DNA from: Thermotoga caldifontis AZM44c09
GTDB lineage: Bacteria; Thermotogota; Thermotogae; Thermotogales; DSM-5069
Direction of reading: 5' to 3'
Assembly (NCBI RefSeq): GCF_000828655.1
Contig: NZ_AP014509.1
Coordinates: forward strand, 1,240,001 to 1,304,000
Length of the DNA: 64,000 nt
Notes under the pieces: generated by a model
What the model was told of the DNA's origin: nothing
Seen by the model: only the letters and a program-made list of their open reading frames with translations
Database searches by the model: none
Shown: positions 1-64,000 of the stretch, one piece after another
How the letters are laid out: every line of letters starts with the position of its first letter
How positions within the stretch are numbered: the stretch's first letter is position 1
Made by a program: the position numbers and the translations under genes

Positions 1-50
1 TACACCACCAGTGCGGTGAAGACCAACACAAGCAAGAAGACTTTCTTCAC
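1..50 (-). CDS. N-terminus of an exported protein (partial)
   Basis: Read on the minus strand, a GTG at 50-48 opens a frame that begins M-K-K-V-F-L-L-V-L-V-F-T-A-L-V-V and runs off the window edge. This is the basic-then-hydrophobic start of a signal peptide. An AGGAGGTGGCA ribosome binding site sits directly upstream on the same strand at about 54-64, which fixes the start. The mature protein is outside the window, so no function can be given. It is divergent from the response regulator at 174. Confidence 0.7.
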   Translation of the reverse strand, partial: MKKVFLLVLVFTALVV

Positions 51-173
51 ACTGCCACCTCCTCGAACGGTTTTTCGATCTTATCTGACAGGAAAAACTT
101 TTAGAGAGTGTGTGACAGCATAAAGGTTTTTTAAAACAACCGTGGCATTATCTGAACAGGAGGGATCAACCGC

Positions 174-824
174 GTGGCGCGCGTGCTGGTTGTGGAAGAT
201 GAGGAAGACATACTGGACGTGGTGAGTAAGTATCTGATGATGGATTCGCACGAAGTTCGAACGGCGAAAACTCTTCAGGAGATGTACGAAGAAATAGAAA
301 AAGGTTGCTTCGATGTGATCGTGCTCGATCTACTTTTACCGGACGGAGACGCGATGGACGAAATCCCCTCGATCAAGTTGGTCTGCCCGGAAACGTTCAT
401 AATCGTGCTGACGGCGCTACGCGAAGACAGAAACAAGATACTCGGCCTGGAGCTGGGTGCAGATGATTACATGACGAAGCCGTTCAACCCGAGAGAACTC
501 GTGGCCAGAGTCAGGGCGGTTCTGCGGCGTCGCGGCAGCTACGAGAAAGTACTCGCTCACAAGGACATGAAGCTGATCTTGCATGAAAGGACTCTGTTGG
601 TGAACGATGAGGTCGTAGAGCTTTCTGGCAAAGAATTCGATATAATGCTCCTTTTCTTTGAAAATCCGAAGAAGGTGTTCACAAGGTCGGAGATACTGGA
701 CAGAGTCTGGCGCGGTTCTGAACGGAACGAACGCATAGTCGATGTTTACATCAGTACACTCAGAAAGAAGATCGGGAAAGAAAGGCTGGTGACCGTAAGG
801 GGTGTCGGTTACAAACTGGGATGA
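174..824 (+). CDS. OmpR/PhoB-family response regulator
   Basis: This is a 216-residue two-domain DNA-binding response regulator. The receiver domain (about 1-118) has the acidic pair at E8-D9, the phospho-acceptor D52 (in VLDLLLP), T80 and the conserved K102 (in MTKPF). The C-terminal part (about 125-216) is an OmpR-type winged helix ending in VRGVGYKLG. The start is GTG with AGGAGGG about 8 bases upstream. The gene overlaps the kinase that follows, so the two form one operon and presumably one signalling pair. The signal is unknown. The motif TTATCTGA(A)CAGG occurs at 81-92 and 148-160 upstream and could be an autoregulatory site. Confidence 0.93.
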   Translation: MARVLVVEDEEDILDVVSKYLMMDSHEVRTAKTLQEMYEEIEKGCFDVIVLDLLLPDGDAMDEIPSIKLVCPETFIIVLTALREDRNKILGLELGADDYMTKPFNPRELVARVRAVLRRRGSYEKVLAHKDMKLILHERTLLVNDEVVELSGKEFDIMLLFFENPKKVFTRSEILDRVWRGSERNERIVDVYISTLRKKIGKERLVTVRGVGYKLG

Positions 825-1581
825 ACTGGTTCAGAGATACAGGCCCGTTCTCCTCATCACACCCAGAAGTTTGATCTTCTACCCTTCCTCAGGCGATCCC
901 TCCAGTGAAAAGCAGGTGCTCTCAGATTCAAAGGTATTCTTCGTGAACGCGGTTGCCCACGAGCTGTTTTCACCGCTCAGCGCAGCTATAGGGCTTTTGG
1001 AGCTCGCCAAAGAGGGGGAAATGGTGCAGGAGCATTTGCTCAAAATAGAAAAACATTTGCTGAGAATGCACCGCATCCTCGAGCAGCTCATATTGCTCTC
1101 GAAGATCGAGCAAGACAATTACGAGCCATTCTTGAGAAAGATCGATCTGGAAGGAATTTTGAGGGAGATAGTCCACGAGTACGAACAGAGAGCGGCACAG
1201 AAAAGAGTCGCCATTTCGATGGAAGGAACGAACGTGAGGGTTGAAGCCGATGAGGAAGCGTTGAAAATAGTGTTGAGGAACCTGGTTTCCAACGCGGTGA
1301 AGTATTCAAAAGAGGGAGGTATCGTTAAGATCACGAGATCGAACCGATTGCTCGTGATTCAGGATGAGGGACTCGGCATACCCGAACAGGAATTGAAGAA
1401 CGTCACGGCTCGTTTCTACAGGGCAAAGAACGTCAGGGGAGTTTCCGGAGCCGGTCTTGGTCTCGCGATTGTCAAGCATATTCTCAGAAGATTGAACGTC
1501 ACGTGGGCCATACATTCGCGCCTAAACGTTGGAACTACCGTTTTCCTGGAACTGGTTGGCGTGGAAGAAGACAACCTGTGA
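802..1581 (+). CDS. Soluble-looking sensor histidine kinase, N-terminus uncertain
   Basis: The 259-residue frame has a HisKA dimerisation region with the phospho-accepting H53 in the motif VAHELFSPL, followed by a HATPase_c domain: N box around N164 (NLVSNAVKYS), G1 at D188-E189-G190 and G2 at G216-A217-G218-L219-G220. No transmembrane segment or sensor domain is present, so it is unusually short. The GTG start at 802 lies 23 bases inside the response regulator and has no clear ribosome binding site. The more natural start, the ATG at 821 that overlaps the regulator's TGA, is in another frame that stops near 874. Either the GTG is used or a short frameshift separates the true start from the kinase. 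The kinase assignment is firm; the start is not. Confidence 0.85.
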   Translation: MSVTNWDELVQRYRPVLLITPRSLIFYPSSGDPSSEKQVLSDSKVFFVNAVAHELFSPLSAAIGLLELAKEGEMVQEHLLKIEKHLLRMHRILEQLILLSKIEQDNYEPFLRKIDLEGILREIVHEYEQRAAQKRVAISMEGTNVRVEADEEALKIVLRNLVSNAVKYSKEGGIVKITRSNRLLVIQDEGLGIPEQELKNVTARFYRAKNVRGVSGAGLGLAIVKHILRRLNVTWAIHSRLNVGTTVFLELVGVEEDNL

Positions 1582-1878
1582 ACTTTTGCGATCTTTGTGA
1601 ATGTTGAAAGAGTCTGCTGCGCAGAGCTTTGTGTAGTTTCGCAGTAATGGGGCTTTAGTTACCAGCAGGAAAGGTCTGAGGATCGGTGGCGGTCCCATCT
1701 TTGACTGTGTGGGCCTGTTGGTATGGGACTTTTTATCTTTCGTGACCTTGTTGATCGTACAGAATTGTTTATGCCCTTCGCGATTCGAGCGTGATAAAAT
1801 GGACAGTAAAGATCTCTGTTGGATTGCATAGTGCCTGATCGTCCTGTGGTCCACCGCGTTGCCGAGGGGGGTGAGTGA
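1582..1878. other. Intergenic region after the kinase
   Basis: No credible gene is seen in these 297 bases. The only structure I can support is the hairpin plus T-run listed separately. The open frames that cross it on the minus strand lack ribosome binding sites and recognisable protein motifs. Confidence 0.5.
1692..1734 (+). terminator. Possible rho-independent terminator of the two-component operon
   Basis: GTCCCAT at 1692-1698 pairs with ATGGGAC at 1723-1729 and is followed directly by TTTTT. The loop is long (24 bases), so the call is moderate. It lies about 110 bases after the kinase stop codon. Confidence 0.45.
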
Positions 1879-2079
1879 ATGAAGCGGCACTGGTTACTTT
1901 TCACCATCTTTGTGGTTCTCGGCGTCTGGACGTTGATACCTGCCAAAGCGAGCAAGCCGTGCCTCATTGGATACTACGCACACTGCAGTTTCACTCCCAT
2001 GAGTTCGATCATGTGTTTCGCACTCGCGGTGCTCTTCTACTGGCTCGGTAGAAGGAAAGCTAAAGGTATGCAAAAATGA
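1879..2079 (+). CDS. Small two-helix membrane protein
   Basis: This 66-residue protein has two hydrophobic stretches (about 5-22 and 43-57) separated by a short loop carrying two cysteines (C28 and C36), and ends in a basic tail (GRRKAKGMQK). The loop sequence KPCLIGYYAHCSFTP followed by a second helix resembles small conserved membrane proteins I have seen in other bacteria, but I cannot name a family with certainty. The ATG is preceded by GAGGGGGGTGAG at a suitable distance, which supports it being real. It stands alone between the two-component operon and a decayed acetyltransferase. The cysteines could be disulphide-linked or bind a metal; that is speculation. Confidence 0.65.
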   Translation: MKRHWLLFTIFVVLGVWTLIPAKASKPCLIGYYAHCSFTPMSSIMCFALAVLFYWLGRRKAKGMQK

Positions 2080-2455
2080 AGGCTGATGTGACGAACACGG
2101 ACCGCTGAATTTGAACTTGAAGGTGTTCGAAACACGCATGTCTCTGCTTGATTTTCGCACCGCACCCATCGATTCATGTAGAGATTGAAGACAGCTTTTA
2201 TGGATTTCATGCTCATTTTCGATTCAGCGTAGATTGAACCACGAATGTTTGCAGAATTTCTTTTTGTGCTCTGGCGACGCTCAGATAGAAAGGTGACTGA
2301 AGACAAAGAACAAACTTGCATATGACAATCTTCTCGCCCACGATGCAGGCATATTTGATGGCTCACAAAAGTCGGCGCGGTGCGTTCGTCGCTGTTTACC
2401 ATGAGTGCGTGCCGGATTCCGGAATTTTTGATTTCCCAATGTGGAAGTGTGGTGC
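2080..2455. other. Gene-free stretch before the broken acetyltransferase
   Basis: I see no supported gene, repeat or RNA here. A 156-codon open frame on the minus strand crosses it but overlaps the small membrane protein gene, has no ribosome binding site and reads as low-quality sequence. Confidence 0.45.
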
Positions 2456-3001
2456 ACGAGAGTTGTTGAACTGAACCAAGGAAGACCGGAGAGACCTCAA
2501 ACTGCACTTTAGATGGACCAGCGACAGGTTCTACAGAGTCGACATCAGAGAAACAAAAGACGGATGGACCGTTGAGTTTAGAGTCGAAAGAAGTGACAAA
2601 CCGATCGTAAAAGATTACCAGAAACCACTCTGGGAACAGTGGATGGAGGAGAGCAACGGTGGTGTTCAGATATTTCAGTTGAGGTTGACGGTAAATTTGT
2701 TGGCTGGATGACGCTGGGCATGGAGGGCTGGAACGACAGGCTCAGGATTCATGAACTTCTGGTGCTTGAGCAATATCGTAGAAAGGGTGTGGGCCAGTTG
2801 CTCTTGGATAAAGCCAAGCAGGTTGCCAAGCAAAAGGGTTGTCGCGCAATCGTGCTGGAGATGAACAACTTTGGTGCGATCCAATTCTACAAAAAGCAAG
2901 GATTCAAGCTCAACGGATGTGACACGACAGCTCATCGCAACGATGATGCAGAACAAAACGAGGTCAGAATTGACATGGTTTACAGGCTAGAAGATGAATA
3001 G
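2456..3001 (+). pseudogene. Broken GNAT-family N-acetyltransferase
   Basis: Three forward frames read in succession reproduce almost the whole of the intact acetyltransferase encoded at 4868-5401 on the other strand. The reading begins at an ACG (2456) where the paralogue has its start codon, and continues V-V-E-L-N-Q against V-V-R-L-K-K. One extra base near 2480 shifts the frame, after which E-D-R-R-D-L-K-L-H-F-R-W aligns residue for residue with the paralogue. A second shift between about 2655 and 2684 moves the reading into the frame that carries the acetyl-CoA site (EQYRRKGVGQLLLDKAK) and ends ENEVRID-like at 3001. A lost start and two frameshifts make this a pseudogene. The last 120 codons remain open and could in principle be translated from the ATG at 2639. 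Confidence 0.8.
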
Positions 3002-4867
3002 TGATGGATCGTGAGAAGATTCGCTGAGATCGGCGCATAAACGTGAACGAGGGTTTTCTCGTCGCGAAAGTGTTGGGAAGTTGGCGATGGCATGAAGGTG
3101 TCTCTGGATCATGAAAGATTGACGAGCTTGGGAAGCAAAGATAAGCAACTGCGCAGCGAGAAAGTAGAAGATCGCAAACTTTCATTTTGGCCAGTATAAC
3201 GCGGTATTATGGTTCACGTCAACTGTCTGCGTTTGCTGAAATTCGTCAAAGAATAGATGGAAGGGAAACGAAAGGCACCAAACTGTGAGGGTGCGTGACC
3301 CGCTCAGCTTCTCACATTGAATTGATCCAACATGGCATTGCTCAACTTTAGCGAGAGATGCATCGACGAGCATGATCTTTTGTAGTTTCAAGAAGTGTGT
3401 TCTTGTGGTTACGCTTGAGAAATTGACCCGAAATATTTCCTTCATCGCAGCTTGCCATGCTGTGCTTCGAAATGCTTGGCACAGGAAATGAGATCACCCG
3501 CGCGGGAGTTGATGTGTCGACTTCTGCCTCCAGAGACACACCCACGAAAGATTGTCGGTCGGTGGAACTGTATTCTCTGAATACTGCCGTTCACTCGGTA
3601 CGCTGGTATCGTTCGCTTCCGCAATCCATCTGAGGTGTCGATATTTTCGTTTTCCATCGAGCGCGTGCGTTCTGCCGATGGTTATCGATGGTCCTTCAGA
3701 AATCGCACTGTGCTGAGTCTCTCAAGAGATTGAGCCTACGGTGCAGACATTTACCGCGCTTAGCGATCTCAGCTCATAAAAATGCGAGAGTCGGACGAGC
3801 TGCCTCGTTTGCAGAGCACGTTCCACCAGCCCGACTGTGTAGGTGTGCGAATGCTCGGCATGGCAACGGCGACAGCTACGTTAGAGTGACAAGAAATACT
3901 TAGTATCGAGCGATCGAACCGTGTTCACTCTATTCAGTAGAACGACGTGAAAGCTTTAAAGCAACCACAAGTCGTCTTGGACGAGTGAAATGGCGTGCAT
4001 CGAGCGGTGCCGGTGTGAATAACGAAGGTGTGCCGTCATGCTTGAGAGTTTTACCGGAGTAGGTCTCAAACTTGTGTGAGGAAAAGATATTTTTAAGTAC
4101 AAATAAGCTAACACATATGTGATGCACACCGCATTGTACGTAACAATGATATTTGTAAGGATCCACTTGAAACATGACGCAAACAATAGAATGTGAATCG
4201 CTGTTTCGGCTTAAAACATCATATTGAGTTTATATAAGCCCAACAAATGTACGGCACCTGGACGCAGAACGATTCGTGGTCACGGTGAACTCGTAAGTGG
4301 TGAGCGTGTCTGAATGTGTCGACGCAGTCGGTTCAGAACGAGGGAAACGACGATGCTTGTGATGCAAAGAAAGGTTGAAGCGTGGCTCACAGGGAGAGGG
4401 TCCAATGGGTGCAATATAAGGTACATTATATTGCATTCATCGAACCTGATAACAGAACACAACTGCATCACCACCCGTGGGGGAGAGCCCGCGTTCGCTC
4501 TCTCATATTCTCCACGGTGTGTAAGTCGTATGCTCTGCCGATTAAAGCCAGCAGGTCCTGGACTGTAGCTGTACTTGTAATTTGTCAATCCGCGTGCAGG
4601 TGGCGTTTCACTCAACCGCTGTTTGGCACGTTGCCAGCCTATCGTGGAATCATCCTCGCTTGAGCCCTGGAATGCACAGAACGATCTGGTTGGCAAAAGA
4701 TTCCCTCCCGCACATAGGCAGGGTATACTAGTAGTTAATGCAGACTAGTAAAAACATATGGACATCTTTGTCAGGCACCACAACATCATAGGATTAATGC
4801 ATTGCTATACGTATTGAATTTACGACTGACTCAAAGACGAGCATTAGAAGATGACATTAGGGCATAT
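3002..4867. other. Gene desert of about 1.9 kb between two acetyltransferase paralogues
   Basis: No open frame in this stretch combines a ribosome binding site, plausible codon use and a recognisable protein. Forward and reverse frames are all short and interrupted. I saw no tRNA, rRNA, tmRNA, RNase P or SRP RNA signature and no transposase remnant. A perfect 10-base inverted repeat at 4410-4435 is listed separately. The stretch may be decayed sequence, or may hold an RNA I do not recognise. Confidence 0.5.
4410..4435. repeat. Perfect 10-bp inverted repeat in the gene desert
   Basis: TGCAATATAA at 4410-4419 is the exact reverse complement of TTATATTGCA at 4426-4435, with a 6-base spacer GGTACA. 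Beyond two mismatched bases the arms pair again (ATG with CAT). It could be an operator for a dimeric regulator or an RNA hairpin. No T-run follows, so it is not an ordinary terminator. Confidence 0.6.
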
Positions 4868-5401
4868 TCATTCTAATGTATACACCAGATCGATCCTGAC
4901 CTCGTTCCTGGACACGTCGTCGTTGTGGTACTGGGTCAGGTCGAATCCGTTCAGCGAGAATCCGTGTTTTCGGTAGAATTCGATCGCAGCGTAGTTGCTG
5001 TTGTGCGTGTCAAGAACGATCGCTCGCACCTTCCTCTCCTTCGCCAGCTCTTTGGCTTTGTTAATCAACATGGATCCGGCTCCCTTTCCTCTGTATTCTT
5101 CGAGCACGTACAGTTCGAAGATCCTCAACCTGTTGCACCAGCGTTCGTACCCAACACTCATCCAGGCTATTATCTTTCCATCAACCTGAACGCCATAGAG
5201 TTCGCACTCTTCCATCCACGGCCTGTAGAGATACTCAGAGAAGGACTTGACGATCTTTTCGTTGTTGCTTGACCTTTTCACTTTTACTGTCCAGCCGTCC
5301 TCGTCTTCGAAGACCTCGACTTTGTAGAAATAGAACGTTTCCCAGCGATACTTCAGTTCGAAGCTTTTCCAGTCCTCTTTCTTCAGCCGCACGACCTCCA
5401 C
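4868..5401 (-). CDS. GNAT-family N-acetyltransferase
   Basis: This 177-residue protein has an N-terminal half that is specific to it and its broken paralogue (to about residue 75), followed by a GNAT fold. The acetyl-CoA pyrophosphate loop is R-G-K-G-A-G (in EEYRGKGAGSMLINKAKE) and the C-terminal FYRKHGF strand-turn is typical. The substrate is unknown; the family acetylates protein N-termini, amines or antibiotics. The start is GTG with GAGGTGA about 7 bases upstream. It faces away from the CxxCxxCC gene at 5503. A disrupted paralogue lies at 2456-3001 in opposite orientation, so the pair probably arose by duplication with one copy decaying. Confidence 0.85.
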   Translation of the reverse strand: MEVVRLKKEDWKSFELKYRWETFYFYKVEVFEDEDGWTVKVKRSSNNEKIVKSFSEYLYRPWMEECELYGVQVDGKIIAWMSVGYERWCNRLRIFELYVLEEYRGKGAGSMLINKAKELAKERKVRAIVLDTHNSNYAAIEFYRKHGFSLNGFDLTQYHNDDVSRNEVRIDLVYTLE

Positions 5402-5502
5402 GCACGTTTCACCTCACTCTTGAAAGATGACTGAAACACATCTTCGCTTCCGAATAACGTTCATGTCAAAAGCCTTTGCTAAACAAAGTATCGGTGTGTG
5501 AG

Positions 5503-6066
5503 ATGCTTCAGCGGTTGGTATCTATCGCATCGCATGTTTTGAGCATCTACGAAGAACTCGAACTTCTGCATGAAAAACTTCAGGTCAACTGTAACGGTTG
5601 CAGGCGCTGTTGCGAGACGGAAGCGTACAACATCGAAGCCACGATTCTGGAATTCATACCACTCGCATTGCATCTGATCGAAACGAACCAGTTCGACTTC
5701 TGGTTCGAAAAGGCCCAGCACTTGACGCCAGCCGACAGGTGTGCACTGCTGGTGGACGAATCCATCAAGGCTGAAGGTGGCTGTCTTTTCCACAGCTACA
5801 GGCCCCTCGTGTGCCGCCTCTTTTCAGCGAGTTATCTCAAAAGGAAGAATATAGAGATACTTTCCTGCAGTTTTCTGAAAGAAAGTTTATCGCAAAAGCT
5901 CGATCAGCTTGTGGACGCACAGCACTATTTCGACAGACTCTACGACATAGACTTCTACCTCGCGACGACGAAATACGACATCAACACTGCCTTCAGGAAA
6001 GCCCTCGAGTACGTTGGTATGAGGGCGTTACCGACGGGATATCCTTCCATCCCGCTCGCGAGTTGA
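5503..6066 (+). CDS. YkgJ/zinc-iron chelating cluster (CxxCxxCC) protein
   Basis: The protein has the motif C-N-G-C-R-R-C-C near its N-terminus, and later cysteines in GGCLFHSYRPLVCRLFSAS, a pattern of the YkgJ family thought to bind Zn or Fe. It is a cytosolic protein of about 187 residues with no signal peptide. Function is unknown; some relatives are linked to flagellin methylation or metal binding, but nothing here points to that. I chose the ATG at 5503 because GGTG lies 6 bases before it. A TTG at 5476 and a GTG at 5494 are in frame upstream and cannot be excluded. It is followed by a MATE exporter with its own promoter. Confidence 0.8.
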   Translation: MLQRLVSIASHVLSIYEELELLHEKLQVNCNGCRRCCETEAYNIEATILEFIPLALHLIETNQFDFWFEKAQHLTPADRCALLVDESIKAEGGCLFHSYRPLVCRLFSASYLKRKNIEILSCSFLKESLSQKLDQLVDAQHYFDRLYDIDFYLATTKYDINTAFRKALEYVGMRALPTGYPSIPLAS

Positions 6067-6068
6067 TC

Positions 6069-6097
6069 TTCACCATCTCACATTTTCCAATTATAAT
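6069..6097 (+). promoter_or_regulatory. Promoter for the MATE exporter
   Basis: TTCACC at 6069-6074 and a perfect TATAAT at 6092-6097 are separated by 17 bases, giving a sigma-70-type promoter about 50 bases before the exporter start. It lies just after the stop codon of the preceding gene in an otherwise AT-rich patch. Confidence 0.6.
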
Positions 6098-6150
6098 TAT
6101 TAAGATCAATGCAGTGCACGTGGCCACCGTGCCGAAAGGGGCTTTCCTGT

Positions 6151-7515
6151 ATGTCGCGGGATCTGACCGAAGGTAGTCTGCGCAAGAATCTACTCTACAT
6201 GGCACTGCCCACCATGGGAGGATTCGCAGTTCAGGTCCTTTACGACTTCGTCGATATGTTCTGGGTTGGGAAGATCTCATCACAAGCAATCGCAGGTGTG
6301 GCTCTGTTTTCCTCCATCTTCTGGCTGGTCTCCGTACTCAACGAGATCATAGGTACCGGCTCGGTATCGATGATCTCTCAGGCCTACGGTGCCAAAGCCT
6401 ACGAGCGTGTGAACCGCACCATAGAGCAAACTATAGTCTTCAAGATCTTCGTTGCGATAATCGCTTCTGCCATGCTGTTCGTTTTTCTAAAACCATTGAT
6501 AGCTTTTTTCAGCAAGGACGAAGGAGTCATCGTCGCGGCTCTCGATTACGGTTACTGGAGAATTTTCTTCATGCCCGTCTTTTTTGCGACTTACTCCGTG
6601 TACGCGGCTTTCAGGACCACCGGCGAGTCCAGGCTTCCGAACCTCATGATGGCGGTTGGCGCTGTTCTGAACATGATCCTCGATCCAGTGTTCATGTTCG
6701 AGCGAGTACCCGGAATCAACGTGAGAGGTTTCAATCTCGGTGTGGAAGGTGCGGCGATCGCGACCGTACTCTCTTCATCCGTGGTCTTCGTGTGGGGTTT
6801 GGTGGTCCTTTTTCGAGGCCACGGAGTTGTCAGGATAAGCCTTCCTGGCCTGTTCAGGCTGGATTGGAGTATAGACAGGAAGCTTTTGACGATAGGAATT
6901 CCCAGCGCCATCGAGATGCTGTTGAGGAGTCTTTCGGGCATGGTCATGATGAAACTTTTCGGCATGTATGGTTCCGCTGTATTGGCAACCATAGGTATCA
7001 TGGACCGCGTTGGAGGACTCGCCTACGTGCCGCTCATGGGTTTTTCGATGGGAGCGAGCGCGATAGTCGGCCAGTGCCTTGGTGCCAACAAAACTGACAG
7101 GGCGGAAAGAACCGTTCTGCTGGCCGCGATCTACAGCGGAATCTTCGTCTCTGTTTTCGTTGTTCTTGCGAATGTTTCTCCAAGGATTGTGATCGAACTG
7201 TTCACGAAAGATCCAGCCGTTGTTCGTGAGGGACTCTTCGCGATGAGAATTGTTTCGTGGGCAGTTCTGATTGCGGGATTTTCCATTTCCCTGATGAGTG
7301 CATTCTTCGGAGCCGGTTACACGAAAGCGGCGATGTATTCCGGTATCGTCGGAAGGTGGCTCGTTCAGGTTCCGTACGCGATCCTCGTTGCGGTCGTTAT
7401 GAGGTTGCCAACCAGTTTCCTGTGGTTCTCTTCCCTTGTCGCCGAACTGGCAGAGCTTTCTTACGCCACTGTTGTCTTCTTCAAGGGCAAATGGAAGCAG
7501 CAGCGGGTGATCTGA
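6151..7515 (+). CDS. MATE-family multidrug/Na+ or H+ antiporter
   Basis: The 454-residue protein has about twelve hydrophobic helices in two related halves, and starts S-R-D-L-T-E-G-S-L-R-K-N-L-L before helix 1, a typical MATE N-terminus. MATE proteins sit in the inner membrane and export cationic drugs or metabolites in exchange for Na+ or H+. The ATG at 6151 is preferred because AAAGGGG precedes it by about 10 bases; the frame stays open 14 codons further upstream, where the residues are not MATE-like. The gene is monocistronic or ends just before the DUF6062 gene. The substrate cannot be read from the sequence. Confidence 0.9.
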   Translation: MSRDLTEGSLRKNLLYMALPTMGGFAVQVLYDFVDMFWVGKISSQAIAGVALFSSIFWLVSVLNEIIGTGSVSMISQAYGAKAYERVNRTIEQTIVFKIFVAIIASAMLFVFLKPLIAFFSKDEGVIVAALDYGYWRIFFMPVFFATYSVYAAFRTTGESRLPNLMMAVGAVLNMILDPVFMFERVPGINVRGFNLGVEGAAIATVLSSSVVFVWGLVVLFRGHGVVRISLPGLFRLDWSIDRKLLTIGIPSAIEMLLRSLSGMVMMKLFGMYGSAVLATIGIMDRVGGLAYVPLMGFSMGASAIVGQCLGANKTDRAERTVLLAAIYSGIFVSVFVVLANVSPRIVIELFTKDPAVVREGLFAMRIVSWAVLIAGFSISLMSAFFGAGYTKAAMYSGIVGRWLVQVPYAILVAVVMRLPTSFLWFSSLVAELAELSYATVVFFKGKWKQQRVI

Positions 7516-7521
7516 TATAAT
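7513..7521 (+). promoter_or_regulatory. Extended -10 promoter element before the DUF6062 operon
   Basis: TGATATAAT is a perfect extended -10 (TGnTATAAT), overlapping the end of the MATE gene and lying 40 bases before the next start codon. No convincing -35 is seen, which is tolerated when the extended -10 is present. Confidence 0.5.
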
Positions 7522-7560
7522 TCGTCTGGCAAACTATGAGAGTCTTTCCAGGTGGAATGA

Positions 7561-8211
7561 ATGGGATTAGTTGAGATCAGTTTGAAGGATGCGATCGTTG
7601 AGTCTCGTTTCTCATGCCCCATATGTTCCCTCGTCGATAGAGCGTTGGATTCCTGCGTCGACAATCTTCTGTACGAACTGGTGAACGACGTTGCTGTTCG
7701 ATCGCAGCTCCGCTCTGAGGGTTTGTGCCGGCGACACGTTGAAAGGATCGAGTCGTACTTGAGCAGACATCTGGAGCTCGGGTCCATGGGTCTGGCCATC
7801 ATATACGCAGACATGCTGGATCATCTGATTGAGTCGATGGCGCACAACTTTAAAGTCGAACGCGAGTGGGGTTGTTTTCTCTGTGAGAAAGAGAAGTCGT
7901 TCGAAGCGATGTACCTGAAGGCCTTTGTGAGGAACATAGACCAGCTGCTGGAGCCATACAGACTGTCCGAAGCCCTACTCTGCTTCGATCATTACGCTTT
8001 CATCGCCGCGAAGGTCAAAGACCCTTCCGTAACCGTTCTGAAAGAAACACAGCTTTCCAAGTTCAAACGTGTGGCTGGACTGCTGAACTCGTTCGTGAGC
8101 AAGCACGATTACAGAAACACAGAAGGTTTCACACCAGAGGAAATTCAGGCGCGAAAGGCGGCCGGAATTCTCATGGCCAAGAACTTTCATCATTGGAGGC
8201 GTTCACGATGA
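7561..8211 (+). CDS. DUF6062-like cysteine-rich cytosolic protein
   Basis: The 216-residue protein contains two similar cysteine/histidine units: C-P-I-C followed by L-C-R-R-H in the first half, and C-F-L-C followed by L-C-F-D-H in the second. This duplicated CxxC...CxxH pattern suggests two metal-binding or redox sites and matches what I recall of DUF6062. No signal peptide or membrane helix is present. The ATG has GGTGG upstream. Its stop overlaps the start of the MoxR gene (ATGA), so it is translationally coupled to the MoxR/DUF58 operon. Its function is unknown; coupling suggests a role with the MoxR chaperone. Confidence 0.75.
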   Translation: MGLVEISLKDAIVESRFSCPICSLVDRALDSCVDNLLYELVNDVAVRSQLRSEGLCRRHVERIESYLSRHLELGSMGLAIIYADMLDHLIESMAHNFKVEREWGCFLCEKEKSFEAMYLKAFVRNIDQLLEPYRLSEALLCFDHYAFIAAKVKDPSVTVLKETQLSKFKRVAGLLNSFVSKHDYRNTEGFTPEEIQARKAAGILMAKNFHHWRRSR

Positions 8212-9149
8212 ACCAGGTTGCGAGCTTTGCTGAACGCGTGCTCAAAAACGTTTCACGCGTGATCGTGGGTAAAGACGACATCATCAAGAAAATGCTGGCG
8301 ACGTTTTTGAGTTCCGCCCACGTGCTCATCAACGACGTGCCTGGAGTTGGAAAGACCATGTTAGCGAGAGCGTTCGCGATAACGCTCGGTTTGAATTTCA
8401 CCAGAATACAGTGCACCCCGGACCTGACACCTTCCGATGTGACGGGCTTCAACGTGCTCGATCCCAGAACCGCACAGTTCAGTTTCAAGAAGGGCCCCAT
8501 CTTCACGGATATCCTTCTCGTGGATGAGATAAACAGGGCTACACCCAGAACGCAGTCTGCCCTGCTTCAGGCCATGGCAGAGAAACAGGTCAGCTTAGAC
8601 GGTGTGACGTACCAGCTGAGCGAGCACTTCTTCGTTGTGGCGACGCAGAATCCCGTTGAATTCGAAGGCACGTTTCCTCTGCCTGAGGCGCAGCTCGACA
8701 GGTTCGCGATCTGTGTCAGCCTTGGATACGTCACAAAAGAGCAGGAAATCGAACTGCTGAAGAGGTTGCAGAGATCGCACCCGATAGAATCACTCGAACC
8801 GGTCTGCGATCCAAAAGAACTGAGCACCATGAAGGAACTCGTCAAAGACGTGTACGTGGACGATTCCATCATGGATTACGTTGTCAGGATCGTGATGAGG
8901 ACGAGGAGCCATCCCGATGTGGCGCTTGGAGCCAGCCCGAGGGCGAGCATCGCGCTCGTTCACCTCTCCAGGACCCTGGCGGCCATGGAGGGCAGAGACT
9001 TCGTGCTCCCGGACGATGTCAAAAACATCGCGATCGATGTGCTCGCGCACAGGCTCATACTCAAGCCGGAAGCCAGGTTGATGCGCAAAACGAAATTTGA
9101 CATCATCCAGGAGATCCTGAACACCGAGGAGGCACCGATCAAGGCGTGA
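8208..9149 (+). CDS. MoxR-family AAA+ ATPase
   Basis: The 313-residue AAA+ protein has Walker A at G46-V-G-K-T50, Walker B at L103-L-V-D-E-I-N-R110, and the family motifs QNPVEFEGTFPLPEAQLDRF and GASPRAS. MoxR ATPases act as chaperones that help assemble or insert metal cofactors into partner proteins, usually encoded next door with a DUF58 or von Willebrand factor protein. The start is the ATG overlapping the previous stop; TTGGAGG lies 8 bases upstream, and the in-frame TTG at 8193 is part of that site. Its stop overlaps the GTG of the DUF58 gene. Confidence 0.93.
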   Translation: MNQVASFAERVLKNVSRVIVGKDDIIKKMLATFLSSAHVLINDVPGVGKTMLARAFAITLGLNFTRIQCTPDLTPSDVTGFNVLDPRTAQFSFKKGPIFTDILLVDEINRATPRTQSALLQAMAEKQVSLDGVTYQLSEHFFVVATQNPVEFEGTFPLPEAQLDRFAICVSLGYVTKEQEIELLKRLQRSHPIESLEPVCDPKELSTMKELVKDVYVDDSIMDYVVRIVMRTRSHPDVALGASPRASIALVHLSRTLAAMEGRDFVLPDDVKNIAIDVLAHRLILKPEARLMRKTKFDIIQEILNTEEAPIKA

Positions 9150-10426
9150 AACTCGAGCTCAGGTCGATCAACTTCGACGTTCAACCGCTCATCGTTCTTT
9201 CTGTGTCGGCACTGATCTGGCTAATTTTCAGCGCGAGCGTGTTCAGCGTGACGTTCGTTGTACTCTGTGGCTTTTTATGGTTGCACTTTCTGGATACGAA
9301 AAGGGCACTTTCACAGCTTGAGGTTGAAAGGCACCTTTCAACGCAGAGGGTCTTCACCAACGAGGAAGTCTGGTTTCAACACGCCGTCGTGTCTCCATCG
9401 AAGCGTTTGAAGACCACGTTGCTGGGACAGATCGAAGTGGGAAGGTCGCTGACGTACAACCTGTTCGAGAGGGAAACCCACGTTGGTCCTGAACCGTTTC
9501 GAATAGACGTGAGGACTTCTTTTCCAACCAGGGGGAGGAAAATCCTGAAAGATCTTTTGTGTTATTACGAACATCCCCTGGGCTTGTTCAAGATCTGGGC
9601 GCAGTTCAACAGTCCTCAGGAAGTGCTCGTGTTGCCGAGATTGATGTATCTGGAGTTCTTTCCAGCCCGTTTGAGAGAACCTCTGCCCGGCAGACGATCC
9701 GACTTCGAACTCTTTGAGGATCCGTTGCGGATTCGGGGTCTCAGGGGGTATTCGAACGATCCAATAAAAAAGGTGCACTGGAAGGCATCCGCGAAGTTCG
9801 GAAAATTGCTTGTCAAAGAATACGAGCACACGGCCACGAGTAGAACCTTTGTCTTTCTGGATCTGAACATGGCTAAGGAAATCTTTGCAAAGAACGTCTG
9901 GGCACAGTTCCGAACCAGTTACGAAGAAGAAGCCGTGCATGCAGCCACGGCCATCCTGTACTGGCTCTCTCAGGGAAACGATGTGATAAAAATGACCGTT
10001 GTGGGAAAAGAAGTGCTCGAGATGGACTGGGCTTCACAGGATGGATGGGTGCGCGCCGTGGAGTTGCTCGCACTGTCTGAAGGCACCGACGATGGCCCCC
10101 AACTTTCGGACGTGCTGTACTCGCAGATACCCAAACTGACGCTCACCTCGACCGTGGTGATCCTTTCGATGTATCTGACTGATTCGATCCTGCCCGTGAT
10201 ACTCGAGGCGAGGGCGCGATGCGCAAGGGTTTTGGTGTTTCTGTTGCCTTACGGCTACAGAGATCCACGCTACAGGCCCACGAGAACGTACGAGATGTAC
10301 CCATTGGACATGATCAGACTCAGAGAGAAGGCCAAATTGCTGGAGCAAGAACAGGTGATCGTGAGGATCATCAAACCGAGTCAGACCCTGCAGGAGGTTT
10401 TCTATGAAATCGACGAAGTTCACTGA
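9146..10426 (+). CDS. DUF58-domain membrane-anchored protein
   Basis: The 426-residue protein starts with two hydrophobic helices (about residues 15-50), then a beta-rich region, then the DUF58 core with the signature R-G-Y-S-N-D-P-I-K-K-V-H-W-K-A-S-A at about 205-221 and a von Willebrand-like segment (RTFVFLDLN). DUF58 proteins are the standard partners of MoxR ATPases; the molecular role is not settled. The GTG start overlaps the MoxR stop (GTGA) and the end overlaps the next gene by 23 bases, so the three are tightly coupled. No key motif looks missing. Confidence 0.88.
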   Translation: MKLELRSINFDVQPLIVLSVSALIWLIFSASVFSVTFVVLCGFLWLHFLDTKRALSQLEVERHLSTQRVFTNEEVWFQHAVVSPSKRLKTTLLGQIEVGRSLTYNLFERETHVGPEPFRIDVRTSFPTRGRKILKDLLCYYEHPLGLFKIWAQFNSPQEVLVLPRLMYLEFFPARLREPLPGRRSDFELFEDPLRIRGLRGYSNDPIKKVHWKASAKFGKLLVKEYEHTATSRTFVFLDLNMAKEIFAKNVWAQFRTSYEEEAVHAATAILYWLSQGNDVIKMTVVGKEVLEMDWASQDGWVRAVELLALSEGTDDGPQLSDVLYSQIPKLTLTSTVVILSMYLTDSILPVILEARARCARVLVFLLPYGYRDPRYRPTRTYEMYPLDMIRLREKAKLLEQEQVIVRIIKPSQTLQEVFYEIDEVH

Positions 10427-11780
10427 CTGGCTCGTCAGTTTCATCGCCTCGATGCTATCACTGCTGCTCATCGGCCAGGGAAGACCCTCTTGGCTGTACG
10501 TGCTTCTGCCAGGCGTGGTGTTGTTTCTCAGTTTGCTGTTGAGCTACAGACCGGGCTGCTCGATTCAGTTGCTGTCCGTGCCGTTCTTCTTCGCGAGCTG
10601 GATTTTGCTCTATGTGGTCACGAACAATGTGCTACAGGCTTTTCTCACCAGCCTCTGTATCGTTGCCGTGTTGAACGTGTTGAGATCGCAGGGCATGTCG
10701 AGCTGGTTGTGGCTCGTCGTGCTTGGTGTCTCGCTGAACTTTTCTTCGCACGTTGGAAGGTTGCAGGCTGCATTTCTGTTCGTTTTCACCTTGCTTGTCG
10801 TTCTCTGGTTGAGGGTTCGCATTGAAAAGAAGATGTTGATGGCTTTCGTGGCTGTCTCCTTGCTGTGTGCGATCGTTTTGTCGAACTTCAACTTCTCGAT
10901 CGTCGCCTGGGCGCTGAAACGATTACCAGCAAAGGAATCGGAAGAAAAGCAACAGATCGTTCAGCTGAAGCCTCTGGGAAGCATGGCGCCAGAAAGCTCA
11001 CAGAAAGCTGAAAGATCTTCTCGAAGCTTCGAGCTGGTCTTAGAAAAGGTGTTCTTTCCGATCGTACTGTTGCTCTTTGGAGTGTTTCTGTTGACGCTGA
11101 GCTTGAAGCTGTTCAAGTTGAAAGGAACGATCTTGCTCTTCCTGATGGGCGTACTGATCTTCGGTCTGACCCTGTCAGTTCTGTCTTTCATATTCTCACT
11201 CGTGAAGCCGAAGTTCGAACTGGTGCAGACGAGCCCGGAGACCACTGCAACAGAGACAGAAATGGGTCAAGCGAGGTTCGAATTCGTCGAATCTGCACCC
11301 GCAACCGTGACCGAAACGAGGAGCAATGTGCGTGGATTGATCGATTTTTTGAACTGGTCCTCGCTGATCCTGCTGATCCTCGCTTCGGCATTTCTGGTGT
11401 ACATGACGGTCTACGTTTCAAAGCAATCGGCGGTACCGATCAAACTCGGCGAACCGGGCAAGACGGCGACGGAACAGGATGTTAAAAGCGAAGAACCTTT
11501 CCAGTTCGATCGTTCACAGCGCTCGGTCATTGAGGCTTACTGGTGGTTGAGGAACAAATTCTTTGCCAGGCTGAACCACTTAACACCCTACGAAGTTTTG
11601 AGACTTGCGGGTGACTTCGAACCTTTCGGCGAGCTCACGCGCATGTACGTGATGCTGCGTTACGGCAACAGGAACCTGACCGATGCGCAGATTGAGGAAT
11701 TCTACGAACACTTTCTCGCAACTTCTCGCTGGCTCGAGGAGAAGAGATCTTCGCATCGAGAAGGCGACGTTCCCTCATAA
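10404..11780 (+). CDS. Multi-helix membrane protein with DUF4129-like C-terminus
   Basis: This 458-residue protein has a cluster of hydrophobic helices in the first 170 residues, two more pairs near 205-255 and 310-340, and a soluble C-terminal domain from about 365 to 440 (beginning RSVIEAYWWLRNKFF, with LTPYEVLRLAG). That last part resembles DUF4129, which commonly occurs with MoxR/DUF58 and transglutaminase-like genes. No transglutaminase catalytic triad is visible. The start overlaps the DUF58 gene by 23 bases; GGAGG lies a few bases before the ATG. It ends the operon, meeting the minus-strand dehydrogenase tail to tail with a 6-base overlap. Confidence 0.75.
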   Translation: MKSTKFTDWLVSFIASMLSLLLIGQGRPSWLYVLLPGVVLFLSLLLSYRPGCSIQLLSVPFFFASWILLYVVTNNVLQAFLTSLCIVAVLNVLRSQGMSSWLWLVVLGVSLNFSSHVGRLQAAFLFVFTLLVVLWLRVRIEKKMLMAFVAVSLLCAIVLSNFNFSIVAWALKRLPAKESEEKQQIVQLKPLGSMAPESSQKAERSSRSFELVLEKVFFPIVLLLFGVFLLTLSLKLFKLKGTILLFLMGVLIFGLTLSVLSFIFSLVKPKFELVQTSPETTATETEMGQARFEFVESAPATVTETRSNVRGLIDFLNWSSLILLILASAFLVYMTVYVSKQSAVPIKLGEPGKTATEQDVKSEEPFQFDRSQRSVIEAYWWLRNKFFARLNHLTPYEVLRLAGDFEPFGELTRMYVMLRYGNRNLTDAQIEEFYEHFLATSRWLEEKRSSHREGDVPS

Positions 11781-12764
11781 AGTAACGATCCTGTGCTCGT
11801 CTGCGGCTTCTCTCGCCTTCAACGCCACGTACGTTGCGTAGATGGATTGTTCCGCCGTGACCATGCATCGTCCCCTGCCGAGCACGTGGTTCAGGAAATC
11901 TTTGAATATGTAACCTTGTTCCTGATTCTGCACGATACGGGTGCCATCTTCATCGGTGAGTAACACACTTCGATCTCTCACTTCCAGAATTCCTTTGGTT
12001 CCGACTATCCTGAGTCTGTCATCGTCGTGGGTTTCGGCACCAAGAGGACGGAGGTAGTCCACCGTCAGTGTAGCGATGACCTCCTGTTCGAGCTCAAACA
12101 GGCACGCACCACTGACTTCGAGATCACCGTGGTTTCTGTTGGCTTTACGGGAATGAAGGCCGTACACACTCACGAACCGTTTGTTGGACATCCAGTGAAT
12201 CCAGTCTATCGCGTGTATTCCGACCCATGCCAGGGTTCCACCGAACGTTTCACGCTTCTTGAAAAATTCCGGCCTTTCGCCAAGCTTGTACGACTTCTGA
12301 GCATGGATCAGCCTTATTTCTCCCACAGCGTTGGAATCGACCAAACTCTTGGCGGTCAAAAACCACGGCTTGTACCTGAGGCCAAACATCGCTGCGAAGA
12401 AAACCTCATGCTTCACTTCTGAATAGATCTTCTCTATCTGGTGAAGATCTTCAAGGTTTGTGGCTATCGGCTTTTCCACGAAGGCGTGTATTCCCATCTG
12501 TAACGCCTGCAGAAGGATCTTTCCGTTCGTGTAGAAGTGTGTGTTTATCACCACCACGTCTGGTCTTTCAGATTTCAGCATCTGTCTGTAATCTTCGTAC
12601 AGACGGGGTTCTATACGGGCCTGCCTGAGCTTCGAAAGAAGCGGTGTGAGATTTTCTCCAACAACTCCAGGCGAGACCGCAACGATCTCGAACTCTTCAC
12701 TCAGAGATTCCAGCACGTAGCCGTAGTGCCCGCTACCACCTACGATACAAACTCTAAGTTTCAA
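11775..12764 (-). CDS. Gfo/Idh/MocA-family oxidoreductase (second copy in operon)
   Basis: The 329-residue protein has an N-terminal Rossmann domain (RVCIVGGSGHYGYV at the start), the family motif V-E-K-P-I-A-T-N in the substrate-binding region, and a C-terminal alpha/beta domain. Such enzymes oxidise or reduce sugars or inositols with NAD(P). I set the start at the TTG at 12764: GCGAGGTG lies 7 bases upstream and translation from there begins directly with the Rossmann strand. The frame is open further upstream, but those residues overlap the preceding gene and are not family-like. It is the last gene of the sugar ABC operon and overlaps the first dehydrogenase by 11 bases. Substrate unknown. 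Confidence 0.85.
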   Translation of the reverse strand: MKLRVCIVGGSGHYGYVLESLSEEFEIVAVSPGVVGENLTPLLSKLRQARIEPRLYEDYRQMLKSERPDVVVINTHFYTNGKILLQALQMGIHAFVEKPIATNLEDLHQIEKIYSEVKHEVFFAAMFGLRYKPWFLTAKSLVDSNAVGEIRLIHAQKSYKLGERPEFFKKRETFGGTLAWVGIHAIDWIHWMSNKRFVSVYGLHSRKANRNHGDLEVSGACLFELEQEVIATLTVDYLRPLGAETHDDDRLRIVGTKGILEVRDRSVLLTDEDGTRIVQNQEQGYIFKDFLNHVLGRGRCMVTAEQSIYATYVALKAREAADEHRIVTL

Positions 12765-13962
12765 GCTCGAACACCTCGCACTCAACCTGCGTAACTCTCT
12801 TTGCCTCCGTGGCCCAGGAGAAACCCAGTTCACTGGGAAGCTTTTCAGAATCGAAGCACTCTTTCAATCGTTCTTCGAGACCATCCACCCAGATCAGAAC
12901 TGGCTCGCCTTCGGATTTCTTCAAATTCTGTGGAAAATCGCGGATGGCCGAAGACAGATGCGCACAATTGATCGTAGCAGTCAGGCTCAATGCGGACTCG
13001 AGCGTGCAGTAAATTCTCTCTTCACCCTTCAGGATCGAGACAACGTCCCAGAGCTTTTTCATGCTTGAATGGTCCACAGCTCCATACGGCTCGTATAGAC
13101 CTGTCCCACGAACGAGGACAAATCTGTTCGCGCTCTCTGGAAAGCGCGGATGGTTGAAGACCAATCGTGCCTTTTCAAACTGTAGTTCGAAGATAGGACC
13201 TATCCTGTTCTTAACGGCATGAGATGCGAAGAAGAGGATTTCGGTGCCTTTCGCCTCGATTCTCATCGCGCAGGTATCGAAGCTCTCGATCTCGTTCGCC
13301 CTGTACAGCTCAGCTTGAACTGCTTCCGGAAACGCACTCTCCAGCATGTTCGAACCGAGCAGGAACATCATGAAATGTAGAAAATGTGCCGTTGCGTTTG
13401 ATGCGACGCTGTCGAGCACCCACTTGCCATCGAGCTTGATCTTTCCGGCCCAGGAGGATCTTCTGTAGTATGCGGTGTCTCTGGGCCATAAAACCAGGCT
13501 TTTGAACTTCACAGCCCTTCCGAACTTGCCTGAGAGGACGTCTTCTTTGAGTTTCTGAACCGTCTCATCGTGGCACCACTGAAAACCGATCGCCACCACG
13601 CGTCTGAATTCGTCTCGAAATTCGATCATCTTCCTGATTTCGTGAACCGTCGCCGCCGCAGGCTTTTCACACAGCACGTGACTACCGTGTTGGAGTGCTT
13701 CGCAGGTTTGCTCGCAGTGTAGATGGATCGGTGTGGAGATCACAACGAGATCAGCAAAGGAGTCAGAATAAAACTGGGCCAGGTCATCAAAAATGGCGAT
13801 CTTCTGGCTCACCAGTTCCTGGTAGATTTCACTCTTCTGGACGAAGGGATCTATGACCGCGATCAGTTCGGTTCCGTGTCCTTTTCCGTACGCGAGCAGA
13901 TGCTCGGCGTATTTCTTTCCATAACCACCCGCGCCCACGAGTGCGACTCTGATCGGTTCCAT
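12754..13962 (-). CDS. Gfo/Idh/MocA-family oxidoreductase (first copy in operon)
   Basis: The 402-residue protein begins with a Rossmann fold (IRVALVGAGGYGKKY), has the C-E-K-P-A-A-A motif that carries the catalytic lysine, and a longer C-terminal domain than its neighbour. Family members are NAD(P)-dependent sugar or cyclitol dehydrogenases or reductases. The ATG at 13962 lies 2 bases after the permease stop, so coupling rather than a strong ribosome binding site probably drives translation. Two adjacent, divergent members behind one importer suggest successive redox steps, such as oxidation and re-reduction for epimerisation; that is inference. Confidence 0.87.
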   Translation of the reverse strand: MEPIRVALVGAGGYGKKYAEHLLAYGKGHGTELIAVIDPFVQKSEIYQELVSQKIAIFDDLAQFYSDSFADLVVISTPIHLHCEQTCEALQHGSHVLCEKPAAATVHEIRKMIEFRDEFRRVVAIGFQWCHDETVQKLKEDVLSGKFGRAVKFKSLVLWPRDTAYYRRSSWAGKIKLDGKWVLDSVASNATAHFLHFMMFLLGSNMLESAFPEAVQAELYRANEIESFDTCAMRIEAKGTEILFFASHAVKNRIGPIFELQFEKARLVFNHPRFPESANRFVLVRGTGLYEPYGAVDHSSMKKLWDVVSILKGEERIYCTLESALSLTATINCAHLSSAIRDFPQNLKKSEGEPVLIWVDGLEERLKECFDSEKLPSELGFSWATEAKRVTQVECEVFELET

Positions 13963-13964
13963 GT

Positions 13965-14777
13965 TCAGTACTTCAAGCCTCCCGCGGTGATACCACGCAT
14001 GAAGAATCTCTGGAACAGTAAGAATATGATCAGTGTCGGGATGATGGTCATCGTTGAGAAAGCGAGAATCGTGTTCCAAGGTACTCCACCGTATTCTCCC
14101 TGGATCACGGCGAGTGCGAGCTGGAGGGTGTAAAGACTCCTTCTGTTAACCACCAGCAAAGGAAGCACGAAGTCGTTCCATCTCCAAGTGAAAGAGAAAA
14201 TCGCCAGCGCTGCGACGAGTGGTTTGGAGAGCGGAAACACGATCTTCCAGAATATGGTCCATTCGCTGGCGCCGTCGATCTTCGCGCTTTCGAGAAACTC
14301 GTCCGGTATATCCTTCATGTACTGAATCGCCGTGAACATACCCGTGGGTGTGTACACGGCTGGCAGGATCAAACCCCAGAGGTTGTTGATCAACCCCAAC
14401 CTCCTGATGATGACAAACAGCGGCACCATGATGACCTGAGCCGTCACGAAGAGTGTCAAAACCACGAGCCTGTTGAGGGCGAGTTTGCCGATGAACGTAC
14501 CTTTCGCCAGTCCGTAGCCACCCATGACACAGATCAAAACGGTTATGACCGTTGCGATCGATGCGACAAACAGTGTGTTCCTCAGGTATGTGATCATATC
14601 CTGTTTTTGAAGCGCTTCCCTGTAACCTTGAAGCGTCGGATTTTTCGGGAAGATGGTCGGTGGGTACGAATATATCTCTTTCAGACTCTTGAACGAAGAG
14701 GCGATCGAATAGTAAACCGGAAGCATGTAGAGAAAGAGCATGACGATCAGAAACAACCACTTTATGTACTTGGCCAT
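13965..14777 (-). CDS. Carbohydrate ABC transporter permease, MalG type (CUT1)
   Basis: The 270-residue inner-membrane protein has six hydrophobic helices and the binding-protein-dependent permease loop E-S-A-K-I-D-G-A-S that contacts the ATPase. The C-terminal GGLKY is typical of MalG-like subunits. It pairs with the MalF-type subunit encoded immediately upstream. The ATG at 14777 follows GGGAGGG by 6 bases. Neither this operon nor its surroundings encode an ATPase, as is common for CUT1 importers that share one housekeeping ATPase. Confidence 0.9.
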   Translation of the reverse strand: MAKYIKWLFLIVMLFLYMLPVYYSIASSFKSLKEIYSYPPTIFPKNPTLQGYREALQKQDMITYLRNTLFVASIATVITVLICVMGGYGLAKGTFIGKLALNRLVVLTLFVTAQVIMVPLFVIIRRLGLINNLWGLILPAVYTPTGMFTAIQYMKDIPDEFLESAKIDGASEWTIFWKIVFPLSKPLVAALAIFSFTWRWNDFVLPLLVVNRRSLYTLQLALAVIQGEYGGVPWNTILAFSTMTIIPTLIIFLLFQRFFMRGITAGGLKY

Positions 14778-14793
14778 CGTTTTCCCTCCCGGC

Positions 14794-15645
14794 TCAGCGC
14801 TCACGTGCACGAAGCGTGAAGACTGCGATCACGAAGGAAATCAACAGGAACACGACAGACATGGCGTAGGCGTAGCCTATTCGCCACTGGGTGAACGCCG
14901 TGCTGTAAATATACAGTGGCGTGACCATCGTCGAGTAACCGGGTCCTCCACCCGTCAAGACGTAGACACCAGCGAAATCTCTGAAGACGTGGGCGATGGC
15001 TGTCGTCAAAACCAACAGGTTCGTGTTCTTCAGAAGTGGGAACGTTACGTACCAAAACGTCTGCCATCTGTTCGCGCCGTCGACTCTCGCAGCTTCGTGA
15101 AACTCTTCAGGCACTGACTGCAGTCCTGTGATGAACATCATCATCAAAAGGCCCGTCATACCCCAGGTTCGCAGCAGCGAGATCGCAAACAGTGCCGGGG
15201 TTGGCTTGAGTAACCAAGCAACGGGACTGAATCCGAGGGATTTCAGGATGTAGTTGAGCAAGCCAAGATCGTACGACAGGAGCCATTTGAACATCGTCGT
15301 ACCTGCGACTGCTGGCATCATGTAGGGCCAATAGAAAAACGCTCTCAAAATCTTAGAAGAAGTGGTCTCCCTGTACAGACACACCGCCAGCGCGAGGGGA
15401 ATGAAGAAGCACAGCGGAACCGTCATGATCAAGAGTTTTATTGAAACCCATATGGAATTCCAGAACCATTTGTCTTCGAGCAATCTGGCGAAGTTTGACC
15501 AGCCTGCGAACTTCGGCGGGTTGAGCAAGTCCCAGCTGAAAAAGCTCATCACGAAGATGCTGAAAATCGGAAGCAGGACGAATATGAACAGAAAGACTAA
15601 AGCAGGTATCGCAAAAATGAATCGACTGTTGATCAGTCTTTTCAT
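14794..15645 (-). CDS. Carbohydrate ABC transporter permease, MalF type (CUT1)
   Basis: The 283-residue protein has six membrane helices and the ATPase-contact loop HEAARVDGANRWQTF. It forms the membrane channel with the MalG-type subunit encoded downstream, and imports a sugar delivered by the binding protein encoded upstream. The ATG at 15645 has GGGGAGGAA about 5 bases upstream. A strong hairpin lies between it and the binding-protein gene, probably reducing permease expression relative to the binding protein. Confidence 0.9.
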   Translation of the reverse strand: MKRLINSRFIFAIPALVFLFIFVLLPIFSIFVMSFFSWDLLNPPKFAGWSNFARLLEDKWFWNSIWVSIKLLIMTVPLCFFIPLALAVCLYRETTSSKILRAFFYWPYMMPAVAGTTMFKWLLSYDLGLLNYILKSLGFSPVAWLLKPTPALFAISLLRTWGMTGLLMMMFITGLQSVPEEFHEAARVDGANRWQTFWYVTFPLLKNTNLLVLTTAIAHVFRDFAGVYVLTGGGPGYSTMVTPLYIYSTAFTQWRIGYAYAMSVVFLLISFVIAVFTLRARER

Positions 15646-15676
15646 GCCATTCCTCCCCGATTTTCACAGTATCGAA

Positions 15677-15698
15677 GGGGGTGCCAGACGGCACCCCC
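15677..15698 (-). terminator. Intercistronic hairpin between binding protein and permease
   Basis: GGGGGTGCC and GGCACCCCC form a perfect 9-bp stem with a 4-base loop between the binding-protein stop (15705) and the permease start. No T-run follows on the minus strand, so it is better seen as an mRNA-stabilising or partially attenuating hairpin than as a full terminator. Confidence 0.65.
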
Positions 15699-15704
15699 GA
15701 AACT

Positions 15705-16979
15705 TCATTTCTTGCCACCCAGCTCGGCGACGAGCTTATCGTACTCTTTCCTGAGATTCTTTATGGCTTCGTCGAGACTGATCTGTCCAGCTATGACGGC
15801 CGAGATCTGGTTCACGATCGGTGTCTGTAGTCTCGAATAGATCGTGGAGTTGCGTACCGTGACAACCCAGTTGGGCGTCACCTCTGCGAGTCTTCCACAA
15901 ACAGCCTGGACTTGTTTCATGATCTCCCTATCGTAGTCCACTTCGTGTTCTTCGTATGCAGACATGTGGTAAGTCTTCTTCAGATAGATATCGTAACCGA
16001 GGTTTTTCCAGCCAACCCAGAGCGCGAACTTGGCGGCGGCTTCCTCTCTGTCTTTCTTACCCGTCTTGAAGGCGCCGAAGAAGCGGCCACCCTCACAGCT
16101 CAGCCACTCAACATCCTTCGGCAGGTATGCAGGTACGAAATTCTTTTCAGCCTTGAGCAGATCGAGCGTGCTCCAGCTTCCGGCCCAGAGCACCGCAGTC
16201 AAGCCACCCGTGAAGGCCATGTTGGGATCCTGTGCGGCGATCCATTCTGCGGGAACCATGAGGTTTTCTTTGAACAAGTTCACGAATTCTTCGAGCACCT
16301 TTTTGGCTCTTGGATCTTTGTCCAGTGTGAAATCCAAATTCTCGTCGAGGATTTTCACACCTCTGATTCCGAGGTAGTTGAACAACCTTTCGGCAGTTCT
16401 CTGCATGGACATGGCGTAAGGTAGATTGTTCGCTTGCTTCACTTTTCTCAGCACCTCGACGAACTCTTCCCAGGTCCACGGATCAGATCTGCCACCGAAG
16501 GGCGGGAAAGGAACCTGCGCTTTCTTGAAATAGTCCGCATTCACCCAGAGACACTGCATCGTGAAGTGCAACGGCACGTACCTGATCTCACCGTTGGTAT
16601 CGACGATTCTCACAGCAGCAACATCGTACATTGCGTCCAGGTACTTCTCCGGTGTGATTCCGAGATACTTCTGGATATAAGGTCTGAGGTCGATCATGTA
16701 CTGCATGTAACCAGGAGCGTACGGATAGGTTATGGTGACGAGATCCGGCAGATCACCGCTCATGATACCGAGTCTCACCTTTTGCTCGTACTGCGCGTAC
16801 GGAACATCGACAAGCTCGAAGTCTACGTCTGGATTTTGCTTCTTGTATTCCGCGATGGCTGCTTCAAGGCCTTCCCTCTCTGTACCGCCTCCGCACCACA
16901 CGACCAGCTTGATCTTGCTGGCCATCACGCTGATGCTCAACAGCATGGCGAGCAGAAGGACCCACTTAACCCACTTCAC
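15705..16979 (-). CDS. Sugar ABC transporter solute-binding protein (family 1)
   Basis: The 424-residue protein begins with a signal peptide (KWVKWVLLLAMLLSISVMA) followed by a mature start KIKLVVWCGGG, typical of extracellular family-1 binding proteins. A W-T-W-E-E-F segment and the two-lobed length agree. It would capture a sugar or oligosaccharide outside the membrane for the two permeases. The GTG at 16979 has AGGAGGGG about 6 bases upstream. The first gene of the five-gene operon, it lies behind a good promoter. The ligand cannot be deduced; the linked dehydrogenases suggest a sugar or cyclitol handled by oxidation. Confidence 0.9.
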   Translation of the reverse strand: MKWVKWVLLLAMLLSISVMASKIKLVVWCGGGTEREGLEAAIAEYKKQNPDVDFELVDVPYAQYEQKVRLGIMSGDLPDLVTITYPYAPGYMQYMIDLRPYIQKYLGITPEKYLDAMYDVAAVRIVDTNGEIRYVPLHFTMQCLWVNADYFKKAQVPFPPFGGRSDPWTWEEFVEVLRKVKQANNLPYAMSMQRTAERLFNYLGIRGVKILDENLDFTLDKDPRAKKVLEEFVNLFKENLMVPAEWIAAQDPNMAFTGGLTAVLWAGSWSTLDLLKAEKNFVPAYLPKDVEWLSCEGGRFFGAFKTGKKDREEAAAKFALWVGWKNLGYDIYLKKTYHMSAYEEHEVDYDREIMKQVQAVCGRLAEVTPNWVVTVRNSTIYSRLQTPIVNQISAVIAGQISLDEAIKNLRKEYDKLVAELGGKK

Positions 16980-17014
16980 TTCGCACCCCTCCTCTTGGTA
17001 AAAGATCCGTAAAA

Positions 17015-17043
17015 ATTTTATCAAAGCCCCCACGACGTTTCAA
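17015..17043 (-). promoter_or_regulatory. Promoter of the sugar ABC/dehydrogenase operon
   Basis: On the minus strand TTGAAA (17043-17038) and TAAAAT (17020-17015) are spaced by exactly 17 bases, about 35 bases before the GTG start of the binding protein. The match to the sigma-70 consensus is good. Confidence 0.7.
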
Positions 17044-17124
17044 GTCACTTTCACAACATTTAACAGATAGTGAGCCTCACCTTGGAACAAGGCATCTCAT
17101 CGTTCAACAAAAAATTTTTATTGC

Positions 17125-17154
17125 TTGTGTTCATCAACAGCGTTGAAGTAAAAT
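17125..17154 (+). promoter_or_regulatory. Possible promoter for the esterase gene
   Basis: TTGTGT (17125-17130) and TAAAAT (17149-17154) are separated by 18 bases, just upstream of the esterase start. The -35 is a weak match, so the call is tentative. Confidence 0.4.
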
Positions 17155-17174
17155 CCTGTGACGGGGGTGAAGAG

Positions 17175-17933
17175 ATGAGATTCGTTGATTGTAAGACTGT
17201 CGGCAGTTCGTTACCCATCTTCCTCAAGGGTGGAGAAGTGGGGGTGCTGTTCGTTCACGGCTTTACAGGTTCTCCGCACGACTTTACCTACGTGGCTGAG
17301 AAAGTTCACGAAGCGGGCTTCACCGTGTCTGTGCCGCGCTTACCCGGGCACGGCACGTGCGGGGAAGATTTTTTGACCAGTGACGCACGCGATTGGCTCC
17401 GTAGAGCGTTCGACGCGTACTACGATCTGAAAGCGATCTGCAGGGAGGTACACATCGCAGGTTTGTCGATGGGTGGTGTGATAGCGATCATTTTAGCCTC
17501 TGTGCTGAAGCCAAGGAAACTGATCACGCTGGCTGCAGCGACCCACACGCGCAGTAACCGGATAAAACTCGCGTGGCTCGTTGGATTGTTCAAAGACAGA
17601 ATTCCAAAACAGAACGTGCAACCACTCGAAGATCCAGATATGGAATTTCTCAACAGAGAATACTGGTCCTACGAATGGCCAAAACAGGCTGCGGAGCTGT
17701 ACAAACTCATCAGGATGTCAAGAAAAGCAGTGAAGCAGATCGTTTCCGATACGCTCGTGATCGCTGCACGTAACGACGAGCTCGTACCTCTCGAAGCCGC
17801 GCAGTTCATATACAACAACGTGCAGTCTGAGAGGAGGAAGCTTTTGATCTTCGAAAAATCTGGCCACGTTCTCACGAACGACGTTGAAAAAGAAGCAGTG
17901 GCAGAAGCAATCGTGAACTGGTTGATATCCTGA
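17175..17933 (+). CDS. Alpha/beta-hydrolase carboxylesterase (Est30-like)
   Basis: The 252-residue enzyme has the oxyanion motif H28-G-F-T-G, the nucleophile elbow G96-L-S98-M-G-G, a likely acid aspartate in RNDELVP and the catalytic histidine in KSGHVLTND. Length and motif order fit the small cytosolic carboxylesterase/monoacylglycerol lipase family that hydrolyses short-chain esters. The ATG at 17175 has GGGGGTGAAGAG just upstream; an earlier in-frame start would add 35 residues unlike the family. It is followed 12 bases later by the DMT permease. Confidence 0.88.
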   Translation: MRFVDCKTVGSSLPIFLKGGEVGVLFVHGFTGSPHDFTYVAEKVHEAGFTVSVPRLPGHGTCGEDFLTSDARDWLRRAFDAYYDLKAICREVHIAGLSMGGVIAIILASVLKPRKLITLAAATHTRSNRIKLAWLVGLFKDRIPKQNVQPLEDPDMEFLNREYWSYEWPKQAAELYKLIRMSRKAVKQIVSDTLVIAARNDELVPLEAAQFIYNNVQSERRKLLIFEKSGHVLTNDVEKEAVAEAIVNWLIS

Positions 17934-17945
17934 GGGAGTGATCCT

Positions 17946-19103
17946 GTGAGCTGGAAGGTGGTCCTGGCGGGCGTCTGCGTCTCGCTCATCTTCGGATTTT
18001 CCTTTCTCTTCACAAAGAACGCGCTCGATTACGTGAAACCCCTGACCTTCCTTTCTTACCGTTTCTTCGTCGCGAGCCTCTTTTTTCTTTTTCTTCTGCT
18101 TTCCAGAGCGATAAGGCTTGGGAAAAAGCCATACTGGAAACTGTGGAAATTGATCGTCTTCCAGCCCATCCTGTATTTCCTTTTCGAAACGATAGGCCTT
18201 CAAAGGATCAACGCGTCCGAGGCGGGTATGATCGTTGCCCTGATACCGATTCTTGTGAACGTGCTTGCCATCTTTCTGCTGAAAGAAAAAGGTGATCGGT
18301 ACCACTACGTGTTGCTACTGAGCAGTTTTATAGGAAGCGTGTTGATAGTGGGTTTCAATCTCACGAAAGAAGCTCTCCTTGGCAAGGTCTCGATGTTGAT
18401 TGCGATGGTTTCCGCAGCCCTTTACACGATCCTCGCGAGGAAACTGTCGAGAGAGTTCGAACCGCACGAGATCAGTTTTTCGATGATGATCTCAGGATTT
18501 GTCTTCTTCACCATTGTGAGCAAACTGAGCGGTGAGTTCAGACTCGTTCTCAACGTTCACACCATCTCGGCGGCGCTGTATCTCGGCGTACTCTCTTCCG
18601 CCGTGGCGTTTTTTCTGCACACCTACATGGTGAAACAGGCACCATCGATCCTTGTGAGCCTTTTTTCGAACCTGACGACGGTCGTCGCCTGTCTGGCGGG
18701 TGTGCTGTTTCGGAACGAAAGACTAGGCCTGCAGCAAATCCTCGGTGTAGTGATAGTTCTGGTCTCTCTGCTCGTGATGGCTTACAGAAACCGTGAAAAG
18801 AAAGTCGATGCTATGCAGGAAGATGCTGAAAAAACTTTGGAAGAAGATATCAACAGTGCTATTCACGTTGCGTTGCTGAGAAAAGATCTGTTGCTCACCC
18901 CGCACGCGTACGAAAGGATGATCGAACGAAACGTGAGCTTTGAAGAGTTGAAAGAACTGCTCGAATCGAAGAGTTCGCGTGCGTTCATGCAGAAGAACGG
19001 AAGGATCAAAATAAGCAATGGATCGATCGAAGCCGTGCTTCAACCTTCAGGGAAGGTACTGTATCTTGTGACTGTGATGAGAAAAAGACGAGAATGGCTC
19101 TGA
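17946..19103 (+). CDS. DMT/EamA permease fused to a DUF4258-like domain
   Basis: Residues 1 to about 285 form a ten-helix drug/metabolite transporter with two EamA repeats. After a charged linker (REKKVDAMQEDAEKTLEEDI) the last 75 residues read L-T-P-H-A-Y-E-R-M-I-E-R-N-V-S-F-E-E-L and end VLYLVTVMRKR, which fits the DUF4258 pattern of a His-Ala-x-x-R-M-x-x-R start and a beta-rich end. The permease probably exports a small metabolite; the role of the cytosolic domain is unknown. The GTG start has GGGAGTG upstream. There is no stop or frameshift at the junction, so it is a true single frame here. Confidence 0.82.
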   Translation: MSWKVVLAGVCVSLIFGFSFLFTKNALDYVKPLTFLSYRFFVASLFFLFLLLSRAIRLGKKPYWKLWKLIVFQPILYFLFETIGLQRINASEAGMIVALIPILVNVLAIFLLKEKGDRYHYVLLLSSFIGSVLIVGFNLTKEALLGKVSMLIAMVSAALYTILARKLSREFEPHEISFSMMISGFVFFTIVSKLSGEFRLVLNVHTISAALYLGVLSSAVAFFLHTYMVKQAPSILVSLFSNLTTVVACLAGVLFRNERLGLQQILGVVIVLVSLLVMAYRNREKKVDAMQEDAEKTLEEDINSAIHVALLRKDLLLTPHAYERMIERNVSFEELKELLESKSSRAFMQKNGRIKISNGSIEAVLQPSGKVLYLVTVMRKRREWL

Positions 19104-19109
19104 TGCGCC

Positions 19110-19484
19110 TCATTCCTGCACTGGTTGAAGCCCGATGGTTACCACGTTTTCCCCCGGAACGAGCTCAGTGGTGGTGACCCCGATGAATTTTCCCTGGGAT
19201 GAATCGACGATCACGGTGATGGTGTAAGTTCCAGGGCTTATGTAGAGCTTGATTTGTTCAGGCAATCGTTCAAAAGTATTCTCGTAAACCTGTTCGCTTC
19301 CTTTACTCAGCGCTACGGTCACCTGAGTGATCTCATCTCCACCGGGCAACGCCTTGGCTTCAACCAGTTTCAATACGATCTCAACTGGATAAATGGGTGG
19401 TTCGGACGTTTGCATGCAACCGGTGAGCAGAATCAAAAGTGTCGTCACACTCAGAAAAGCTGAAACGAAAATTTTCACATACAT
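19110..19484 (-). CDS. Small lipoprotein with an Ig/PEGA-like domain
   Basis: The 124-residue protein has a signal peptide ending in the lipobox L-L-T-G-C, so it should be lipid-anchored at about C23. The mature part is all-beta in character, with the segment LYISPGTYTITVIVDSS resembling PEGA or carboxypeptidase-regulatory-like folds. No enzyme motif is seen. The ribosome binding site GGGAGG fits either the ATG at 19484 or the GTG at 19478. It lies between the DMT permease and the orphan binding protein but has no clear functional link. Confidence 0.75.
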   Translation of the reverse strand: MYVKIFVSAFLSVTTLLILLTGCMQTSEPPIYPVEIVLKLVEAKALPGGDEITQVTVALSKGSEQVYENTFERLPEQIKLYISPGTYTITVIVDSSQGKFIGVTTTELVPGENVVTIGLQPVQE

Positions 19485-19551
19485 TCCTCCCAGTGTCGAT
19501 TTTACTACCGTCTGGGCAGTGGTTGTGTATTTTCAGCACACTGGATTTTTC

Positions 19552-19581
19552 AAAAAAAGGTGCGGCCACACGCCGCACCTT
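19552..19581 (-). terminator. Rho-independent terminator after the family-5 binding protein
   Basis: On the minus strand GGTGCGGC and GCCGCACC form a perfect 8-bp stem with a 5-base loop, followed by seven T residues. It lies directly after the stop codon at 19585. Confidence 0.88.
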
Positions 19582-19584
19582 ATT

Positions 19585-21120
19585 TCATTCGAACCAGGCG
19601 TACTTGAGGATGACGAACTCTGTTGGCAGGAGCCAGACGTTTTTCAGTTCTTTCCTGTGGGCAACGATGTTCGTCATGTTGTAGAGGAAGATCCACGGTG
19701 CATCCTGTACGATCATTTTCTGCACTTCCGCGTAGTACTGCAGGAGCTTCTCTTTGTTCTGTTCTTGGGCGATCCTGTCTATGAGTTCATCGACCTTCGG
19801 ATTACTGTAGAAGGTGTTGTTATCGCCCGTACCGTTAGGATTGATGTTGTCCGAATGGAACAGCGGGTACAGGACCCAGTGCCCTTCACCCGTTGAAGGC
19901 GCCCAACCAAGTAGGAACAGTTCGTAATCCCAGTCCGCTGGGTTGCTTGAGAACAGCTTGTTTATGTAGCTTGCCCACTCCATCGGTTTCACATCGACCG
20001 TTACGCCGACCTCTTTCAGCATACCCTGAACTGCCACGGCGACTTCGTAATCGTTCAGATACCTTCCTTTGGGCGTCAACAGTTCCAGCTTGAGGTTCTC
20101 GTAACCCGCTTCTTTCAGTAACTGTTTCGCCTTCGCCGGGTCGTACGGATAACCTCCCGTCGAATAGTAACCAAAAGTATATTTTGCGAGCGGTGAATCG
20201 GAAGGAATCGCGAGGTTTCTCATGATTGTGGCGCAGAGCTTTTGCTTATCGATCGCGTAGTTGAGCGCCTGTCTGACCCTGACATCGTTCAAAGGTGGTT
20301 TTCTCAGATTGAAACCTATGTAGATCACCCTCAAACTCGGTTCAACCCTCACAACAAGCCTTTCATCCTTCTGCAGCACCGGAACGAGTGCTGGTGGGGG
20401 GTTGAACATGACGTCCGCATCACCGGCCCTCAGCTGCGTGACCCTCGTTACGTCTTCCGGAACGATCGTGAACACGATGCCATCGAGATACGGCTGGCCT
20501 TCCCTCCAGTAGTTCGGGTTCTTGACGAGTTCTATCCTCTCTCCGATCTTCCATTCCTTGAGCATGAACGGGCCGGTTCCGACCGGGTTCCTGCCGAGTT
20601 TCGCAGGATCGCTACCGTAAGCGTCGATGGCCTTCGGAGAGACTATCAGGGCTGCTTCGTGTGCGAGCCTGTTCAGGAAGGGCGAATAAGGTTTCTCGAG
20701 GATGAATTTGACAGTGTAATCATCGACAACGACGATTTCCTTGACGATGCCTTTGAACAGGCCAGTCCTTCTGAGGGAATTGTTCAGCACGTAATCGTAA
20801 TACTTCTTCACTGCCTGCGCGTTGAAATCAGCTCCGTCGTGGAACTTGACACCTTTCCGCAGATAGAACGTGTACTCTAAGCCATCTTCCGAAATCTCCC
20901 ATTTCTCAGCCAGGGCGGGGGTGATGTTCAGCTTCTCATCGAATTCCACAAGACCATCGAAGATGTGGCGGCACACGGTTCCGCTGATGTTGTCTGTCTG
21001 GTTGGCCGGAAGCAACGATACTGCATCGGCTCCCATGACGTAGCGAGCTATTCCACCGTACTTTGCACAGAACGACAGTGCAGAGACCAGAAGAACGAGA
21101 ACGAGCAGAAGTTTCTTCAC
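19585..21120 (-). CDS. ABC transporter solute-binding protein, family 5 (peptide/oligosaccharide)
   Basis: The 511-residue protein has a signal peptide (VKKLLLVLVLLVSALSFCA) and the SBP_bac_5 features: a TFYLRKGVKFHDG motif near residue 90 and the GTGPFMLKEWKIGERIELVKNPNYW segment (given here only as the family landmark around 155-180). Such proteins bind peptides, nickel or, in Thermotogales, often oligosaccharides. The GTG at 21120 is preferred because GGGAGG lies 8 bases before it; the ATG three codons earlier is too close. No permease or ATPase gene is adjacent, so it is an orphan and must use a transporter encoded elsewhere. A strong terminator follows. Confidence 0.9.
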   Translation of the reverse strand: MKKLLLVLVLLVSALSFCAKYGGIARYVMGADAVSLLPANQTDNISGTVCRHIFDGLVEFDEKLNITPALAEKWEISEDGLEYTFYLRKGVKFHDGADFNAQAVKKYYDYVLNNSLRRTGLFKGIVKEIVVVDDYTVKFILEKPYSPFLNRLAHEAALIVSPKAIDAYGSDPAKLGRNPVGTGPFMLKEWKIGERIELVKNPNYWREGQPYLDGIVFTIVPEDVTRVTQLRAGDADVMFNPPPALVPVLQKDERLVVRVEPSLRVIYIGFNLRKPPLNDVRVRQALNYAIDKQKLCATIMRNLAIPSDSPLAKYTFGYYSTGGYPYDPAKAKQLLKEAGYENLKLELLTPKGRYLNDYEVAVAVQGMLKEVGVTVDVKPMEWASYINKLFSSNPADWDYELFLLGWAPSTGEGHWVLYPLFHSDNINPNGTGDNNTFYSNPKVDELIDRIAQEQNKEKLLQYYAEVQKMIVQDAPWIFLYNMTNIVAHRKELKNVWLLPTEFVILKYAWFE

Positions 21121-21226
21121 GATATGCACCTCCCACGCGAGTTTGGCATTATTTTACCACCACAGCCTCATCTGAGCAGGTTTCATGTTGTTAATCTGTC
21201 TAAGGCTGACTTTGAACTTTGCCGTT

Positions 21227-22414
21227 TCACTGGCCAGCTCGTCGAATCGCTTCGATCAACCTCACAACGTGCGCGTTTTCTTTGACGTCGTGTACTCTGA
21301 CTATATCGGCACCGTTCAGAACACAGTAGGCCGTCACGGCGAGTGTGCCGTACAACCTTTCTTCGGGAGGTGCGTTGTCCAGGACCTGGCCAATGAAAGA
21401 TTTCCTTGAAGCCCCCACCAGAAGGGGTTTTTTCAGACTCTTGAACTCAGAGAGGCGTTTTATTATCTCGAGGTTGTCCACAAGCCTTTTCCCAAACCCT
21501 ATGCCAGGATCGATGATGACCCTGTCCTGTAGTCCAATCTCTCTGACCTTCTCGATCCTCTCTTTGAGGAAGTAGAGAATCTCTCTCACGACATCTTCGT
21601 AATACGGATTCTCCTGCATGGTCTTGGGTTCACCTTTCATGTGCATCAAAACGATGCCAGGTTTGTATTGCTTGAGGACTTCGATCATCATGGGATCGAA
21701 CCTCAGCGCGCTCACATCGTTGACGATTTCCGCGCCTGCTTTGATCGCTTCCTCGGCAACCTTCGCCTTGTACGTGTCCACAGAAACGATGACGTCGAAA
21801 TTCTTCTTGACGAGCTCGACAGCCGGAACAACCCTGTTGAGTTCCTCTTCCAATCTGACCCTTTCCGAACCGGGCCTGGTCGACTCACCACCGATGTCGA
21901 TGATGTCGGCACCTTCTTCCACCATTCTCGCGACTCGGTCGAGCAATCTGTCTTTCTCGACCCGGCTCGCTGCATAGAAAGAGTCGGGAGTGACGTTCAC
22001 GATACCCATGATCAGCGGTCTTTCAAAACTCATCTTCCGACCGGATGGCAGCTCTATCTGGCGTGTTCCCTCCTCGAAAAGACAGTACTCTATGTCTCGA
22101 GCTATCTCGTCCAGTTTCCAGTAATGCATCATGGAGAGTTTTTCGACAAGTTTTCTGTGCTGTGCGAGGGTTCCCATCGTTAGAACGTTGGTCGAGTCCA
22201 CTTTCTGCGTGATCGAATGTCTGTGGACCGCGGCATCTCCTCCCGCGGCGAGCATCTCCTGCTTGATCACGTTCGCGCTGATCACCGGAACGTCGTAGAT
22301 CAACAGGCTGACGAATTCGCCCTTGTTCTGGAAGATGGGTATCGAGGCCGGATCGACCCCAACTCTCGAAAGGTGTTCAATCGGGTTCGTCACTCTCGTC
22401 ACCAGAAAACTCAT
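21227..22414 (-). CDS. folP: Dihydropteroate synthase with N-terminal extension
   Basis: From about residue 130 to the end, the protein has the DHPS signatures M-G-I-V-N-V-T-P-D-S-F, D-I-G-G-E-S-T-R-P-G and V-G-A-S-R-K-S-F-I-G, so it should join p-aminobenzoate to the pterin pyrophosphate in folate synthesis. The first 125 residues form an extra domain absent from E. coli FolP; I have seen longer DHPS proteins in related bacteria but do not know its role. The ATG has GGAGGG about 9 bases upstream and lies 38 bases inside the NUDIX gene, so the two are coupled. Confidence 0.9.
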   Translation of the reverse strand: MSFLVTRVTNPIEHLSRVGVDPASIPIFQNKGEFVSLLIYDVPVISANVIKQEMLAAGGDAAVHRHSITQKVDSTNVLTMGTLAQHRKLVEKLSMMHYWKLDEIARDIEYCLFEEGTRQIELPSGRKMSFERPLIMGIVNVTPDSFYAASRVEKDRLLDRVARMVEEGADIIDIGGESTRPGSERVRLEEELNRVVPAVELVKKNFDVIVSVDTYKAKVAEEAIKAGAEIVNDVSALRFDPMMIEVLKQYKPGIVLMHMKGEPKTMQENPYYEDVVREILYFLKERIEKVREIGLQDRVIIDPGIGFGKRLVDNLEIIKRLSEFKSLKKPLLVGASRKSFIGQVLDNAPPEERLYGTLAVTAYCVLNGADIVRVHDVKENAHVVRLIEAIRRAGQ

Positions 22415-22904
22415 TCCTGCAACCCTCCAATAGCCGTTCTATTTTTCTCAGCGAATCTTTCACGATCCTCGCCGTGGCACCCCATATGACCAGATCATCG
22501 ATCACGAACCTGCACGTCTTTCGACCATCCGGGAAGGTCACTTCTTCGCATCCGGTTTCTTTGAGCTGAGACAGTGCGACGAAGTAAAGATCCTGGACTT
22601 CGAACGTGTTCAGCTTGAAGTGTGGGCTTTCTATCACAACTAAAAACGCTTGCACGAAAAGGTTCGATTTACCTGTGACGGTTGAAGACAGCTCACCTAA
22701 GAACTTGCAGCTGTTTCTCGATACACCTATCTCTTCTTCGAGTTCACGAAACATGGCTTCGGTCAGCGTTTCTTCGTTTTCGACTATGCCTCCAGGAAAA
22801 GCGATCTGGTTCGCGTGCCTGCTCAGTCTGCGCGATCTGCGTATGAAGACAAGGTACGGTTCTTCATCGATGAAAACGATTGGAACGGCAACCACTGACG
22901 TCAA
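22377..22904 (-). CDS. NUDIX hydrolase, CoA-diphosphatase type
   Basis: The 175-residue protein carries a complete Nudix box, G-I-V-E-N-E-E-T-L-T-E-A-M-F-R-E-L-E-E-E (residues about 40-59) followed by I-G-V. The upstream motif R-L-S-R-H-A-N-Q-I-A-F-P-G-G matches the UPF0035 signature of CoA pyrophosphatases (NudL/YeaB type). It would cleave CoA or a related nucleotide diphosphate. It is the first gene of a two-gene unit with folP, overlapping it by 38 bases, and is divergent from the opine-dehydrogenase operon. Confidence 0.85.
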   Translation of the reverse strand: MTSVVAVPIVFIDEEPYLVFIRRSRRLSRHANQIAFPGGIVENEETLTEAMFRELEEEIGVSRNSCKFLGELSSTVTGKSNLFVQAFLVVIESPHFKLNTFEVQDLYFVALSQLKETGCEEVTFPDGRKTCRFVIDDLVIWGATARIVKDSLRKIERLLEGCRNEFSGDESDEPD

Positions 22905-22980
22905 TCTGTCTCACCGCATTGATTATAGCAAGGTTTCCGTTATTATCCTCTAATTATGTTCAATTTATCGGATTAAGAAC

Positions 22981-23009
22981 TTGACGCGGGTGGTTTTTGG
23001 TGTTAAGAT
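22981..23009 (+). promoter_or_regulatory. Promoter of the opine-dehydrogenase/B12/ATP-grasp operon
   Basis: TTGACG (22981-22986) and TAAGAT (23004-23009) are separated by exactly 17 bases and lie 30 bases before the first start codon. The -35 matches the consensus at five of six positions. Confidence 0.65.
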
Positions 23010-23039
23010 TGTAATGAATTTGACACGGAGGTGACGTGC

Positions 23040-24122
23040 ATGAAGATCTGTGTGATCGGCGCAGGTAATGGCGGACAAGCACTCGCAGGTTACCTTGCAT
23101 TAAAAGGCTTCGATGTTTCCCTGTTCAACAGGTCTGAGAGAAGGATCTTACCCATCATGAAAACGAGGAAGATCAAGCTCGAAGGGGAGGTCAATGCCAC
23201 AGCTCAGGTTTCTTTCGCCACTACAAACCTCGCGGAAGCGGTCAAAGGAAGAAAGCTTCTCATGGTTGTTGTTCCGGCCAACGCGCACAGAGAAATAGCC
23301 GAGAAGCTGGCTCCGTTGCTTGAGGATGGACAGATCGTCGTGTTGAATCCCGGCAGGACTGCGGGAGCCCTGGAGTTCGTCAACGTTCTTAAAGAGAAAG
23401 GTGTGAAAAAAGACGTGGTGGTCGCGGAGGCTCAGACGTTCGTCTTCGCTTCACGCATGTCCAACCCCGGAGTGGTGCGCATCTTCAGGATCAAAAACGC
23501 CGTACCCGTGGCAGCTTTGCCCGCGTCGAGAAATAAGGATCTTGAGGAGACACTTCTGAAAGTGATGCCAGAATTCGAGATCGCCCCGAGTACGCTCCAC
23601 ACGAGTTTCAACAACATTGGAGCCGTTTTTCATCCGGCAACGATCATCTTGAACGCGGGCTGGGTAGAAACCACGTTTGGAAAGTTCGAATTCTACTTCG
23701 AAGGCATAAGTCCGTCGGTGGCGAAAGTTCTTGAAACCATCGATGAAGAGAGGTGTACGGTCGCGAGAAGATTTGGGATCGAACCGATGACGGCAGTACA
23801 ATGGCTCTCTTACGCGTACGATGTGAAAGGTAGAGATCTTTACGAAGCCATTCACAACAACGAAGGTTACAGGGGCATTCAGGCACCCACAAGCTTGGAA
23901 AACAGGTACATCCTGGAGGACGTTCCGACCAGTCTCGTTCCGATCTCGGCCTTCGGCAGGTTGGTCAACGTTGAAACGCCCACGATAGATTCCATCGTGA
24001 GACTGGCATCCATCATGATGGGTATCGACTTCTTCAAAGAGGGTAGAAACTTCGAAAGACTTCACCTTGATGGCAAGAGCGTTGACGAAGTTAAACGTGT
24101 CATGGAGGAGGGATGGCAATGA
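23040..24122 (+). CDS. Octopine/nopaline dehydrogenase-family NAD(P) enzyme
   Basis: The 360-residue protein has an N-terminal Rossmann domain with C-V-I-G-A-G-N-G-G-Q-A at residues about 4-14 and a helical C-terminal domain with the family residues H-P-A-T-I-I-L-N-A-G and L-S-Y-A-Y. Opine dehydrogenases reductively condense an amino acid with a keto acid, or run the reverse reaction; bacterial homologues also act on other substrates, including metallophore precursors. The ATG at 23040 follows GGAGGTG. Its stop overlaps the start of the B12 protein (ATGA), so the two products probably act in one pathway. The substrate is unknown. Confidence 0.88.
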   Translation: MKICVIGAGNGGQALAGYLALKGFDVSLFNRSERRILPIMKTRKIKLEGEVNATAQVSFATTNLAEAVKGRKLLMVVVPANAHREIAEKLAPLLEDGQIVVLNPGRTAGALEFVNVLKEKGVKKDVVVAEAQTFVFASRMSNPGVVRIFRIKNAVPVAALPASRNKDLEETLLKVMPEFEIAPSTLHTSFNNIGAVFHPATIILNAGWVETTFGKFEFYFEGISPSVAKVLETIDEERCTVARRFGIEPMTAVQWLSYAYDVKGRDLYEAIHNNEGYRGIQAPTSLENRYILEDVPTSLVPISAFGRLVNVETPTIDSIVRLASIMMGIDFFKEGRNFERLHLDGKSVDEVKRVMEEGWQ

Positions 24123-25774
24123 AAATGATCGGTGCTTCAATTGGTAGTTGCGTTCACAACGTCGGTTTGCTCAACTTTCTCAATCTGGCGAAGCAGAACG
24201 GTTATGAAACATTGTACTTAGGTTCTGCCATCCCGGTGGAGAAGCTCGTGGAAGAGATCGAAAAACACCAACCGGACGTGGTGGCGATGAGTTACAGGTT
24301 GGGTGCGGAGGCACTGCGGAATCTGCTCGAAACGCTGGAAGACTCGTTAAAAGTGCGAGGCCTGCTGGATAAAACTTACATATTCGGTGGAACGGTGGAA
24401 ACAGCTGAAGTGGCAAGAAAATTCAGTTTCATAAAGAAAGCTTTCGACGGGAGTGAGGAACTGGACGAAATTGTTATGTTCTTGAGGGGTGAAGCGAGAA
24501 AGCTGCAGAAGCAGGAAGTGTTCCCACAGAGACTGGGTGAGAGGATCAAGTTCAAAAGTCCTTTTCCCCTGATACGGCATCACATTGGTTTGCAAACGCT
24601 CGAAGGGACCATCGAGGAGATAAAGAAAATGGCAGAATCGCAGCTCCTCGATGTGATATCGATCGCACCGGATCAGAACTGTCAGCAATTCTTTTTTGAA
24701 CCAGAGAAGATGGATCCAAAGCAAGATGGCGCCGGAGGGGCGCCAATAAGAACGAGGGAAGATTTTGTGAGACTGTACGAGGCCAGCAGGAGGGGAAACT
24801 ATCCGCTTGTCAGGTGCTACGCAGGCACAACGCACATGGTCGAGTTCTCGAAACTCTTGAAAGAAACCATCAACAACTCGTGGGCTGCAATACCGATCAT
24901 GTGGTACAGCGATCTCGACAGGCGCTCGAACAGGCCACTGTTAGAAGCCATAAAAGAGAACATGGAGGCGATTCGTTGGAACGCTGAAAACGATGTCCCT
25001 GTCGAAGTCACGGATTCCCATCAGTGGGCTCTGAGGCTGGCGCACGACGCAGTCGAGGTTGCCACAGCGTATCTTGCCACATTCGTTGCAAAACGGCTTG
25101 GGGTGAGAGAGTACGTGCAACAGTTCATGCTGGAGACACCTTCTGGGATTTCACCGAGGGCCGATCTGGCGAAGATGATCGCGAAGAGAGAACTGGTAGA
25201 AAGTCTTGCCGACGACAACTTCAAAGTTTACCGGATGATAAGAACGGGACTGATGTCGATGCCCGCAGATCACAACGCGGCGATGGGGCAAATCGGTATA
25301 TCCATGTTCTACGGCATGGCGCTCGAACCGCACATCGTTCACGTGGTAGCGTACTGCGAATCCACGAAGAGGGCCACAGCGAAGGAGATCATAGAGAGCG
25401 CGAGGATAGCAAGGAGGGCCATAAACGTGGCGCTAAGAGGATGCGTTGATCCTCTGGCAGATCCGTGGGTGAGGGGTGAGAAGGAAAGAATCGAAGAGGA
25501 GGCATTGCAGATAATCGAAGCGATCAAATCCCTCGGTAATGGTGAGGATGAAGATCTGCTCAGGCCAGAAATTCTCTTCGAGGCGGTTAGAACTGGAATC
25601 TTGGACGCTCCAGCTCTGAAAGGTTTCTCAGTGGCTAAGGGCGGTGTGAAGACAGCTCTGATCGATGGACAGTGCAGGTGTGTCGACGAAAAAGGAAACT
25701 TGGTCAGCGAAAGAGACAGGCTGAAAAAGTTGCTCGAGGAGGTTTGCGAAGATGAGAGTGGCTGTCGTTTATGA
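24119..25774 (+). CDS. B12-binding, glutamate-mutase-like radical isomerase
   Basis: The 551-residue protein joins two parts. Residues 1-130 look like a cobalamin-binding Rossmann domain: after the first strand comes C11-V-H13-N-V-G16, the position of the D-x-H-x-x-G motif whose His ligates cobalt, here with Cys in place of Asp. Residues about 140-540 look like the TIM-barrel (epsilon) subunit of glutamate mutase; the C-terminal stretch around A-V-R-T-G-I-L-D-A-P and the following I-D-G-Q-C-R resembles the end of MutE. In known glutamate mutases the two parts are separate polypeptides. It would need adenosylcobalamin and rearrange an amino-acid carbon skeleton; the substrate is unknown. GGAGGAGG lies 6 bases before the ATG. 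Confidence 0.72.
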   Translation: MKMIGASIGSCVHNVGLLNFLNLAKQNGYETLYLGSAIPVEKLVEEIEKHQPDVVAMSYRLGAEALRNLLETLEDSLKVRGLLDKTYIFGGTVETAEVARKFSFIKKAFDGSEELDEIVMFLRGEARKLQKQEVFPQRLGERIKFKSPFPLIRHHIGLQTLEGTIEEIKKMAESQLLDVISIAPDQNCQQFFFEPEKMDPKQDGAGGAPIRTREDFVRLYEASRRGNYPLVRCYAGTTHMVEFSKLLKETINNSWAAIPIMWYSDLDRRSNRPLLEAIKENMEAIRWNAENDVPVEVTDSHQWALRLAHDAVEVATAYLATFVAKRLGVREYVQQFMLETPSGISPRADLAKMIAKRELVESLADDNFKVYRMIRTGLMSMPADHNAAMGQIGISMFYGMALEPHIVHVVAYCESTKRATAKEIIESARIARRAINVALRGCVDPLADPWVRGEKERIEEEALQIIEAIKSLGNGEDEDLLRPEILFEAVRTGILDAPALKGFSVAKGGVKTALIDGQCRCVDEKGNLVSERDRLKKLLEEVCEDESGCRL

Positions 25775-26666
25775 TCTCGATAACCTTGACGATGAGCGAA
25801 AAAGAATGATAGAGGCTGTGTGTGAAGCTCTGTCAAGGGTGCACGATGTTGAGAAAATCCCCTTCGCTGATGATTTTGTCGAGCGCGTCAGGTCCTTCGA
25901 AGCGGTGTTCAACCTCTCCACATCGCACCTTCAAATGCACGTTCCAGCGATACTCGATGTTTTGAAGATACCATACACCGGATCTTCTGCCCTGGTGCAC
26001 GCCCTCTGCACGGACAAGGTGATCACCAAGATCGTTCTACAACATCACGGCATACCCACACCAAAGTTTGCAATCTTTCAGCCAGGAGAGGAGCCGGCAT
26101 CGATCGATTTCTTTCCTGCCATAGTCAAACCGACCAGGCAGGGTAGCGCGAGAGGAATCGATGCAGACTCTGTCGTTACAGACGAACAGGCACTCAGAAA
26201 GGCTGTGAAACGGGTGCATGCGCTCTTCAGGGAACCAGCCCTCGTGGAAGAGTTCATAGATGGTAGGGAATTCAGCGTGGGTATTCTCGCGAATCGTGTG
26301 TTACCGATACTGGAGATCGACTTTTCAACTCTACCAGAGGGCGTTGAACGGTTCTACTCTTACAGGGTTAAGCACTTCTTCGGCGAACAGACGCGGTACG
26401 TTTGCCCTGCAGAGATGGATGAGGATCTGAAAATGAAAATCGAACGGTACGCGATGAAAGCCTTCCGTGCCCTGAACCTCAGAAACTATGCCCGCATGGA
26501 TCTGAGGGTCAGAGGAAACGAGCCTTATTTTCTCGAGGTGAATTCCCTTCCCATGTTGACGCCAAATTACTCGGACATAGTGAAGATGGCGCAGGCTGAA
26601 GGTTTGAGCTACGAAGAATTGATCCTCGAAATATTCAACGATGCCGTGAAATCAGCTGGCAAATGA
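25752..26666 (+). CDS. D-Ala-D-Ala-ligase-like ATP-grasp enzyme
   Basis: The 304-residue protein has the order of motifs of the Ddl family: an N-terminal Rossmann-like domain, V-K-P-T-R-Q-G-S-A-R-G at about 125-135, E-F-I-D-G-R-E-F-S-V, and the metal-binding end M-D-L-R-V followed by F-L-E-V-N-S-L-P. ATP-grasp ligases couple ATP to carboxylate-amine bond formation. It is shorter than typical Ddl (about 305-365) and the lid region differs, so a different amino-acid substrate is likely. The start overlaps the B12 protein by 23 bases with GAGGAGG upstream, so it is the third gene of the operon. Ddl proper would normally sit with cell-wall genes, which are absent here. Confidence 0.8.
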   Translation: MRVAVVYDLDNLDDERKRMIEAVCEALSRVHDVEKIPFADDFVERVRSFEAVFNLSTSHLQMHVPAILDVLKIPYTGSSALVHALCTDKVITKIVLQHHGIPTPKFAIFQPGEEPASIDFFPAIVKPTRQGSARGIDADSVVTDEQALRKAVKRVHALFREPALVEEFIDGREFSVGILANRVLPILEIDFSTLPEGVERFYSYRVKHFFGEQTRYVCPAEMDEDLKMKIERYAMKAFRALNLRNYARMDLRVRGNEPYFLEVNSLPMLTPNYSDIVKMAQAEGLSYEELILEIFNDAVKSAGK

Positions 26667-26708
26667 ACGAGATCCACGAAGCACGCGATACCCATCACTC
26701 ACGAGTGC

Positions 26709-26726
26709 CACTCGCGGAGTGTTTTT
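26709..26726 (+). terminator. Weak terminator after the ATP-grasp gene
   Basis: CACTC and GAGTG pair with a 3-base loop and are followed by five T residues. The stem is short. It lies about 40 bases after the stop codon of the three-gene operon, inside a longer inverted repeat. Confidence 0.4.
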
Positions 26727-26743
26727 ACGGTGCGTTCGCTTCG

Positions 26744-26757
26744 TGGAAGCGCTTCCA
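26744..26757. promoter_or_regulatory. LacI-family/cre-like operator palindrome
   Basis: TGGAAGCGCTTCCA is a perfect 14-base palindrome and fits the TGnAAnCGnTnnCA pattern used by LacI-family regulators, including CcpA-type cre sites. No LacI-family gene is next to it. The nearest plus-strand gene is rnhB, 136 bases downstream. Confidence 0.5.
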
Positions 26758-26892
26758 TTATGTAAATACGGTCGTTTGGTCCGTGTGAAGGTAACGTCTT
26801 TCGAAAGGGAATGTTACTTTCTGGGTGAAACCCCCACTCTCTGGTCCTCACCAGGCGCAACGATGACGTGATTGTAGTAATATAGACTTTCG

Positions 26893-27573
26893 ATGAGGAA
26901 AGAACTGTTCCTTTTCGACGATTTCTACAGATCGAATTTTGGTACCATCATAGGCGTTGACGAAGCTGGAAGAGGTTGCATAGCGGGACCTGTTGTTGCC
27001 GCTGCGGTGATCCTTCTGGAACCCCTGGACGTGTACGATTCAAAACAGCTAACACCATCTCAAAGAGAGGCTCTTTTCGAGCAAATACAGAAATGTGCAC
27101 GGATCGGTATCGGTGTTGCGACGGAGGAAGAAATAGACACACACAACATCCTGAACGCAACCAGAATTGCCATGAACCGCGCTCTCGAGAAACTAGATTG
27201 CCCAGAAGCCTTCGTCCTGGTGGATGGCAAATCTTTGAAGCTTTTACAGCAGGGGGCGTGCATCGTCAAGGGCGATAGAAAAAGTGCCTCTATCGCTGCC
27301 GCATCCATAGTTGCGAAAGTAACGCGAGATCGCATGATGGAAAAGTTTCATGAGCAGTATCCCGAATACGATTTTCGTGTGCACAAAGGTTACGCAACGA
27401 AAGAACACCTCGAAAAACTCCACCGGTATGGTCCCACAAGTTTTCACAGACTCACTTTCAGGCCTGTCCTGGAACTGCTGAACGAAGAATTACTCACAAA
27501 GCTCGTTCGAAAGGATTCAGACCGTTTCATCGCGGTTTTGCGAAAACTGCATCGACTTGTTTCCTCTACTTAG
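26893..27573 (+). CDS. rnhB: Ribonuclease HII
   Basis: The 226-residue enzyme has the RNase HII signature G21-V-D23-E24-A-G-R-G28, with D23 and E24 as metal ligands, and later conserved segments V-D-G-K and K-G-D-R-K-S-A-S-I-A-A-A-S-I-V-A-K-V-T-R (landmark around residues 122-141). It removes RNA from RNA-DNA hybrids and misincorporated ribonucleotides in the cytosol. The ATG lacks a ribosome binding site. A TAATAT at 26878-26883 would place transcription start within a few bases of the ATG, so the message may be leaderless. Confidence 0.93.
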   Translation: MRKELFLFDDFYRSNFGTIIGVDEAGRGCIAGPVVAAAVILLEPLDVYDSKQLTPSQREALFEQIQKCARIGIGVATEEEIDTHNILNATRIAMNRALEKLDCPEAFVLVDGKSLKLLQQGACIVKGDRKSASIAAASIVAKVTRDRMMEKFHEQYPEYDFRVHKGYATKEHLEKLHRYGPTSFHRLTFRPVLELLNEELLTKLVRKDSDRFIAVLRKLHRLVSST

Positions 27574-27645
27574 CTCCCATTAACCCGCGTGTAAACGAAC
27601 CTGAATTAGAATTCTGGCATATGAAAGTTGCAGGGGGGTAATCTC

Positions 27646-28965
27646 ATGCGAGTGGAGGACATTTTGAAGATCGTTCAGGAGGAACGCATCCAGTTCGTAC
27701 GGTTGCAGTTCTCAGATATCAACGGGAACATCAAGAATGTGGAAATACCGTCTCAGGAACTGCCCAGAGCGTTTGAAAGGGGTATCATGTTCGACGGATC
27801 ATCCATCGAAGGCTTCGTGAGAATCGAGGAATCGGATATGTACCTAAGGCCAGATCCAGACACCTTCGCTATCCTGCCCTGGACGAATGACGGTATCAGG
27901 AGTGCGCGGTTGATCTGTGATGTGTACAAGCCAGATGGTACACCTTTTGAGGGAGATCCCCGTTACAGATTGAAGCTAGTTGTGGAAAAGGCCAGAAAAA
28001 TGGGTTTTGAACCTTACGCCGGTCCCGAGATGGAGTTCTTTGTGCTGCCCAGAGATCTCAAGGGATTTCCGGTGGCAGAAATTCTCGATCAGGGAAGTTA
28101 CTTCGACCTACTACCACTCAATCAAGTCGAATCGCTGAGGAGTGAAGTGGCCGTCGCCTTGCGAACAATGGGTATAGAAGTGGAAGCATCACACCACGAG
28201 GTTGCACCTTCCCAGCACGAAGTAGATTTCCGCTACGGAGAGGTGTTGAAGACCGCAGACAACGCGCAAACCGTGAAGCTGGTTTTAAAAACGATCGCTA
28301 TAAAGTACAACCTGCATGTGACGTTCATGCCAAAACCTTTCTTTGGAATCAACGGTTCCGGTATGCATACACACCTGAGTTTGTTCAGAAATGGCGAAAA
28401 TGCGTTTTACGATCCAAACGCCCCGGACGGTCTATCAAAGACTCTGTACTACTTCGTAGGCGGGTTGCTCAAGCATGCCAAACAGATCACAGCAGTCACG
28501 AATCCAACAGTGAACAGTTACAAGAGGCTGGTGCCGGGTTACGAAGCACCAGTGAACATAGCGTGGTCGAAATCGAACAGGAGTGCGCTCATTAGGGTTC
28601 CAGCCGCAAGGGGTAAATCCACTAGGATCGAGTACAGGGCACCGGATCCGAGCTGTAACGCATATCTCGCGTTCGCAGTCATAGTTGCTGCTGGACTGGA
28701 TGGTATAGAAAAGAAAATAGAACCTCCTACGCCGATTGAAGAAAACATCTATGCCATGAGTGAAGAGAGGAAAGCACAAAGTAGGATAGAATCTTTACCA
28801 GGATCGCTGAGAGACGCTCTGGATGAGATGAAAGAATCTTCCCTGGTCAGGGAGGTCCTGGGAGAGCACATATTCAAAAAGTTCTTGGAGCTCAAGAGGA
28901 GGGAGTGGAGAGACTTCAGCATCGCTGTGACAGACTGGGAGATCAGAAGGTACCTTCAGGTGTAA
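27646..28965 (+). CDS. glnA: Glutamine synthetase, type I
   Basis: The 439-residue enzyme has the beta-grasp N-terminus (FSDINGNIKNVEIP), F-D-G-S-S-I-E-G-F, the metal-ligand segment G-P-E-M-E-F-F, the ATP loop N-G-S-G-M-H-T-H, and N-P-T-V-N-S-Y-K-R-L-V-P-G-Y-E-A-P. It joins ammonia to glutamate with ATP. The length of about 440 and the absence of the usual adenylylation-site insert point to the GSI-alpha group, usually controlled by feedback rather than adenylylation. The ATG at 27646 follows GGGGGGTAAT. It leads into the response-regulator and potassium-uptake genes with only a 31-base gap, so readthrough is likely. Confidence 0.96.
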   Translation: MRVEDILKIVQEERIQFVRLQFSDINGNIKNVEIPSQELPRAFERGIMFDGSSIEGFVRIEESDMYLRPDPDTFAILPWTNDGIRSARLICDVYKPDGTPFEGDPRYRLKLVVEKARKMGFEPYAGPEMEFFVLPRDLKGFPVAEILDQGSYFDLLPLNQVESLRSEVAVALRTMGIEVEASHHEVAPSQHEVDFRYGEVLKTADNAQTVKLVLKTIAIKYNLHVTFMPKPFFGINGSGMHTHLSLFRNGENAFYDPNAPDGLSKTLYYFVGGLLKHAKQITAVTNPTVNSYKRLVPGYEAPVNIAWSKSNRSALIRVPAARGKSTRIEYRAPDPSCNAYLAFAVIVAAGLDGIEKKIEPPTPIEENIYAMSEERKAQSRIESLPGSLRDALDEMKESSLVREVLGEHIFKKFLELKRREWRDFSIAVTDWEIRRYLQV

Positions 28966-28996
28966 AAAGTGCTAAACTATTACGTTGTGGGTGAAT

Positions 28997-29608
28997 ATGG
29001 CGAACATACTGGTGGTGGACGACGAGAGGAATGTGAGAAACCTCATCAGGAAAATTCTTGAAGAGAACGGGCACACTGTCACCACGATCGCCACGGGTGA
29101 GGAAGCGCTCGTGGAAGTGCGAAGATCGAAGTTCGATCTGCTCATCCTCGATTTAAAGCTACCTGGCATGTCTGGTACTGAACTACTGAAGCGAATGAGA
29201 CAGGAAGGTATGGAGCTGCCGACACTCATAGTTTCCGCCATCACCACCGCAGCTCCCGTAGTCGAAGCGATGAAACAGGGCGCCAGCGATTATCTTTCGA
29301 AACCCTTCTCGGCGCAGGACCTTCTGAGAAAAGTCGGAGAACTTCTGAGTGCGGAACAGCTCAGCTTCGAAAGGCTCGCTCGTTTGATCGAAGAAAAGCT
29401 CGAACAGGGTAAACTCGTCGTGGCTGAAAAACTCGCGCGTGAACTGTTCATGATAAGACCCGATGCGGAAGCTAATTTCATTTACGCGACCGTGATGGAA
29501 AGACTGGGCAACAAGGAACTTGCCTACAAACACCTCAAGGCTGCGCTGGCGCTCGATCCAGAGCACAGGAGGGCGCTGAAGGAGATCGCGAAATATGAGG
29601 AAAGCTGA
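28997..29608 (+). CDS. Response regulator with TPR-like C-terminus
   Basis: The 203-residue protein has a receiver domain (1-120) with D8-D9, phospho-acceptor D52 (LLILDLKLPG) and the conserved lysine in L-S-K-P-F. There is no DNA-binding domain. Residues about 130-200 form helical repeats (EEKLEQGKLVVAEKLAREL and later AYKHLKAALALDPEHRRALK) of TPR type, suggesting a protein-protein output. No kinase is adjacent. The ATG at 28997 is chosen because GTGGGTGA precedes it. Its 3' end overlaps the first trkA gene by 14 bases, placing it in the potassium operon. Confidence 0.85.
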   Translation: MANILVVDDERNVRNLIRKILEENGHTVTTIATGEEALVEVRRSKFDLLILDLKLPGMSGTELLKRMRQEGMELPTLIVSAITTAAPVVEAMKQGASDYLSKPFSAQDLLRKVGELLSAEQLSFERLARLIEEKLEQGKLVVAEKLARELFMIRPDAEANFIYATVMERLGNKELAYKHLKAALALDPEHRRALKEIAKYEES

Positions 29609-30020
29609 GTCACTCTACATTGTGATCGTGGGTTGTGGACGTATCGGTTCGATTGTCGCAACGAAGCTCTCGGTCTCCGGCAGCAACGTGGTCGTCATAG
29701 ATTCGGACGAAACGGCCCTTGAGAGCTTGCCTGAGGAGTTCACGGGATTCAAGATCATCGGAGACGTGACTGAGATCTCGGTGCTGAGAGACGCAAAGCT
29801 CGATAAGGCGGACGTACTCCTGGCGCTCACAGGGGACGATAACACAAACTTCATGGTCGCGAGCGTTGCCAAGAGGTTTTTCGGCGTGAAGAGGGTCATC
29901 GCGCGTGTGAACGAACCGGCGAACGAAGACATCTTCAAAGAATTCGATATCGAGATCGTATCGCCAACGCGGCTTGCAGCGATGAAAGTCTTGTCCGAAT
30001 TAGGGGTGCACGAAACTTGA
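29595..30020 (+). CDS. TrkA-N (RCK) potassium-uptake regulator, N-domain only
   Basis: The 141-residue protein is one RCK N-domain: I-V-G-C-G-R-I-G-S binds the dinucleotide, D-S-D-E follows at the end of strand 2, and A-L-T-G-D-D-N-T-N is typical. There is no TrkA-C domain. It should bind NAD(H) or ATP on the cytosolic face of the TrkH channel and gate it. It overlaps the response regulator upstream and the second trkA gene downstream, so a tandem arrangement like that inside E. coli TrkA is here split over two polypeptides. Confidence 0.88.
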   Translation: MRKAESLYIVIVGCGRIGSIVATKLSVSGSNVVVIDSDETALESLPEEFTGFKIIGDVTEISVLRDAKLDKADVLLALTGDDNTNFMVASVAKRFFGVKRVIARVNEPANEDIFKEFDIEIVSPTRLAAMKVLSELGVHET

Positions 30021-30676
30021 AGGTAGTCATCATAGGTGGCCACAAGATCGCGTACTATCTCGCTCGGATGATGATATCAAAGGGTTACCACGTCTACATA
30101 GTGAACAAAGATCCCCGTGCTTGCGAGCAGCTCGCGAAGAGTCTTTCTGCAGTTGTGATCCTCGGTGATGGGAGCAAGAAGAATGTGCTCGAGCAGCTCA
30201 GGCTCAGCAGCGAAGATCTTGTGGTCATACTGACGAACACCGACCGTGACAACCTCATAATCTCGCAGATGGTTCGCCATTACTATGGGGTGGAACGAAT
30301 AGTCACGCTCGTGAATGATCCCGAAGATATAGAGATCTTTCACCGGCTGGGTGTGAAAGCGGCCGTGAGTCCAACTAACATCTTGCTCCAGACAATCCAG
30401 GGTCTATTGCTCGTCGACGAAATCGAAGAGTTCTCCATGGTTGAGGAAGGAAGGCTCGTTTTCCTTCGACTCGAGATACCTGAAACTTCTCCATCCGCTC
30501 ACAAAAAGTTGAAGGAGATCCCTCTTCCAAACAGCTGTGTGATCGGTGCCATCATCAGGAACAACACGGTGGTCATACCCCGTGGAGAAGTCGAACTTCT
30601 TCCCGAAGATAGAGTGATGGTCCTGTGCGAGCCAAGCGTTCAATCTCAAGTGATACATTTACTTGTCGGTGAGTGA
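30017..30676 (+). CDS. TrkA-type potassium-uptake regulator with TrkA-C domain
   Basis: The 219-residue protein has an RCK N-domain (1-135) and a TrkA-C domain (about 140-217). Its nucleotide loop reads I-I-G-G-H-K-I-A-Y, lacking the G-x-G-x-x-G of its neighbour, so nucleotide binding may be altered or lost. Together with the 141-residue partner it probably forms the cytosolic ring under TrkH. Start overlaps the previous stop by four bases. TrkH follows immediately. Confidence 0.88.
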   Translation: MKVVIIGGHKIAYYLARMMISKGYHVYIVNKDPRACEQLAKSLSAVVILGDGSKKNVLEQLRLSSEDLVVILTNTDRDNLIISQMVRHYYGVERIVTLVNDPEDIEIFHRLGVKAAVSPTNILLQTIQGLLLVDEIEEFSMVEEGRLVFLRLEIPETSPSAHKKLKEIPLPNSCVIGAIIRNNTVVIPRGEVELLPEDRVMVLCEPSVQSQVIHLLVGE

Positions 30677-30678
30677 TT

Positions 30679-32160
30679 ATGAGATTGACGCTGCAGGAAT
30701 ACCGCGTTGTTTTCAGTACACTGAGTAAACTTTTGAGGTTTTTCTCTCTGATACTTCTTCTTCCTCTGGTGTGGATTTTTTCTGAACCCAGTTTCTTCCA
30801 GTGCATTCTGTCATTTTCGATACCTTCCGCTGTCGCGTTCATCCTCGGTTTTGTCTTGCAACGTTTCTCACACACTACGGAGTTTGATGTCATAACCGTC
30901 AAAGAAGGAGCAGTGATCGTGCTCTTCTCCTGGACGACGGTCATAGTCCTCTCCGCTTTGCCTTACATGCTTTGTGGGTTGCTCAATTTCTCGCAAGCCA
31001 TTTTTGAAGCTACGAGCGGCTGGACAACGACGGGCTTAACGATGTTTCCTGTGGTTGAGGCTCTTCCCAAGCCGGTGCTCTTCTGGAGGAGCTTAACCCA
31101 ATATCTGGGGGGCGCAGGCTTCGCCGTCATAGTGATGAGTATGATCATAGGTCCTACGGGCCTTGGTTTTTACCAGGCAGAAGGACGCGTTGACAACATC
31201 GCACCAAACATAAGGCATTCAACAAGATTGATCGTCACCTACTATCTTCTGTACGCGGTCGCCGGAACGATCGCGTTGATGATCAGCGGGCTCAATCTCT
31301 TCGATGCGCTGAACCATTCTTTTACGGCACTCGCCACAGGTGGATTTTCGACGAAGAACAAAAGCGTCGCAGCTTTCGATAACCTATCAACAGAGTTGAT
31401 TCTGATGTTTCTCATGTTTCTCGGGTCTATCGGTTTCGGTATTCACCATGCATTCTGGAGTAGAGACTGGCATGCGCTCAGAAAGAACAGTGAACCCAAG
31501 CAGATGATCGTGTTGATCCTGTTAGGTACTGTGTGTGTTTCTCTGGCGGGTGTTGGCAAAGTGTTTCCAACATTTTCAGACAGCTTGCGTCACAGCATTT
31601 TCCAAGTTGTCTCTGCCCTCACCGGGACAGGTTTTTCCACAGTAGATCTAAAGTCGTGGCTCGGTTTTCCAACAGGTCTCTTCGTTCTTGTGGTTCTCAT
31701 GCTGCTCGGAGGTTGTATGGATTCAACCTCGGGCGGTATAAAACAGTACAGGCTCACCGTGCTCTTCAAAACGTTCGGAATGTCACTCAGAAAATTTCTG
31801 CTCCCAAAGACTTCCGTTGTGTATGTAGAGATATGGAAAGGGTCCGCCAGAAGGTATCTCGATCCTCAACTCATCAAAGAAGCTTTCATCACGAGTGCCG
31901 CGTACATTTTGTCCTATGCCCTGGGTGTACTGATGTTGACGTTCTACGGTTACAGTTTGGAACAGGCAATGTTTGAATTTGCCTCGGCTCTCGCGGGGGT
32001 AGGGCTTTCGTGCGGAGTCACATCACCGAGCATGCCACTCGGCGCGATGTGGACACTGATCGTCGGAATGTTCATGGGAAGGCTCGAGTTCCTCGTAGTC
32101 GTGTACGCACTGGCAAAGATCTTTTCAGATGCGCTCAGGTCATTTCCTAAGCAGGCTTGA
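30679..32160 (+). CDS. TrkH/KtrB-family potassium transporter
   Basis: The 493-residue membrane protein has repeated pore-loop signatures: T-S-G-W-T-T-T-G (first), A-L-A-T-G-G-F-S-T (second), A-L-T-G-T-G-F-S-T (third) and a weaker fourth around A-L-A-G-V-G-L-S. This fits the four M1-P-M2 units of the K+-translocating subunit. It works in the inner membrane with the TrkA-type regulators encoded just upstream. I prefer the ATG at 30679 with GGTGAG upstream; a GTG at 30673 overlapping the previous stop is an alternative. The 3' end overlaps the minus-strand propeller gene by 21 bases. Confidence 0.92.
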   Translation: MRLTLQEYRVVFSTLSKLLRFFSLILLLPLVWIFSEPSFFQCILSFSIPSAVAFILGFVLQRFSHTTEFDVITVKEGAVIVLFSWTTVIVLSALPYMLCGLLNFSQAIFEATSGWTTTGLTMFPVVEALPKPVLFWRSLTQYLGGAGFAVIVMSMIIGPTGLGFYQAEGRVDNIAPNIRHSTRLIVTYYLLYAVAGTIALMISGLNLFDALNHSFTALATGGFSTKNKSVAAFDNLSTELILMFLMFLGSIGFGIHHAFWSRDWHALRKNSEPKQMIVLILLGTVCVSLAGVGKVFPTFSDSLRHSIFQVVSALTGTGFSTVDLKSWLGFPTGLFVLVVLMLLGGCMDSTSGGIKQYRLTVLFKTFGMSLRKFLLPKTSVVYVEIWKGSARRYLDPQLIKEAFITSAAYILSYALGVLMLTFYGYSLEQAMFEFASALAGVGLSCGVTSPSMPLGAMWTLIVGMFMGRLEFLVVVYALAKIFSDALRSFPKQA

Positions 32161-34074
32161 ATTTCTCCAGTCCTTCAGATACATGGGCCATCCTTGCGAA
32201 GGTGAACTGTTGACTTCGTACAGCAACAAACTGTTGTCAGTTTTCAGTACGAGCAAACCTGAATCAGACATCTTCATCTTGCCAGACACTCGAGCAGAAA
32301 GAGGCTCCTGAAGGATCTTCGAACCGTCTCTGGTAGACAGCAAGTACAGAACATCACCGGCGGCGAGCAGACCGCTCTGTGTCAGCAGAATCGTTCTCGC
32401 AGAGAGGTTCTCACTCGCCCACAGAACGTTACCAGAAAGATCGAGTGCGTAGACGCTACCAGAATCGTCACACACATAAAGCGTCTTACCGTCACTTACT
32501 CCCTGAACCAGACTCGCACCAAAAGTTTTCGACCATGCGATCTTACCATCTTTGATCCGAACGCACCACACGGTTTTCTCACCTATCACGAAAACAAGTT
32601 CATCTGTGAGAACGATTTCAGCCGATTTACACGTTTCAGTCATGGTCCACCAAACCTCTTTTCCAGAGAAATCCACAAGGTGTAGGATCCCAAGCCAATC
32701 GAGCGCGAATATTCCGTAACCTTCATGCACTGCCGGCGGACATACGAGCCAGCCTGTCAGACGAACTCTGTTCACACTATCGCCTGTGATTGATTCGAAT
32801 ATGTACATCGTTCCATCGTCGTCGACAGCGACGAATGCCTGAGGAGTTCTCGCCGCAGCGATAGAGACATTCGATTCAAGTGGGATCTTTTTTGTCCTGT
32901 CGGAGAGTACGTAAATGCTCTTGTCCCAGGAGCCCAGGACGATCGAACCATCATCAAGAAGCACCGGATCTGCGGTGAGTATGAGTGCCACCTTGTTCGA
33001 CTGCACTCTGAAACTGCTAAGGTCCACTATGAGCAAACTACCATCGAGGCATGACAGATACAGCTCCTTGCCGATCGCCGGGCTCGTGCTGACCTTCTGC
33101 GGGAGTTTCACTTCCCCAAGGAAATTCAGAGGCCTTGTTCTGGTCTTTTCCTGAACCGTGCTCACAGGCGAAGCAGTTTGTTGCTGAACCTGCATCGAAC
33201 CTGTCAACTTCATCAGATCTATGCCATGCACAGTAGCATATTTCACGTTGTTCGCAACAGTCTGGAACAATTTGATAGAACTGGGTAACACGTTTGCCGC
33301 GGTCAGTCCACCTTTGCTTGTAACGATGTAGAGATAGTCTCCGTGATTGGTGACGGAGACTGCCGATACGTTCACTTTATCGAGCAGCGACATGTCGGCT
33401 CTGGAAAGCAGGAGCAGGGCCCCATCGGTTGATAAGACAACGAGATTGTTCCGCACGAGAAAGATCTGTTTGAAATCCAGAATGAATTTGTGCTTTGATT
33501 CGAGTACCGGAACCTTTTCAGAGATGTTCATGATGTAGAATTCCTTTTTCGTGGAGAACATCAAGCTACTACCAACGATCTGAAAGTTGTTTATAGGATC
33601 CGGCGCCGCTACTTCCCAGATCCTTTTGAAATTCGCATCGAAAGCCACGATCTTACCGCCGGTCAGCGTGATGAGCATGTCGGAATAGACAGCGACTGCC
33701 GAAATCTTCTCGTTCAGAGTGTAAGAAGCTTTGAAGTTCAAATTCTCATCGAAGACCGTGATCGAGTAATCGTGTACAACGTAAAGATCCCGTATGAGAA
33801 CAGCATCAAGGGCCTTACGGTTCAGCTCGACAGTTTTCACGGAACGTAAGTTTTCGTCCAGGATTTCGAGGCTCGCAGACCGTAAAATGTACAAATACCT
33901 GGAACCAGGCAACACCTTGAGCACTCCAGGCATGTTCACACTGGCAATCTTCACCGGGAGCAGTGGAACAGAGACATCGTAGAGCTCTACGGTTTCGTCT
34001 TTGACGACGTACAGAGTTGCACCGTACATCAGACTCGAGACGATGAGCAAGCCGACGAACAAGGCCCTTCCCAT
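32140..34074 (-). CDS. Secreted PQQ-like beta-propeller protein
   Basis: The 644-residue protein has a signal peptide (MGRALFVGLLIVSSLMYGA) and then many repeats of about 40 residues alternating beta strands with short loops, such as G-S-L-L-I-V-D-L-S, K-S-I-Y-V-L-S-D and G-S-V-Y-A-L-D-L-S-G-N-V-L-W-A. These match PQQ/WD-like propeller blades. No enzyme residues or cofactor site can be named; a scaffold or ligand-binding role outside the membrane is plausible. The ATG at 34074 has GAGGTG 7 bases upstream. It lies 18 bases after the MFS gene and is probably in its operon. From memory T. maritima has a similar gene beside trkH. Confidence 0.75.
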   Translation of the reverse strand: MGRALFVGLLIVSSLMYGATLYVVKDETVELYDVSVPLLPVKIASVNMPGVLKVLPGSRYLYILRSASLEILDENLRSVKTVELNRKALDAVLIRDLYVVHDYSITVFDENLNFKASYTLNEKISAVAVYSDMLITLTGGKIVAFDANFKRIWEVAAPDPINNFQIVGSSLMFSTKKEFYIMNISEKVPVLESKHKFILDFKQIFLVRNNLVVLSTDGALLLLSRADMSLLDKVNVSAVSVTNHGDYLYIVTSKGGLTAANVLPSSIKLFQTVANNVKYATVHGIDLMKLTGSMQVQQQTASPVSTVQEKTRTRPLNFLGEVKLPQKVSTSPAIGKELYLSCLDGSLLIVDLSSFRVQSNKVALILTADPVLLDDGSIVLGSWDKSIYVLSDRTKKIPLESNVSIAAARTPQAFVAVDDDGTMYIFESITGDSVNRVRLTGWLVCPPAVHEGYGIFALDWLGILHLVDFSGKEVWWTMTETCKSAEIVLTDELVFVIGEKTVWCVRIKDGKIAWSKTFGASLVQGVSDGKTLYVCDDSGSVYALDLSGNVLWASENLSARTILLTQSGLLAAGDVLYLLSTRDGSKILQEPLSARVSGKMKMSDSGLLVLKTDNSLLLYEVNSSPSQGWPMYLKDWRNSSLLRK

Positions 34075-34092
34075 TCGACAGCACCTCAAAGT

Positions 34093-35244
34093 TTATGATA
34101 CCAGCTTTTCAAGACGACTCTTGAACCACCAGGTGAGTAGCGCGTTGAGAGCGTAAAAGAGGGAACTGATCAAAAGCAACTTCGTGTAGTCTGCGGGTCC
34201 TTCGACGATCCAGCCGTACAGATAGGCGGCAAAAGCTCTGGAGGAGTTGTTGAGAAGATTGCCAAGACCGTTCGCCGACATGATCATGCTGTCAGGAAGA
34301 TTGTTGAAAACCAGTACAGTGAAAGAAGGGTTCACCATGTTCATCAGCATGAACCTCACGACGTAGAGTATAGAGAAGGTAACAGGATCCCTGATGAACG
34401 ATATCGACAGCATCAATGGAACGACCGAGGTGTAACAGATCAAGAGCATTCTCAGTGCTCCGAACCTTTTCTGCAAAAAGCCACTACTCAAGCTCCCTGC
34501 CGCTGTCATCAACTGTGCAAGGGCCATGATCAAACCGACGTAGGTCAGCGAGAAACCAAAAAGATCGTGAAACATCAAATTGCTGAAGTTGAGGAACAAT
34601 CCTGCCCCGAATCCCACCAGAACGTTCGAAAGAACATAGTACGAAAGGACTCGCTTTTGAACCGCGTCGAGGGAAAGCCTTCTCAGAAATTGAGAGTCAC
34701 CACCCACATGTTGAACTTTGCTGACCAGTGAAGCAGCAACAAGCTGCAAGCCCGCAGCCAGCAACAGTGTGAAAGTATAACCAAGTCGGTCCGCCATCGT
34801 CCCACCCAGCACGTTCCCCAGAACGTTGGCAAGCATGGAAAGTGAAAATTGTGAGCCGAAGACGGAGTATCTTTCTTTGATCCCTGTACCACCAAGCAGT
34901 ACCGTTGTGAAGACGATACCCGATAAGCTCGATATGGCGCCTGAAACGAGGGCAAGAAAAATCTGCGCAGGAAAGTTGTACACGATGGCCCTCAAGACCA
35001 TGATAACCCCGACCGTCAAGCTGGAAAAGAGGAGTAACTTCCTCCTGTCACACTTACTCAAAATCAGTGCGAGGACCAAACCGAATATGGCACTTCCCCA
35101 CAAATTAGCCGAGACAATGGCACTGATCTGCTCGTTGGTGAAGTGCCGTTTGCGCATGTGCAGATTGAAGGTTATCCCGTACGCCTGTGCGGCAAAGCCG
35201 CTCAGTAACGTAAACGCGTAAAGAATGCGTCTCGATCTGCTCAC
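34093..35244 (-). CDS. Major facilitator superfamily permease
   Basis: The 383-residue protein has about twelve hydrophobic helices and a conserved cytosolic loop after helix 2 (SKCDRRKLLL), as in MFS exporters. The substrate is unknown. The start is a GTG at 35244. No ribosome binding site precedes it, but a perfect TATAAT lies 8 bases upstream on the minus strand, so the transcript probably begins at or within a base or two of the GTG (leaderless). It is divergent from the araR gene. Confidence 0.85.
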   Translation of the reverse strand: MSRSRRILYAFTLLSGFAAQAYGITFNLHMRKRHFTNEQISAIVSANLWGSAIFGLVLALILSKCDRRKLLLFSSLTVGVIMVLRAIVYNFPAQIFLALVSGAISSLSGIVFTTVLLGGTGIKERYSVFGSQFSLSMLANVLGNVLGGTMADRLGYTFTLLLAAGLQLVAASLVSKVQHVGGDSQFLRRLSLDAVQKRVLSYYVLSNVLVGFGAGLFLNFSNLMFHDLFGFSLTYVGLIMALAQLMTAAGSLSSGFLQKRFGALRMLLICYTSVVPLMLSISFIRDPVTFSILYVVRFMLMNMVNPSFTVLVFNNLPDSMIMSANGLGNLLNNSSRAFAAYLYGWIVEGPADYTKLLLISSLFYALNALLTWWFKSRLEKLVS

Positions 35245-35252
35245 AGAAGTGA

Positions 35253-35258
35253 ATTATA
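35253..35258 (-). promoter_or_regulatory. -10 element for a leaderless MFS transcript
   Basis: On the minus strand TATAAT lies 8 bases before the GTG start at 35244. No good -35 is seen at 16-18 bases. The spacing leaves essentially no 5' untranslated region. Confidence 0.4.
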
Positions 35259-35333
35259 AGCCTGTGCTCGTGAACTACTACTCACATGGCCGTTAACAGA
35301 ATCGTGTGTATCGTCTGTTATCTCTGTGTTTGC

Positions 35334-35362
35334 TTGACTGGAGAGAAGTCGGAGCGTACAAT
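35334..35362 (+). promoter_or_regulatory. araR promoter
   Basis: TTGACT (35334-35339) and TACAAT (35357-35362) are separated by 17 bases. Transcription should start near 35369, just before the AraR-type operator at 35375-35390. Confidence 0.72.
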
Positions 35363-35374
35363 AAGAGCAGAAAC

Positions 35375-35390
35375 AAACGTACGTACATGG
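35375..35390. promoter_or_regulatory. AraR-type operator overlapping the araR start
   Basis: The 16-mer contains the palindrome GTACGTAC and matches 10 of 16 positions of the Bacillus AraR consensus as I recall it (ATTTGTACGTACAAAT). It starts 13 bases after the -10 box and covers the first candidate start codon, so AraR would block its own transcription. Confidence 0.68.
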
Positions 35391-36460
35391 GGAGGGATCG
35401 CGCCATAACTCCGAAGTACAGAGTCATCGAACAGTTCCTGATGTCACAGATAAAATCTGGAATATACAAACCCGGAGCGAAGTTACCCACAGAACTGGAG
35501 TTGATGGAGAAATTTGGGGCAAGCAGAGAAACTGTTCGTAAGGCTCTGGACCGGCTCGTGGTGCGAGGAATAATAGTCAGAAAGCCTGGCGTTGGCTCTT
35601 TCGTCAATTCCAGTATTGGCAGCAACGTCGTTGGTATCATCGTTCAGCAGATAACCAGTTACATATTCCCTTACGTCGTCTTTGGTGCAGAAGAATACCT
35701 GTTCAGTAACGGATACAAGATGCTCCTTGGGAATGCTTCGGAAGATCCCTCACGTGAGAAACAGATCATCCAAGAGTGGGTGGAGTCCGGAGTCACGGGG
35801 CTCATTGTGGATCCAGTTTACAGTGCGACGAGACGCTCTAACAGGGACTACATCAAATCGCTGGTGAAACAGGGTATCAGGGTCGTCATCGTGCACACGG
35901 ATTGGAACATAGAAGGTGCTGGCTGTGTCGTGCTGGATGACGCGTACGGCGGAACGAAGGCGGCCGAGATATTCCATCAGTACGGCCACAGGAGAGTGGC
36001 AGTCCTTTACAAATCGATACATTTGCCGAGCCTCATCAGGGCGATGAGTTTCATTCAGCGAGGACGAGAACTTGGTTTCGAAAAGATCTACGAAAAATCC
36101 TTCAACGTGTCTGAATTCACGGGAGTACCGATGCAACTGGCATACGAACTACTCACTATGCCCAAGCAAATGCGGCCCACGGCGGTTTTTTGCTACAACG
36201 ACGCGACAGCCTTACAGTTGAGGCTTGTAGCGAAGAGATTAGGCATGAGCATTCCTGAAGACCTGTCAGTGATCGGTTTTGACGATGCACCAATAGGCGA
36301 TTTCAGGGATGTTCTGAGCACCTTCGCACATCCAAAAGAAGAAGTGGGAAGGAAGGCAGCCGGCATCTTGTTGAAGATGCTCCAAGGTGGCGAAGCAGAA
36401 AAGTGTGTGCTGCAGCCAGAGTTTGTTGAAAGGAGTTCTGTGGCAGGCCCGGTGATGTAA
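35387..36460 (+). CDS. araR: AraR-type transcriptional repressor (GntR HTH + LacI-type sensor)
   Basis: The 357-residue chimera has a GntR winged helix at about 8-75 (PTELELMEKFGASRETVRKA) and a LacI/periplasmic-binding sensor domain from about 80 on (VVGIIVQQIT...SVIGFDDAPIGD). This architecture is that of Bacillus AraR, which represses arabinose genes until L-arabinose binds. Location at the head of an arabinose cluster and GTACGTAC operators at three promoters support the name. Start choice is odd: the ATG at 35387 overlaps a GGGGAGGG that would be an ideal ribosome binding site for an ATA codon at 35405, and the homologous N-terminus (x-T-P-K-Y) begins there. Confidence 0.88.
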   Translation: MGRDRAITPKYRVIEQFLMSQIKSGIYKPGAKLPTELELMEKFGASRETVRKALDRLVVRGIIVRKPGVGSFVNSSIGSNVVGIIVQQITSYIFPYVVFGAEEYLFSNGYKMLLGNASEDPSREKQIIQEWVESGVTGLIVDPVYSATRRSNRDYIKSLVKQGIRVVIVHTDWNIEGAGCVVLDDAYGGTKAAEIFHQYGHRRVAVLYKSIHLPSLIRAMSFIQRGRELGFEKIYEKSFNVSEFTGVPMQLAYELLTMPKQMRPTAVFCYNDATALQLRLVAKRLGMSIPEDLSVIGFDDAPIGDFRDVLSTFAHPKEEVGRKAAGILLKMLQGGEAEKCVLQPEFVERSSVAGPVM

Positions 36461-36640
36461 GAAGAGAAAAAAGTAGTGTACGGAAGGCCAATAACTGAGG
36501 ATAATTCTCTTGATTCAGGAACGCGATTGTATATGCTGGTGTGTGGGAAGAGAACGAGAAGGAATTTCCCCCAAACAACCGCATTCGGTTTCATTCCGCA
36601 TCTGATTATTATGTCTGGGTTAATTTCCGTAAAGATGGTC

Positions 36641-36669
36641 TCGACAATGTGTGAACTGAGAAGTATAAT
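36641..36669 (+). promoter_or_regulatory. Promoter of the OppF-remnant/GH127 unit
   Basis: TCGACA (36641-36646) and a perfect TATAAT (36664-36669) are spaced by exactly 17 bases. Transcription should start near 36676. Confidence 0.72.
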
Positions 36670-36681
36670 TTCGGATGGTCA

Positions 36682-36697
36682 GAATGTACGTACCTAT
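36682..36697. promoter_or_regulatory. AraR-type operator before the GH127 unit
   Basis: The 16-mer contains GTACGTAC and matches 11 of 16 positions of the recalled AraR consensus. It begins exactly 13 bases after the -10 box, the same offset as at the araR and sugar-ABC promoters. Confidence 0.7.
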
Positions 36698-36734
36698 ATA
36701 ACACGAGAAACTCAGCAGTTATTTGCCGATCAAG

Positions 36735-37054
36735 GGGTGGCCGGTTTGGGTGAATTTCTGAAGCTGGATAATGTGTGTAAGATCTTCAAAGTGGGGACGC
36801 TACTCTCAAGGGTTGTAATACCAGCTGTCTGGCGTATTTCCTTATCGTTGCCTGATACGCCTTTTGTCTTTTCGTTGGTAGGGGAAAGTGGTAGTGGAAA
36901 GACTACACTCGCAAACATCATCCTGAGGATTCTAAAACCAACATCAGGCAAGATCTATCTTCATGGCAGGAACCTTGATGAATATCCAAAAAAGGAGTTC
37001 CTGAAAAGGGTACAACCGATTTTTCAGAACCCGTTCGAGACATTCAATCCATAA
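36735..37054 (+). pseudogene. Truncated OppF-type ABC ATPase
   Basis: About 105 codons encode the N-terminal third of an oligopeptide/oligosaccharide ABC ATPase: the OppF-like opening L-K-L-D-N-V-C-K-I-F-K-V-G-T, Walker A G-E-S-G-S-G-K-T-T, and the Q-loop region Q-P-I-F-Q-N-P-F-E-T-F-N-P, directly followed by a stop. The signature motif, Walker B and the rest are missing, so it cannot be a working ATPase. It lies between the AraR-controlled promoter and the GH127 gene. The 5' boundary is uncertain; the frame is open further upstream but the residues are not ABC-like. Confidence 0.78.
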
Positions 37055-37156
37055 GATGAACGAACAGAACTCTTGCACAACCTCAGATAGCGTTGTCCCT
37101 CAACAAGTGCGTATACTGTGTCCGTTTACACTAAGAAGGGAAAAGGGGTAATTTCG

Positions 37157-39025
37157 ATGAGCAGAATTATCGATGTTTCGAAAAGTCCTTTCGCGAAGTT
37201 GAAAACAGTGCCAGTTGGTGCTGTGAGAATAAAGGGATTCATGGGCGGATACTTCGAAACTCTCGTCAGTGCGACACTACAAAGTCAGTACGATCTTCTG
37301 GAGAGCACAGGAAGGCTGGACAATTTCAGAATAGTTTCAGGAAAGATGGAGGGTTCTTATAAAACCTATTTTCCGTTCGACGATACAGACGTTTACAAAT
37401 GGTCTGAAGCCGTCTCCTTCGCGCTGGCGAACAGAAATCTTCCGGAACTCGGAAAGATCCTTGAGAGCGTCATCGAAGAAGTGAAGGCGGCTCAGGATGA
37501 AGATGGTTACGTCGGCACTTATTTGTCCGGCGACAGAAAAAGAGAACGCTGGATGAATCTCGCGTGGAACCACGAACTTTACAACGCTGGTCACTTGATT
37601 CAAGCTGGCGTAGCACACAAAAGGGTTACGGGGGAAACAACGCTCTTTGAGGTCGCCAGGAGGTTCGCAGATCACATCTGCAGCGTGTTCGGTCCGGGAA
37701 AGAGGGAAGGAGCGCCGGGGCATCCCGAAGTGGAGATGGCGCTCGTTGAACTCTACAGAGAGACAGGAGACAGTAAGTATCTGGATCTTGCAAAGTATTT
37801 CATACGTGCACGGGGAAGAGGCCTTGCCAGCGTTCCAAGGAATCCAGGCCCGCAGTACTTCGTCGATCATAAACCGTTCACGGAACTTGAGGAAATCACG
37901 GGACACGCCGTGAGGGCGCTGTATCTCTGCTGTGGTGCAACTGATCTTTACCTCGAGACAGGCGACGAGAGTGTTTGGAGAACCCTCAACAGGCTTTGGG
38001 AAGACTTCGTGACGAAGAAGATGTACGTAACGGGCGGGGCCGGTTCGAGGCACGATTGGGAGTCATTTGGAGAAGAGTACGAACTACCGAACAGGAGATC
38101 CTACGCCGAGTCTTGTGCTTCGATCGCGAACTTCATGTGGAATTTCAGAATGCTACTTGCCACGGGGCATGGCAAGTTCGCAGATGTGATGGAGCAGGTT
38201 CTCTACAATGGGCTTCTGTCTGGGATATCCCTCGACGGAAAACATTACTTCTATTTCAATCCGCTGGAGGATTACGGAGGCACAAGGAGACAACGGTGGT
38301 TTGATTGTGCTTGCTGCCCACCGAACCTTGCGAGGTTTATAGCCTCCTTCCCGGGCTACATTTACACCACATCCAGCGATGGTGTGCAGGTACACTTGTA
38401 CGAAAGAAGTTCAGCCGAACTGGAATTTGGAGGAATGTTTCTCAGAATAGAACAGGAAACTGACTATCCGTGGGATGGAAAAGTGCTAATCACAGTTGAA
38501 ACTGAACTTGAAAAACCCTTCTCCCTTTATCTGCGTATACCAAACTGGGCGGACGATTTTTCCTTAAGACTGGATGCAAAAACATTTCATGTCGAACCGC
38601 GGGATGGTTATGCGCAGTTGACTATGAATTGGAAAGGTAGACACACCGTTGAGCTTTCGCTCCCCATGGAAGTGGATTTCATCGAGGCTCATCCATTCGC
38701 AAGGGACAATCTGGGAAAAGTGGCCGTCAGAAGGGGACCTGTTGTCTATTGCGCTGAGCAAGAGGATAATCCCAACTTCCACGTCTGGACACTTAAAATT
38801 GAAACGAAGCGTCTGGAAGAGAAGAAAGAAAAGATCCTCGATAGAGACGCCGTGTTTCTCCAGGGAACAGGAAAAGCGGTTAAACTCTCAGAATGGCAGG
38901 GGAAGCTTTACAGAAAAGCGTCAAAACCGCTCGAAGAGAAGGTCAGATTCACTCTTATCCCGTATCACATGTGGGCAAACAGAAATCTCGGCGCCATGGT
39001 AGTATGGCTGCAATCTCAAGTGTAA
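37157..39025 (+). CDS. GH127 beta-L-arabinofuranosidase
   Basis: The 622-residue enzyme has the (alpha/alpha)6 core and C-terminal beta domains of glycoside hydrolase family 127 (HypBA1-like). The zinc/nucleophile residues of the family are visible: E318-S-C320, and C384-A-C386-C387-P-P-N, where one of the paired cysteines would be the nucleophile. It should release L-arabinose from beta-linked arabinofuranosides. The protein lacks a signal peptide, so it acts on imported oligosaccharides in the cytosol. The ATG at 37157 has GGGGTAA about 8 bases before it. Promoter and operator lie 470 bases upstream, beyond the OppF remnant. T. maritima has a homologue in its arabinose cluster, from memory. 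Confidence 0.88.
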   Translation: MSRIIDVSKSPFAKLKTVPVGAVRIKGFMGGYFETLVSATLQSQYDLLESTGRLDNFRIVSGKMEGSYKTYFPFDDTDVYKWSEAVSFALANRNLPELGKILESVIEEVKAAQDEDGYVGTYLSGDRKRERWMNLAWNHELYNAGHLIQAGVAHKRVTGETTLFEVARRFADHICSVFGPGKREGAPGHPEVEMALVELYRETGDSKYLDLAKYFIRARGRGLASVPRNPGPQYFVDHKPFTELEEITGHAVRALYLCCGATDLYLETGDESVWRTLNRLWEDFVTKKMYVTGGAGSRHDWESFGEEYELPNRRSYAESCASIANFMWNFRMLLATGHGKFADVMEQVLYNGLLSGISLDGKHYFYFNPLEDYGGTRRQRWFDCACCPPNLARFIASFPGYIYTTSSDGVQVHLYERSSAELEFGGMFLRIEQETDYPWDGKVLITVETELEKPFSLYLRIPNWADDFSLRLDAKTFHVEPRDGYAQLTMNWKGRHTVELSLPMEVDFIEAHPFARDNLGKVAVRRGPVVYCAEQEDNPNFHVWTLKIETKRLEEKKEKILDRDAVFLQGTGKAVKLSEWQGKLYRKASKPLEEKVRFTLIPYHMWANRNLGAMVVWLQSQV

Positions 39026-39119
39026 CGTTCTTTGCAGTGGGGCGACAACCTGCACGCTCCTGAGCAGAAAAATGCTGACCGTGAGAGGTCTTCTTTGTTG
39101 TTCGGCAGCGGGAGAGTGG

Positions 39120-39135
39120 GAACGTACGTACAAAT
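39120..39135. promoter_or_regulatory. Upstream AraR-type operator
   Basis: The 16-mer includes GTACGTACAAAT, a perfect match to the right three quarters of the recalled AraR consensus (12 of 16). Its centre is 112 bp from the operator at 39232-39247, so repression by DNA looping is possible. Confidence 0.68.
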
Positions 39136-39190
39136 TGGGTCTGTAGTCAATGATCAGAGTTGAGTCCAAAGGTTGTGATCACCCCGCAAC

Positions 39191-39219
39191 TTGACATAGT
39201 GAAGAAATGGGTTTATAAT
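39191..39219 (+). promoter_or_regulatory. Consensus promoter of the arabinose ABC/catabolic operon
   Basis: TTGACA (39191-39196) and TATAAT (39214-39219) both match the sigma-70 consensus perfectly, with the ideal 17-base spacing. A promoter this strong needs repression, which the two flanking operators can provide. Confidence 0.85.
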
Positions 39220-39231
39220 GATATTGTAAAG

Positions 39232-39247
39232 ATTTGACCGTACATAA
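39232..39247. promoter_or_regulatory. AraR-type operator downstream of the ABC promoter
   Basis: ATTTGACCGTACATAA matches 12 of 16 positions of the recalled AraR consensus. It begins 13 bases after the -10 box, covering roughly +7 to +22, the same geometry as at araR and the GH127 unit. Confidence 0.68.
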
Positions 39248-39302
39248 GTGAAATTGAATGGCCGTGGAGGGGCTTCAACTCTAAAGAAAGGAGGGGTTCA
39301 CT

Positions 39303-40616
39303 GTGAGAAGGTTGTTGGTGCTGGTGTTTGTCGCGCTCGTTGTCATGGCGTTCTCTGCGGTCAAAATCTCAGTGCTCTGCTCTCCGGACAACGCGGATGC
39401 GCTCAAGTGGCTCGCAGGTGAGTTCATGAAACAGAATCCGGACATCCAGGTGGAGATCGTACCTCTGTCGTGGGAACTTCTCTATCCTAAGCTGTTGCAG
39501 GATCTTCGCTCACAGGCTGGTTCGTTCGAAGCTTTCACTTACGACGTCATGACGACTGGGGCCGTTTCCTTTGGCTTGGAAGACCTTGGAGCGTTCATGA
39601 AGAAGTATCCGGAACTGCTGCCGCCGGACTACGATTTGAACGACTTCATCCCTCAGGTTCTTGAAGAATCGGGCATGTGGCAGGGTAAGTTGATAGGTTT
39701 ACCTTTCTACAACAACACGATGCTGTTCTACTACCGCAAGGATCTGTTCGAAGATCCGAAATTGAAACAGGCATTCAAGGAAAAGTACGGTAGAGAATTG
39801 ACTCTGCCGACAACCTGGGAAGAGGTCAAAGAGATAGCTGAATTCTTCACGAAGAAGTTCAACAGGAATTCGCCAACCGAATACGGCATCGCGCTGATGT
39901 TCCCGAGGACACACACTCTGTTCTACATGTACCTGCTGTTCTTCGGTGAGTACAGATGCGCGCCGCTCGGAATCATGAGGCACGGAGCGGCGGACCTCGA
40001 GTACGGCGAATACTTCACGGCGGATCACAAACCGGCGTTCAACAGCGAAGAAGGCCTGAAAGCCCTTGAGATGATGAAGAAGCTCATGCCCTACAGTCCG
40101 GACCCACTTGGATCAGATTACGGTGAAACGATCGAATACTTCAACCAGGGCCTGGTTGCCATGGTACCTCAGTGGACGGGACCGTATCTCATCTTCAAAT
40201 CAACTGTTGGAGCTGACAAGGTTGGCGTCATCCCCATGCCTGGCAGATCTGTGAGCGGTCAGTGGGCACTCGCAATAAACAAGTTCATACCTGAAGAAAA
40301 GAAGGTCGCCGCGTTCAGGTTCATAACCTTCGCTACCACCAAATGGGCCGACAAGAACAAATTCCTCAGGTTCGCCGTCGCGCCTGCCAGGATGTCGACT
40401 CTGAAAGATCCGGAGGTTAGGGCCGCAGACCCGAGAGTGCCCGCACTCGAGGTCACCTATGTTAGCCAGACTCACAGGCCCAGGATTCCTGAAGAACCAC
40501 GCTTGGAAGACATAACGGTCGAAACGTTCTCGAAGATACTTGCAGGAACCTTGCCGCTGTCTATGGACACTCTGAACGATCTGGCCAAGAAGTGGCAGGA
40601 AGTACTCGGAAAGTGA
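39303..40616 (+). CDS. Arabinose/arabino-oligosaccharide ABC binding protein (family 1)
   Basis: The 437-residue protein has a signal peptide (RRLLVLVFVALVVMAFSA) and a family-1 sugar-binding fold of normal length, with T-T-W-E-E-V-K-E in the hinge-proximal region. Placement behind AraR operators and ahead of two permeases and an intracellular arabinofuranosidase indicates that it binds arabinose or, more likely, arabino-oligosaccharides. The GTG start has AGGAGGGG about 6 bases before it. It corresponds in position to TM0277 of T. maritima. Confidence 0.88.
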   Translation: MRRLLVLVFVALVVMAFSAVKISVLCSPDNADALKWLAGEFMKQNPDIQVEIVPLSWELLYPKLLQDLRSQAGSFEAFTYDVMTTGAVSFGLEDLGAFMKKYPELLPPDYDLNDFIPQVLEESGMWQGKLIGLPFYNNTMLFYYRKDLFEDPKLKQAFKEKYGRELTLPTTWEEVKEIAEFFTKKFNRNSPTEYGIALMFPRTHTLFYMYLLFFGEYRCAPLGIMRHGAADLEYGEYFTADHKPAFNSEEGLKALEMMKKLMPYSPDPLGSDYGETIEYFNQGLVAMVPQWTGPYLIFKSTVGADKVGVIPMPGRSVSGQWALAINKFIPEEKKVAAFRFITFATTKWADKNKFLRFAVAPARMSTLKDPEVRAADPRVPALEVTYVSQTHRPRIPEEPRLEDITVETFSKILAGTLPLSMDTLNDLAKKWQEVLGK

Positions 40617-40625
40617 GGGGGTGAA

Positions 40626-40646
40626 GAGGGGGCGCCGAGCCCCCTC
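40626..40646 (+). terminator. Intercistronic hairpin between binding protein and permease
   Basis: GAGGGGGC and GCCCCCTC form a perfect 8-bp stem with a 5-base loop, 10 bases after the binding-protein stop. No T-run follows. As in the other sugar operon (15677-15698), it probably protects the upstream message or lowers permease expression. Confidence 0.65.
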
Positions 40647-40653
40647 ATTCATA

Positions 40654-41541
40654 ATGAAGAACAGGCTGATCCCCTGGTTGATGGTTCTACCCGTACTGGT
40701 ACTTTTTCTTTCTATGACGATTTATCCTTTTGCCTTCATGATCTGGTCTTCTTTCAGACAGTACGACCTGTCTAAAGGTGCAGAGACACGATTCATAGGT
40801 CTTTCCAACTACTTTCAGATATTCTCTGACACCACCGCCATTGAATCTTTCAAATTCACCGCGAAGCTTCTGGCCATCGCAGTGCCGGTCGAACTGTTGC
40901 TCGGAATAGGTGTTGCTTTTTTGATCAGAGGTGTTCGCGGTGAAAAAATCATAAGATCTTCTCTGTTGATACCCATGATGGTACCGGCGGCTGTGTCCGG
41001 CGTCGCCTGGAAAATGCTTTACAACTACGCTTTCGGTCCTGTGAACTGGTTCCTTTCGCTCTTTAATGTTTCCAAAATTTCCTGGCTCGGTGACATGAAC
41101 TACGCGCAACTGGGAATCATTCTCATTGACGTGTGGCAGTGGACACCGTTCGTTTTCCTGATGATCTATGCGGGTTTACAGTCCGTGCCGCAGGACCTGA
41201 TCGACGCCGCAAGGGTTGATGGTGCTGACTGGGGCAAAGTTTTTCTGCACGTGGAGTTTCCATTGCTGAGGCCCCTGATCCTTGTGGCTCTGGTTTTGAG
41301 GATCATAGACTGTCTCAAAACCTTCGATATCGTGTTCATGACCACGTGGGGAGGACCGGGCGCCGCGACACACACCTACAGTTTCTACATATACAAAGTC
41401 GGAGTATCGTTCGGCTGGAACATCGGTTATGCCTCCGCGCTGAGTGTTTTGCTTTTGCTGGTGAGCATGTTGCTCGTGAACATCGTCTTCAGGTTGGTGA
41501 GGATGAGGCAGCAGCTCGGTTTCGGGGGTGAAGGCGAATGA
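40654..41541 (+). CDS. Arabinose ABC permease, MalF type (CUT1)
   Basis: The 295-residue protein has six membrane helices and the ATPase-contact loop DAARVDGADWGKVF. It would form the channel with the next gene's product. The ATG at 40654 gives the natural hydrophobic N-terminus (KNRLIPWLMVLPV). The frame is open from a GTG at 40621, but those codons are the hairpin and encode no sensible protein. There is no ribosome binding site between hairpin and ATG, so translation may depend on the hairpin region or on coupling. Confidence 0.88.
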   Translation: MKNRLIPWLMVLPVLVLFLSMTIYPFAFMIWSSFRQYDLSKGAETRFIGLSNYFQIFSDTTAIESFKFTAKLLAIAVPVELLLGIGVAFLIRGVRGEKIIRSSLLIPMMVPAAVSGVAWKMLYNYAFGPVNWFLSLFNVSKISWLGDMNYAQLGIILIDVWQWTPFVFLMIYAGLQSVPQDLIDAARVDGADWGKVFLHVEFPLLRPLILVALVLRIIDCLKTFDIVFMTTWGGPGAATHTYSFYIYKVGVSFGWNIGYASALSVLLLLVSMLLVNIVFRLVRMRQQLGFGGEGE

Positions 41542-42389
41542 GAACGATTCTGAGAGTTCTCAGATACATTTTGATCGCCATCTGTCTTGTGTTCTTCCTT
41601 TTTCCCGTTTACTGGCTGGTGATAACGGCATTCAAACCGGCGAAAGAATGGTTCACGTGGCCTCCCACGTTTTGGCCGACTCAGTTCACTTTCTCGAACT
41701 TCTTCGGTGCGAAAGAAACTGAAGTTTTCGGTGGCACCACCGGTTCCATAGAAAACATCTTTCCGTATCTCAGGAACAGTATCGTGGTTGGTGTTTCTGT
41801 CTCGTTGATCGCGACAATGATCAGTGCTCTGGCAGCGTACGCGATCGCGAGGTACAAAGTTGGAGGGGCTTTTCTGGCAGAATGGATCATCTCCATAAGG
41901 ATGCTTCCCCCCATCGTTTCGGCTGTTCCTCTGTACGTCATTTTCTCGCGCCTGAGGCTCATCAACACCTGGTGGGCTCTCATACTATCGCACCTCGTCG
42001 TCGTGGTGCCACTCGGTGTGTGGTTGCTGATAAGTTTCTTCAGAGAGATTCCAAGAGAGATCGATGAAGCTGCCTACGTAGATGGAGCGAGCGTTTTTCA
42101 GACATTCTTCTACGTGATTTTCCCACTGAGCGCTCCTGGACTCGCGGCGGTGGCCGTGCTGTCGTTGATACAGAGCTGGGGAGAGTTCCTTCTTGCGCTG
42201 GTGCTGACCAACGACGCGCGGGCTCAAACGCTGCCCATATTCCTCGGTAGGTACATCACCGGCTGGCGCGTCGCGTGGGGACCGCTCTCGGCTGCGGGCA
42301 TCGTGACGATGCTGCCTGTCGTCGTGTTCGCGATCATCGCACAACGTTACCTGATAAGAGGCTTGACGTTTGGAGCCGTAAAAGGGTGA
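41538..42389 (+). CDS. Arabinose ABC permease, MalG type (CUT1)
   Basis: The 283-residue protein has six helices, the loop DEAAYVDGASVFQTF that contacts the ATPase, and the typical C-terminal G-L-T-F-G-A-V-K-G. Its ATG overlaps the stop of the MalF-type gene. As in the other importer of the window, no ATPase gene is present in the operon; a shared MsmK-like ATPase encoded elsewhere is expected. Confidence 0.9.
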   Translation: MRTILRVLRYILIAICLVFFLFPVYWLVITAFKPAKEWFTWPPTFWPTQFTFSNFFGAKETEVFGGTTGSIENIFPYLRNSIVVGVSVSLIATMISALAAYAIARYKVGGAFLAEWIISIRMLPPIVSAVPLYVIFSRLRLINTWWALILSHLVVVVPLGVWLLISFFREIPREIDEAAYVDGASVFQTFFYVIFPLSAPGLAAVAVLSLIQSWGEFLLALVLTNDARAQTLPIFLGRYITGWRVAWGPLSAAGIVTMLPVVVFAIIAQRYLIRGLTFGAVKG

Positions 42390-42408
42390 GTGATGTGAAG
42401 GAGGCACA

Positions 42409-43866
42409 ATGGCTATGTACAGTGTGAAGGTGGATCCAGGCAAAATCGTTAAACCTGTGAGCAGGTACATCTACGGTCATTTCATAGAACACCTTGGAAG
42501 GTGTATCTACGGTGGTGTATACGAGGAAGGTTCCCCCTTGTCCGATCATCGAGGATTTCGGAAGGACGTTTTGGACGCTGTAAAGAGATTGAAAGTTCCG
42601 CTCTTGAGATGGCCCGGCGGTAACTTTGCATCGAACTACCACTGGAAAGATGGAATAGGTCCCAAGGATGAAAGACCCGCAAGGTTCGATCTCGCATGGC
42701 AACAGATCGAAACCAACAGGTTCGGTACCGACGAATTCCTGGAGTACTGCAGGGAGATAGGGGCCGAACCTTACATATGTGTGAACCTTGGCACCGGCAC
42801 TCTGGATGAGGCGTTGCACTGGCTCGAATATTGTAACGGTAAAGGGAACACGTACTATGCGAACCTCAGAAGGAAGTATGGTCACGTTGAACCGTACGGC
42901 GTGAAATTCTGGGGCATCGGCAACGAGATGTACGGTGAATGGCAAGTGGGTCACATGACGGCTGAGGAGTACGCAAAGACCGCAAAAGAATATGCGAAAT
43001 GGATGAAGGTCATGGATCCTTCCATAAAGACTGTAGCGGTGGGATGCGATGATCCAGAGTGGAATCTGAAGGTTTTGAACGTGGCAGGACCGTACATAGA
43101 TTACATCTCTTACCACTTCTACACGGGCAGTGAAGATTATTACGAAACTGTCTCAACGGTCTACTTGCTCAGAGAAAGGCTGATAGGTTTGAAGAAACTG
43201 ATCGACATGTCGCAAAAGCCGAAAGATAGAGAGGTAAAGATTGCACTGGATGAATGGAACGTCTGGTACAGAGCCACGAGCGATGGACTCGAAGAGCCCT
43301 ACGAACTAAAGGATGGTTTGTTCGCGTGCGGAGTTTTGATCATGCTCCAGAAGATGAGCGACACAGTACCCATCGCGAATCTGGCACAGCTGGTGAACGC
43401 GCTCGGTGCGATCCACACGGAGAAAAACGGACTCTACCTGACACCGGTTTACAAAGCGTTCGAACTGCTCGCGAACCATTCTGGTGATAATCTCGTTGAG
43501 ACGCACGTTGAGACTGAGACTTATGCCATAGAAGGCAAGATGTTCTTCACGAAGATACCGTTCCGGATCGATAACGTGCCCTACATCGATGCGTCGGCAA
43601 CGATTTCTGCGGACGGTAAGAAGTTGTATCTGGCCGTGTTGAATTACAGGAAAGAGGACGCAGTGAAGGTTTCTATCACCATCAAGGGTGTGGCGGAAAA
43701 AACGGCGCGGGCCTACGTACTCACAGGTCCTGATGTGAACGCAAAGAATACGATTGAACAACCCAGCGTTGTGGATATCGCCGTCGAGCAGATCAGGGTC
43801 GGTCCAGAGTTCAGCTGTTTGTTCAAACCTTTCTCCTGCACGGTGATCGAAATCGATCGAGACTGA
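42409..43866 (+). CDS. abfA: GH51 alpha-L-arabinofuranosidase
   Basis: The 485-residue enzyme has the catalytic acid/base in G-I-G-N-E-M-Y-G-E-W (E near 173) and the nucleophile in D-E-W-N-V-W-Y (E near 281), with a beta-sandwich C-terminal domain, as in GH51. There is no signal peptide, so it trims imported arabinan or arabinoxylan fragments in the cytosol, releasing L-arabinose. AAGGAGG precedes the ATG; a second ATG two codons later is an alternative. It follows the permeases by 19 bases and is part of the same operon. Confidence 0.94.
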   Translation: MAMYSVKVDPGKIVKPVSRYIYGHFIEHLGRCIYGGVYEEGSPLSDHRGFRKDVLDAVKRLKVPLLRWPGGNFASNYHWKDGIGPKDERPARFDLAWQQIETNRFGTDEFLEYCREIGAEPYICVNLGTGTLDEALHWLEYCNGKGNTYYANLRRKYGHVEPYGVKFWGIGNEMYGEWQVGHMTAEEYAKTAKEYAKWMKVMDPSIKTVAVGCDDPEWNLKVLNVAGPYIDYISYHFYTGSEDYYETVSTVYLLRERLIGLKKLIDMSQKPKDREVKIALDEWNVWYRATSDGLEEPYELKDGLFACGVLIMLQKMSDTVPIANLAQLVNALGAIHTEKNGLYLTPVYKAFELLANHSGDNLVETHVETETYAIEGKMFFTKIPFRIDNVPYIDASATISADGKKLYLAVLNYRKEDAVKVSITIKGVAEKTARAYVLTGPDVNAKNTIEQPSVVDIAVEQIRVGPEFSCLFKPFSCTVIEIDRD

Positions 43867-43883
43867 GAAAGAGGTGGGTAGTA

Positions 43884-44522
43884 ATGTACGAGGAGATAAA
43901 GAAAGAACTTCACGAAGCTCACATGATTTTGGAAAAGTACGGCCTGGTGGCTTACACGAGTGGTAACGTGAGCGTGAGAGTGAACGAACACGTGATCATT
44001 AAGCCTTCAGGAGTACCTTATTCCACCCTGAAGCCTGAAGATTACGTGGTTGTGGATCTGGAAGGCGAGGTGGTTGAGGGAAGCAAGAAACCGTCCATCG
44101 ACACCGCAACGCATCTGTATCTTTACAGGAACATAGATTGGGCCAGATCGATCATACACACGCATTCCACTTTCTCCACAGTCTGGGCCGTTGTAGAAAA
44201 ACCCATACCGGTTCTCTGCACTGCTCACGCCGACGTTTTTGGCGAGGAGATTCCGCTGACAGAGTACGCACCGGTGGGTTCTGAAGCGATCGGTAAAGCA
44301 GTGCTGAAGGTGATCGGAAGGTCGGGTGCAGTGCTCCTTCGAAAACACGGCGTCATGGTGGTCGGTGACAGCCTGGAGGATGCGATCAAAAAAGCGATTT
44401 TTCTGGAGGAAGTGGCCAGGATCGCCTATTTCGCGCATTTGATGACCACGCCTGCTCCCCTCGCCAAGGATGAGGTCGAAAGGCTTTATCTGCAGTACCA
44501 CACAAAATACGGGCAAAGATGA
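43884..44522 (+). CDS. araD: L-ribulose-5-phosphate 4-epimerase
   Basis: The 212-residue class-II aldolase-family protein has the metal-binding H-T-H-S-T-F, a second histidine late in the chain (LRKHGVMVVG), and C-T-A-H-A-D-V-F, which resembles AraD rather than fuculose aldolase. It converts L-ribulose 5-phosphate to D-xylulose 5-phosphate, feeding the pentose phosphate pathway. GAGGTGG precedes the ATG. It is followed by the isomerase and kinase of the same route. Confidence 0.87.
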   Translation: MYEEIKKELHEAHMILEKYGLVAYTSGNVSVRVNEHVIIKPSGVPYSTLKPEDYVVVDLEGEVVEGSKKPSIDTATHLYLYRNIDWARSIIHTHSTFSTVWAVVEKPIPVLCTAHADVFGEEIPLTEYAPVGSEAIGKAVLKVIGRSGAVLLRKHGVMVVGDSLEDAIKKAIFLEEVARIAYFAHLMTTPAPLAKDEVERLYLQYHTKYGQR

Positions 44523-44565
44523 GGGTAAAATTAATGGTAATCACGAGCGAATGGAGGTGTGAAAG

Positions 44566-45999
44566 ATGAGTGAGAGGATGACGCTGGGTCTGATCGTTGG
44601 CAACAGAGGTTTCTTCCCCGACTGGCTCGTTGAAGAGGGCAGGAAGAGAGTGCTCAAGGTCCTGAACGAGATGAACGTGAACGTGGTGACACTCTCGAGT
44701 GAAGATACAAAATACGGGGCTGTCGAGAACATGCAGGATGCTGAAAAATGTGCCAAACTTTTCAAACAGCACGCAGATGAAATCGATGGAATCATCGTCA
44801 CGTTACCAAACTTTGGCGATGAAGGTTCAGCAGCCATGGCGATCCGGCTGTCCGGTCTGAAGGTGCCGGTTCTGGTACACGCCTTCCCGGATGAACTTGG
44901 AAAAATGGATATCAGACACAGACGTGATTCGTTCTGTGGAAAAATTTCTTTGTGCAACAACCTTGTGCAGTTCGGGATCGCCTTCACCGACACAACATTG
45001 CACGTGGAGTCTCCGGAAAGTGAAGAATTCAGGAAGGATCTTGAAAAGTTCCTCGCCGTATGCCGTATCGTGAAGGGATTGAAGAATCTGAGAATAGGTT
45101 TGATAGGTGCCAGACCCGCTGCGTTCAATACCGTGCGTTTCAGCGAAAAGATACTGGAAAGGTACGGAATCAGCGTGGTAACGGTTGACCTTTCAGAGAT
45201 CATCGCGCGCGCCAGGGGCTTCGATTCGAAGTCTGACAGGGTCGTTCACGAGTTGGACAAACTCACGAAAACGTTCAACGTGAAGAAAGTCCCATCCGAA
45301 GCTCTCGAAAGAATGGCGCGCCTGGGCGCCGCCATCAACGAATGGATCGAGGAGAACAAGGTACTGGCGACGGCGCTGCAATGCTGGACGGCTTTGGAAG
45401 TACTCTATGGTGTCGTACCGTGTGCTGTGATGAGCCTGCTTTCAGAATCGCTCTTGCCCAGTGCTTGCGAGACTGACGTCATGGGTGCGCTATCGATGTA
45501 CATACTGCAGCTCGCTTCCGGAAGACCATCCGCCCTGCTGGACTGGAACAACAACTACGGTGACGATCCAGAAAAGGCCGTGATGTTCCACTGCAGTAAC
45601 CTGCCCGTGTCGTTCTTCAAGAGTTGTGAGATGTCTTACCAAGAAATCATTGCGGGTACTGTCGGGAAAGAGAACGCGTACGGAACGTGTGTCGGAAGGA
45701 TCTCTCCCGGTCCTGCGACCTTCCTGAGGCTTTCGAGCTTCGATAACGAAGGCACCATAGCCGGCTTCGTTGCGGAGGGAGAATTCACGGATGATCCCAT
45801 CGACACGTTCGGCGGATACGGTGTGGTGAAGATAGAAAATCTCAGGTCTCTGCTGAGATTGATCACGAAGTACGGTTTCGAACACCACGTTGCTGCGAAC
45901 AGGAGCCGGGTGAAGGAGGCTGTTGTAGAAGCTCTGGACAATTATCTCGGTTGGGAAATCTTCACGGTGGACGGGTGTGACTGCCACAGGGAGGAATGA
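44566..45999 (+). CDS. L-fucose/L-arabinose isomerase-family protein
   Basis: The 477-residue protein belongs to the FucI/AraA superfamily by its N-terminal Rossmann-like domains (TLGLIVGNRGFFPD, V-T-L-P-N-F-G-D-E) and its C-terminal substrate half (S-A-C-E-T-D-V-M-G-A-L, H-C-S-N-L-P). In context it should isomerise L-arabinose to L-ribulose, but it is not a close match to classical AraA as I know it. A role with another pentose or fucose cannot be excluded. GGAGGTG precedes the ATG. It lies between araD and the kinase, where its product would be phosphorylated. Confidence 0.8.
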   Translation: MSERMTLGLIVGNRGFFPDWLVEEGRKRVLKVLNEMNVNVVTLSSEDTKYGAVENMQDAEKCAKLFKQHADEIDGIIVTLPNFGDEGSAAMAIRLSGLKVPVLVHAFPDELGKMDIRHRRDSFCGKISLCNNLVQFGIAFTDTTLHVESPESEEFRKDLEKFLAVCRIVKGLKNLRIGLIGARPAAFNTVRFSEKILERYGISVVTVDLSEIIARARGFDSKSDRVVHELDKLTKTFNVKKVPSEALERMARLGAAINEWIEENKVLATALQCWTALEVLYGVVPCAVMSLLSESLLPSACETDVMGALSMYILQLASGRPSALLDWNNNYGDDPEKAVMFHCSNLPVSFFKSCEMSYQEIIAGTVGKENAYGTCVGRISPGPATFLRLSSFDNEGTIAGFVAEGEFTDDPIDTFGGYGVVKIENLRSLLRLITKYGFEHHVAANRSRVKEAVVEALDNYLGWEIFTVDGCDCHREE

Positions 46000-46002
46000 A
46001 AT

Positions 46003-47523
46003 ATGTACCTGCTCGGTACAGACATCGGAACACAGGGGACCAAGACGGTACTCGTGGACGAAAAGGGAAACGTTCTGGCGGAGGCTTCGAGAGAGTACGA
46101 TGTGATCACGCCGAAACCAAACTGGGCCGAGCAGTGGCCCGATGTCTGGGTCAAGGCGGTTTTCGAAACTGTGAAAGAGGTCGTCGAAAAGTCCAGCGTT
46201 CCGAGAAATAAAATCGCAGGTATCGCGATAAGTGGTCTCTACGGTGGCTCTGGAATACCCGTGGACAAAGATATGAAGCCTCTCAGACCCTGCCTGATAT
46301 GGATGGACAGGCGGGCCGTGAAAGAGACAGAATGGGTCAAACAGAACGTTCCGAAGGAGAAGATCTTCTCCATAACCGGCAATTACGTTGACTCGTACTT
46401 CGGTTTCACGAAGATGATGTGGATCAGGAACAACGAACCGGACGTATGGAAGAAGATCTACAAGTTCATCACGCCAAAGGATTACGTCATATACGAAATG
46501 ACGGGAGAGCTCGTCATAGACTATTCTTCCGCTGGAAACCTGGGCGGAGTCTTCGACATCAGAAAGCTCACCTGGTCCAAAGAGATGTGCGATATCCTGC
46601 AGATTCCCATCGAATACTTACCAGAGAGAATCGTGAAATCTTCTGACATCGTAGGAAAGGTCAAAAAGCAAGCGGCTGAGCTGTGCGGACTGCTGGAAGG
46701 TACTCCCGTCGTTGCGGGTGGGATCGACGCACCAGTGGCACAGCTTTCTGCGGGTGCGCTGGAAGAAGGCGAGCATGTCGCCATGGTGGGAACTTCCACC
46801 TGTTGGGGAACTGTGCACGATGGGAGCAAACTCGCGTTTGGGCTGGTGAGTTATCCCTACGTGGTCTACGATACCGAGCGAATCTACACGTTCGGTGGGT
46901 CCGCCACGACGGGAGCACTGGCAAGGTGGTTCAAGGAAGAATTCGGAGAGTCAGAAACGATCGTGGGTGAAAGGACAGGTATTTCACCGTACCAGCTGCT
47001 CGATCGGGAAGTGAAGAACGTACCCGCCGGAAGCGATGGCATCATCGTTCTGCCGTACTTCATGGGTGAAAGGTCTCCGATCTGGGATCCGAGTGCGCGT
47101 GGCGTCATCTTCGGTGTGACACTGTACCACAAGAGAGCTCACATCTACAAGGCGTTCATGGAGGCGGGTGCGTACGCTTTGAGACACAACATAGAGGCCG
47201 GATTGAACGCGGGTCTGAAACTGAACGACGAATGCTGGATCGTCGGAGGAGTTGCCAGATCTTCCGTCTGGGTGCAGATCTTTGCGGACGTCACAGGATT
47301 CAAGATGAGGCAGGTCGCGAGTCTTGTTGAGGCACCGTTTGGAGACGCTTTCTTGGCTGGCCTCGGAACCGGTGTGATAGACAAGCCTGAGCGCATCAAA
47401 GAATGGGTGAAGTACAAAGAACCCGTAGATCCGAATCCCGAGAACAAGAAGATCTACGACAGGTATTATCAGATCTATCTGCAGTTGTACGAGAAAACAA
47501 AGGATCTGATGCAAATGTTATGA
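46003..47523 (+). CDS. araB: FGGY-family kinase, probable L-ribulokinase
   Basis: The 506-residue kinase has the FGGY fold: the phosphate loop G-T-D-I-G-T-Q-G-T-K at the N-terminus, G-G-I-D-A-P-V-A near the domain junction, and G-G-V-A-R-S-S-V-W in the C-terminal half. It resembles xylulokinases as much as ribulokinases; the L-ribulokinase call rests on the arabinose operon and on the position of a similar kinase next to araD in T. maritima. Start ATG follows GGGAGGAATGAA, 3 bases after the previous stop. A strong terminator follows. Confidence 0.82.
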   Translation: MYLLGTDIGTQGTKTVLVDEKGNVLAEASREYDVITPKPNWAEQWPDVWVKAVFETVKEVVEKSSVPRNKIAGIAISGLYGGSGIPVDKDMKPLRPCLIWMDRRAVKETEWVKQNVPKEKIFSITGNYVDSYFGFTKMMWIRNNEPDVWKKIYKFITPKDYVIYEMTGELVIDYSSAGNLGGVFDIRKLTWSKEMCDILQIPIEYLPERIVKSSDIVGKVKKQAAELCGLLEGTPVVAGGIDAPVAQLSAGALEEGEHVAMVGTSTCWGTVHDGSKLAFGLVSYPYVVYDTERIYTFGGSATTGALARWFKEEFGESETIVGERTGISPYQLLDREVKNVPAGSDGIIVLPYFMGERSPIWDPSARGVIFGVTLYHKRAHIYKAFMEAGAYALRHNIEAGLNAGLKLNDECWIVGGVARSSVWVQIFADVTGFKMRQVASLVEAPFGDAFLAGLGTGVIDKPERIKEWVKYKEPVDPNPENKKIYDRYYQIYLQLYEKTKDLMQML

Positions 47524-47526
47524 AGA

Positions 47527-47554
47527 CCCCCGTCCGCCTTGGACGGGGTTTTTT
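47527..47554 (+). terminator. Terminator of the arabinose operon
   Basis: CCCCGTCC and GGACGGGG form a perfect 8-bp stem with a 5-base loop, followed by six T residues. It begins 4 bases after the kinase stop codon and ends at the stop of the convergent glycosylase gene. Confidence 0.92.
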
Positions 47555-48210
47555 CAACCCGTGCCCGGGTGGAACCTTCTCGACGCGGCGCAGAGATCCT
47601 GCAGGACACACGAACCACACCTGGGCTGATTCTTTTTGCACACTCTTTTGGCGTGTTCTACCAATAGGGCGTGGTACTCTTTCATCGTTTCTACGCCCTT
47701 GATTTGCTGGTGAAACATCGATTGAAGCTGTGAATAAGTCTCTCTGCCGTTTATCAGACCGATTCTGCCCAGTATACGCCTCGTGTAACTGTCTATCACG
47801 AACACGGGTTTTTCAAAGGCATAGAGCATGATGGAATCTGCTGTCTCGGGACCTATACCGTTCACAGAGAGTAGTTCGTCTCTCGTGAGGTGTTCTCTCA
47901 ACCGGTAGAAATCGAAATCGTACCTGGAAAGTTCCTTGAGGAGATTCTTCAATCTCCTTGCTTTCAATTTCCAAAAACCAGCAGGCTTTATCAGCCTTTC
48001 GATCAGCTCGTTATCGGCTTCGAACATTCTCTTTGGATCGAGCATGTTCGCTTTCTTCAAATTCTCGATCGCTCTTTCTACATTCTTCCACGTCGTGTTC
48101 TGCGTGAGCACGGCTCCAACGACGACTTCGAACCAGGTTTCGGCTGGCCACCAACCCTGTGGGCCATAGGTTTCAAGCAACCTTCGGTAGATCTCCTTTA
48201 GAACGCTCAA
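47554..48210 (-). CDS. Endonuclease III-related DNA glycosylase (MagIII/COG2231 type)
   Basis: The 218-residue protein has the HhH-GPD fold: L-T-Q-N-T-T-W, the hairpin V-N-G-I-G-P-E-T-A-D, the catalytic aspartate in V-I-D-S-Y-T-R-R, and a C-terminal 4Fe-4S loop C191-x6-C198-x2-C201-x5-C207. Glu takes the place of the lysine that endonuclease III uses for lyase chemistry, so a monofunctional glycosylase such as the 3-methyladenine enzyme MagIII fits best. I place the start at a TTG at 48210 with GGGAGG 8 bases upstream; an ATG further upstream has no ribosome binding site. Divergent from the DUF4438 gene. Confidence 0.85.
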   Translation of the reverse strand: MSVLKEIYRRLLETYGPQGWWPAETWFEVVVGAVLTQNTTWKNVERAIENLKKANMLDPKRMFEADNELIERLIKPAGFWKLKARRLKNLLKELSRYDFDFYRLREHLTRDELLSVNGIGPETADSIMLYAFEKPVFVIDSYTRRILGRIGLINGRETYSQLQSMFHQQIKGVETMKEYHALLVEHAKRVCKKNQPRCGSCVLQDLCAASRRFHPGTG

Positions 48211-48261
48211 GTTAGGTTCCTCCCAGCTTTTGAATGTTATCATAAACATGGAGGTGATCGA

Positions 48262-49149
48262 ATGAGAACCAACAAAGATAGGCTCGTCATGATCTCGATC
48301 CAGGGGACGATCGTTAAACCGGAGCACACAGGAAGACATGCGGTCTCGCACGATGGAAAACCGTTCATGCTTCCAGGAACCGGGGGCATCACTTACAACG
48401 TGAAGGTGGGAGATCCCGTTTTTGGCTGGGCTGCCGACCACGTGGAACCTGGCGTTTCGACGATTCTCGATCAGGAAAAACGCGATTCCGGGCCCAACAG
48501 GGGCTACAACTTCTACGCGTGTATTGGGAACGAGGCTCGTGTCGTCACGGGTGACGCGAAGGGTGCCAGAGGAGTTGTGACGGGCCACCATGGAGGAGCG
48601 GAACACGTACTGATAGACTTTCCAGACGAGGTGCTGGAAAAACTCACACTCGATGACAAGATCCTCATAAAGGCCGTTGGTCAGGGATTCGAATTGTTGG
48701 ATTATCCCGACGTACACGTGTACAACATCGATCCCAACTTGTTTGAAAAGCTGGGGATCGTGGAAAAGAACGGCAAACTGCTCGTACCTGTCGTTGCAGT
48801 CGTGCCGTCGTATTTGATGGGTTCCGGCATAGGTTCAACCAGCATGGGTACAGGTGATTACGACATCATGACGGCGGACCTGGAAGCATTGAGAGAGCAC
48901 GGACTTCTGAACCTTCGCTTTGGTGACATCGTTTACATAAAGGACCACGACAACAGTTATGGCCGATGCTACAGAAAAGGCGCTGGGAGCGTCGGAGTCG
49001 TCATACACAGCGACTGTAAGTACGCCGGTCACGGTCCTGGTGTGACGATCTTCATGACCTCGCCGAAACCCATACTTGAGCCGGTGATCGATCCAGACGC
49101 GAACATCGGAAAGATCCTGGGGATCGGAAGGTTTAGAGAAAGAGCTTGA
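48262..49149 (+). CDS. DUF4438-family protein
   Basis: The 295-residue cytosolic protein is rich in Gly and His, with segments such as R-G-V-V-T-G-H-H-G-G-A-E-H, P-S-Y-L-M-G-S-G-I-G-S and V-V-I-H-S-D-C-K-Y-A-G-H-G-P-G. From memory this is the DUF4438 family, represented by T. maritima TM1086, whose function is not known. The clustered His, Asp and Cys residues suggest a metal-dependent enzyme, but no fold-specific active site can be named. The ATG has GGAGGTGATC upstream. It is transcribed alone, divergent from the glycosylase. Confidence 0.8.
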   Translation: MRTNKDRLVMISIQGTIVKPEHTGRHAVSHDGKPFMLPGTGGITYNVKVGDPVFGWAADHVEPGVSTILDQEKRDSGPNRGYNFYACIGNEARVVTGDAKGARGVVTGHHGGAEHVLIDFPDEVLEKLTLDDKILIKAVGQGFELLDYPDVHVYNIDPNLFEKLGIVEKNGKLLVPVVAVVPSYLMGSGIGSTSMGTGDYDIMTADLEALREHGLLNLRFGDIVYIKDHDNSYGRCYRKGAGSVGVVIHSDCKYAGHGPGVTIFMTSPKPILEPVIDPDANIGKILGIGRFRERA

Positions 49150-49304
49150 CATCACCTTCTTAGAGTTGTTCCGGCGCGATGCGTTCCTGAGATGGCTGAG
49201 GGTCAGCTTGTGAGGTGATCAGTACATTTCATCACATTTGAGACTGTCCCGTCTACGGATTCGAGCTTACAATTTTGAGGCCAGTCTGAAGGGGGAACAC
49301 TACA

Positions 49305-51428
49305 ATGAACCCCGGAAGCGATGTACGCCTGCAAACCAAAAGGGGTTATCCAAAGTTGGGTGCGACACCGGATGAAACCGGTGTGAATTTCGCCATCTTC
49401 AGCAGACATGGAAGAAGAGTGATACTGGAACTGTATCAGAACTACTACGACGACAAACCATCGCACAGGTTCGTGCTGGATCCCATCAGAAACAGAACGG
49501 GAGACATCTGGCACATCTATGTCTACGGCGTAGGGCACGGTCAGTACTACGGATGGCGTATCGATGGTGAATACGATCCGGCAAACGGTAAAAGGTTCAA
49601 CGTCAACAAGCTTCTCATCGATCCTTACGCGAAGGCCATATCATCTTCGATCGACTGGGAAGAAGACTACATCTACGGTTACGACAGGAACTCTCCCGAA
49701 AAGGATCTCTCTTTCTCGACACTGGATTCCGCCCAGAGTCCCGCAAAATCCATCGTCATAGACGATTCGAAGTACGACTGGGAAAACGATAGAAGACCAA
49801 AGATCCTGTGGAAAGATACTATCATTTACGAAATGCACGTTCGCTTTTTCACCATCAGCCCTACTTCCGGGGTGAAACATCCCGGTACGTATAGAGGATT
49901 GCTGGAGAAACTGGATCATCTCAAGGAACTTGGCGTGACGACCATAGAATTGATGCCAGTCTTCGAGTTTTCGGTGAACTCGAACACTAACATCAATCCG
50001 TTCACCGGCAAACGTCTGAAAGACATGTGGGGATACAATCCCCTCGGTTTCTTCGCAGTGACTGGCAACTATTCTACCGGTGTGAAGCTGGGAGAGCAGG
50101 TGTTCGAATTCAAAGACATGGTCAAGGAACTGCACAGGCACGGTTTCGAAGTCATACTGGACGTCGTTTACAACCACACGGGAGAAGGAAACGAGCTGGG
50201 TCCAACACTGTCTTTCAGGGGTATCGACAACGAGATCTACTACATGCTCGATCCAAAAAACAAGAGACGCTATTTGAACTATTCCGGATGTGGCAACACC
50301 CTGAACTGCAACCATCCGGTTGTCAAAGAGATGATCATAGACAGTCTGAGGTACTGGGCCACCGAGATGCACGTGGATGGTTTCAGATTCGATCTGGCGG
50401 CCATCTTAGGTAGAACACCGGATGGGAGATGGATCGGTGACTTCTCGCTGCTCAAAGACATCTCGGAGGATGCGATCCTGCACGATTTGAAGCTCATCGC
50501 AGAAGGCTGGGATGCGGCAGGAGGATACTTTCTTGGGCGATTTCCTGAGGGTTGGGCGGAATGGAACGGGAGGTACAGAGACACCGTGCGGCGCTTCGTC
50601 AGGGGTGACGAAGGTGTCGTGACGGAGCTCGCCACGCGGATCGCGGGCAGTGCGGACCTGTACGCCGGTAGATCACCCCACGCGAGTATAAACTTTGTCA
50701 CCTGCCACGATGGTTTCACGCTGAGAGATCTGGTGACGTACCGCTACAAACACAACGAGGCGAATGGTGAGGGAAACAGGGACGGTGCAGACGAGAATTT
50801 CAGCTGTAACTACGGTGTGGAGGGCGAAACGGACGATCCGGAGATCAACAGGATCAGGAAACAGCAGGTGAAAAATTTCATCGTGATACTGATGGTTTCA
50901 CACGGTACTCCGATGATTTTGATGGGTGATGAGATGTACAGGACGCAGAAAGGTAACAACAACGCCTACTGTCACGACGATGAGACGACTTGGCTTGACT
51001 GGACCTTGAAGGAAAAACACAAAGACATCTTCAGGTTCATGAAGAAGATGATCGAGTTCAGAAAATCCCATCCCGCATTGAGGAGAGAACATTTCTTTTC
51101 AGGTCAACCCACGAGCAGGGGCATTCCCGATCTCACGTGGCACGGGATCAAACCGTTCGAACCGGACTTTTCACATCATTCGCATTCGATCGCGTTCATG
51201 ATCAGTGGTGATGTGGGAAACGGCGAGCAAGACGACGATATCTACGTCATTTTGAATCAGTGGAGAGAACCGCTCAGATTCGTACTTCCTTACCTGCACG
51301 GAAAGAGCTGGTACCGGGTGGTCGACACGTCCAGAGACTGTCCCGATGATTTTCTTGATGAACCTCAGCACGTTGGATACGTTTACACGGTTCAGCCGCA
51401 CAGTTCTGTGATCCTCCTCGGAAAATGA
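49305..51428 (+). CDS. glgX: Glycogen debranching enzyme, isoamylase type (GH13_11)
   Basis: The 707-residue enzyme has an N-terminal CBM48-like domain, the GH13 barrel and a C-terminal beta domain. Catalytic residues are visible: nucleophile in D-G-F-R-F-D-L (about D363), acid/base in L-I-A-E-G-W-D (about E399) and the third carboxylate in T-C-H-D-G (about D467). Families of this type hydrolyse alpha-1,6 branches in glycogen or limit dextrins. There is no signal peptide. GAAGGGGGA lies about 9 bases before the ATG. It is followed by purK only 25 bases later, though no functional link is evident. Confidence 0.92.
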   Translation: MNPGSDVRLQTKRGYPKLGATPDETGVNFAIFSRHGRRVILELYQNYYDDKPSHRFVLDPIRNRTGDIWHIYVYGVGHGQYYGWRIDGEYDPANGKRFNVNKLLIDPYAKAISSSIDWEEDYIYGYDRNSPEKDLSFSTLDSAQSPAKSIVIDDSKYDWENDRRPKILWKDTIIYEMHVRFFTISPTSGVKHPGTYRGLLEKLDHLKELGVTTIELMPVFEFSVNSNTNINPFTGKRLKDMWGYNPLGFFAVTGNYSTGVKLGEQVFEFKDMVKELHRHGFEVILDVVYNHTGEGNELGPTLSFRGIDNEIYYMLDPKNKRRYLNYSGCGNTLNCNHPVVKEMIIDSLRYWATEMHVDGFRFDLAAILGRTPDGRWIGDFSLLKDISEDAILHDLKLIAEGWDAAGGYFLGRFPEGWAEWNGRYRDTVRRFVRGDEGVVTELATRIAGSADLYAGRSPHASINFVTCHDGFTLRDLVTYRYKHNEANGEGNRDGADENFSCNYGVEGETDDPEINRIRKQQVKNFIVILMVSHGTPMILMGDEMYRTQKGNNNAYCHDDETTWLDWTLKEKHKDIFRFMKKMIEFRKSHPALRREHFFSGQPTSRGIPDLTWHGIKPFEPDFSHHSHSIAFMISGDVGNGEQDDDIYVILNQWREPLRFVLPYLHGKSWYRVVDTSRDCPDDFLDEPQHVGYVYTVQPHSSVILLGK

Positions 51429-51453
51429 TGTCTCCACTGGAGGGTGATGGCAC

Positions 51454-52596
51454 GTGAAGAAGATAGGCATCATCGGTGGAGGTCAGCTCGCCAGAATGAT
51501 GTGCCTTGAAGCGAAGAAGATGGGATTCTACGTTGTGGTGCTGGACCCCACACCGAAAAGCCCCGCCGGTCAGATCGCGGACGAAGAGATCGTCGCAGAT
51601 TTCTTCGATTCGAACAAGATAGAGGAATTGGTCAGGAAAGTAGACGTGACCACCGTCGATCTCGAAAACGTCGATGTGGAAACTTTGAAAAAACTCTGCT
51701 TGGAAGGCTGCGAGGTTCATCCTTCTCCGTTCGTTCTGGAAATCGTTCGAGACAAGTTCCTTCAGAAAGAATTCCTGAGGTCCAAAAACATACCTGTTGT
51801 TGAGTACAAACCCGTGCTGGATCTTCGAGAAGACGCAAAGAGTTTTGGCTTTCCGGTGGTTCAAAAACTGAGGCGGGGCGGTTACGACGGGAGGGGAGTG
51901 TTTGTCCTGAAATCTGAAAAAGATTTGGAGGAGGCGTTGAAAGGTGAAACTTACCTCGAAAAGTTCGCCAGGATCAAAAAAGAGCTCGCCGTGATGGTGG
52001 CGAGAAACAAAAAAGGTGACATAGCTTGCTATCCCGTGGTCGAAATGTATTTCGATGAGAAACGGAACATCTGCCAGATCGTCATCGCTCCCGCCAGGAT
52101 CAACGAGAGGCTCTCAAAGCTCGCACAAGATATTGCTGTCAGTGTGGTTGAGGCCTTCGAAGGCGTCGGAATCTTTGGCATAGAGATGTTTCTCGATGAA
52201 GCGGACGAGCTGTTCGTGAACGAGGTGGCCCCGAGGCCACACAATTCTGGTCATTACACGATAGAAGCGTGTGTCACAAGCCAGTTCGAGCAGCACTTAC
52301 GGGCCATCATGAACCTTCCGTTGGGCTCAACGAAGCTCCTCAGTCCCGCGGTCATGGTGAACATTCTCGGTGAGGAAGGCCACAGAGGAAAGCCTGTGGT
52401 GAAGGGCCTGGAGGAAGCGCTCGCCATAGAAGGTCTCTCGTTCCATTTCTACGGGAAGAAGGAAACCAGGCCTTACAGAAAGATGGGCCACATCACCGTT
52501 CTCGATGAAGATGTGGAAAAAGCTCTTCAGAAGGCCATGAAAGCGAAGGAGATCCTCAAAATACTCTCTGGGGAGGTTTCGACATGCCAAAGGTAG
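51454..52596 (+). CDS. purK: N5-carboxyaminoimidazole ribonucleotide synthase
   Basis: The 380-residue ATP-grasp enzyme opens with [12 protein letters not shown], a clear PurK signature, and has [11 protein letters not shown] in the ATP loop and [14 protein letters not shown] near the metal site. It carboxylates AIR with bicarbonate and ATP in purine synthesis. The GTG start has GAGGGTG upstream. It overlaps purE by 13 bases, so the two steps are translationally coupled. Confidence 0.96.
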
Positions 52597-53102
52597 GCAT
52601 AATCATGGGAAGCGATTCGGACCTTTCTGTGATGAAGTTGGCTGCCGAAGTGCTCGAAGAGTTCGGGATCGAGTACGAACTCACGATAGTTTCAGCACAC
52701 AGAACTGTGGAACGCATGGTTGAGTATGCAAAGACTGCTCACGAGCGGGGCGTGGAGGTCATCATTGCGGGCGCGGGAGGTGCCGCACACCTGCCGGGGA
52801 TGGTGGCGAGCATAACGCATCTGCCAGTCATAGGAGTTCCCATAAAGACGACGGCGCTGAATGGACTCGATTCTCTTCTGTCCATCGTGCAGATGCCCGC
52901 AGGGGTTCCCGTCGCTACGGTTGCCATTGACAACGCCAGGAACGCAGCAATACTCGCGGTGGCGATCCTGGGAATAAAATATCCCGAGATAGCGGAGAAG
53001 TTGAAAGCCTACAAGAATCGGATGCGCAGCGAAGTGCTGCAGAAAGCAGAAAGGTTGGAACAGATGGGCTACAGACGGTATCTTCAGGAAAGAGGTGTAT
53101 AA
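52584..53102 (+). CDS. purE: N5-CAIR mutase, class I PurE
   Basis: The 172-residue protein has the PurE motifs G-S-D-S-D-L near the N-terminus, S-A-H-R-T at about 38-42 with the catalytic histidine, and [11 protein letters not shown]. It moves the carboxylate of N5-CAIR to give CAIR, the step after PurK. Presence of purK indicates the class I mutase. GGGGAGG lies 7 bases before the ATG. The gene ends just before a ribosome binding site for the secreted protein that follows. Confidence 0.96.
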
Positions 53103-53143
53103 TGAGTTCACAGGTCTTTGCCAGACACCAAGGGGGGCTAACT

Positions 53144-54907
53144 ATGAAGCGGTTCATCGTGCTTCTTCTGGTTCTGTTCGGCTTCACGGTTCTCGCAATG
53201 GTACCGATAACGGCAGATTTTGCTCTTCTCATCAACAATTTTTCCAGACTGAACGAATTTCTTCCCGAGAGTGTGGTGATCCGCGAGACACCGAACCGTT
53301 TTTTGTGCTTCTTTGGCAAGTTGACGCTGAACCTATCCTCATTGTTCGGGGTTATCGAATCGGAAGACGTCGGGGCGTTGAAAAACGTTGCCGAACTTGC
53401 CGTCGTGAGTGACGATGCCACCTGGGTGAAGACGCACCTGTCGCAAATCGTTCAGAATCATGAGGTGCTGGAAAGAAACGAACTTTATTACTTCGTGGGT
53501 CCATCGATGCTGGATGATGTGAAGGCGATGATCGACGGGAAACTACCCAGTTTGGAACTCGATACCGGTGCGACGATTTACGGTAGGATCCGTTCGATTC
53601 CGGTCCTTGGAATCGTGTTCCACCTGCTTGGTTTCAGCGAGGGAACTCCGCTGGAGGACGAACTCGCAGTGAACGTAGACGATGAGTCGGTGAGCATACT
53701 CATCAGATGCAGAAAAACGTGTAAGTCGGACTGGGAATTAGCTCAACTCGCAAGCAGGACAGCTCCAAAAGGGTTGAAGATGCTTTCCGGAGCCGAGGTG
53801 GGGATTCTTGTCCCTGTGTTCTTGCTGAGACAGCTTCCTGAGGAAATCATGGAAGAACTGGGACTCGGTTCCATGAAGGGAATGGACGTGATACTGAGCA
53901 AGGCAACGTTCCTCACGTTCAACGTTTCGCAGGCCGAGCAGAAGTTGCTGGTTTCGTTCGATCTGGAAAAAGACCAAGTGAAGGAAATTCTGGACGTGGT
54001 CAAAGAGGAAGCTCCGGAAATTCGCCAGGAAGAACAGTGTGCGGTCCTTCGATTCGATGAAATCACGCTGAAGTTGCCTTTGGAGGGTGGCGTTGCACTG
54101 CTGTTCTCCAACGTGAGCGAGCAAGAAATGGTCGATGTGGAACCCGGCACAGTGGCGAAATTCATACTCTTGCTGGACGGTTCGATCGTGGACGTTGCGT
54201 TTTTCAGAGATGGTTGTTCTCTGATCGTGAAAGCAAAGGTTCCCACTCCGCTGTTGAAAGAGTTTTTGTCCCAGGTTGTTTCAGAGTTCGCGCCGACTCC
54301 GGATGAACTGAAGATGCTTCAGAGCATTCTCGAAACCATCGACGATGCGTACTATTACGAAAACAGAAACCCGCCGGAGGATTTACAGGCCTTACGGGCT
54401 CTGCTCGGCGAGAAATTCGCACAGGTACCGGAAGAAATCCTCTATTCATGCAGGGAAGAGGACGGGACTCTGTTGATCGAGGTGGGGGTCAGGACACCGA
54501 TCGCGCTGAGTATCAGCGAAGATGAGGTTCGAGACTTCATTGGCTACAGTGTGGATTCTGTGAAGATCGATAGAGAGAATCTAACCGTTTCGGTGATCAT
54601 GAAATACGAAAAACTCGAGGTGCCTCCGGCTGAGAAGATCATACGGGACCTGGTTGAGGCTTTCAGGAATTACGCTGCGGACTTCGACGAGTTACCGCAG
54701 AACATCGAGGATGTCCTGTTGAATTATACGTGGCTTCCATTCTCCGTGATGGATACGATCAGCTATGAAATCGATCCAGAAACCGTGACGGTCACACTGA
54801 AGTTGATGAGCGACGAAGATGTGGGACAAGAATTGGTTGAAGAACTGTCTCTGGAGAGACTTTTCCGGGAAAATGGGAATATCGTCGCAGTTTTCAAACT
54901 GAAGTGA
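53144..54907 (+). CDS. Exported protein of unknown function
   Basis: The 587-residue protein has a signal peptide (MKRFIVLLLVLFGFTVLA) and a long acidic mature part without transmembrane helices or recognisable enzyme motifs. Several stretches repeat a beta-strand/helix pattern with D/E-rich turns, and two segments (around 165-250 and 340-420) read like related domains, so it may be a multi-domain periplasmic or outer-sheath-associated protein. The ATG at 53144 follows GGGGGG by 7 bases; an in-frame start further upstream would add residues unlike a signal peptide. I do not recognise the family. It is followed by a good terminator. Confidence 0.72.
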   Translation: MKRFIVLLLVLFGFTVLAMVPITADFALLINNFSRLNEFLPESVVIRETPNRFLCFFGKLTLNLSSLFGVIESEDVGALKNVAELAVVSDDATWVKTHLSQIVQNHEVLERNELYYFVGPSMLDDVKAMIDGKLPSLELDTGATIYGRIRSIPVLGIVFHLLGFSEGTPLEDELAVNVDDESVSILIRCRKTCKSDWELAQLASRTAPKGLKMLSGAEVGILVPVFLLRQLPEEIMEELGLGSMKGMDVILSKATFLTFNVSQAEQKLLVSFDLEKDQVKEILDVVKEEAPEIRQEEQCAVLRFDEITLKLPLEGGVALLFSNVSEQEMVDVEPGTVAKFILLLDGSIVDVAFFRDGCSLIVKAKVPTPLLKEFLSQVVSEFAPTPDELKMLQSILETIDDAYYYENRNPPEDLQALRALLGEKFAQVPEEILYSCREEDGTLLIEVGVRTPIALSISEDEVRDFIGYSVDSVKIDRENLTVSVIMKYEKLEVPPAEKIIRDLVEAFRNYAADFDELPQNIEDVLLNYTWLPFSVMDTISYEIDPETVTVTLKLMSDEDVGQELVEELSLERLFRENGNIVAVFKLK

Positions 54908-54928
54908 AGCTGTGTTCGAGGCCATCTC

Positions 54929-54953
54929 GGGGCAGTCCGCTGCCCCTTTTCTT
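54929..54953 (+). terminator. Rho-independent terminator after the exported protein
   Basis: GGGGCAG and CTGCCCC form a 7-bp stem with a 4-base loop, followed by TTTTCTT. It lies 22 bases after the stop codon. Confidence 0.82.
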
Positions 54954-54995
54954 CACTCCCATCTTGTGCTAATCTAACCAGAAGGGCGATCGCAG

Positions 54996-56693
54996 ATGTT
55001 TCTGCCAACGACGAGAGAAGAGATGGAAAAGCTCGGCTGGAAAGAACTCGATGTGATACTCGTCACCGGGGATGCGTACGTTGATCATCCATCCTTCGGT
55101 GTCGCCCTCATTGGGCATTATCTGGTCTCAAAGGGTTACAGAGTCGGAATAATCGCACAACCCGACTGGCGTTCGGACAGAGACATAAAAAGACTTGGAA
55201 GGCCACGTCTGTTCTTCGGTGTGACCGCGGGGAACGTCGATTCCATGGTGGCCAACTACACAGCCTCCATGAAGAAGAGAAAGAACGATGATTATTCCCC
55301 CAATGGTGAGTCGGGAAGACGGCCGGACCGGGCCACTATAGTGTATGCGAACTTGATAAGAAGATACTTTCCAGATGTTCCCATCGTTCTTGGAGGACTG
55401 GAAGCCAGCTTGAGGAGGTTCGCCCACTACGACTGGTGGCAGGACAGAATCAGAAAATCTGTGCTGGTGGACGCAAAGGCGGACATTCTGGTCTACGGAA
55501 TGGCTGAAAGAACTGTGCTCGAGATTGCGAGGATCCTCGAAGCTACAGGGAGCATCGAGAACTGTAAGAGTCTCAGAGGAGTGGCGTACTGGACGTCGAA
55601 AAAACCAAAGGACGCGATCGAGCTTCCAGATTTCGAAGAGATCTGTGTGGACAAAAAGAAGTACGCTGAAGCTGTCAAAATGCAGTTCCTATTCACAGAT
55701 CCTTTCAGATCGGTCAAACTCTGTCAGAGACAGGACAGCAGGTACGTTGTTCAGAACCCACCGAACTTCCCGCTCGAGCAGAAGGAGCTCGACGAACTCT
55801 ACCTTTTGCCGTTCGAAAGAAAGGTGCATCCATTCTACGAATCGATGGGACACGTGAGGGCAATCGATACCGTGCAGTTTTCGATCACCGCGGTGAGGGG
55901 ATGCTACGGGAGCTGTTCTTTCTGTGCGTTGACGCACCATCAAACGACGCACGTGGTTTTTAGAAGCCAAGAATCGATAATCGAAGAGGTGAAACTGCTC
56001 ACCAAACATCCAGATTTCAAAGGAGTCATCAATGACGTCGGAGGTCCAACGGCGAACCTGTACGGTTCACGGTGTGAAACGAGAGAAACCCACGGACAGT
56101 GCGCTCGATTCTGCGCGTTTCCAGAACCGTGCAAGAACGCGGTGCCGAATCATGAGGTCTATCTGGAACTGCTCCAGAAGATCAGATCGATTCCGAAGGT
56201 GAGGCACGTGTTCGTTGCTTCTGGGATCAGGCACGACCTTGTCCTTGCGGATCCTTTCGGTGAAGAATTCATCAAGCAGCTCGTTCACTTCACTCCGGGG
56301 CAGTTGAAACTCGCCCCAGAGCACGCGCACCCGAACGTTCTGAGGTTGATGAGAAAACCCCCTGTAGAGCTTTTCCTCGCGTTCAAGGAGAAATTCGAGA
56401 CGTTCGCGAGGAAACAAGGGAAAGAAAGGTACGTTGTGGGGTACTTCATCGTGGCGCATCCTGGAGAATCAGAGAAAGAAAATGAGTATCTCAAGAAATT
56501 CATACGCACAAAGCTCGGTTACAGACCCCAGCAGGTTCAGATCTTCACCCCCACGCCGGGCACGCTGAGTACGGCGATGTACTATAGCGGGATAGACCCG
56601 CTCACTGGCGAAGAGGTATTCGTTGAAAGATCGCTGAGAAAGAGGAACATGATGAAAGAAAACATTGTTGCCAAAAAAGATTCCGAACGTTGA
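54996..56693 (+). CDS. YgiQ-family radical SAM protein
   Basis: The 565-residue protein has the radical-SAM cluster motif C303-Y-G-S-C307-S-F-C310 and an N-terminal domain (about 1-200) typical of the YgiQ/UPF0313 family (PTTREEME, VGIIAQPDW, LGGLEASLRRFAHYDWW). Further cysteines around C351-C372 in the barrel could support a second cluster. These proteins bind S-adenosylmethionine and a 4Fe-4S cluster; the reaction of the family is unknown. AGAAGGGCG precedes the ATG. It converges on nadE, with one base between the two stops. Confidence 0.92.
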   Translation: MFLPTTREEMEKLGWKELDVILVTGDAYVDHPSFGVALIGHYLVSKGYRVGIIAQPDWRSDRDIKRLGRPRLFFGVTAGNVDSMVANYTASMKKRKNDDYSPNGESGRRPDRATIVYANLIRRYFPDVPIVLGGLEASLRRFAHYDWWQDRIRKSVLVDAKADILVYGMAERTVLEIARILEATGSIENCKSLRGVAYWTSKKPKDAIELPDFEEICVDKKKYAEAVKMQFLFTDPFRSVKLCQRQDSRYVVQNPPNFPLEQKELDELYLLPFERKVHPFYESMGHVRAIDTVQFSITAVRGCYGSCSFCALTHHQTTHVVFRSQESIIEEVKLLTKHPDFKGVINDVGGPTANLYGSRCETRETHGQCARFCAFPEPCKNAVPNHEVYLELLQKIRSIPKVRHVFVASGIRHDLVLADPFGEEFIKQLVHFTPGQLKLAPEHAHPNVLRLMRKPPVELFLAFKEKFETFARKQGKERYVVGYFIVAHPGESEKENEYLKKFIRTKLGYRPQQVQIFTPTPGTLSTAMYYSGIDPLTGEEVFVERSLRKRNMMKENIVAKKDSER

Positions 56694-56694
56694 A

Positions 56695-58389
56695 TCATGC
56701 TGGTTCTGTGAATCTGTTGGTGACAGGCATGTGCCAATCTTTCGAGAGCGTTCTCTTGGATATCTTGATTCCGATCGGAAGCTGTCTTCGCTTGTACTCG
56801 TTCGCGCGGATCATGTGCAACACCTTGATCACCGTGTCTGAATCGTAACCCCTTTCGACTATATCTCTCGCGTCCAGATTCTCTTCGATGTACAGTTTGA
56901 GAATTCCGTCGAGCACTTCGTACGGTGGAAGCTTTTCCTGATCCGTCTGGCCAGGTCTCAGCTCGGCCGTGGGAGGTTTCGTGAAGACCCTTTCGGGTAT
57001 TATCTGCTTGCCCTTCCAGGAGTTGTACCAGCGAGCGATTCTGTAAACATCGGTCTTGTAGATGTCCGATATCACCGCGAATCCACCCGCGGTGTCTCCA
57101 TAGAGGGTGCAGTAACCCGTGGCGACCTCACTCTTGTTACCGGTTGTCAGAACGAGCCAGCCGAACTTGTTGGAAAGTGCCATGAGGTAGTTCCCCCTGA
57201 CGCGTGCCTGAATGTTCTCCTCGGTGGCGTCCCTCGCGGCGTTCGAAAAGACAGTTGCGAGCGCCTTCAGGTACTGTTCGTACACGTCCGTGATGGGTAT
57301 CGTGAGGGTCTCGATACCGAGATTTTGTGCGAGCTGCAGGGCATCTTCAACACTTTCCTTCGACGTGTACATCGATGGCATCAAAACTCCTTTCACGTTC
57401 TCGGCACCGAGCGCTTCAACAGCGATGGTCGCAACCAGCGAGGAATCGATCCCGCCGCTCAGTCCCAGCACGACCTTTTTGAATCCGTTCTTCCTCACGT
57501 AGGCTCTCAACCCCGTGACGAGCGCTACGAACATTTCTTGTTCTTGCGTATAACTCGGTGAGATCGAACTTCGGACCTTTCCTTCTTTATTCCTGGTCTC
57601 GCCGCAATCGATCGTCTGAGCTCTGCGAGTGTGATTTCGAGAAACGAACGCGTCATCCTTCAGGTCTATGTCGACCGTGACGATTTCTTCTTCGAAGAGC
57701 CTGGCGCGGGCTAAGAGATTTCCACTCGCGTCGCACGCGAAGCTGGCACCGGCAAAGACGATCTCATCCTGCGCCCCAGCCATGTTGCACGAGGCGATCC
57801 CAAGCTCATGTTTGGAAGCCATCTTCAGGATGCGTTCTTCGTGTTCTTTCCATTCACCCAACACGTACGGTGAAGCGCGCACGTTCAGAATCACGCGGAC
57901 GCCGTTCTTTAGCAGTTCCGTCAGAGTTCGATCAGAACGGAACAGATCTTCGTTGATAGTTAAACCGAGCTTCAGTGAACCAAGCCGAAGGATCGTGATC
58001 GAATGCCCCGTCTGGAAATATCTGCCCTCGAGGAAGTATTCGGACAGAGTGGTTTTCCTGTGCGCACCCAGAATCTCCCCGTTGCGTATCACGATCGCCG
58101 CGTTGTACGTATCCCCATCGTGCAGAGGTGAACCGAGAACACACACGACCTTCTTGTTTTTTGTGTACTGCACGATCTCATCGATCGCCTGTTTACAATC
58201 ATTCAGGAAGGATTTTCTCAACAACAGATCCTGCGCCGGGTGTCCCGCCAGGAATAACTCCGGAAAGAGTACCAGATCGCTCTGCGTCTCTTCGGCGGCG
58301 TCGATCGCTTCTTTCGCTTTCAAAATGTTGTGCTTGAAATCTCCGAGCACAGGATCCAGCTGTGAAAGCGTGACCCTCAGCGTCACCAT
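56695..58389 (-). CDS. nadE: NAD+ synthetase with altered glutaminase domain
   Basis: The 564-residue enzyme has an N-terminal nitrilase-type domain (to about 270) and a C-terminal synthetase domain with the P-loop L-G-L-S-G-G-I-D-S-S and T-T-G-N-K-S-E-V. In the glutaminase domain E44 (FPELF) and K112 (HRK) are in place, but the nucleophile position in the family motif I-C-E-D is Asn: L-T-I-N146-E-D. Without Cys, ammonia cannot be released from glutamine by the usual route, so this enzyme probably uses free ammonia. The ATG at 58389 has GAGGTG upstream; the frame is open further but not conserved in character. Confidence 0.93.
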   Translation of the reverse strand: MVTLRVTLSQLDPVLGDFKHNILKAKEAIDAAEETQSDLVLFPELFLAGHPAQDLLLRKSFLNDCKQAIDEIVQYTKNKKVVCVLGSPLHDGDTYNAAIVIRNGEILGAHRKTTLSEYFLEGRYFQTGHSITILRLGSLKLGLTINEDLFRSDRTLTELLKNGVRVILNVRASPYVLGEWKEHEERILKMASKHELGIASCNMAGAQDEIVFAGASFACDASGNLLARARLFEEEIVTVDIDLKDDAFVSRNHTRRAQTIDCGETRNKEGKVRSSISPSYTQEQEMFVALVTGLRAYVRKNGFKKVVLGLSGGIDSSLVATIAVEALGAENVKGVLMPSMYTSKESVEDALQLAQNLGIETLTIPITDVYEQYLKALATVFSNAARDATEENIQARVRGNYLMALSNKFGWLVLTTGNKSEVATGYCTLYGDTAGGFAVISDIYKTDVYRIARWYNSWKGKQIIPERVFTKPPTAELRPGQTDQEKLPPYEVLDGILKLYIEENLDARDIVERGYDSDTVIKVLHMIRANEYKRRQLPIGIKISKRTLSKDWHMPVTNRFTEPA

Positions 58390-58478
58390 CAACACCACCT
58401 CGTAGCTATCATACAGCCGTGTTTTACAAATAATCTGGTCCACAGTGTTAAAATCAAAAAAAGGAGGAGGTGATTCGA

Positions 58479-59162
58479 ATGAAAGTCAGGTATCTGGGAC
58501 ACGCGGCGGTGTTGATAATCCACAAGGATAAACGCATCATCATCGACCCGTTCATAACTAACAATCCGCAGTCACCCATCAAGCTGCAGGAGGTTCCCAA
58601 GATCGATTACATACTCGTCACGCACGGTCATGCCGATCACCTTGGTGATGCCGTGGCACTTGCGAAGCGTGATGGTTCCACTGTGATCGCGAACTTCGAA
58701 CTGTGCAGTTACGTTTCAAGGCACGGTGTGAGCACACACCCGATGCACATAGGAGGAAAGTACGTTTTCGAATTCGGTAGCGTCAAACTGACACCCGCAC
58801 TCCACGGTTCGAGCATCGTTGAAGCCGATCTGCCGGTGTATGCTGGGAATCCTTGCGGCTTTCTGATCGAAATCGAAGGAAGGAAAATCTACCACGCCGG
58901 AGACACCGGTTTGACGAAAGACATGGAGCTTTTGAGAAAAGAAAACATAGACTTGGCTTTCCTTCCGATAGGTGGAAACTTCGTCATGGATCTGTGGGAC
59001 GCGGTGGAAGCGGTAAAGATGATACAGCCGAAGATTGTTGTCCCCATGCACTACGACACGTGGCCAGTGATCAGATCGAATCCTGAGAAATTCAAGCAAG
59101 AGGTCGAGAAACTGAACGTGAAGTGTGTCATCATGAAACCCGGTGACGAACTTGAACTGTGA
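58479..59162 (+). CDS. UPF0173 metal-dependent hydrolase
   Basis: The 227-residue protein is a metallo-beta-lactamase fold: H-G-H-A-D-H-L-G binds metal, followed by further histidines in P-A-L-H-G-S, H-A-G-D-T-G and V-P-M-H-Y-D-T. It is cytosolic and of the usual UPF0173 length; the substrate is unknown. The ATG at 58479 has a long GGAGGAGGTG upstream. It overlaps the next gene by four bases (GTGA), so it heads an operon running into the gal genes. A TAAAAT at about 58455 may be its -10 box. Confidence 0.9.
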
Positions 59163-59929
59163 GATGGTCCTTGATGCGTGCGATCGTAGTGCTCTTGTTG
59201 GTAACGGCGAGTGTGGTGTTTTCAATGGTTTATTCTACTTCGGTTGAAAAAACGCTTCCCGAAGACCTTTACCAGTGGATCGGTACGAAGTCTGCGAACT
59301 TTCAGTACCTGATTCTCTCGTACGAACCGGATCTGGTCGTGCTGGTGAAAGGCTGGATCTTTTCACCAGTTTCTCTCGGTAAACAAGAAGAGCGTGTCTT
59401 CAGTATTGTTGCTGAAGGCGATGACTTCAGGCACGAATTCAGCGTGAAAGGAAAGCGGAGTGGCATATACATCTACATGCCGCAGCATTTGTTGGTTTTA
59501 CCATCGAACACGAGGTGCTTGAAACTGGGCGGTTTCACCGTCGAAATGCCAAGGCGTGTGAACTTTTCAACCAGACACGTTTCTCGTGGCGGCGTTGAAG
59601 CCGGGGTGTACACCGTTGATGAGTCGCTGAGACAGACCAACGTCTTCGAAACGGGGCAGAAAATTCTCATCAGGATCGATGCGGGTCAGAAGAACACAGG
59701 TGGATACTCAGTCAGAGTGGACGAGGTTCGACTGGCGGGCAAGAGGATGTTCGTCAAGGCGCACGTTGAATCGCCCGAGCCCGGTTCGATGGTGACGCAG
59801 GCCATCACTTATCCATCGGTCCTGATCGAGCTACAAGAGCGACTGGAGGCGGGAACCTACATCGTGGAATGCCTTCTGGTGGATAGGAACGTGGAGAAGC
59901 GTTTCGAAGCAGAATTTGAGGTGCGTTGA
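59159..59929 (+). CDS. Exported protein with PrcB C-terminal domain
   Basis: The 256-residue protein has a signal peptide ([13 protein letters not shown]) and a C-terminal segment [11 protein letters not shown] with [16 protein letters not shown], which matches what I know of the PrcB_C domain found in a spirochaete protease-complex protein. The middle is beta-rich and of unknown role. Two starts are possible: the GTG at 59159 overlapping the previous stop, or the ATG at 59174, which gives a more typical signal peptide. It is followed 3 bases later by the reduced GH36-like gene. Confidence 0.72.
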
Positions 59930-59932
59930 GAT

Positions 59933-60967
59933 ATGGAACTGCTCGGTAAAAAAGTGTCGGAATTTTTTCAGAAGGTTCCGCATTCAAACGTGACGGTCGA
60001 AAAGATCGATTTGAGAAACGGTTTCATTCTGAGGCTGAGCGCTTCCCACGTGGAAGGACACGTTGAGCTGCTGAGATACGATCCGGCGTCGGTCTGGTCT
60101 TTCACCTATGAACCTCTGAGGAACGTTTTTGTGGAAAACGACACGCTGGTTGGTCTGGCCGGATTCGAGGATGTCAGATTCGGGCAGGAAAAACAGCTCG
60201 TGGTGTCGGCAAAACCTTCTCAGGGATCATTCATCGTTGTGCTCCGCGGTTCGAACAGGTTAGGTCTGCTCATAGATTTCTACAGATCGTTGAATGTTCA
60301 CGTCGGTTTTCGTTTCAGAGTTCCGAAGTCTTTGATAAACGCGGAAGAGCTCGACCAGAAATCCGATCAACAGACGTTCGTGCTGTTGAAAGATCCGGGT
60401 GAAAACACGCTCAGACATCTTCTAAAGAAGGAAATTCGTGTGGCGGTGAAGGTTGAAGATGAACGTGATTTGGAACACCTGTACAGAATCGGAGTTCGAT
60501 GCTTTGTTCTGAAGGATTTCAGAGACGAACATCGCCAGCGTTACCCACAGGCCTGTTTCGTACTGGAAAAAGGAGGCCTGGCCACGGCGCTGGGAAGGGT
60601 TGACGGTTTGATGATGAACATCGGACCACTTTCACTCGAAGAGATCGTGCTCGCGAGTTTGACGAACCGTCTGCTGACTTTGTACACTGATGAAAAGTAT
60701 TCAAAGCTACTCGACGTGCTGGGCTTCGGTGCGGTTGGCTGGCGGAGGAGGACGAACTTCGTCTTCACAACGATCCGGCAGGAGCAGGAGGGTGTGTACG
60801 AAATACGTTACGTGAACGAATTCAACGAACCTGCTCGTGTGCGTGTTGACACCATGACTGGTGTTACCGACTGGTTTGACGGCTCGAAGGTGTTACGCCT
60901 GGAAAAGAAAACGCTGAAAAGAGAAGATGGTAGATACTTTCATTTCTATACGGAAGGTGGATGTTGA
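59933..60967 (+). CDS. Shrunken GH36 alpha-galactosidase-like protein
   Basis: The 344-residue protein occupies the place of galA in the galA-galT-galK order of T. maritima. Its ends resemble that 552-residue GH36 alpha-galactosidase as I recall it: it opens M-E-L-L-G-K with V-E-K-I and a later E-L-L-R, and closes K-R-E-D-G-R-Y-F-H-F-Y-T-E-G. A middle landmark, V-D-G-L-M-M-N-I-G-P (223-232), parallels the family's V-D-G-M-R-I-G-P. About 200 residues of the barrel are missing, and the WCSWYH-like and nucleophile segments are not recognisable. The frame is intact with normal codon use, so it is probably expressed as a non-catalytic or re-purposed protein. Its stop overlaps the galT start. Confidence 0.6.
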   Translation: MELLGKKVSEFFQKVPHSNVTVEKIDLRNGFILRLSASHVEGHVELLRYDPASVWSFTYEPLRNVFVENDTLVGLAGFEDVRFGQEKQLVVSAKPSQGSFIVVLRGSNRLGLLIDFYRSLNVHVGFRFRVPKSLINAEELDQKSDQQTFVLLKDPGENTLRHLLKKEIRVAVKVEDERDLEHLYRIGVRCFVLKDFRDEHRQRYPQACFVLEKGGLATALGRVDGLMMNIGPLSLEEIVLASLTNRLLTLYTDEKYSKLLDVLGFGAVGWRRRTNFVFTTIRQEQEGVYEIRYVNEFNEPARVRVDTMTGVTDWFDGSKVLRLEKKTLKREDGRYFHFYTEGGC

Positions 60968-61926
60968 TGCTCGAGCTCAGATACAACCCGCTCACGGATG
61001 AATGGATCATCGTTTCTGCCGAGACACAGAAAAGACCTGTGCAGCCTTCACAGCAGAGCTGTCCCATATGCGTCGGTGGTGTTGAATTGCCAGAGGAGTA
61101 CGATCTCGTGACCTTTGAAAACAGATTTCCTGCGTTGAAGAGGAATCCGCCCGAGGTTTTCGCGGAGTCTGAGATTTTTCAGAAAAAGCCTTCATTCGGT
61201 GTTTGTGAAGTGGTCGTGTACACTTCCAACCACGACGTGGCCCTTCCAGGAATGCCTTTGAAACAAATAGAGAAACTCATAGAGATGTGGGTGGACAGAA
61301 CGATCGAGCTGTTCTCTCACGACTTCGTGGAGTACGTGTTCATATTCGAGAACAGGGGAAAGGAAGTCGGAGCGAGCTTGTCTCACCCGCACGGACAGAT
61401 CTACGCGTTCCCGTTCCTGCCGAAGAGGATCGAAGCCAAGATCGAAGCGTTCTCAAAATGGCACAGCACGAGAGGTTCGTGCCCTATCTGCGATGTCGTT
61501 CGTCAAGAGATAGAACTCAGAGAGCGTGTCGTGTTCGAAACTGACAGTTTCGTATCGCTCGTACCGTTTTATGCGCGCTTTCCCTTCGAGGTGCACGTCT
61601 ACCCGAAGAGGCACGTTACGGGTTTGCCCGAATTGACCGTTGAAGAAAGAAAAGAGCTGGCGAAGCATCTCAAAATCATCACCGCGAAGTACGATGCCCT
61701 GTATCAGCAGGAATTTCCATACATGATGATGTTCTTCCAGGCACCTTTGAAGAGGCTGGATGCGGACTTGTTCCATCTGCACGTGGAGTTCAATCCGCCC
61801 AAGAGGGACAGGGACAAGATCAAGTGGATGGCCAGTGTCGAGACCGGTACATGGGCGTTCATAAATCCCATGATCCCGGAGCAAGCTGCGGAGATGCTCA
61901 GACGGGCAGAGGTGAGCGAACTGTGA
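60967..61926 (+). CDS. galT: Galactose-1-phosphate uridylyltransferase
   Basis: The 319-residue HIT-superfamily enzyme has the active site S139-H140-P-H142-G-Q, two C-P-I-C metal-binding pairs and H-L-H-V-E-F near the C-terminus. It exchanges UMP between UDP-glucose and galactose 1-phosphate in the Leloir pathway. I choose the ATG at 60967, overlapping the previous TGA (TGATG) with AAGGTGG about 6 bases upstream; an ATG two codons earlier is possible. galK follows with a four-base overlap. Confidence 0.94.
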   Translation: MLELRYNPLTDEWIIVSAETQKRPVQPSQQSCPICVGGVELPEEYDLVTFENRFPALKRNPPEVFAESEIFQKKPSFGVCEVVVYTSNHDVALPGMPLKQIEKLIEMWVDRTIELFSHDFVEYVFIFENRGKEVGASLSHPHGQIYAFPFLPKRIEAKIEAFSKWHSTRGSCPICDVVRQEIELRERVVFETDSFVSLVPFYARFPFEVHVYPKRHVTGLPELTVEERKELAKHLKIITAKYDALYQQEFPYMMMFFQAPLKRLDADLFHLHVEFNPPKRDRDKIKWMASVETGTWAFINPMIPEQAAEMLRRAEVSEL

Positions 61927-63014
61927 CGGTGAGGGTGAAGGCACCGGGGCGTGTGAACATCATAGGAGAACACACCGATTACAACGATGGGTTCGTGCTC
62001 CCGTTCGCGATCGACAGGTACGTCGAGGTTGAAGTGAGAGCTTCGAAAGATTTTTCACTCACTTCGAAGCTGTTTGGACAAACCATAAAAGTCGAAAAGA
62101 ACGAAAAGCGTGGAGACTGGACGGATTACGTCATGGGAGTCGTGTGGGCACTGGAGGAAGCCGGATACAAGGTTGAACCGTTCGAGATGACGATAGACTC
62201 AACCTTACCCACGGGAGCGGGCCTTTCCAGTTCTGCCGCGCTGGAAGTCGCCAGTGCGGTTGCGATAATGAAGCTGATGAATCACTCCATAGACCCAAGA
62301 GAATTGGTGCAGATCTGTGTCAGGGCGGAAAGGGAATTCGTTGGCGTCCGTTGCGGTATCATGGACCAGTTCACAGCAGTGTTCGCAAAGAAAGATCACG
62401 CGATTCTGCTCGACACGATGACGATGAATTACGAGTACGTGCCGCTGAACTTGAACAACTGCGAATTCGTTCTCATCGATTCGAATGTGAAACACGAACT
62501 CTCGTCGTCTGAATACAACAGAAGAAGGATGGAATGTGAAACGATCCTGAAGAAGCTCAACAAGCGCTCTTTCAGGGAAATATCTGAAAAAGACATCTCT
62601 GTACTCGAACCGACGCTGCGGAAACGTGCAAAGCATGTGCTCGGCGAGAACCAGAGAGTTCTGAAGATGGTGGAAGCGCTGCGGAAGAACAATCTCTTCC
62701 TTGCGGGATGCTTCCTCTACGAATCGCACGCGAGCCTCAGAGATCTTTACGAAGTTTCGTGCGATGAGATAGATTTCATCGTGGGCTTTTTGAAAGGCAG
62801 GACAGGCGTGCTTGGCGCCAGGATCGTGGGAGGAGGCTTTGGAGGAAGCGTGCTCGCCCTCGTGAGGAAGAACATCTCACAGTTGAACTTCGAGGAACTG
62901 GACAGAGAATACAGAAAGCTCTACGGCAGGAGCATCAGAGTTCTACATGTGAACAGCGACGACGGGGTTCTGTTCTCCCAGCTCATATCTCCTGTATCCT
63001 CGAGTGGGATTTGA
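61923..63014 (+). CDS. galK: Galactokinase
   Basis: The 363-residue GHMP kinase has the galactokinase motif G-R-V-N-I-I-G-E-H-T-D-Y-N near the N-terminus, the ATP loop L-P-T-G-A-G-L-S-S-S-A-A-L and the C-terminal G-G-G-F-G-G-S. It phosphorylates galactose at C1. The GTG at 61923 overlaps the galT stop and has GAGGTGAG about 7 bases upstream; the frame is open earlier but only within galT. It ends with a 32-base tail overlap with the minus-strand ABC permease. No galE is seen in the window. Confidence 0.95.
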   Translation: MTVRVKAPGRVNIIGEHTDYNDGFVLPFAIDRYVEVEVRASKDFSLTSKLFGQTIKVEKNEKRGDWTDYVMGVVWALEEAGYKVEPFEMTIDSTLPTGAGLSSSAALEVASAVAIMKLMNHSIDPRELVQICVRAEREFVGVRCGIMDQFTAVFAKKDHAILLDTMTMNYEYVPLNLNNCEFVLIDSNVKHELSSSEYNRRRMECETILKKLNKRSFREISEKDISVLEPTLRKRAKHVLGENQRVLKMVEALRKNNLFLAGCFLYESHASLRDLYEVSCDEIDFIVGFLKGRTGVLGARIVGGGFGGSVLALVRKNISQLNFEELDREYRKLYGRSIRVLHVNSDDGVLFSQLISPVSSSGI

Positions 63015-63909
63015 CACGTGTTCTGGCGTAGATGACCAGCACGATCAGAGTCAGAATGAACGGAATCATGTTCGTGATCTCGGATGGTATCCTGAGCGAT
63101 TGCAGGGTGAAGCCTGTGGCTTCAGCGATTCCGAAAAGCAGTGCTCCGAGCGCGCCGAGGATCGCAGATTTACCTCCCAGAGCCTGAGCCGCGAGGGCTA
63201 TGAAACCCCTTCCATTGGTCATATCCCTCGCGAACCACGATACGTAACCCATCGACAGGAAAACCCCAGCCAGGCCCGCGAACAGACCGCTGAGAACGAG
63301 AGAAAGGTATCTTATGCGCAACACGGAGACTCCTACGGACGTTGCCGCATCGGGATTTTCACCCACCGCCCTCATGCGCATGCCCAGGGGGGTTTTTCTG
63401 ATCAGATAATCCACAACGAAGACCGAGATCAGAGCGATGTAAGTCAGCGCGTTATGATTGTTCAGAACCTTTCCCAAAAAAGGTACGTTTCTCAGAAGGG
63501 GTATGTCGAGCCTCGGGATGGGCTGAGCGCCCAGGGACGCAGAAGTACCTTTCTCCCCTGTTAGTGCAAAGAGCATGAACACGGTGAAACCCGAGGCGAA
63601 CAGGTTCAACGCGACTCCCGCGATCACCAGATTCACCCTGAGTTTCAGATGAGAGAACGCCAGCAACAATGCCATCGCCACGGCACTCGCAACTCCGGCG
63701 AGCAAACCCACCCAGGGATTCTTCGCGAACGCTCCGATCACGTTGCCCCAGAAGGCTGCCATGAGCATCATGCCTTCGATGCCTATGTTTATTGAACCGG
63801 CCACAGAACTGACCAGCGCAGCCATGACCGCGAAGAGCAAAGGAGTTGAAACTCTGAGAACGCTGTACCAGAACGCGGGATCGGCGAAGTTGAGGGCAAA
63901 ATTACTCAT
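62983..63909 (-). CDS. BMP-type ABC transporter permease (nucleoside/sugar, second subunit)
   Basis: The 308-residue protein has eight or nine hydrophobic helices and the branched-chain/ribose-type permease features I-N-I-G-I-E-G-M-M-L and V-G-E-N-P-D-A-A-T-S-V-G. This pattern fits the second permease of importers that use BMP-family lipoproteins for nucleosides or, in some Thermotogales, sugars. The ATG overlaps the stop of the upstream permease by eight bases (ATGAGTAA), so the two subunits are coupled. The substrate cannot be told. Confidence 0.87.
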   Translation of the reverse strand: MSNFALNFADPAFWYSVLRVSTPLLFAVMAALVSSVAGSINIGIEGMMLMAAFWGNVIGAFAKNPWVGLLAGVASAVAMALLLAFSHLKLRVNLVIAGVALNLFASGFTVFMLFALTGEKGTSASLGAQPIPRLDIPLLRNVPFLGKVLNNHNALTYIALISVFVVDYLIRKTPLGMRMRAVGENPDAATSVGVSVLRIRYLSLVLSGLFAGLAGVFLSMGYVSWFARDMTNGRGFIALAAQALGGKSAILGALGALLFGIAEATGFTLQSLRIPSEITNMIPFILTLIVLVIYARTRVKSHSRIQEI

Positions 63910-64000
63910 TCTTCATCGCCTCTCTCTCGATCAGTTTCTTCTTGAATCTGTCGAGTAGAGCCTCGGCAGTTATGAGCAAGATCATGACACTCTGTATCAC
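63902..64000 (-). CDS. BMP-type ABC transporter permease (first subunit, C-terminus only)
   Basis: Reading in from the window edge on the minus strand, 32 codons end V-M-I-L-L-I-T-A-E-A-L-L-D-R-F-K-K-K and then a short charged tail and TAA. A last hydrophobic helix followed by a basic cytosolic tail is what is expected of the partner permease. The overlap with the next gene's start supports it. The rest of the gene, and presumably ATPase and binding-protein genes, lie beyond the window. Confidence 0.75.
   Translation of the reverse strand: MIQSVMILLITAEALLDRFKKKLIEREAMKNE

Follow-up and report, generated by a model that had tools for sequence, protein, structure and literature searches.

What could an opine dehydrogenase, a B12-dependent mutase and a ligase related to D-Ala-D-Ala ligase (Ddl) accomplish together? 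The question is raised by a locus in a window of 64,000 nucleotides from Thermotoga caldifontis AZM44c09 (the whole stretch of DNA that was analyzed, within which all positions are counted), where three plus-strand open reading frames (ORFs) encode ODH (odh, 23040 to 24122), MUT (mut, 24119 to 25774), and LIG (lig, 25752 to 26666). With the starts chosen, ATG 23040 for odh and ATG 24119 for mut, odh and mut overlap by 4 bases and mut and lig by 23, as given in a preliminary description of the locus. The odh start was preferred because an alternative GTG at 23031 sits within the Shine-Dalgarno sequence GGAGGTGA; the mut start has a better-spaced GGAGG, and the ORF list begins mut at 24113. The promoter described earlier is also present: a sigma-70-type element with an extended −10 (positions 22981 to 23009, plus strand; TTGACG-17-(TG)TAAGAT), whose −35 core and extended −10 (GTGTTAAGAT) are retained in four species while the spacer has diverged; the promoter-pattern scan by itself is not significant (3 matches versus 3.3 expected). 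Downstream, a terminator-like hairpin followed by a T run (26709 to 26721, plus strand) is a pattern match alone, of a kind found less often than expected by chance. An Rfam search of the whole window gave zero hits, so no B12 riboswitch is recognizable there, and regulation by this or another structured RNA was rejected. The three genes are a real operon and one transcription unit.

The preliminary description had staked its reading on the genes recurring together in other genomes, and odh and mut do so across Bacteria and Archaea. Among 179 nonredundant mutase loci from Thermotogota, Clostridia, Asgard and other archaea, Acidobacteriota, and other groups, odh lies within 300 bp of mut on the same strand in 169 and is upstream of it in 161 of these 169. 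These counts come from six-frame hidden Markov model (HMM) searches, since antisense ORFs can mask odh genes during gene calling. Within Thermotogota, presence and absence are identical: both genes occur in 38 of 61 genomes, one of them with a diverged mut, and neither occurs in the other 23. At least six genera or families of the phylum are split internally into carriers and noncarriers, and one genome of the same genus as the window (G003) lacks odh, mut, and lig. Sampling of the phylum to which a Clostridiaceae record belongs turned up the mutase subfamily in 70 of 348 genomes, and sampling of an Asgard phylum did so in 75 of 195. Carriers largely belong to anaerobic lineages.

The odh product, a 360-residue opine dehydrogenase of the ArODH/CENDH type, matches PF02317 with 163.9 bits (cut-off, 30). 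Among 193 ODHs, the catalytic His-Asp dyad and the active-site Trp are kept (H198 and W255 in all, D294 in 192), Arg occupies position 106 in every protein, Gly occupies position 194 in 190, and an NADPH-type Arg is found at position 31 in 181. By alignment, positions 106 and 194 of the window ODH correspond to 111 and 198 of ArODH (1bg6), with which it also shares the catalytic pair. This Arg111/Gly198 combination is common to the hot-spring mODHs, and mutagenesis at these positions switches mODH specificity to L-Asp, the pair selecting L-Asp/L-Glu-type substrates with pyruvate; most tested mODHs prefer NADPH and have Arg at position 35 (Telek et al. 2024, PMC10787698). In that study, the enzymes accept acidic amino acids with modest efficiency on Asp (0.04 to 1.5 per s per mM) and were studied as isolated biocatalysts. 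Judged by this signature, the window ODH would join an acidic L-amino acid to pyruvate; lysine and ornithine, listed among the earlier substrate candidates, are less likely. A conserved mutase subfamily without an assigned pathway is nearly always found beside an opine dehydrogenase carrying a tested specificity signature.

MUT consists of an N-terminal B12-binding domain (residues 4 to 95, numbered from the ATG at 24113; positions 24122 to 24397, plus strand) with the family-invariant ligand His15 and Gly18, fused to a glutamate-mutase-like catalytic barrel (about residues 136 to 510; positions 24518 to 25642, plus strand) that was placed by alignment to 1cb7_B and aminomutase barrels. The domain names given earlier hold: PF02310 scores 43.4 bits, and PF06368 gives a weak, partial match (28.0 bits versus 26.6). 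The predicted fold (pLDDT 95) matches the E chain of Clostridium cochlearium glutamate mutase (1cb7) with a Z score of 33.8 over 373 residues. MUT thus has the architecture of adenosylcobalamin (AdoCbl) carbon-skeleton mutases, a TIM barrel plus a B12 domain with a ligand His. To our knowledge, the list of such mutases is short, and every member has defined a pathway.

MUT is, however, distinct from glutamate mutase itself (GlmES/MutES, methylaspartate mutase), a candidate rejected because its score of 17.6 bits against the glutamate mutase E model TIGR01503 is far under the curated equivalog cut-off of 390.1. Ornithine and lysine aminomutases were rejected as well; the B12 domain is matched and the barrel fold is common to them, but the scores are far under their own cut-offs. 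Glutamate mutase also keeps its S subunit separate, whereas MUT carries the B12 domain fused N-terminally and has an opine dehydrogenase partner. In a profile alignment at less than 20% identity, H157, Q191, and Y236 of MUT fall at the positions of GlmE R66, R100, and R149, which we take to be the arginine claw that binds glutamate; the invariant R155 and R234 sit two residues upstream of claw positions. The adenosyl-site Glu is apparently kept, E416 aligning near GlmE E330. Because the glutamate-holding residues are not aligned in place at this low identity, a 3-methylaspartate-type product is a guess. MutL, the accessory family of glutamate mutase, is fused to MUT relatives downstream of an ODH and adjoins MUT at two loci (L225 and L228). 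In Thermotogota, its distribution does not follow that of MUT, and the whole family of the window (f1) lacks it, so it counts as occasional evidence and was rejected as a general partner of MUT. Together, the fold and the MutL links suggest that MUT catalyzes an AdoCbl-dependent rearrangement. A search for plasmid-borne copies of the window mutase with informative annotation found none.

LIG is a Ddl-related ATP-grasp amide ligase (PF07478, 113.6 bits versus a cut-off of 24), again as named earlier. It shares with Ddl the ATP-grasp fold, the catalytic core, and the conserved ATP/Mg-site residues Lys, Arg, Asp, Glu, and Asn; K93, K126, E173, K207, and N264 are invariant. Nevertheless, LIG is not the D-Ala-D-Ala ligase of its host cell: Ddl proper was rejected because the best score against curated NCBIfam Ddl models, 172.1 bits, is far under the cut-off of 243, whereas the true Ddl of the same genome scores 489 against 404. 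The N-terminal first-D-Ala motifs SxExxxS and HGxxGEDG, whose binding residues are presumably Glu15 and His63 of DdlB, are present in that Ddl but missing from LIG, and the position of Ddl Tyr216 is occupied by His, Asn, Glu, or another residue in LIG-type proteins. An amide-forming gene was recognized near 74 of the 179 mutase loci, either Ddl-like ATP-grasp (44) or asparagine-synthase-like (30), and never both together. Of 23 AsnB-like proteins, a type absent from the window, 19 have lost the Cys of the glutaminase site, likewise a feature of beta-lactam synthetase, an AsnB-type enzyme. Another ATP-grasp gene joins the set in two Clostridiaceae. Sequence distances of LIG correlate with those of ODH (0.83) and MUT (0.77). 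The ligase gene is detached from odh-mut in some genomes. Because an amide-forming gene was recognized in only 47 of the 108 loci with flanks of at least 4 kb, the ligase step is less secure than the odh-mut pair.

Taken as a set, the three genes very probably direct the synthesis of an unusual small molecule, with an acidic amino acid as its starting material. The reading preferred here, to which a probability of roughly 0.45 is assigned, is a three-step anabolic route of NADPH-dependent N-carboxyethylation, B12-dependent rearrangement, and ATP-dependent amidation. ODH would join an acidic L-amino acid of the Asp/Glu type to pyruvate and, with NADPH, reduce the imine, so that the opine formed is an N-(1-carboxyethyl) amino acid; MUT would then use AdoCbl and its barrel for a radical rearrangement to a branched, 3-methylaspartate-like skeleton; and LIG would spend ATP to couple a carboxylate, as an amide, to ammonia, an amine, or an amino acid. 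A mostly Cys-less asparagine-synthase-like protein, or another ATP-grasp enzyme, would fill this role elsewhere among the lineages. The preliminary description had the genes right, and its pathway is partly supported, in outline: successive action of the three enzymes on an unusual amino acid, by ligation and reductive coupling, agrees with the order of the genes, with the ODH signature for acidic amino acids and NADPH, with the mutase fold, and with the swap of amide-forming enzymes. The exact substrate, step order, and product are guesses.

Small biosynthetic operons around an opine dehydrogenase also produce the opine metallophores staphylopine and pseudopaline. The window operon is likewise small and centered on such an enzyme but lacks a nicotianamine-synthase-like gene, exporter, and importer, encoding instead a B12 mutase and an amide ligase. 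A literature search, most subscription journals lying outside its reach, found no account of a pathway with this three-gene set, as had been supposed, and none linking opine or octopine dehydrogenase to a glutamate/methylaspartate mutase or an ATP-grasp enzyme in such a set. We know of no precedent for opines as substrates of AdoCbl mutases. Tentatively, then, anaerobic bacteria and a large share of Asgard archaea may possess an undescribed, widespread pathway in which such a mutase rearranges an N-(1-carboxyethyl) acidic amino acid toward a branched opine amide. If the proposed route is right, a new metabolite class is predicted in anaerobes and Asgard archaea, and a B12-dependent function is added to genomes where the gene is recognizable only as a cobalamin-binding protein. 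The thermostable acidic-amino-acid opine dehydrogenases, already known as biocatalysts, would gain a physiological setting.

The order of the first two steps is a close call, with MUT acting after ODH, on the opine, slightly favored over MUT acting first on the free amino acid. A route in which MUT turns free glutamate or a close analogue into a 3-methylaspartate-like acid that ODH N-carboxyethylates and LIG amidates is possible, if doubtful: the MUT barrel is closest to glutamate mutase, and the modest efficiency of mODHs on Asp looks as though the true substrate were another acidic amino acid. The apparent displacement of the glutamate-binding arginines in the low-identity alignment and the precedence of odh argue against it, as does the coexistence of genuine MutE with MUT or a diverged relative in six genomes (G067, G098, G142, G153, G154, and G185).

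Catabolism, in which an imported opine or opine amide would be oxidized by ODH to an amino and a keto acid and the mutase would feed fermentation, is unlikely. It would suit the mainly anaerobic carriers, and two operons of diverged relatives encoding ODH and MUT-MutL, which include a Dpp-type (oligopeptide-type) ABC importer, a GntR regulator, and peptidase C26 but no ligase, look catabolic, suggesting that related chemistry can serve breakdown. Conversely, the window operon has neither a transporter nor an amidase gene and does have an ATP-using ligase, and the NADPH-type R31 of most ODHs is replaced by Pro in those two operons. Still less probable is that the ligase links the product to a sugar, making it a building block of a polysaccharide or lipid at the cell surface: two Clostridiaceae loci combine the set and an ATP-grasp gene with a flippase, a Wzy-like ligase, a glycosyltransferase, and an acetyltransferase, but no such genes occur at the other examined loci, the window included. 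That the three are mere neighbors drawn from separate known pathways (as opine dehydrogenase, glutamate mutase, and D-Ala-D-Ala ligase) is very improbable, since, although every gene belongs to a known superfamily, mut and lig both miss the cut-off of the known family and the neighborhood data across many phyla contradict it for odh-mut; for lig in some genomes, it may hold.

A compatible-solute role was rejected, as MscS or Na+/H+ antiporter neighbors, seen at a few loci, are too rare to weigh. Other neighbors, among them FolP, Nudix, rnhB, and glnA (these four identified from sequence by eye), NadE, GrpE/DnaJ, Lgt, NFACT, and V-ATPase, are housekeeping-like and vary between lineages.

The opine dehydrogenase (ODH), B12-dependent mutase (MUT) and Ddl-like ATP-grasp ligase (LIG) genes form a putative opine-type biosynthetic operon in which every enzyme comes from a known superfamily. 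The window occupies G000:C1:1240001-1304000 of a 2.0-Mb single-contig genome, and odh (23040-24122), mut (24119, or 24113, to 25774) and lig (25752-26666) are all encoded on its plus strand, each with a Shine-Dalgarno sequence; odh and mut share 4 bases, and mut and lig share 23. On its own, the motif scan of the operon promoter performed no better than chance; nevertheless, the -35 and extended -10 elements are kept in four species in which the spacer has drifted, and the transcription unit is therefore taken as real, in agreement with the three-gene operon proposed in the preliminary description. No described counterpart of the combination was found in the literature searched, from which subscription journals were mostly absent.

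Among 61 Thermotogota genomes, MUT (or, in G006, its diverged relative) and ODH are both present in the same 38 and both missing from the same 23, as raw presence/absence uncorrected for phylogeny. Presence flips inside several genera or families (g1, g6, g8, g13, g18 and f4), so that the co-occurrence is not the effect of a single clade. The LIG orthologs of Thermotogota track odh-mut with few exceptions and are mostly adjacent to it; in one family (loci L060-L065), lig is separated from odh-mut and lies in a unit of its own together with an amidohydrolase gene and sometimes an APS-kinase-like gene. Searching 84,980 species genomes yielded 506 MUT relatives. In sampled whole genomes, the mutase was detected in 75 of 195 from an Asgard phylum, 70 of 348 from the phylum of a Clostridiaceae record, 15 of 396 from that of an Acidobacteriota record and 4 of 293 from one archaeal phylum. 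Linkage was assessed in 179 nonredundant loci in which the mutase is flanked on both sides by 1.2 kb or more: a same-strand ODH is located no more than 300 bp away in 169 (upstream of the mutase in 161), and 173 have an ODH within 4 kb. These counts depend on the HMM thresholds used, and the loci were selected by similarity to the window mutase. In the Asgard phylum (loci L316, L356 and L359), some carriers have odh downstream of the mutase.

The window ODH matches PF02317 (163.9 bits), and its closest solved structure is that of the known opine dehydrogenase ArODH, or CENDH (1bg6; E = 1e-77). According to the available portion of Telek et al. (2024; PMC10787698), which does not treat gene neighborhoods, hot-spring opine dehydrogenases ∼40% identical to ArODH prefer L-Asp, L-Glu and sulfonate analogues together with pyruvate; most use NADPH, which is associated with Arg at position 35 (ArODH numbering), and exchanges of the residues at 111 and 198 convert the enzymes from L-Phe to L-Asp specificity or the reverse. 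In the alignment of the window ODH with 1bg6, positions 111, 198 and 35 are occupied by R106, G194 and R31, which are found in 193, 190 and 181, respectively, of the 193 unique module ODHs; the catalytic H198 is present in all 193. This signature is the firmest chemical clue to the pathway and predicts an acidic amino acid and pyruvate as the substrates. The low efficiency of the tested hot-spring enzymes with Asp suggests that the natural substrate could be an Asp-related compound instead.

The mutase combines a PF02310 domain (residues 4-95, counted from the ATG at 24113) with a weak PF06368 match, and sequence search retrieved no full-length solved relative. Its AlphaFold model (52 sequences; mean pLDDT, 94.9) best matches the glutamate mutase E chain (GlmE/MutE; Foldseek E = 1.5e-16; Z = 33.8, 2.8 Å over 373 residues), followed by the lysine 5,6- and ornithine 4,5-aminomutase barrels and then methylmalonyl-CoA mutase. 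The B12-motif residues His15 and Gly18 do not vary across the family, and in a profile alignment to MutE (E = 8e-4), E416 falls next to the adenosyl-site Glu330 of GlmE. Although the barrel is shared with glutamate mutase, a strand-by-strand reading of this alignment places His, Gln and Tyr at the positions of the three substrate arginines of GlmE; conserved arginines of MUT precede two of these positions by two residues. Furthermore, a genuine MutE accompanies MUT in six genomes (G067, G098, G142, G153, G154 and G185; the MUT of G154 is a diverged fusion). Judging from the fold match, the apparently altered substrate positions and the coexisting MutE, MUT probably works like glutamate mutase without being one itself. 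A second, diverged mutase family (∼620-670 aa; DxHTLG motif; ∼30% identical; L040:8425-10329, plus strand, and L341-L346) takes the place of MUT next to ODH in one member of the Thermotogota and in some Acidobacteriota, although three copies from the latter phylum lack a neighboring ODH.

The ligase matches PF07478 but, unlike a D-Ala-D-Ala ligase, scores under the cut-offs for that family and lacks the N-terminal first-substrate motifs found in the true Ddl of the same genome (about G000:C1:681578-682459; NF011169, 489 bits versus a cut-off of 404). A second Ddl-like ATP-grasp protein of this genome (L338:365-1276, plus strand; about G000:C1:917164-918075) is 42% identical to LIG and also falls under the Ddl cut-offs. 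Across the 179 loci, the 4 kb around the mutase include a Ddl-like LIG in 44 and an AsnB-like protein in 30, never together, and Hathewaya-type Clostridiaceae (L097 and L098) carry a third, different ATP-grasp protein between odh and mut, within a surface-polysaccharide locus. That different enzymes fill the amide-forming step argues for chemistry common to these lineages. The glutaminase Cys is missing from 19 of 23 AsnB-like proteins and is retained in two Clostridial ones encoded directly after mut (L201 and L233), so the nitrogen donor may differ between loci.

In the proposed pathway, ODH would join an acidic amino acid to pyruvate with NADPH to give an N-(1-carboxyethyl) amino acid, MUT would convert it to a branched skeleton by an adenosylcobalamin radical rearrangement, and LIG would carry out an ATP-dependent amidation. 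Synthesis is the direction suggested by the ATP-dependent ligase and the NADPH-type Arg; gene order, the apparently changed MUT substrate pocket and the coexistence with MutE lean weakly toward ODH acting before MUT. The earlier outline of three enzymes acting in turn on an unusual amino acid stands, with the chemistry of the first step now better defined by the R106/G194/R31 signature. Candidate roles for the product are compatible solute, chelator and surface component.

A link to MutL/GlmL, the reactivase of glutamate mutase, annotated as its accessory protein in plasmid records, was also detected. Two Clostridial MUT relatives of ∼1,220 aa (L264:6306-10007, minus strand; L265:1739-5383, plus strand) carry a fused MutL domain at the C terminus (275.9 bits) and directly follow a diverged ODH; a third fusion, a fragment (L347), is in an Asgard-phylum bin, and free-standing MutL genes adjoin MUT in L225 and L228. 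Instead of a ligase, the L264 and L265 operons include a Dpp-type importer, a peptidase C26 amidase and, by eye, a GntR-like regulator, and their ODHs lack the NADPH-type Arg. We infer that they represent a breakdown version of related chemistry.

Upstream of the window operon and divergent from it lies an orphan-looking solute-binding protein gene (19585-21129, minus strand), a relative of which is located just 3' of the ligase in L034, next to another solute-binding protein. Finally, an EamA-like transporter ORF (17946-19103, plus strand) appears, by eye only, to have a soluble C-terminal extension of ∼75 residues (HAYERMIERNVSFEEL...) that resembles a separate small domain.
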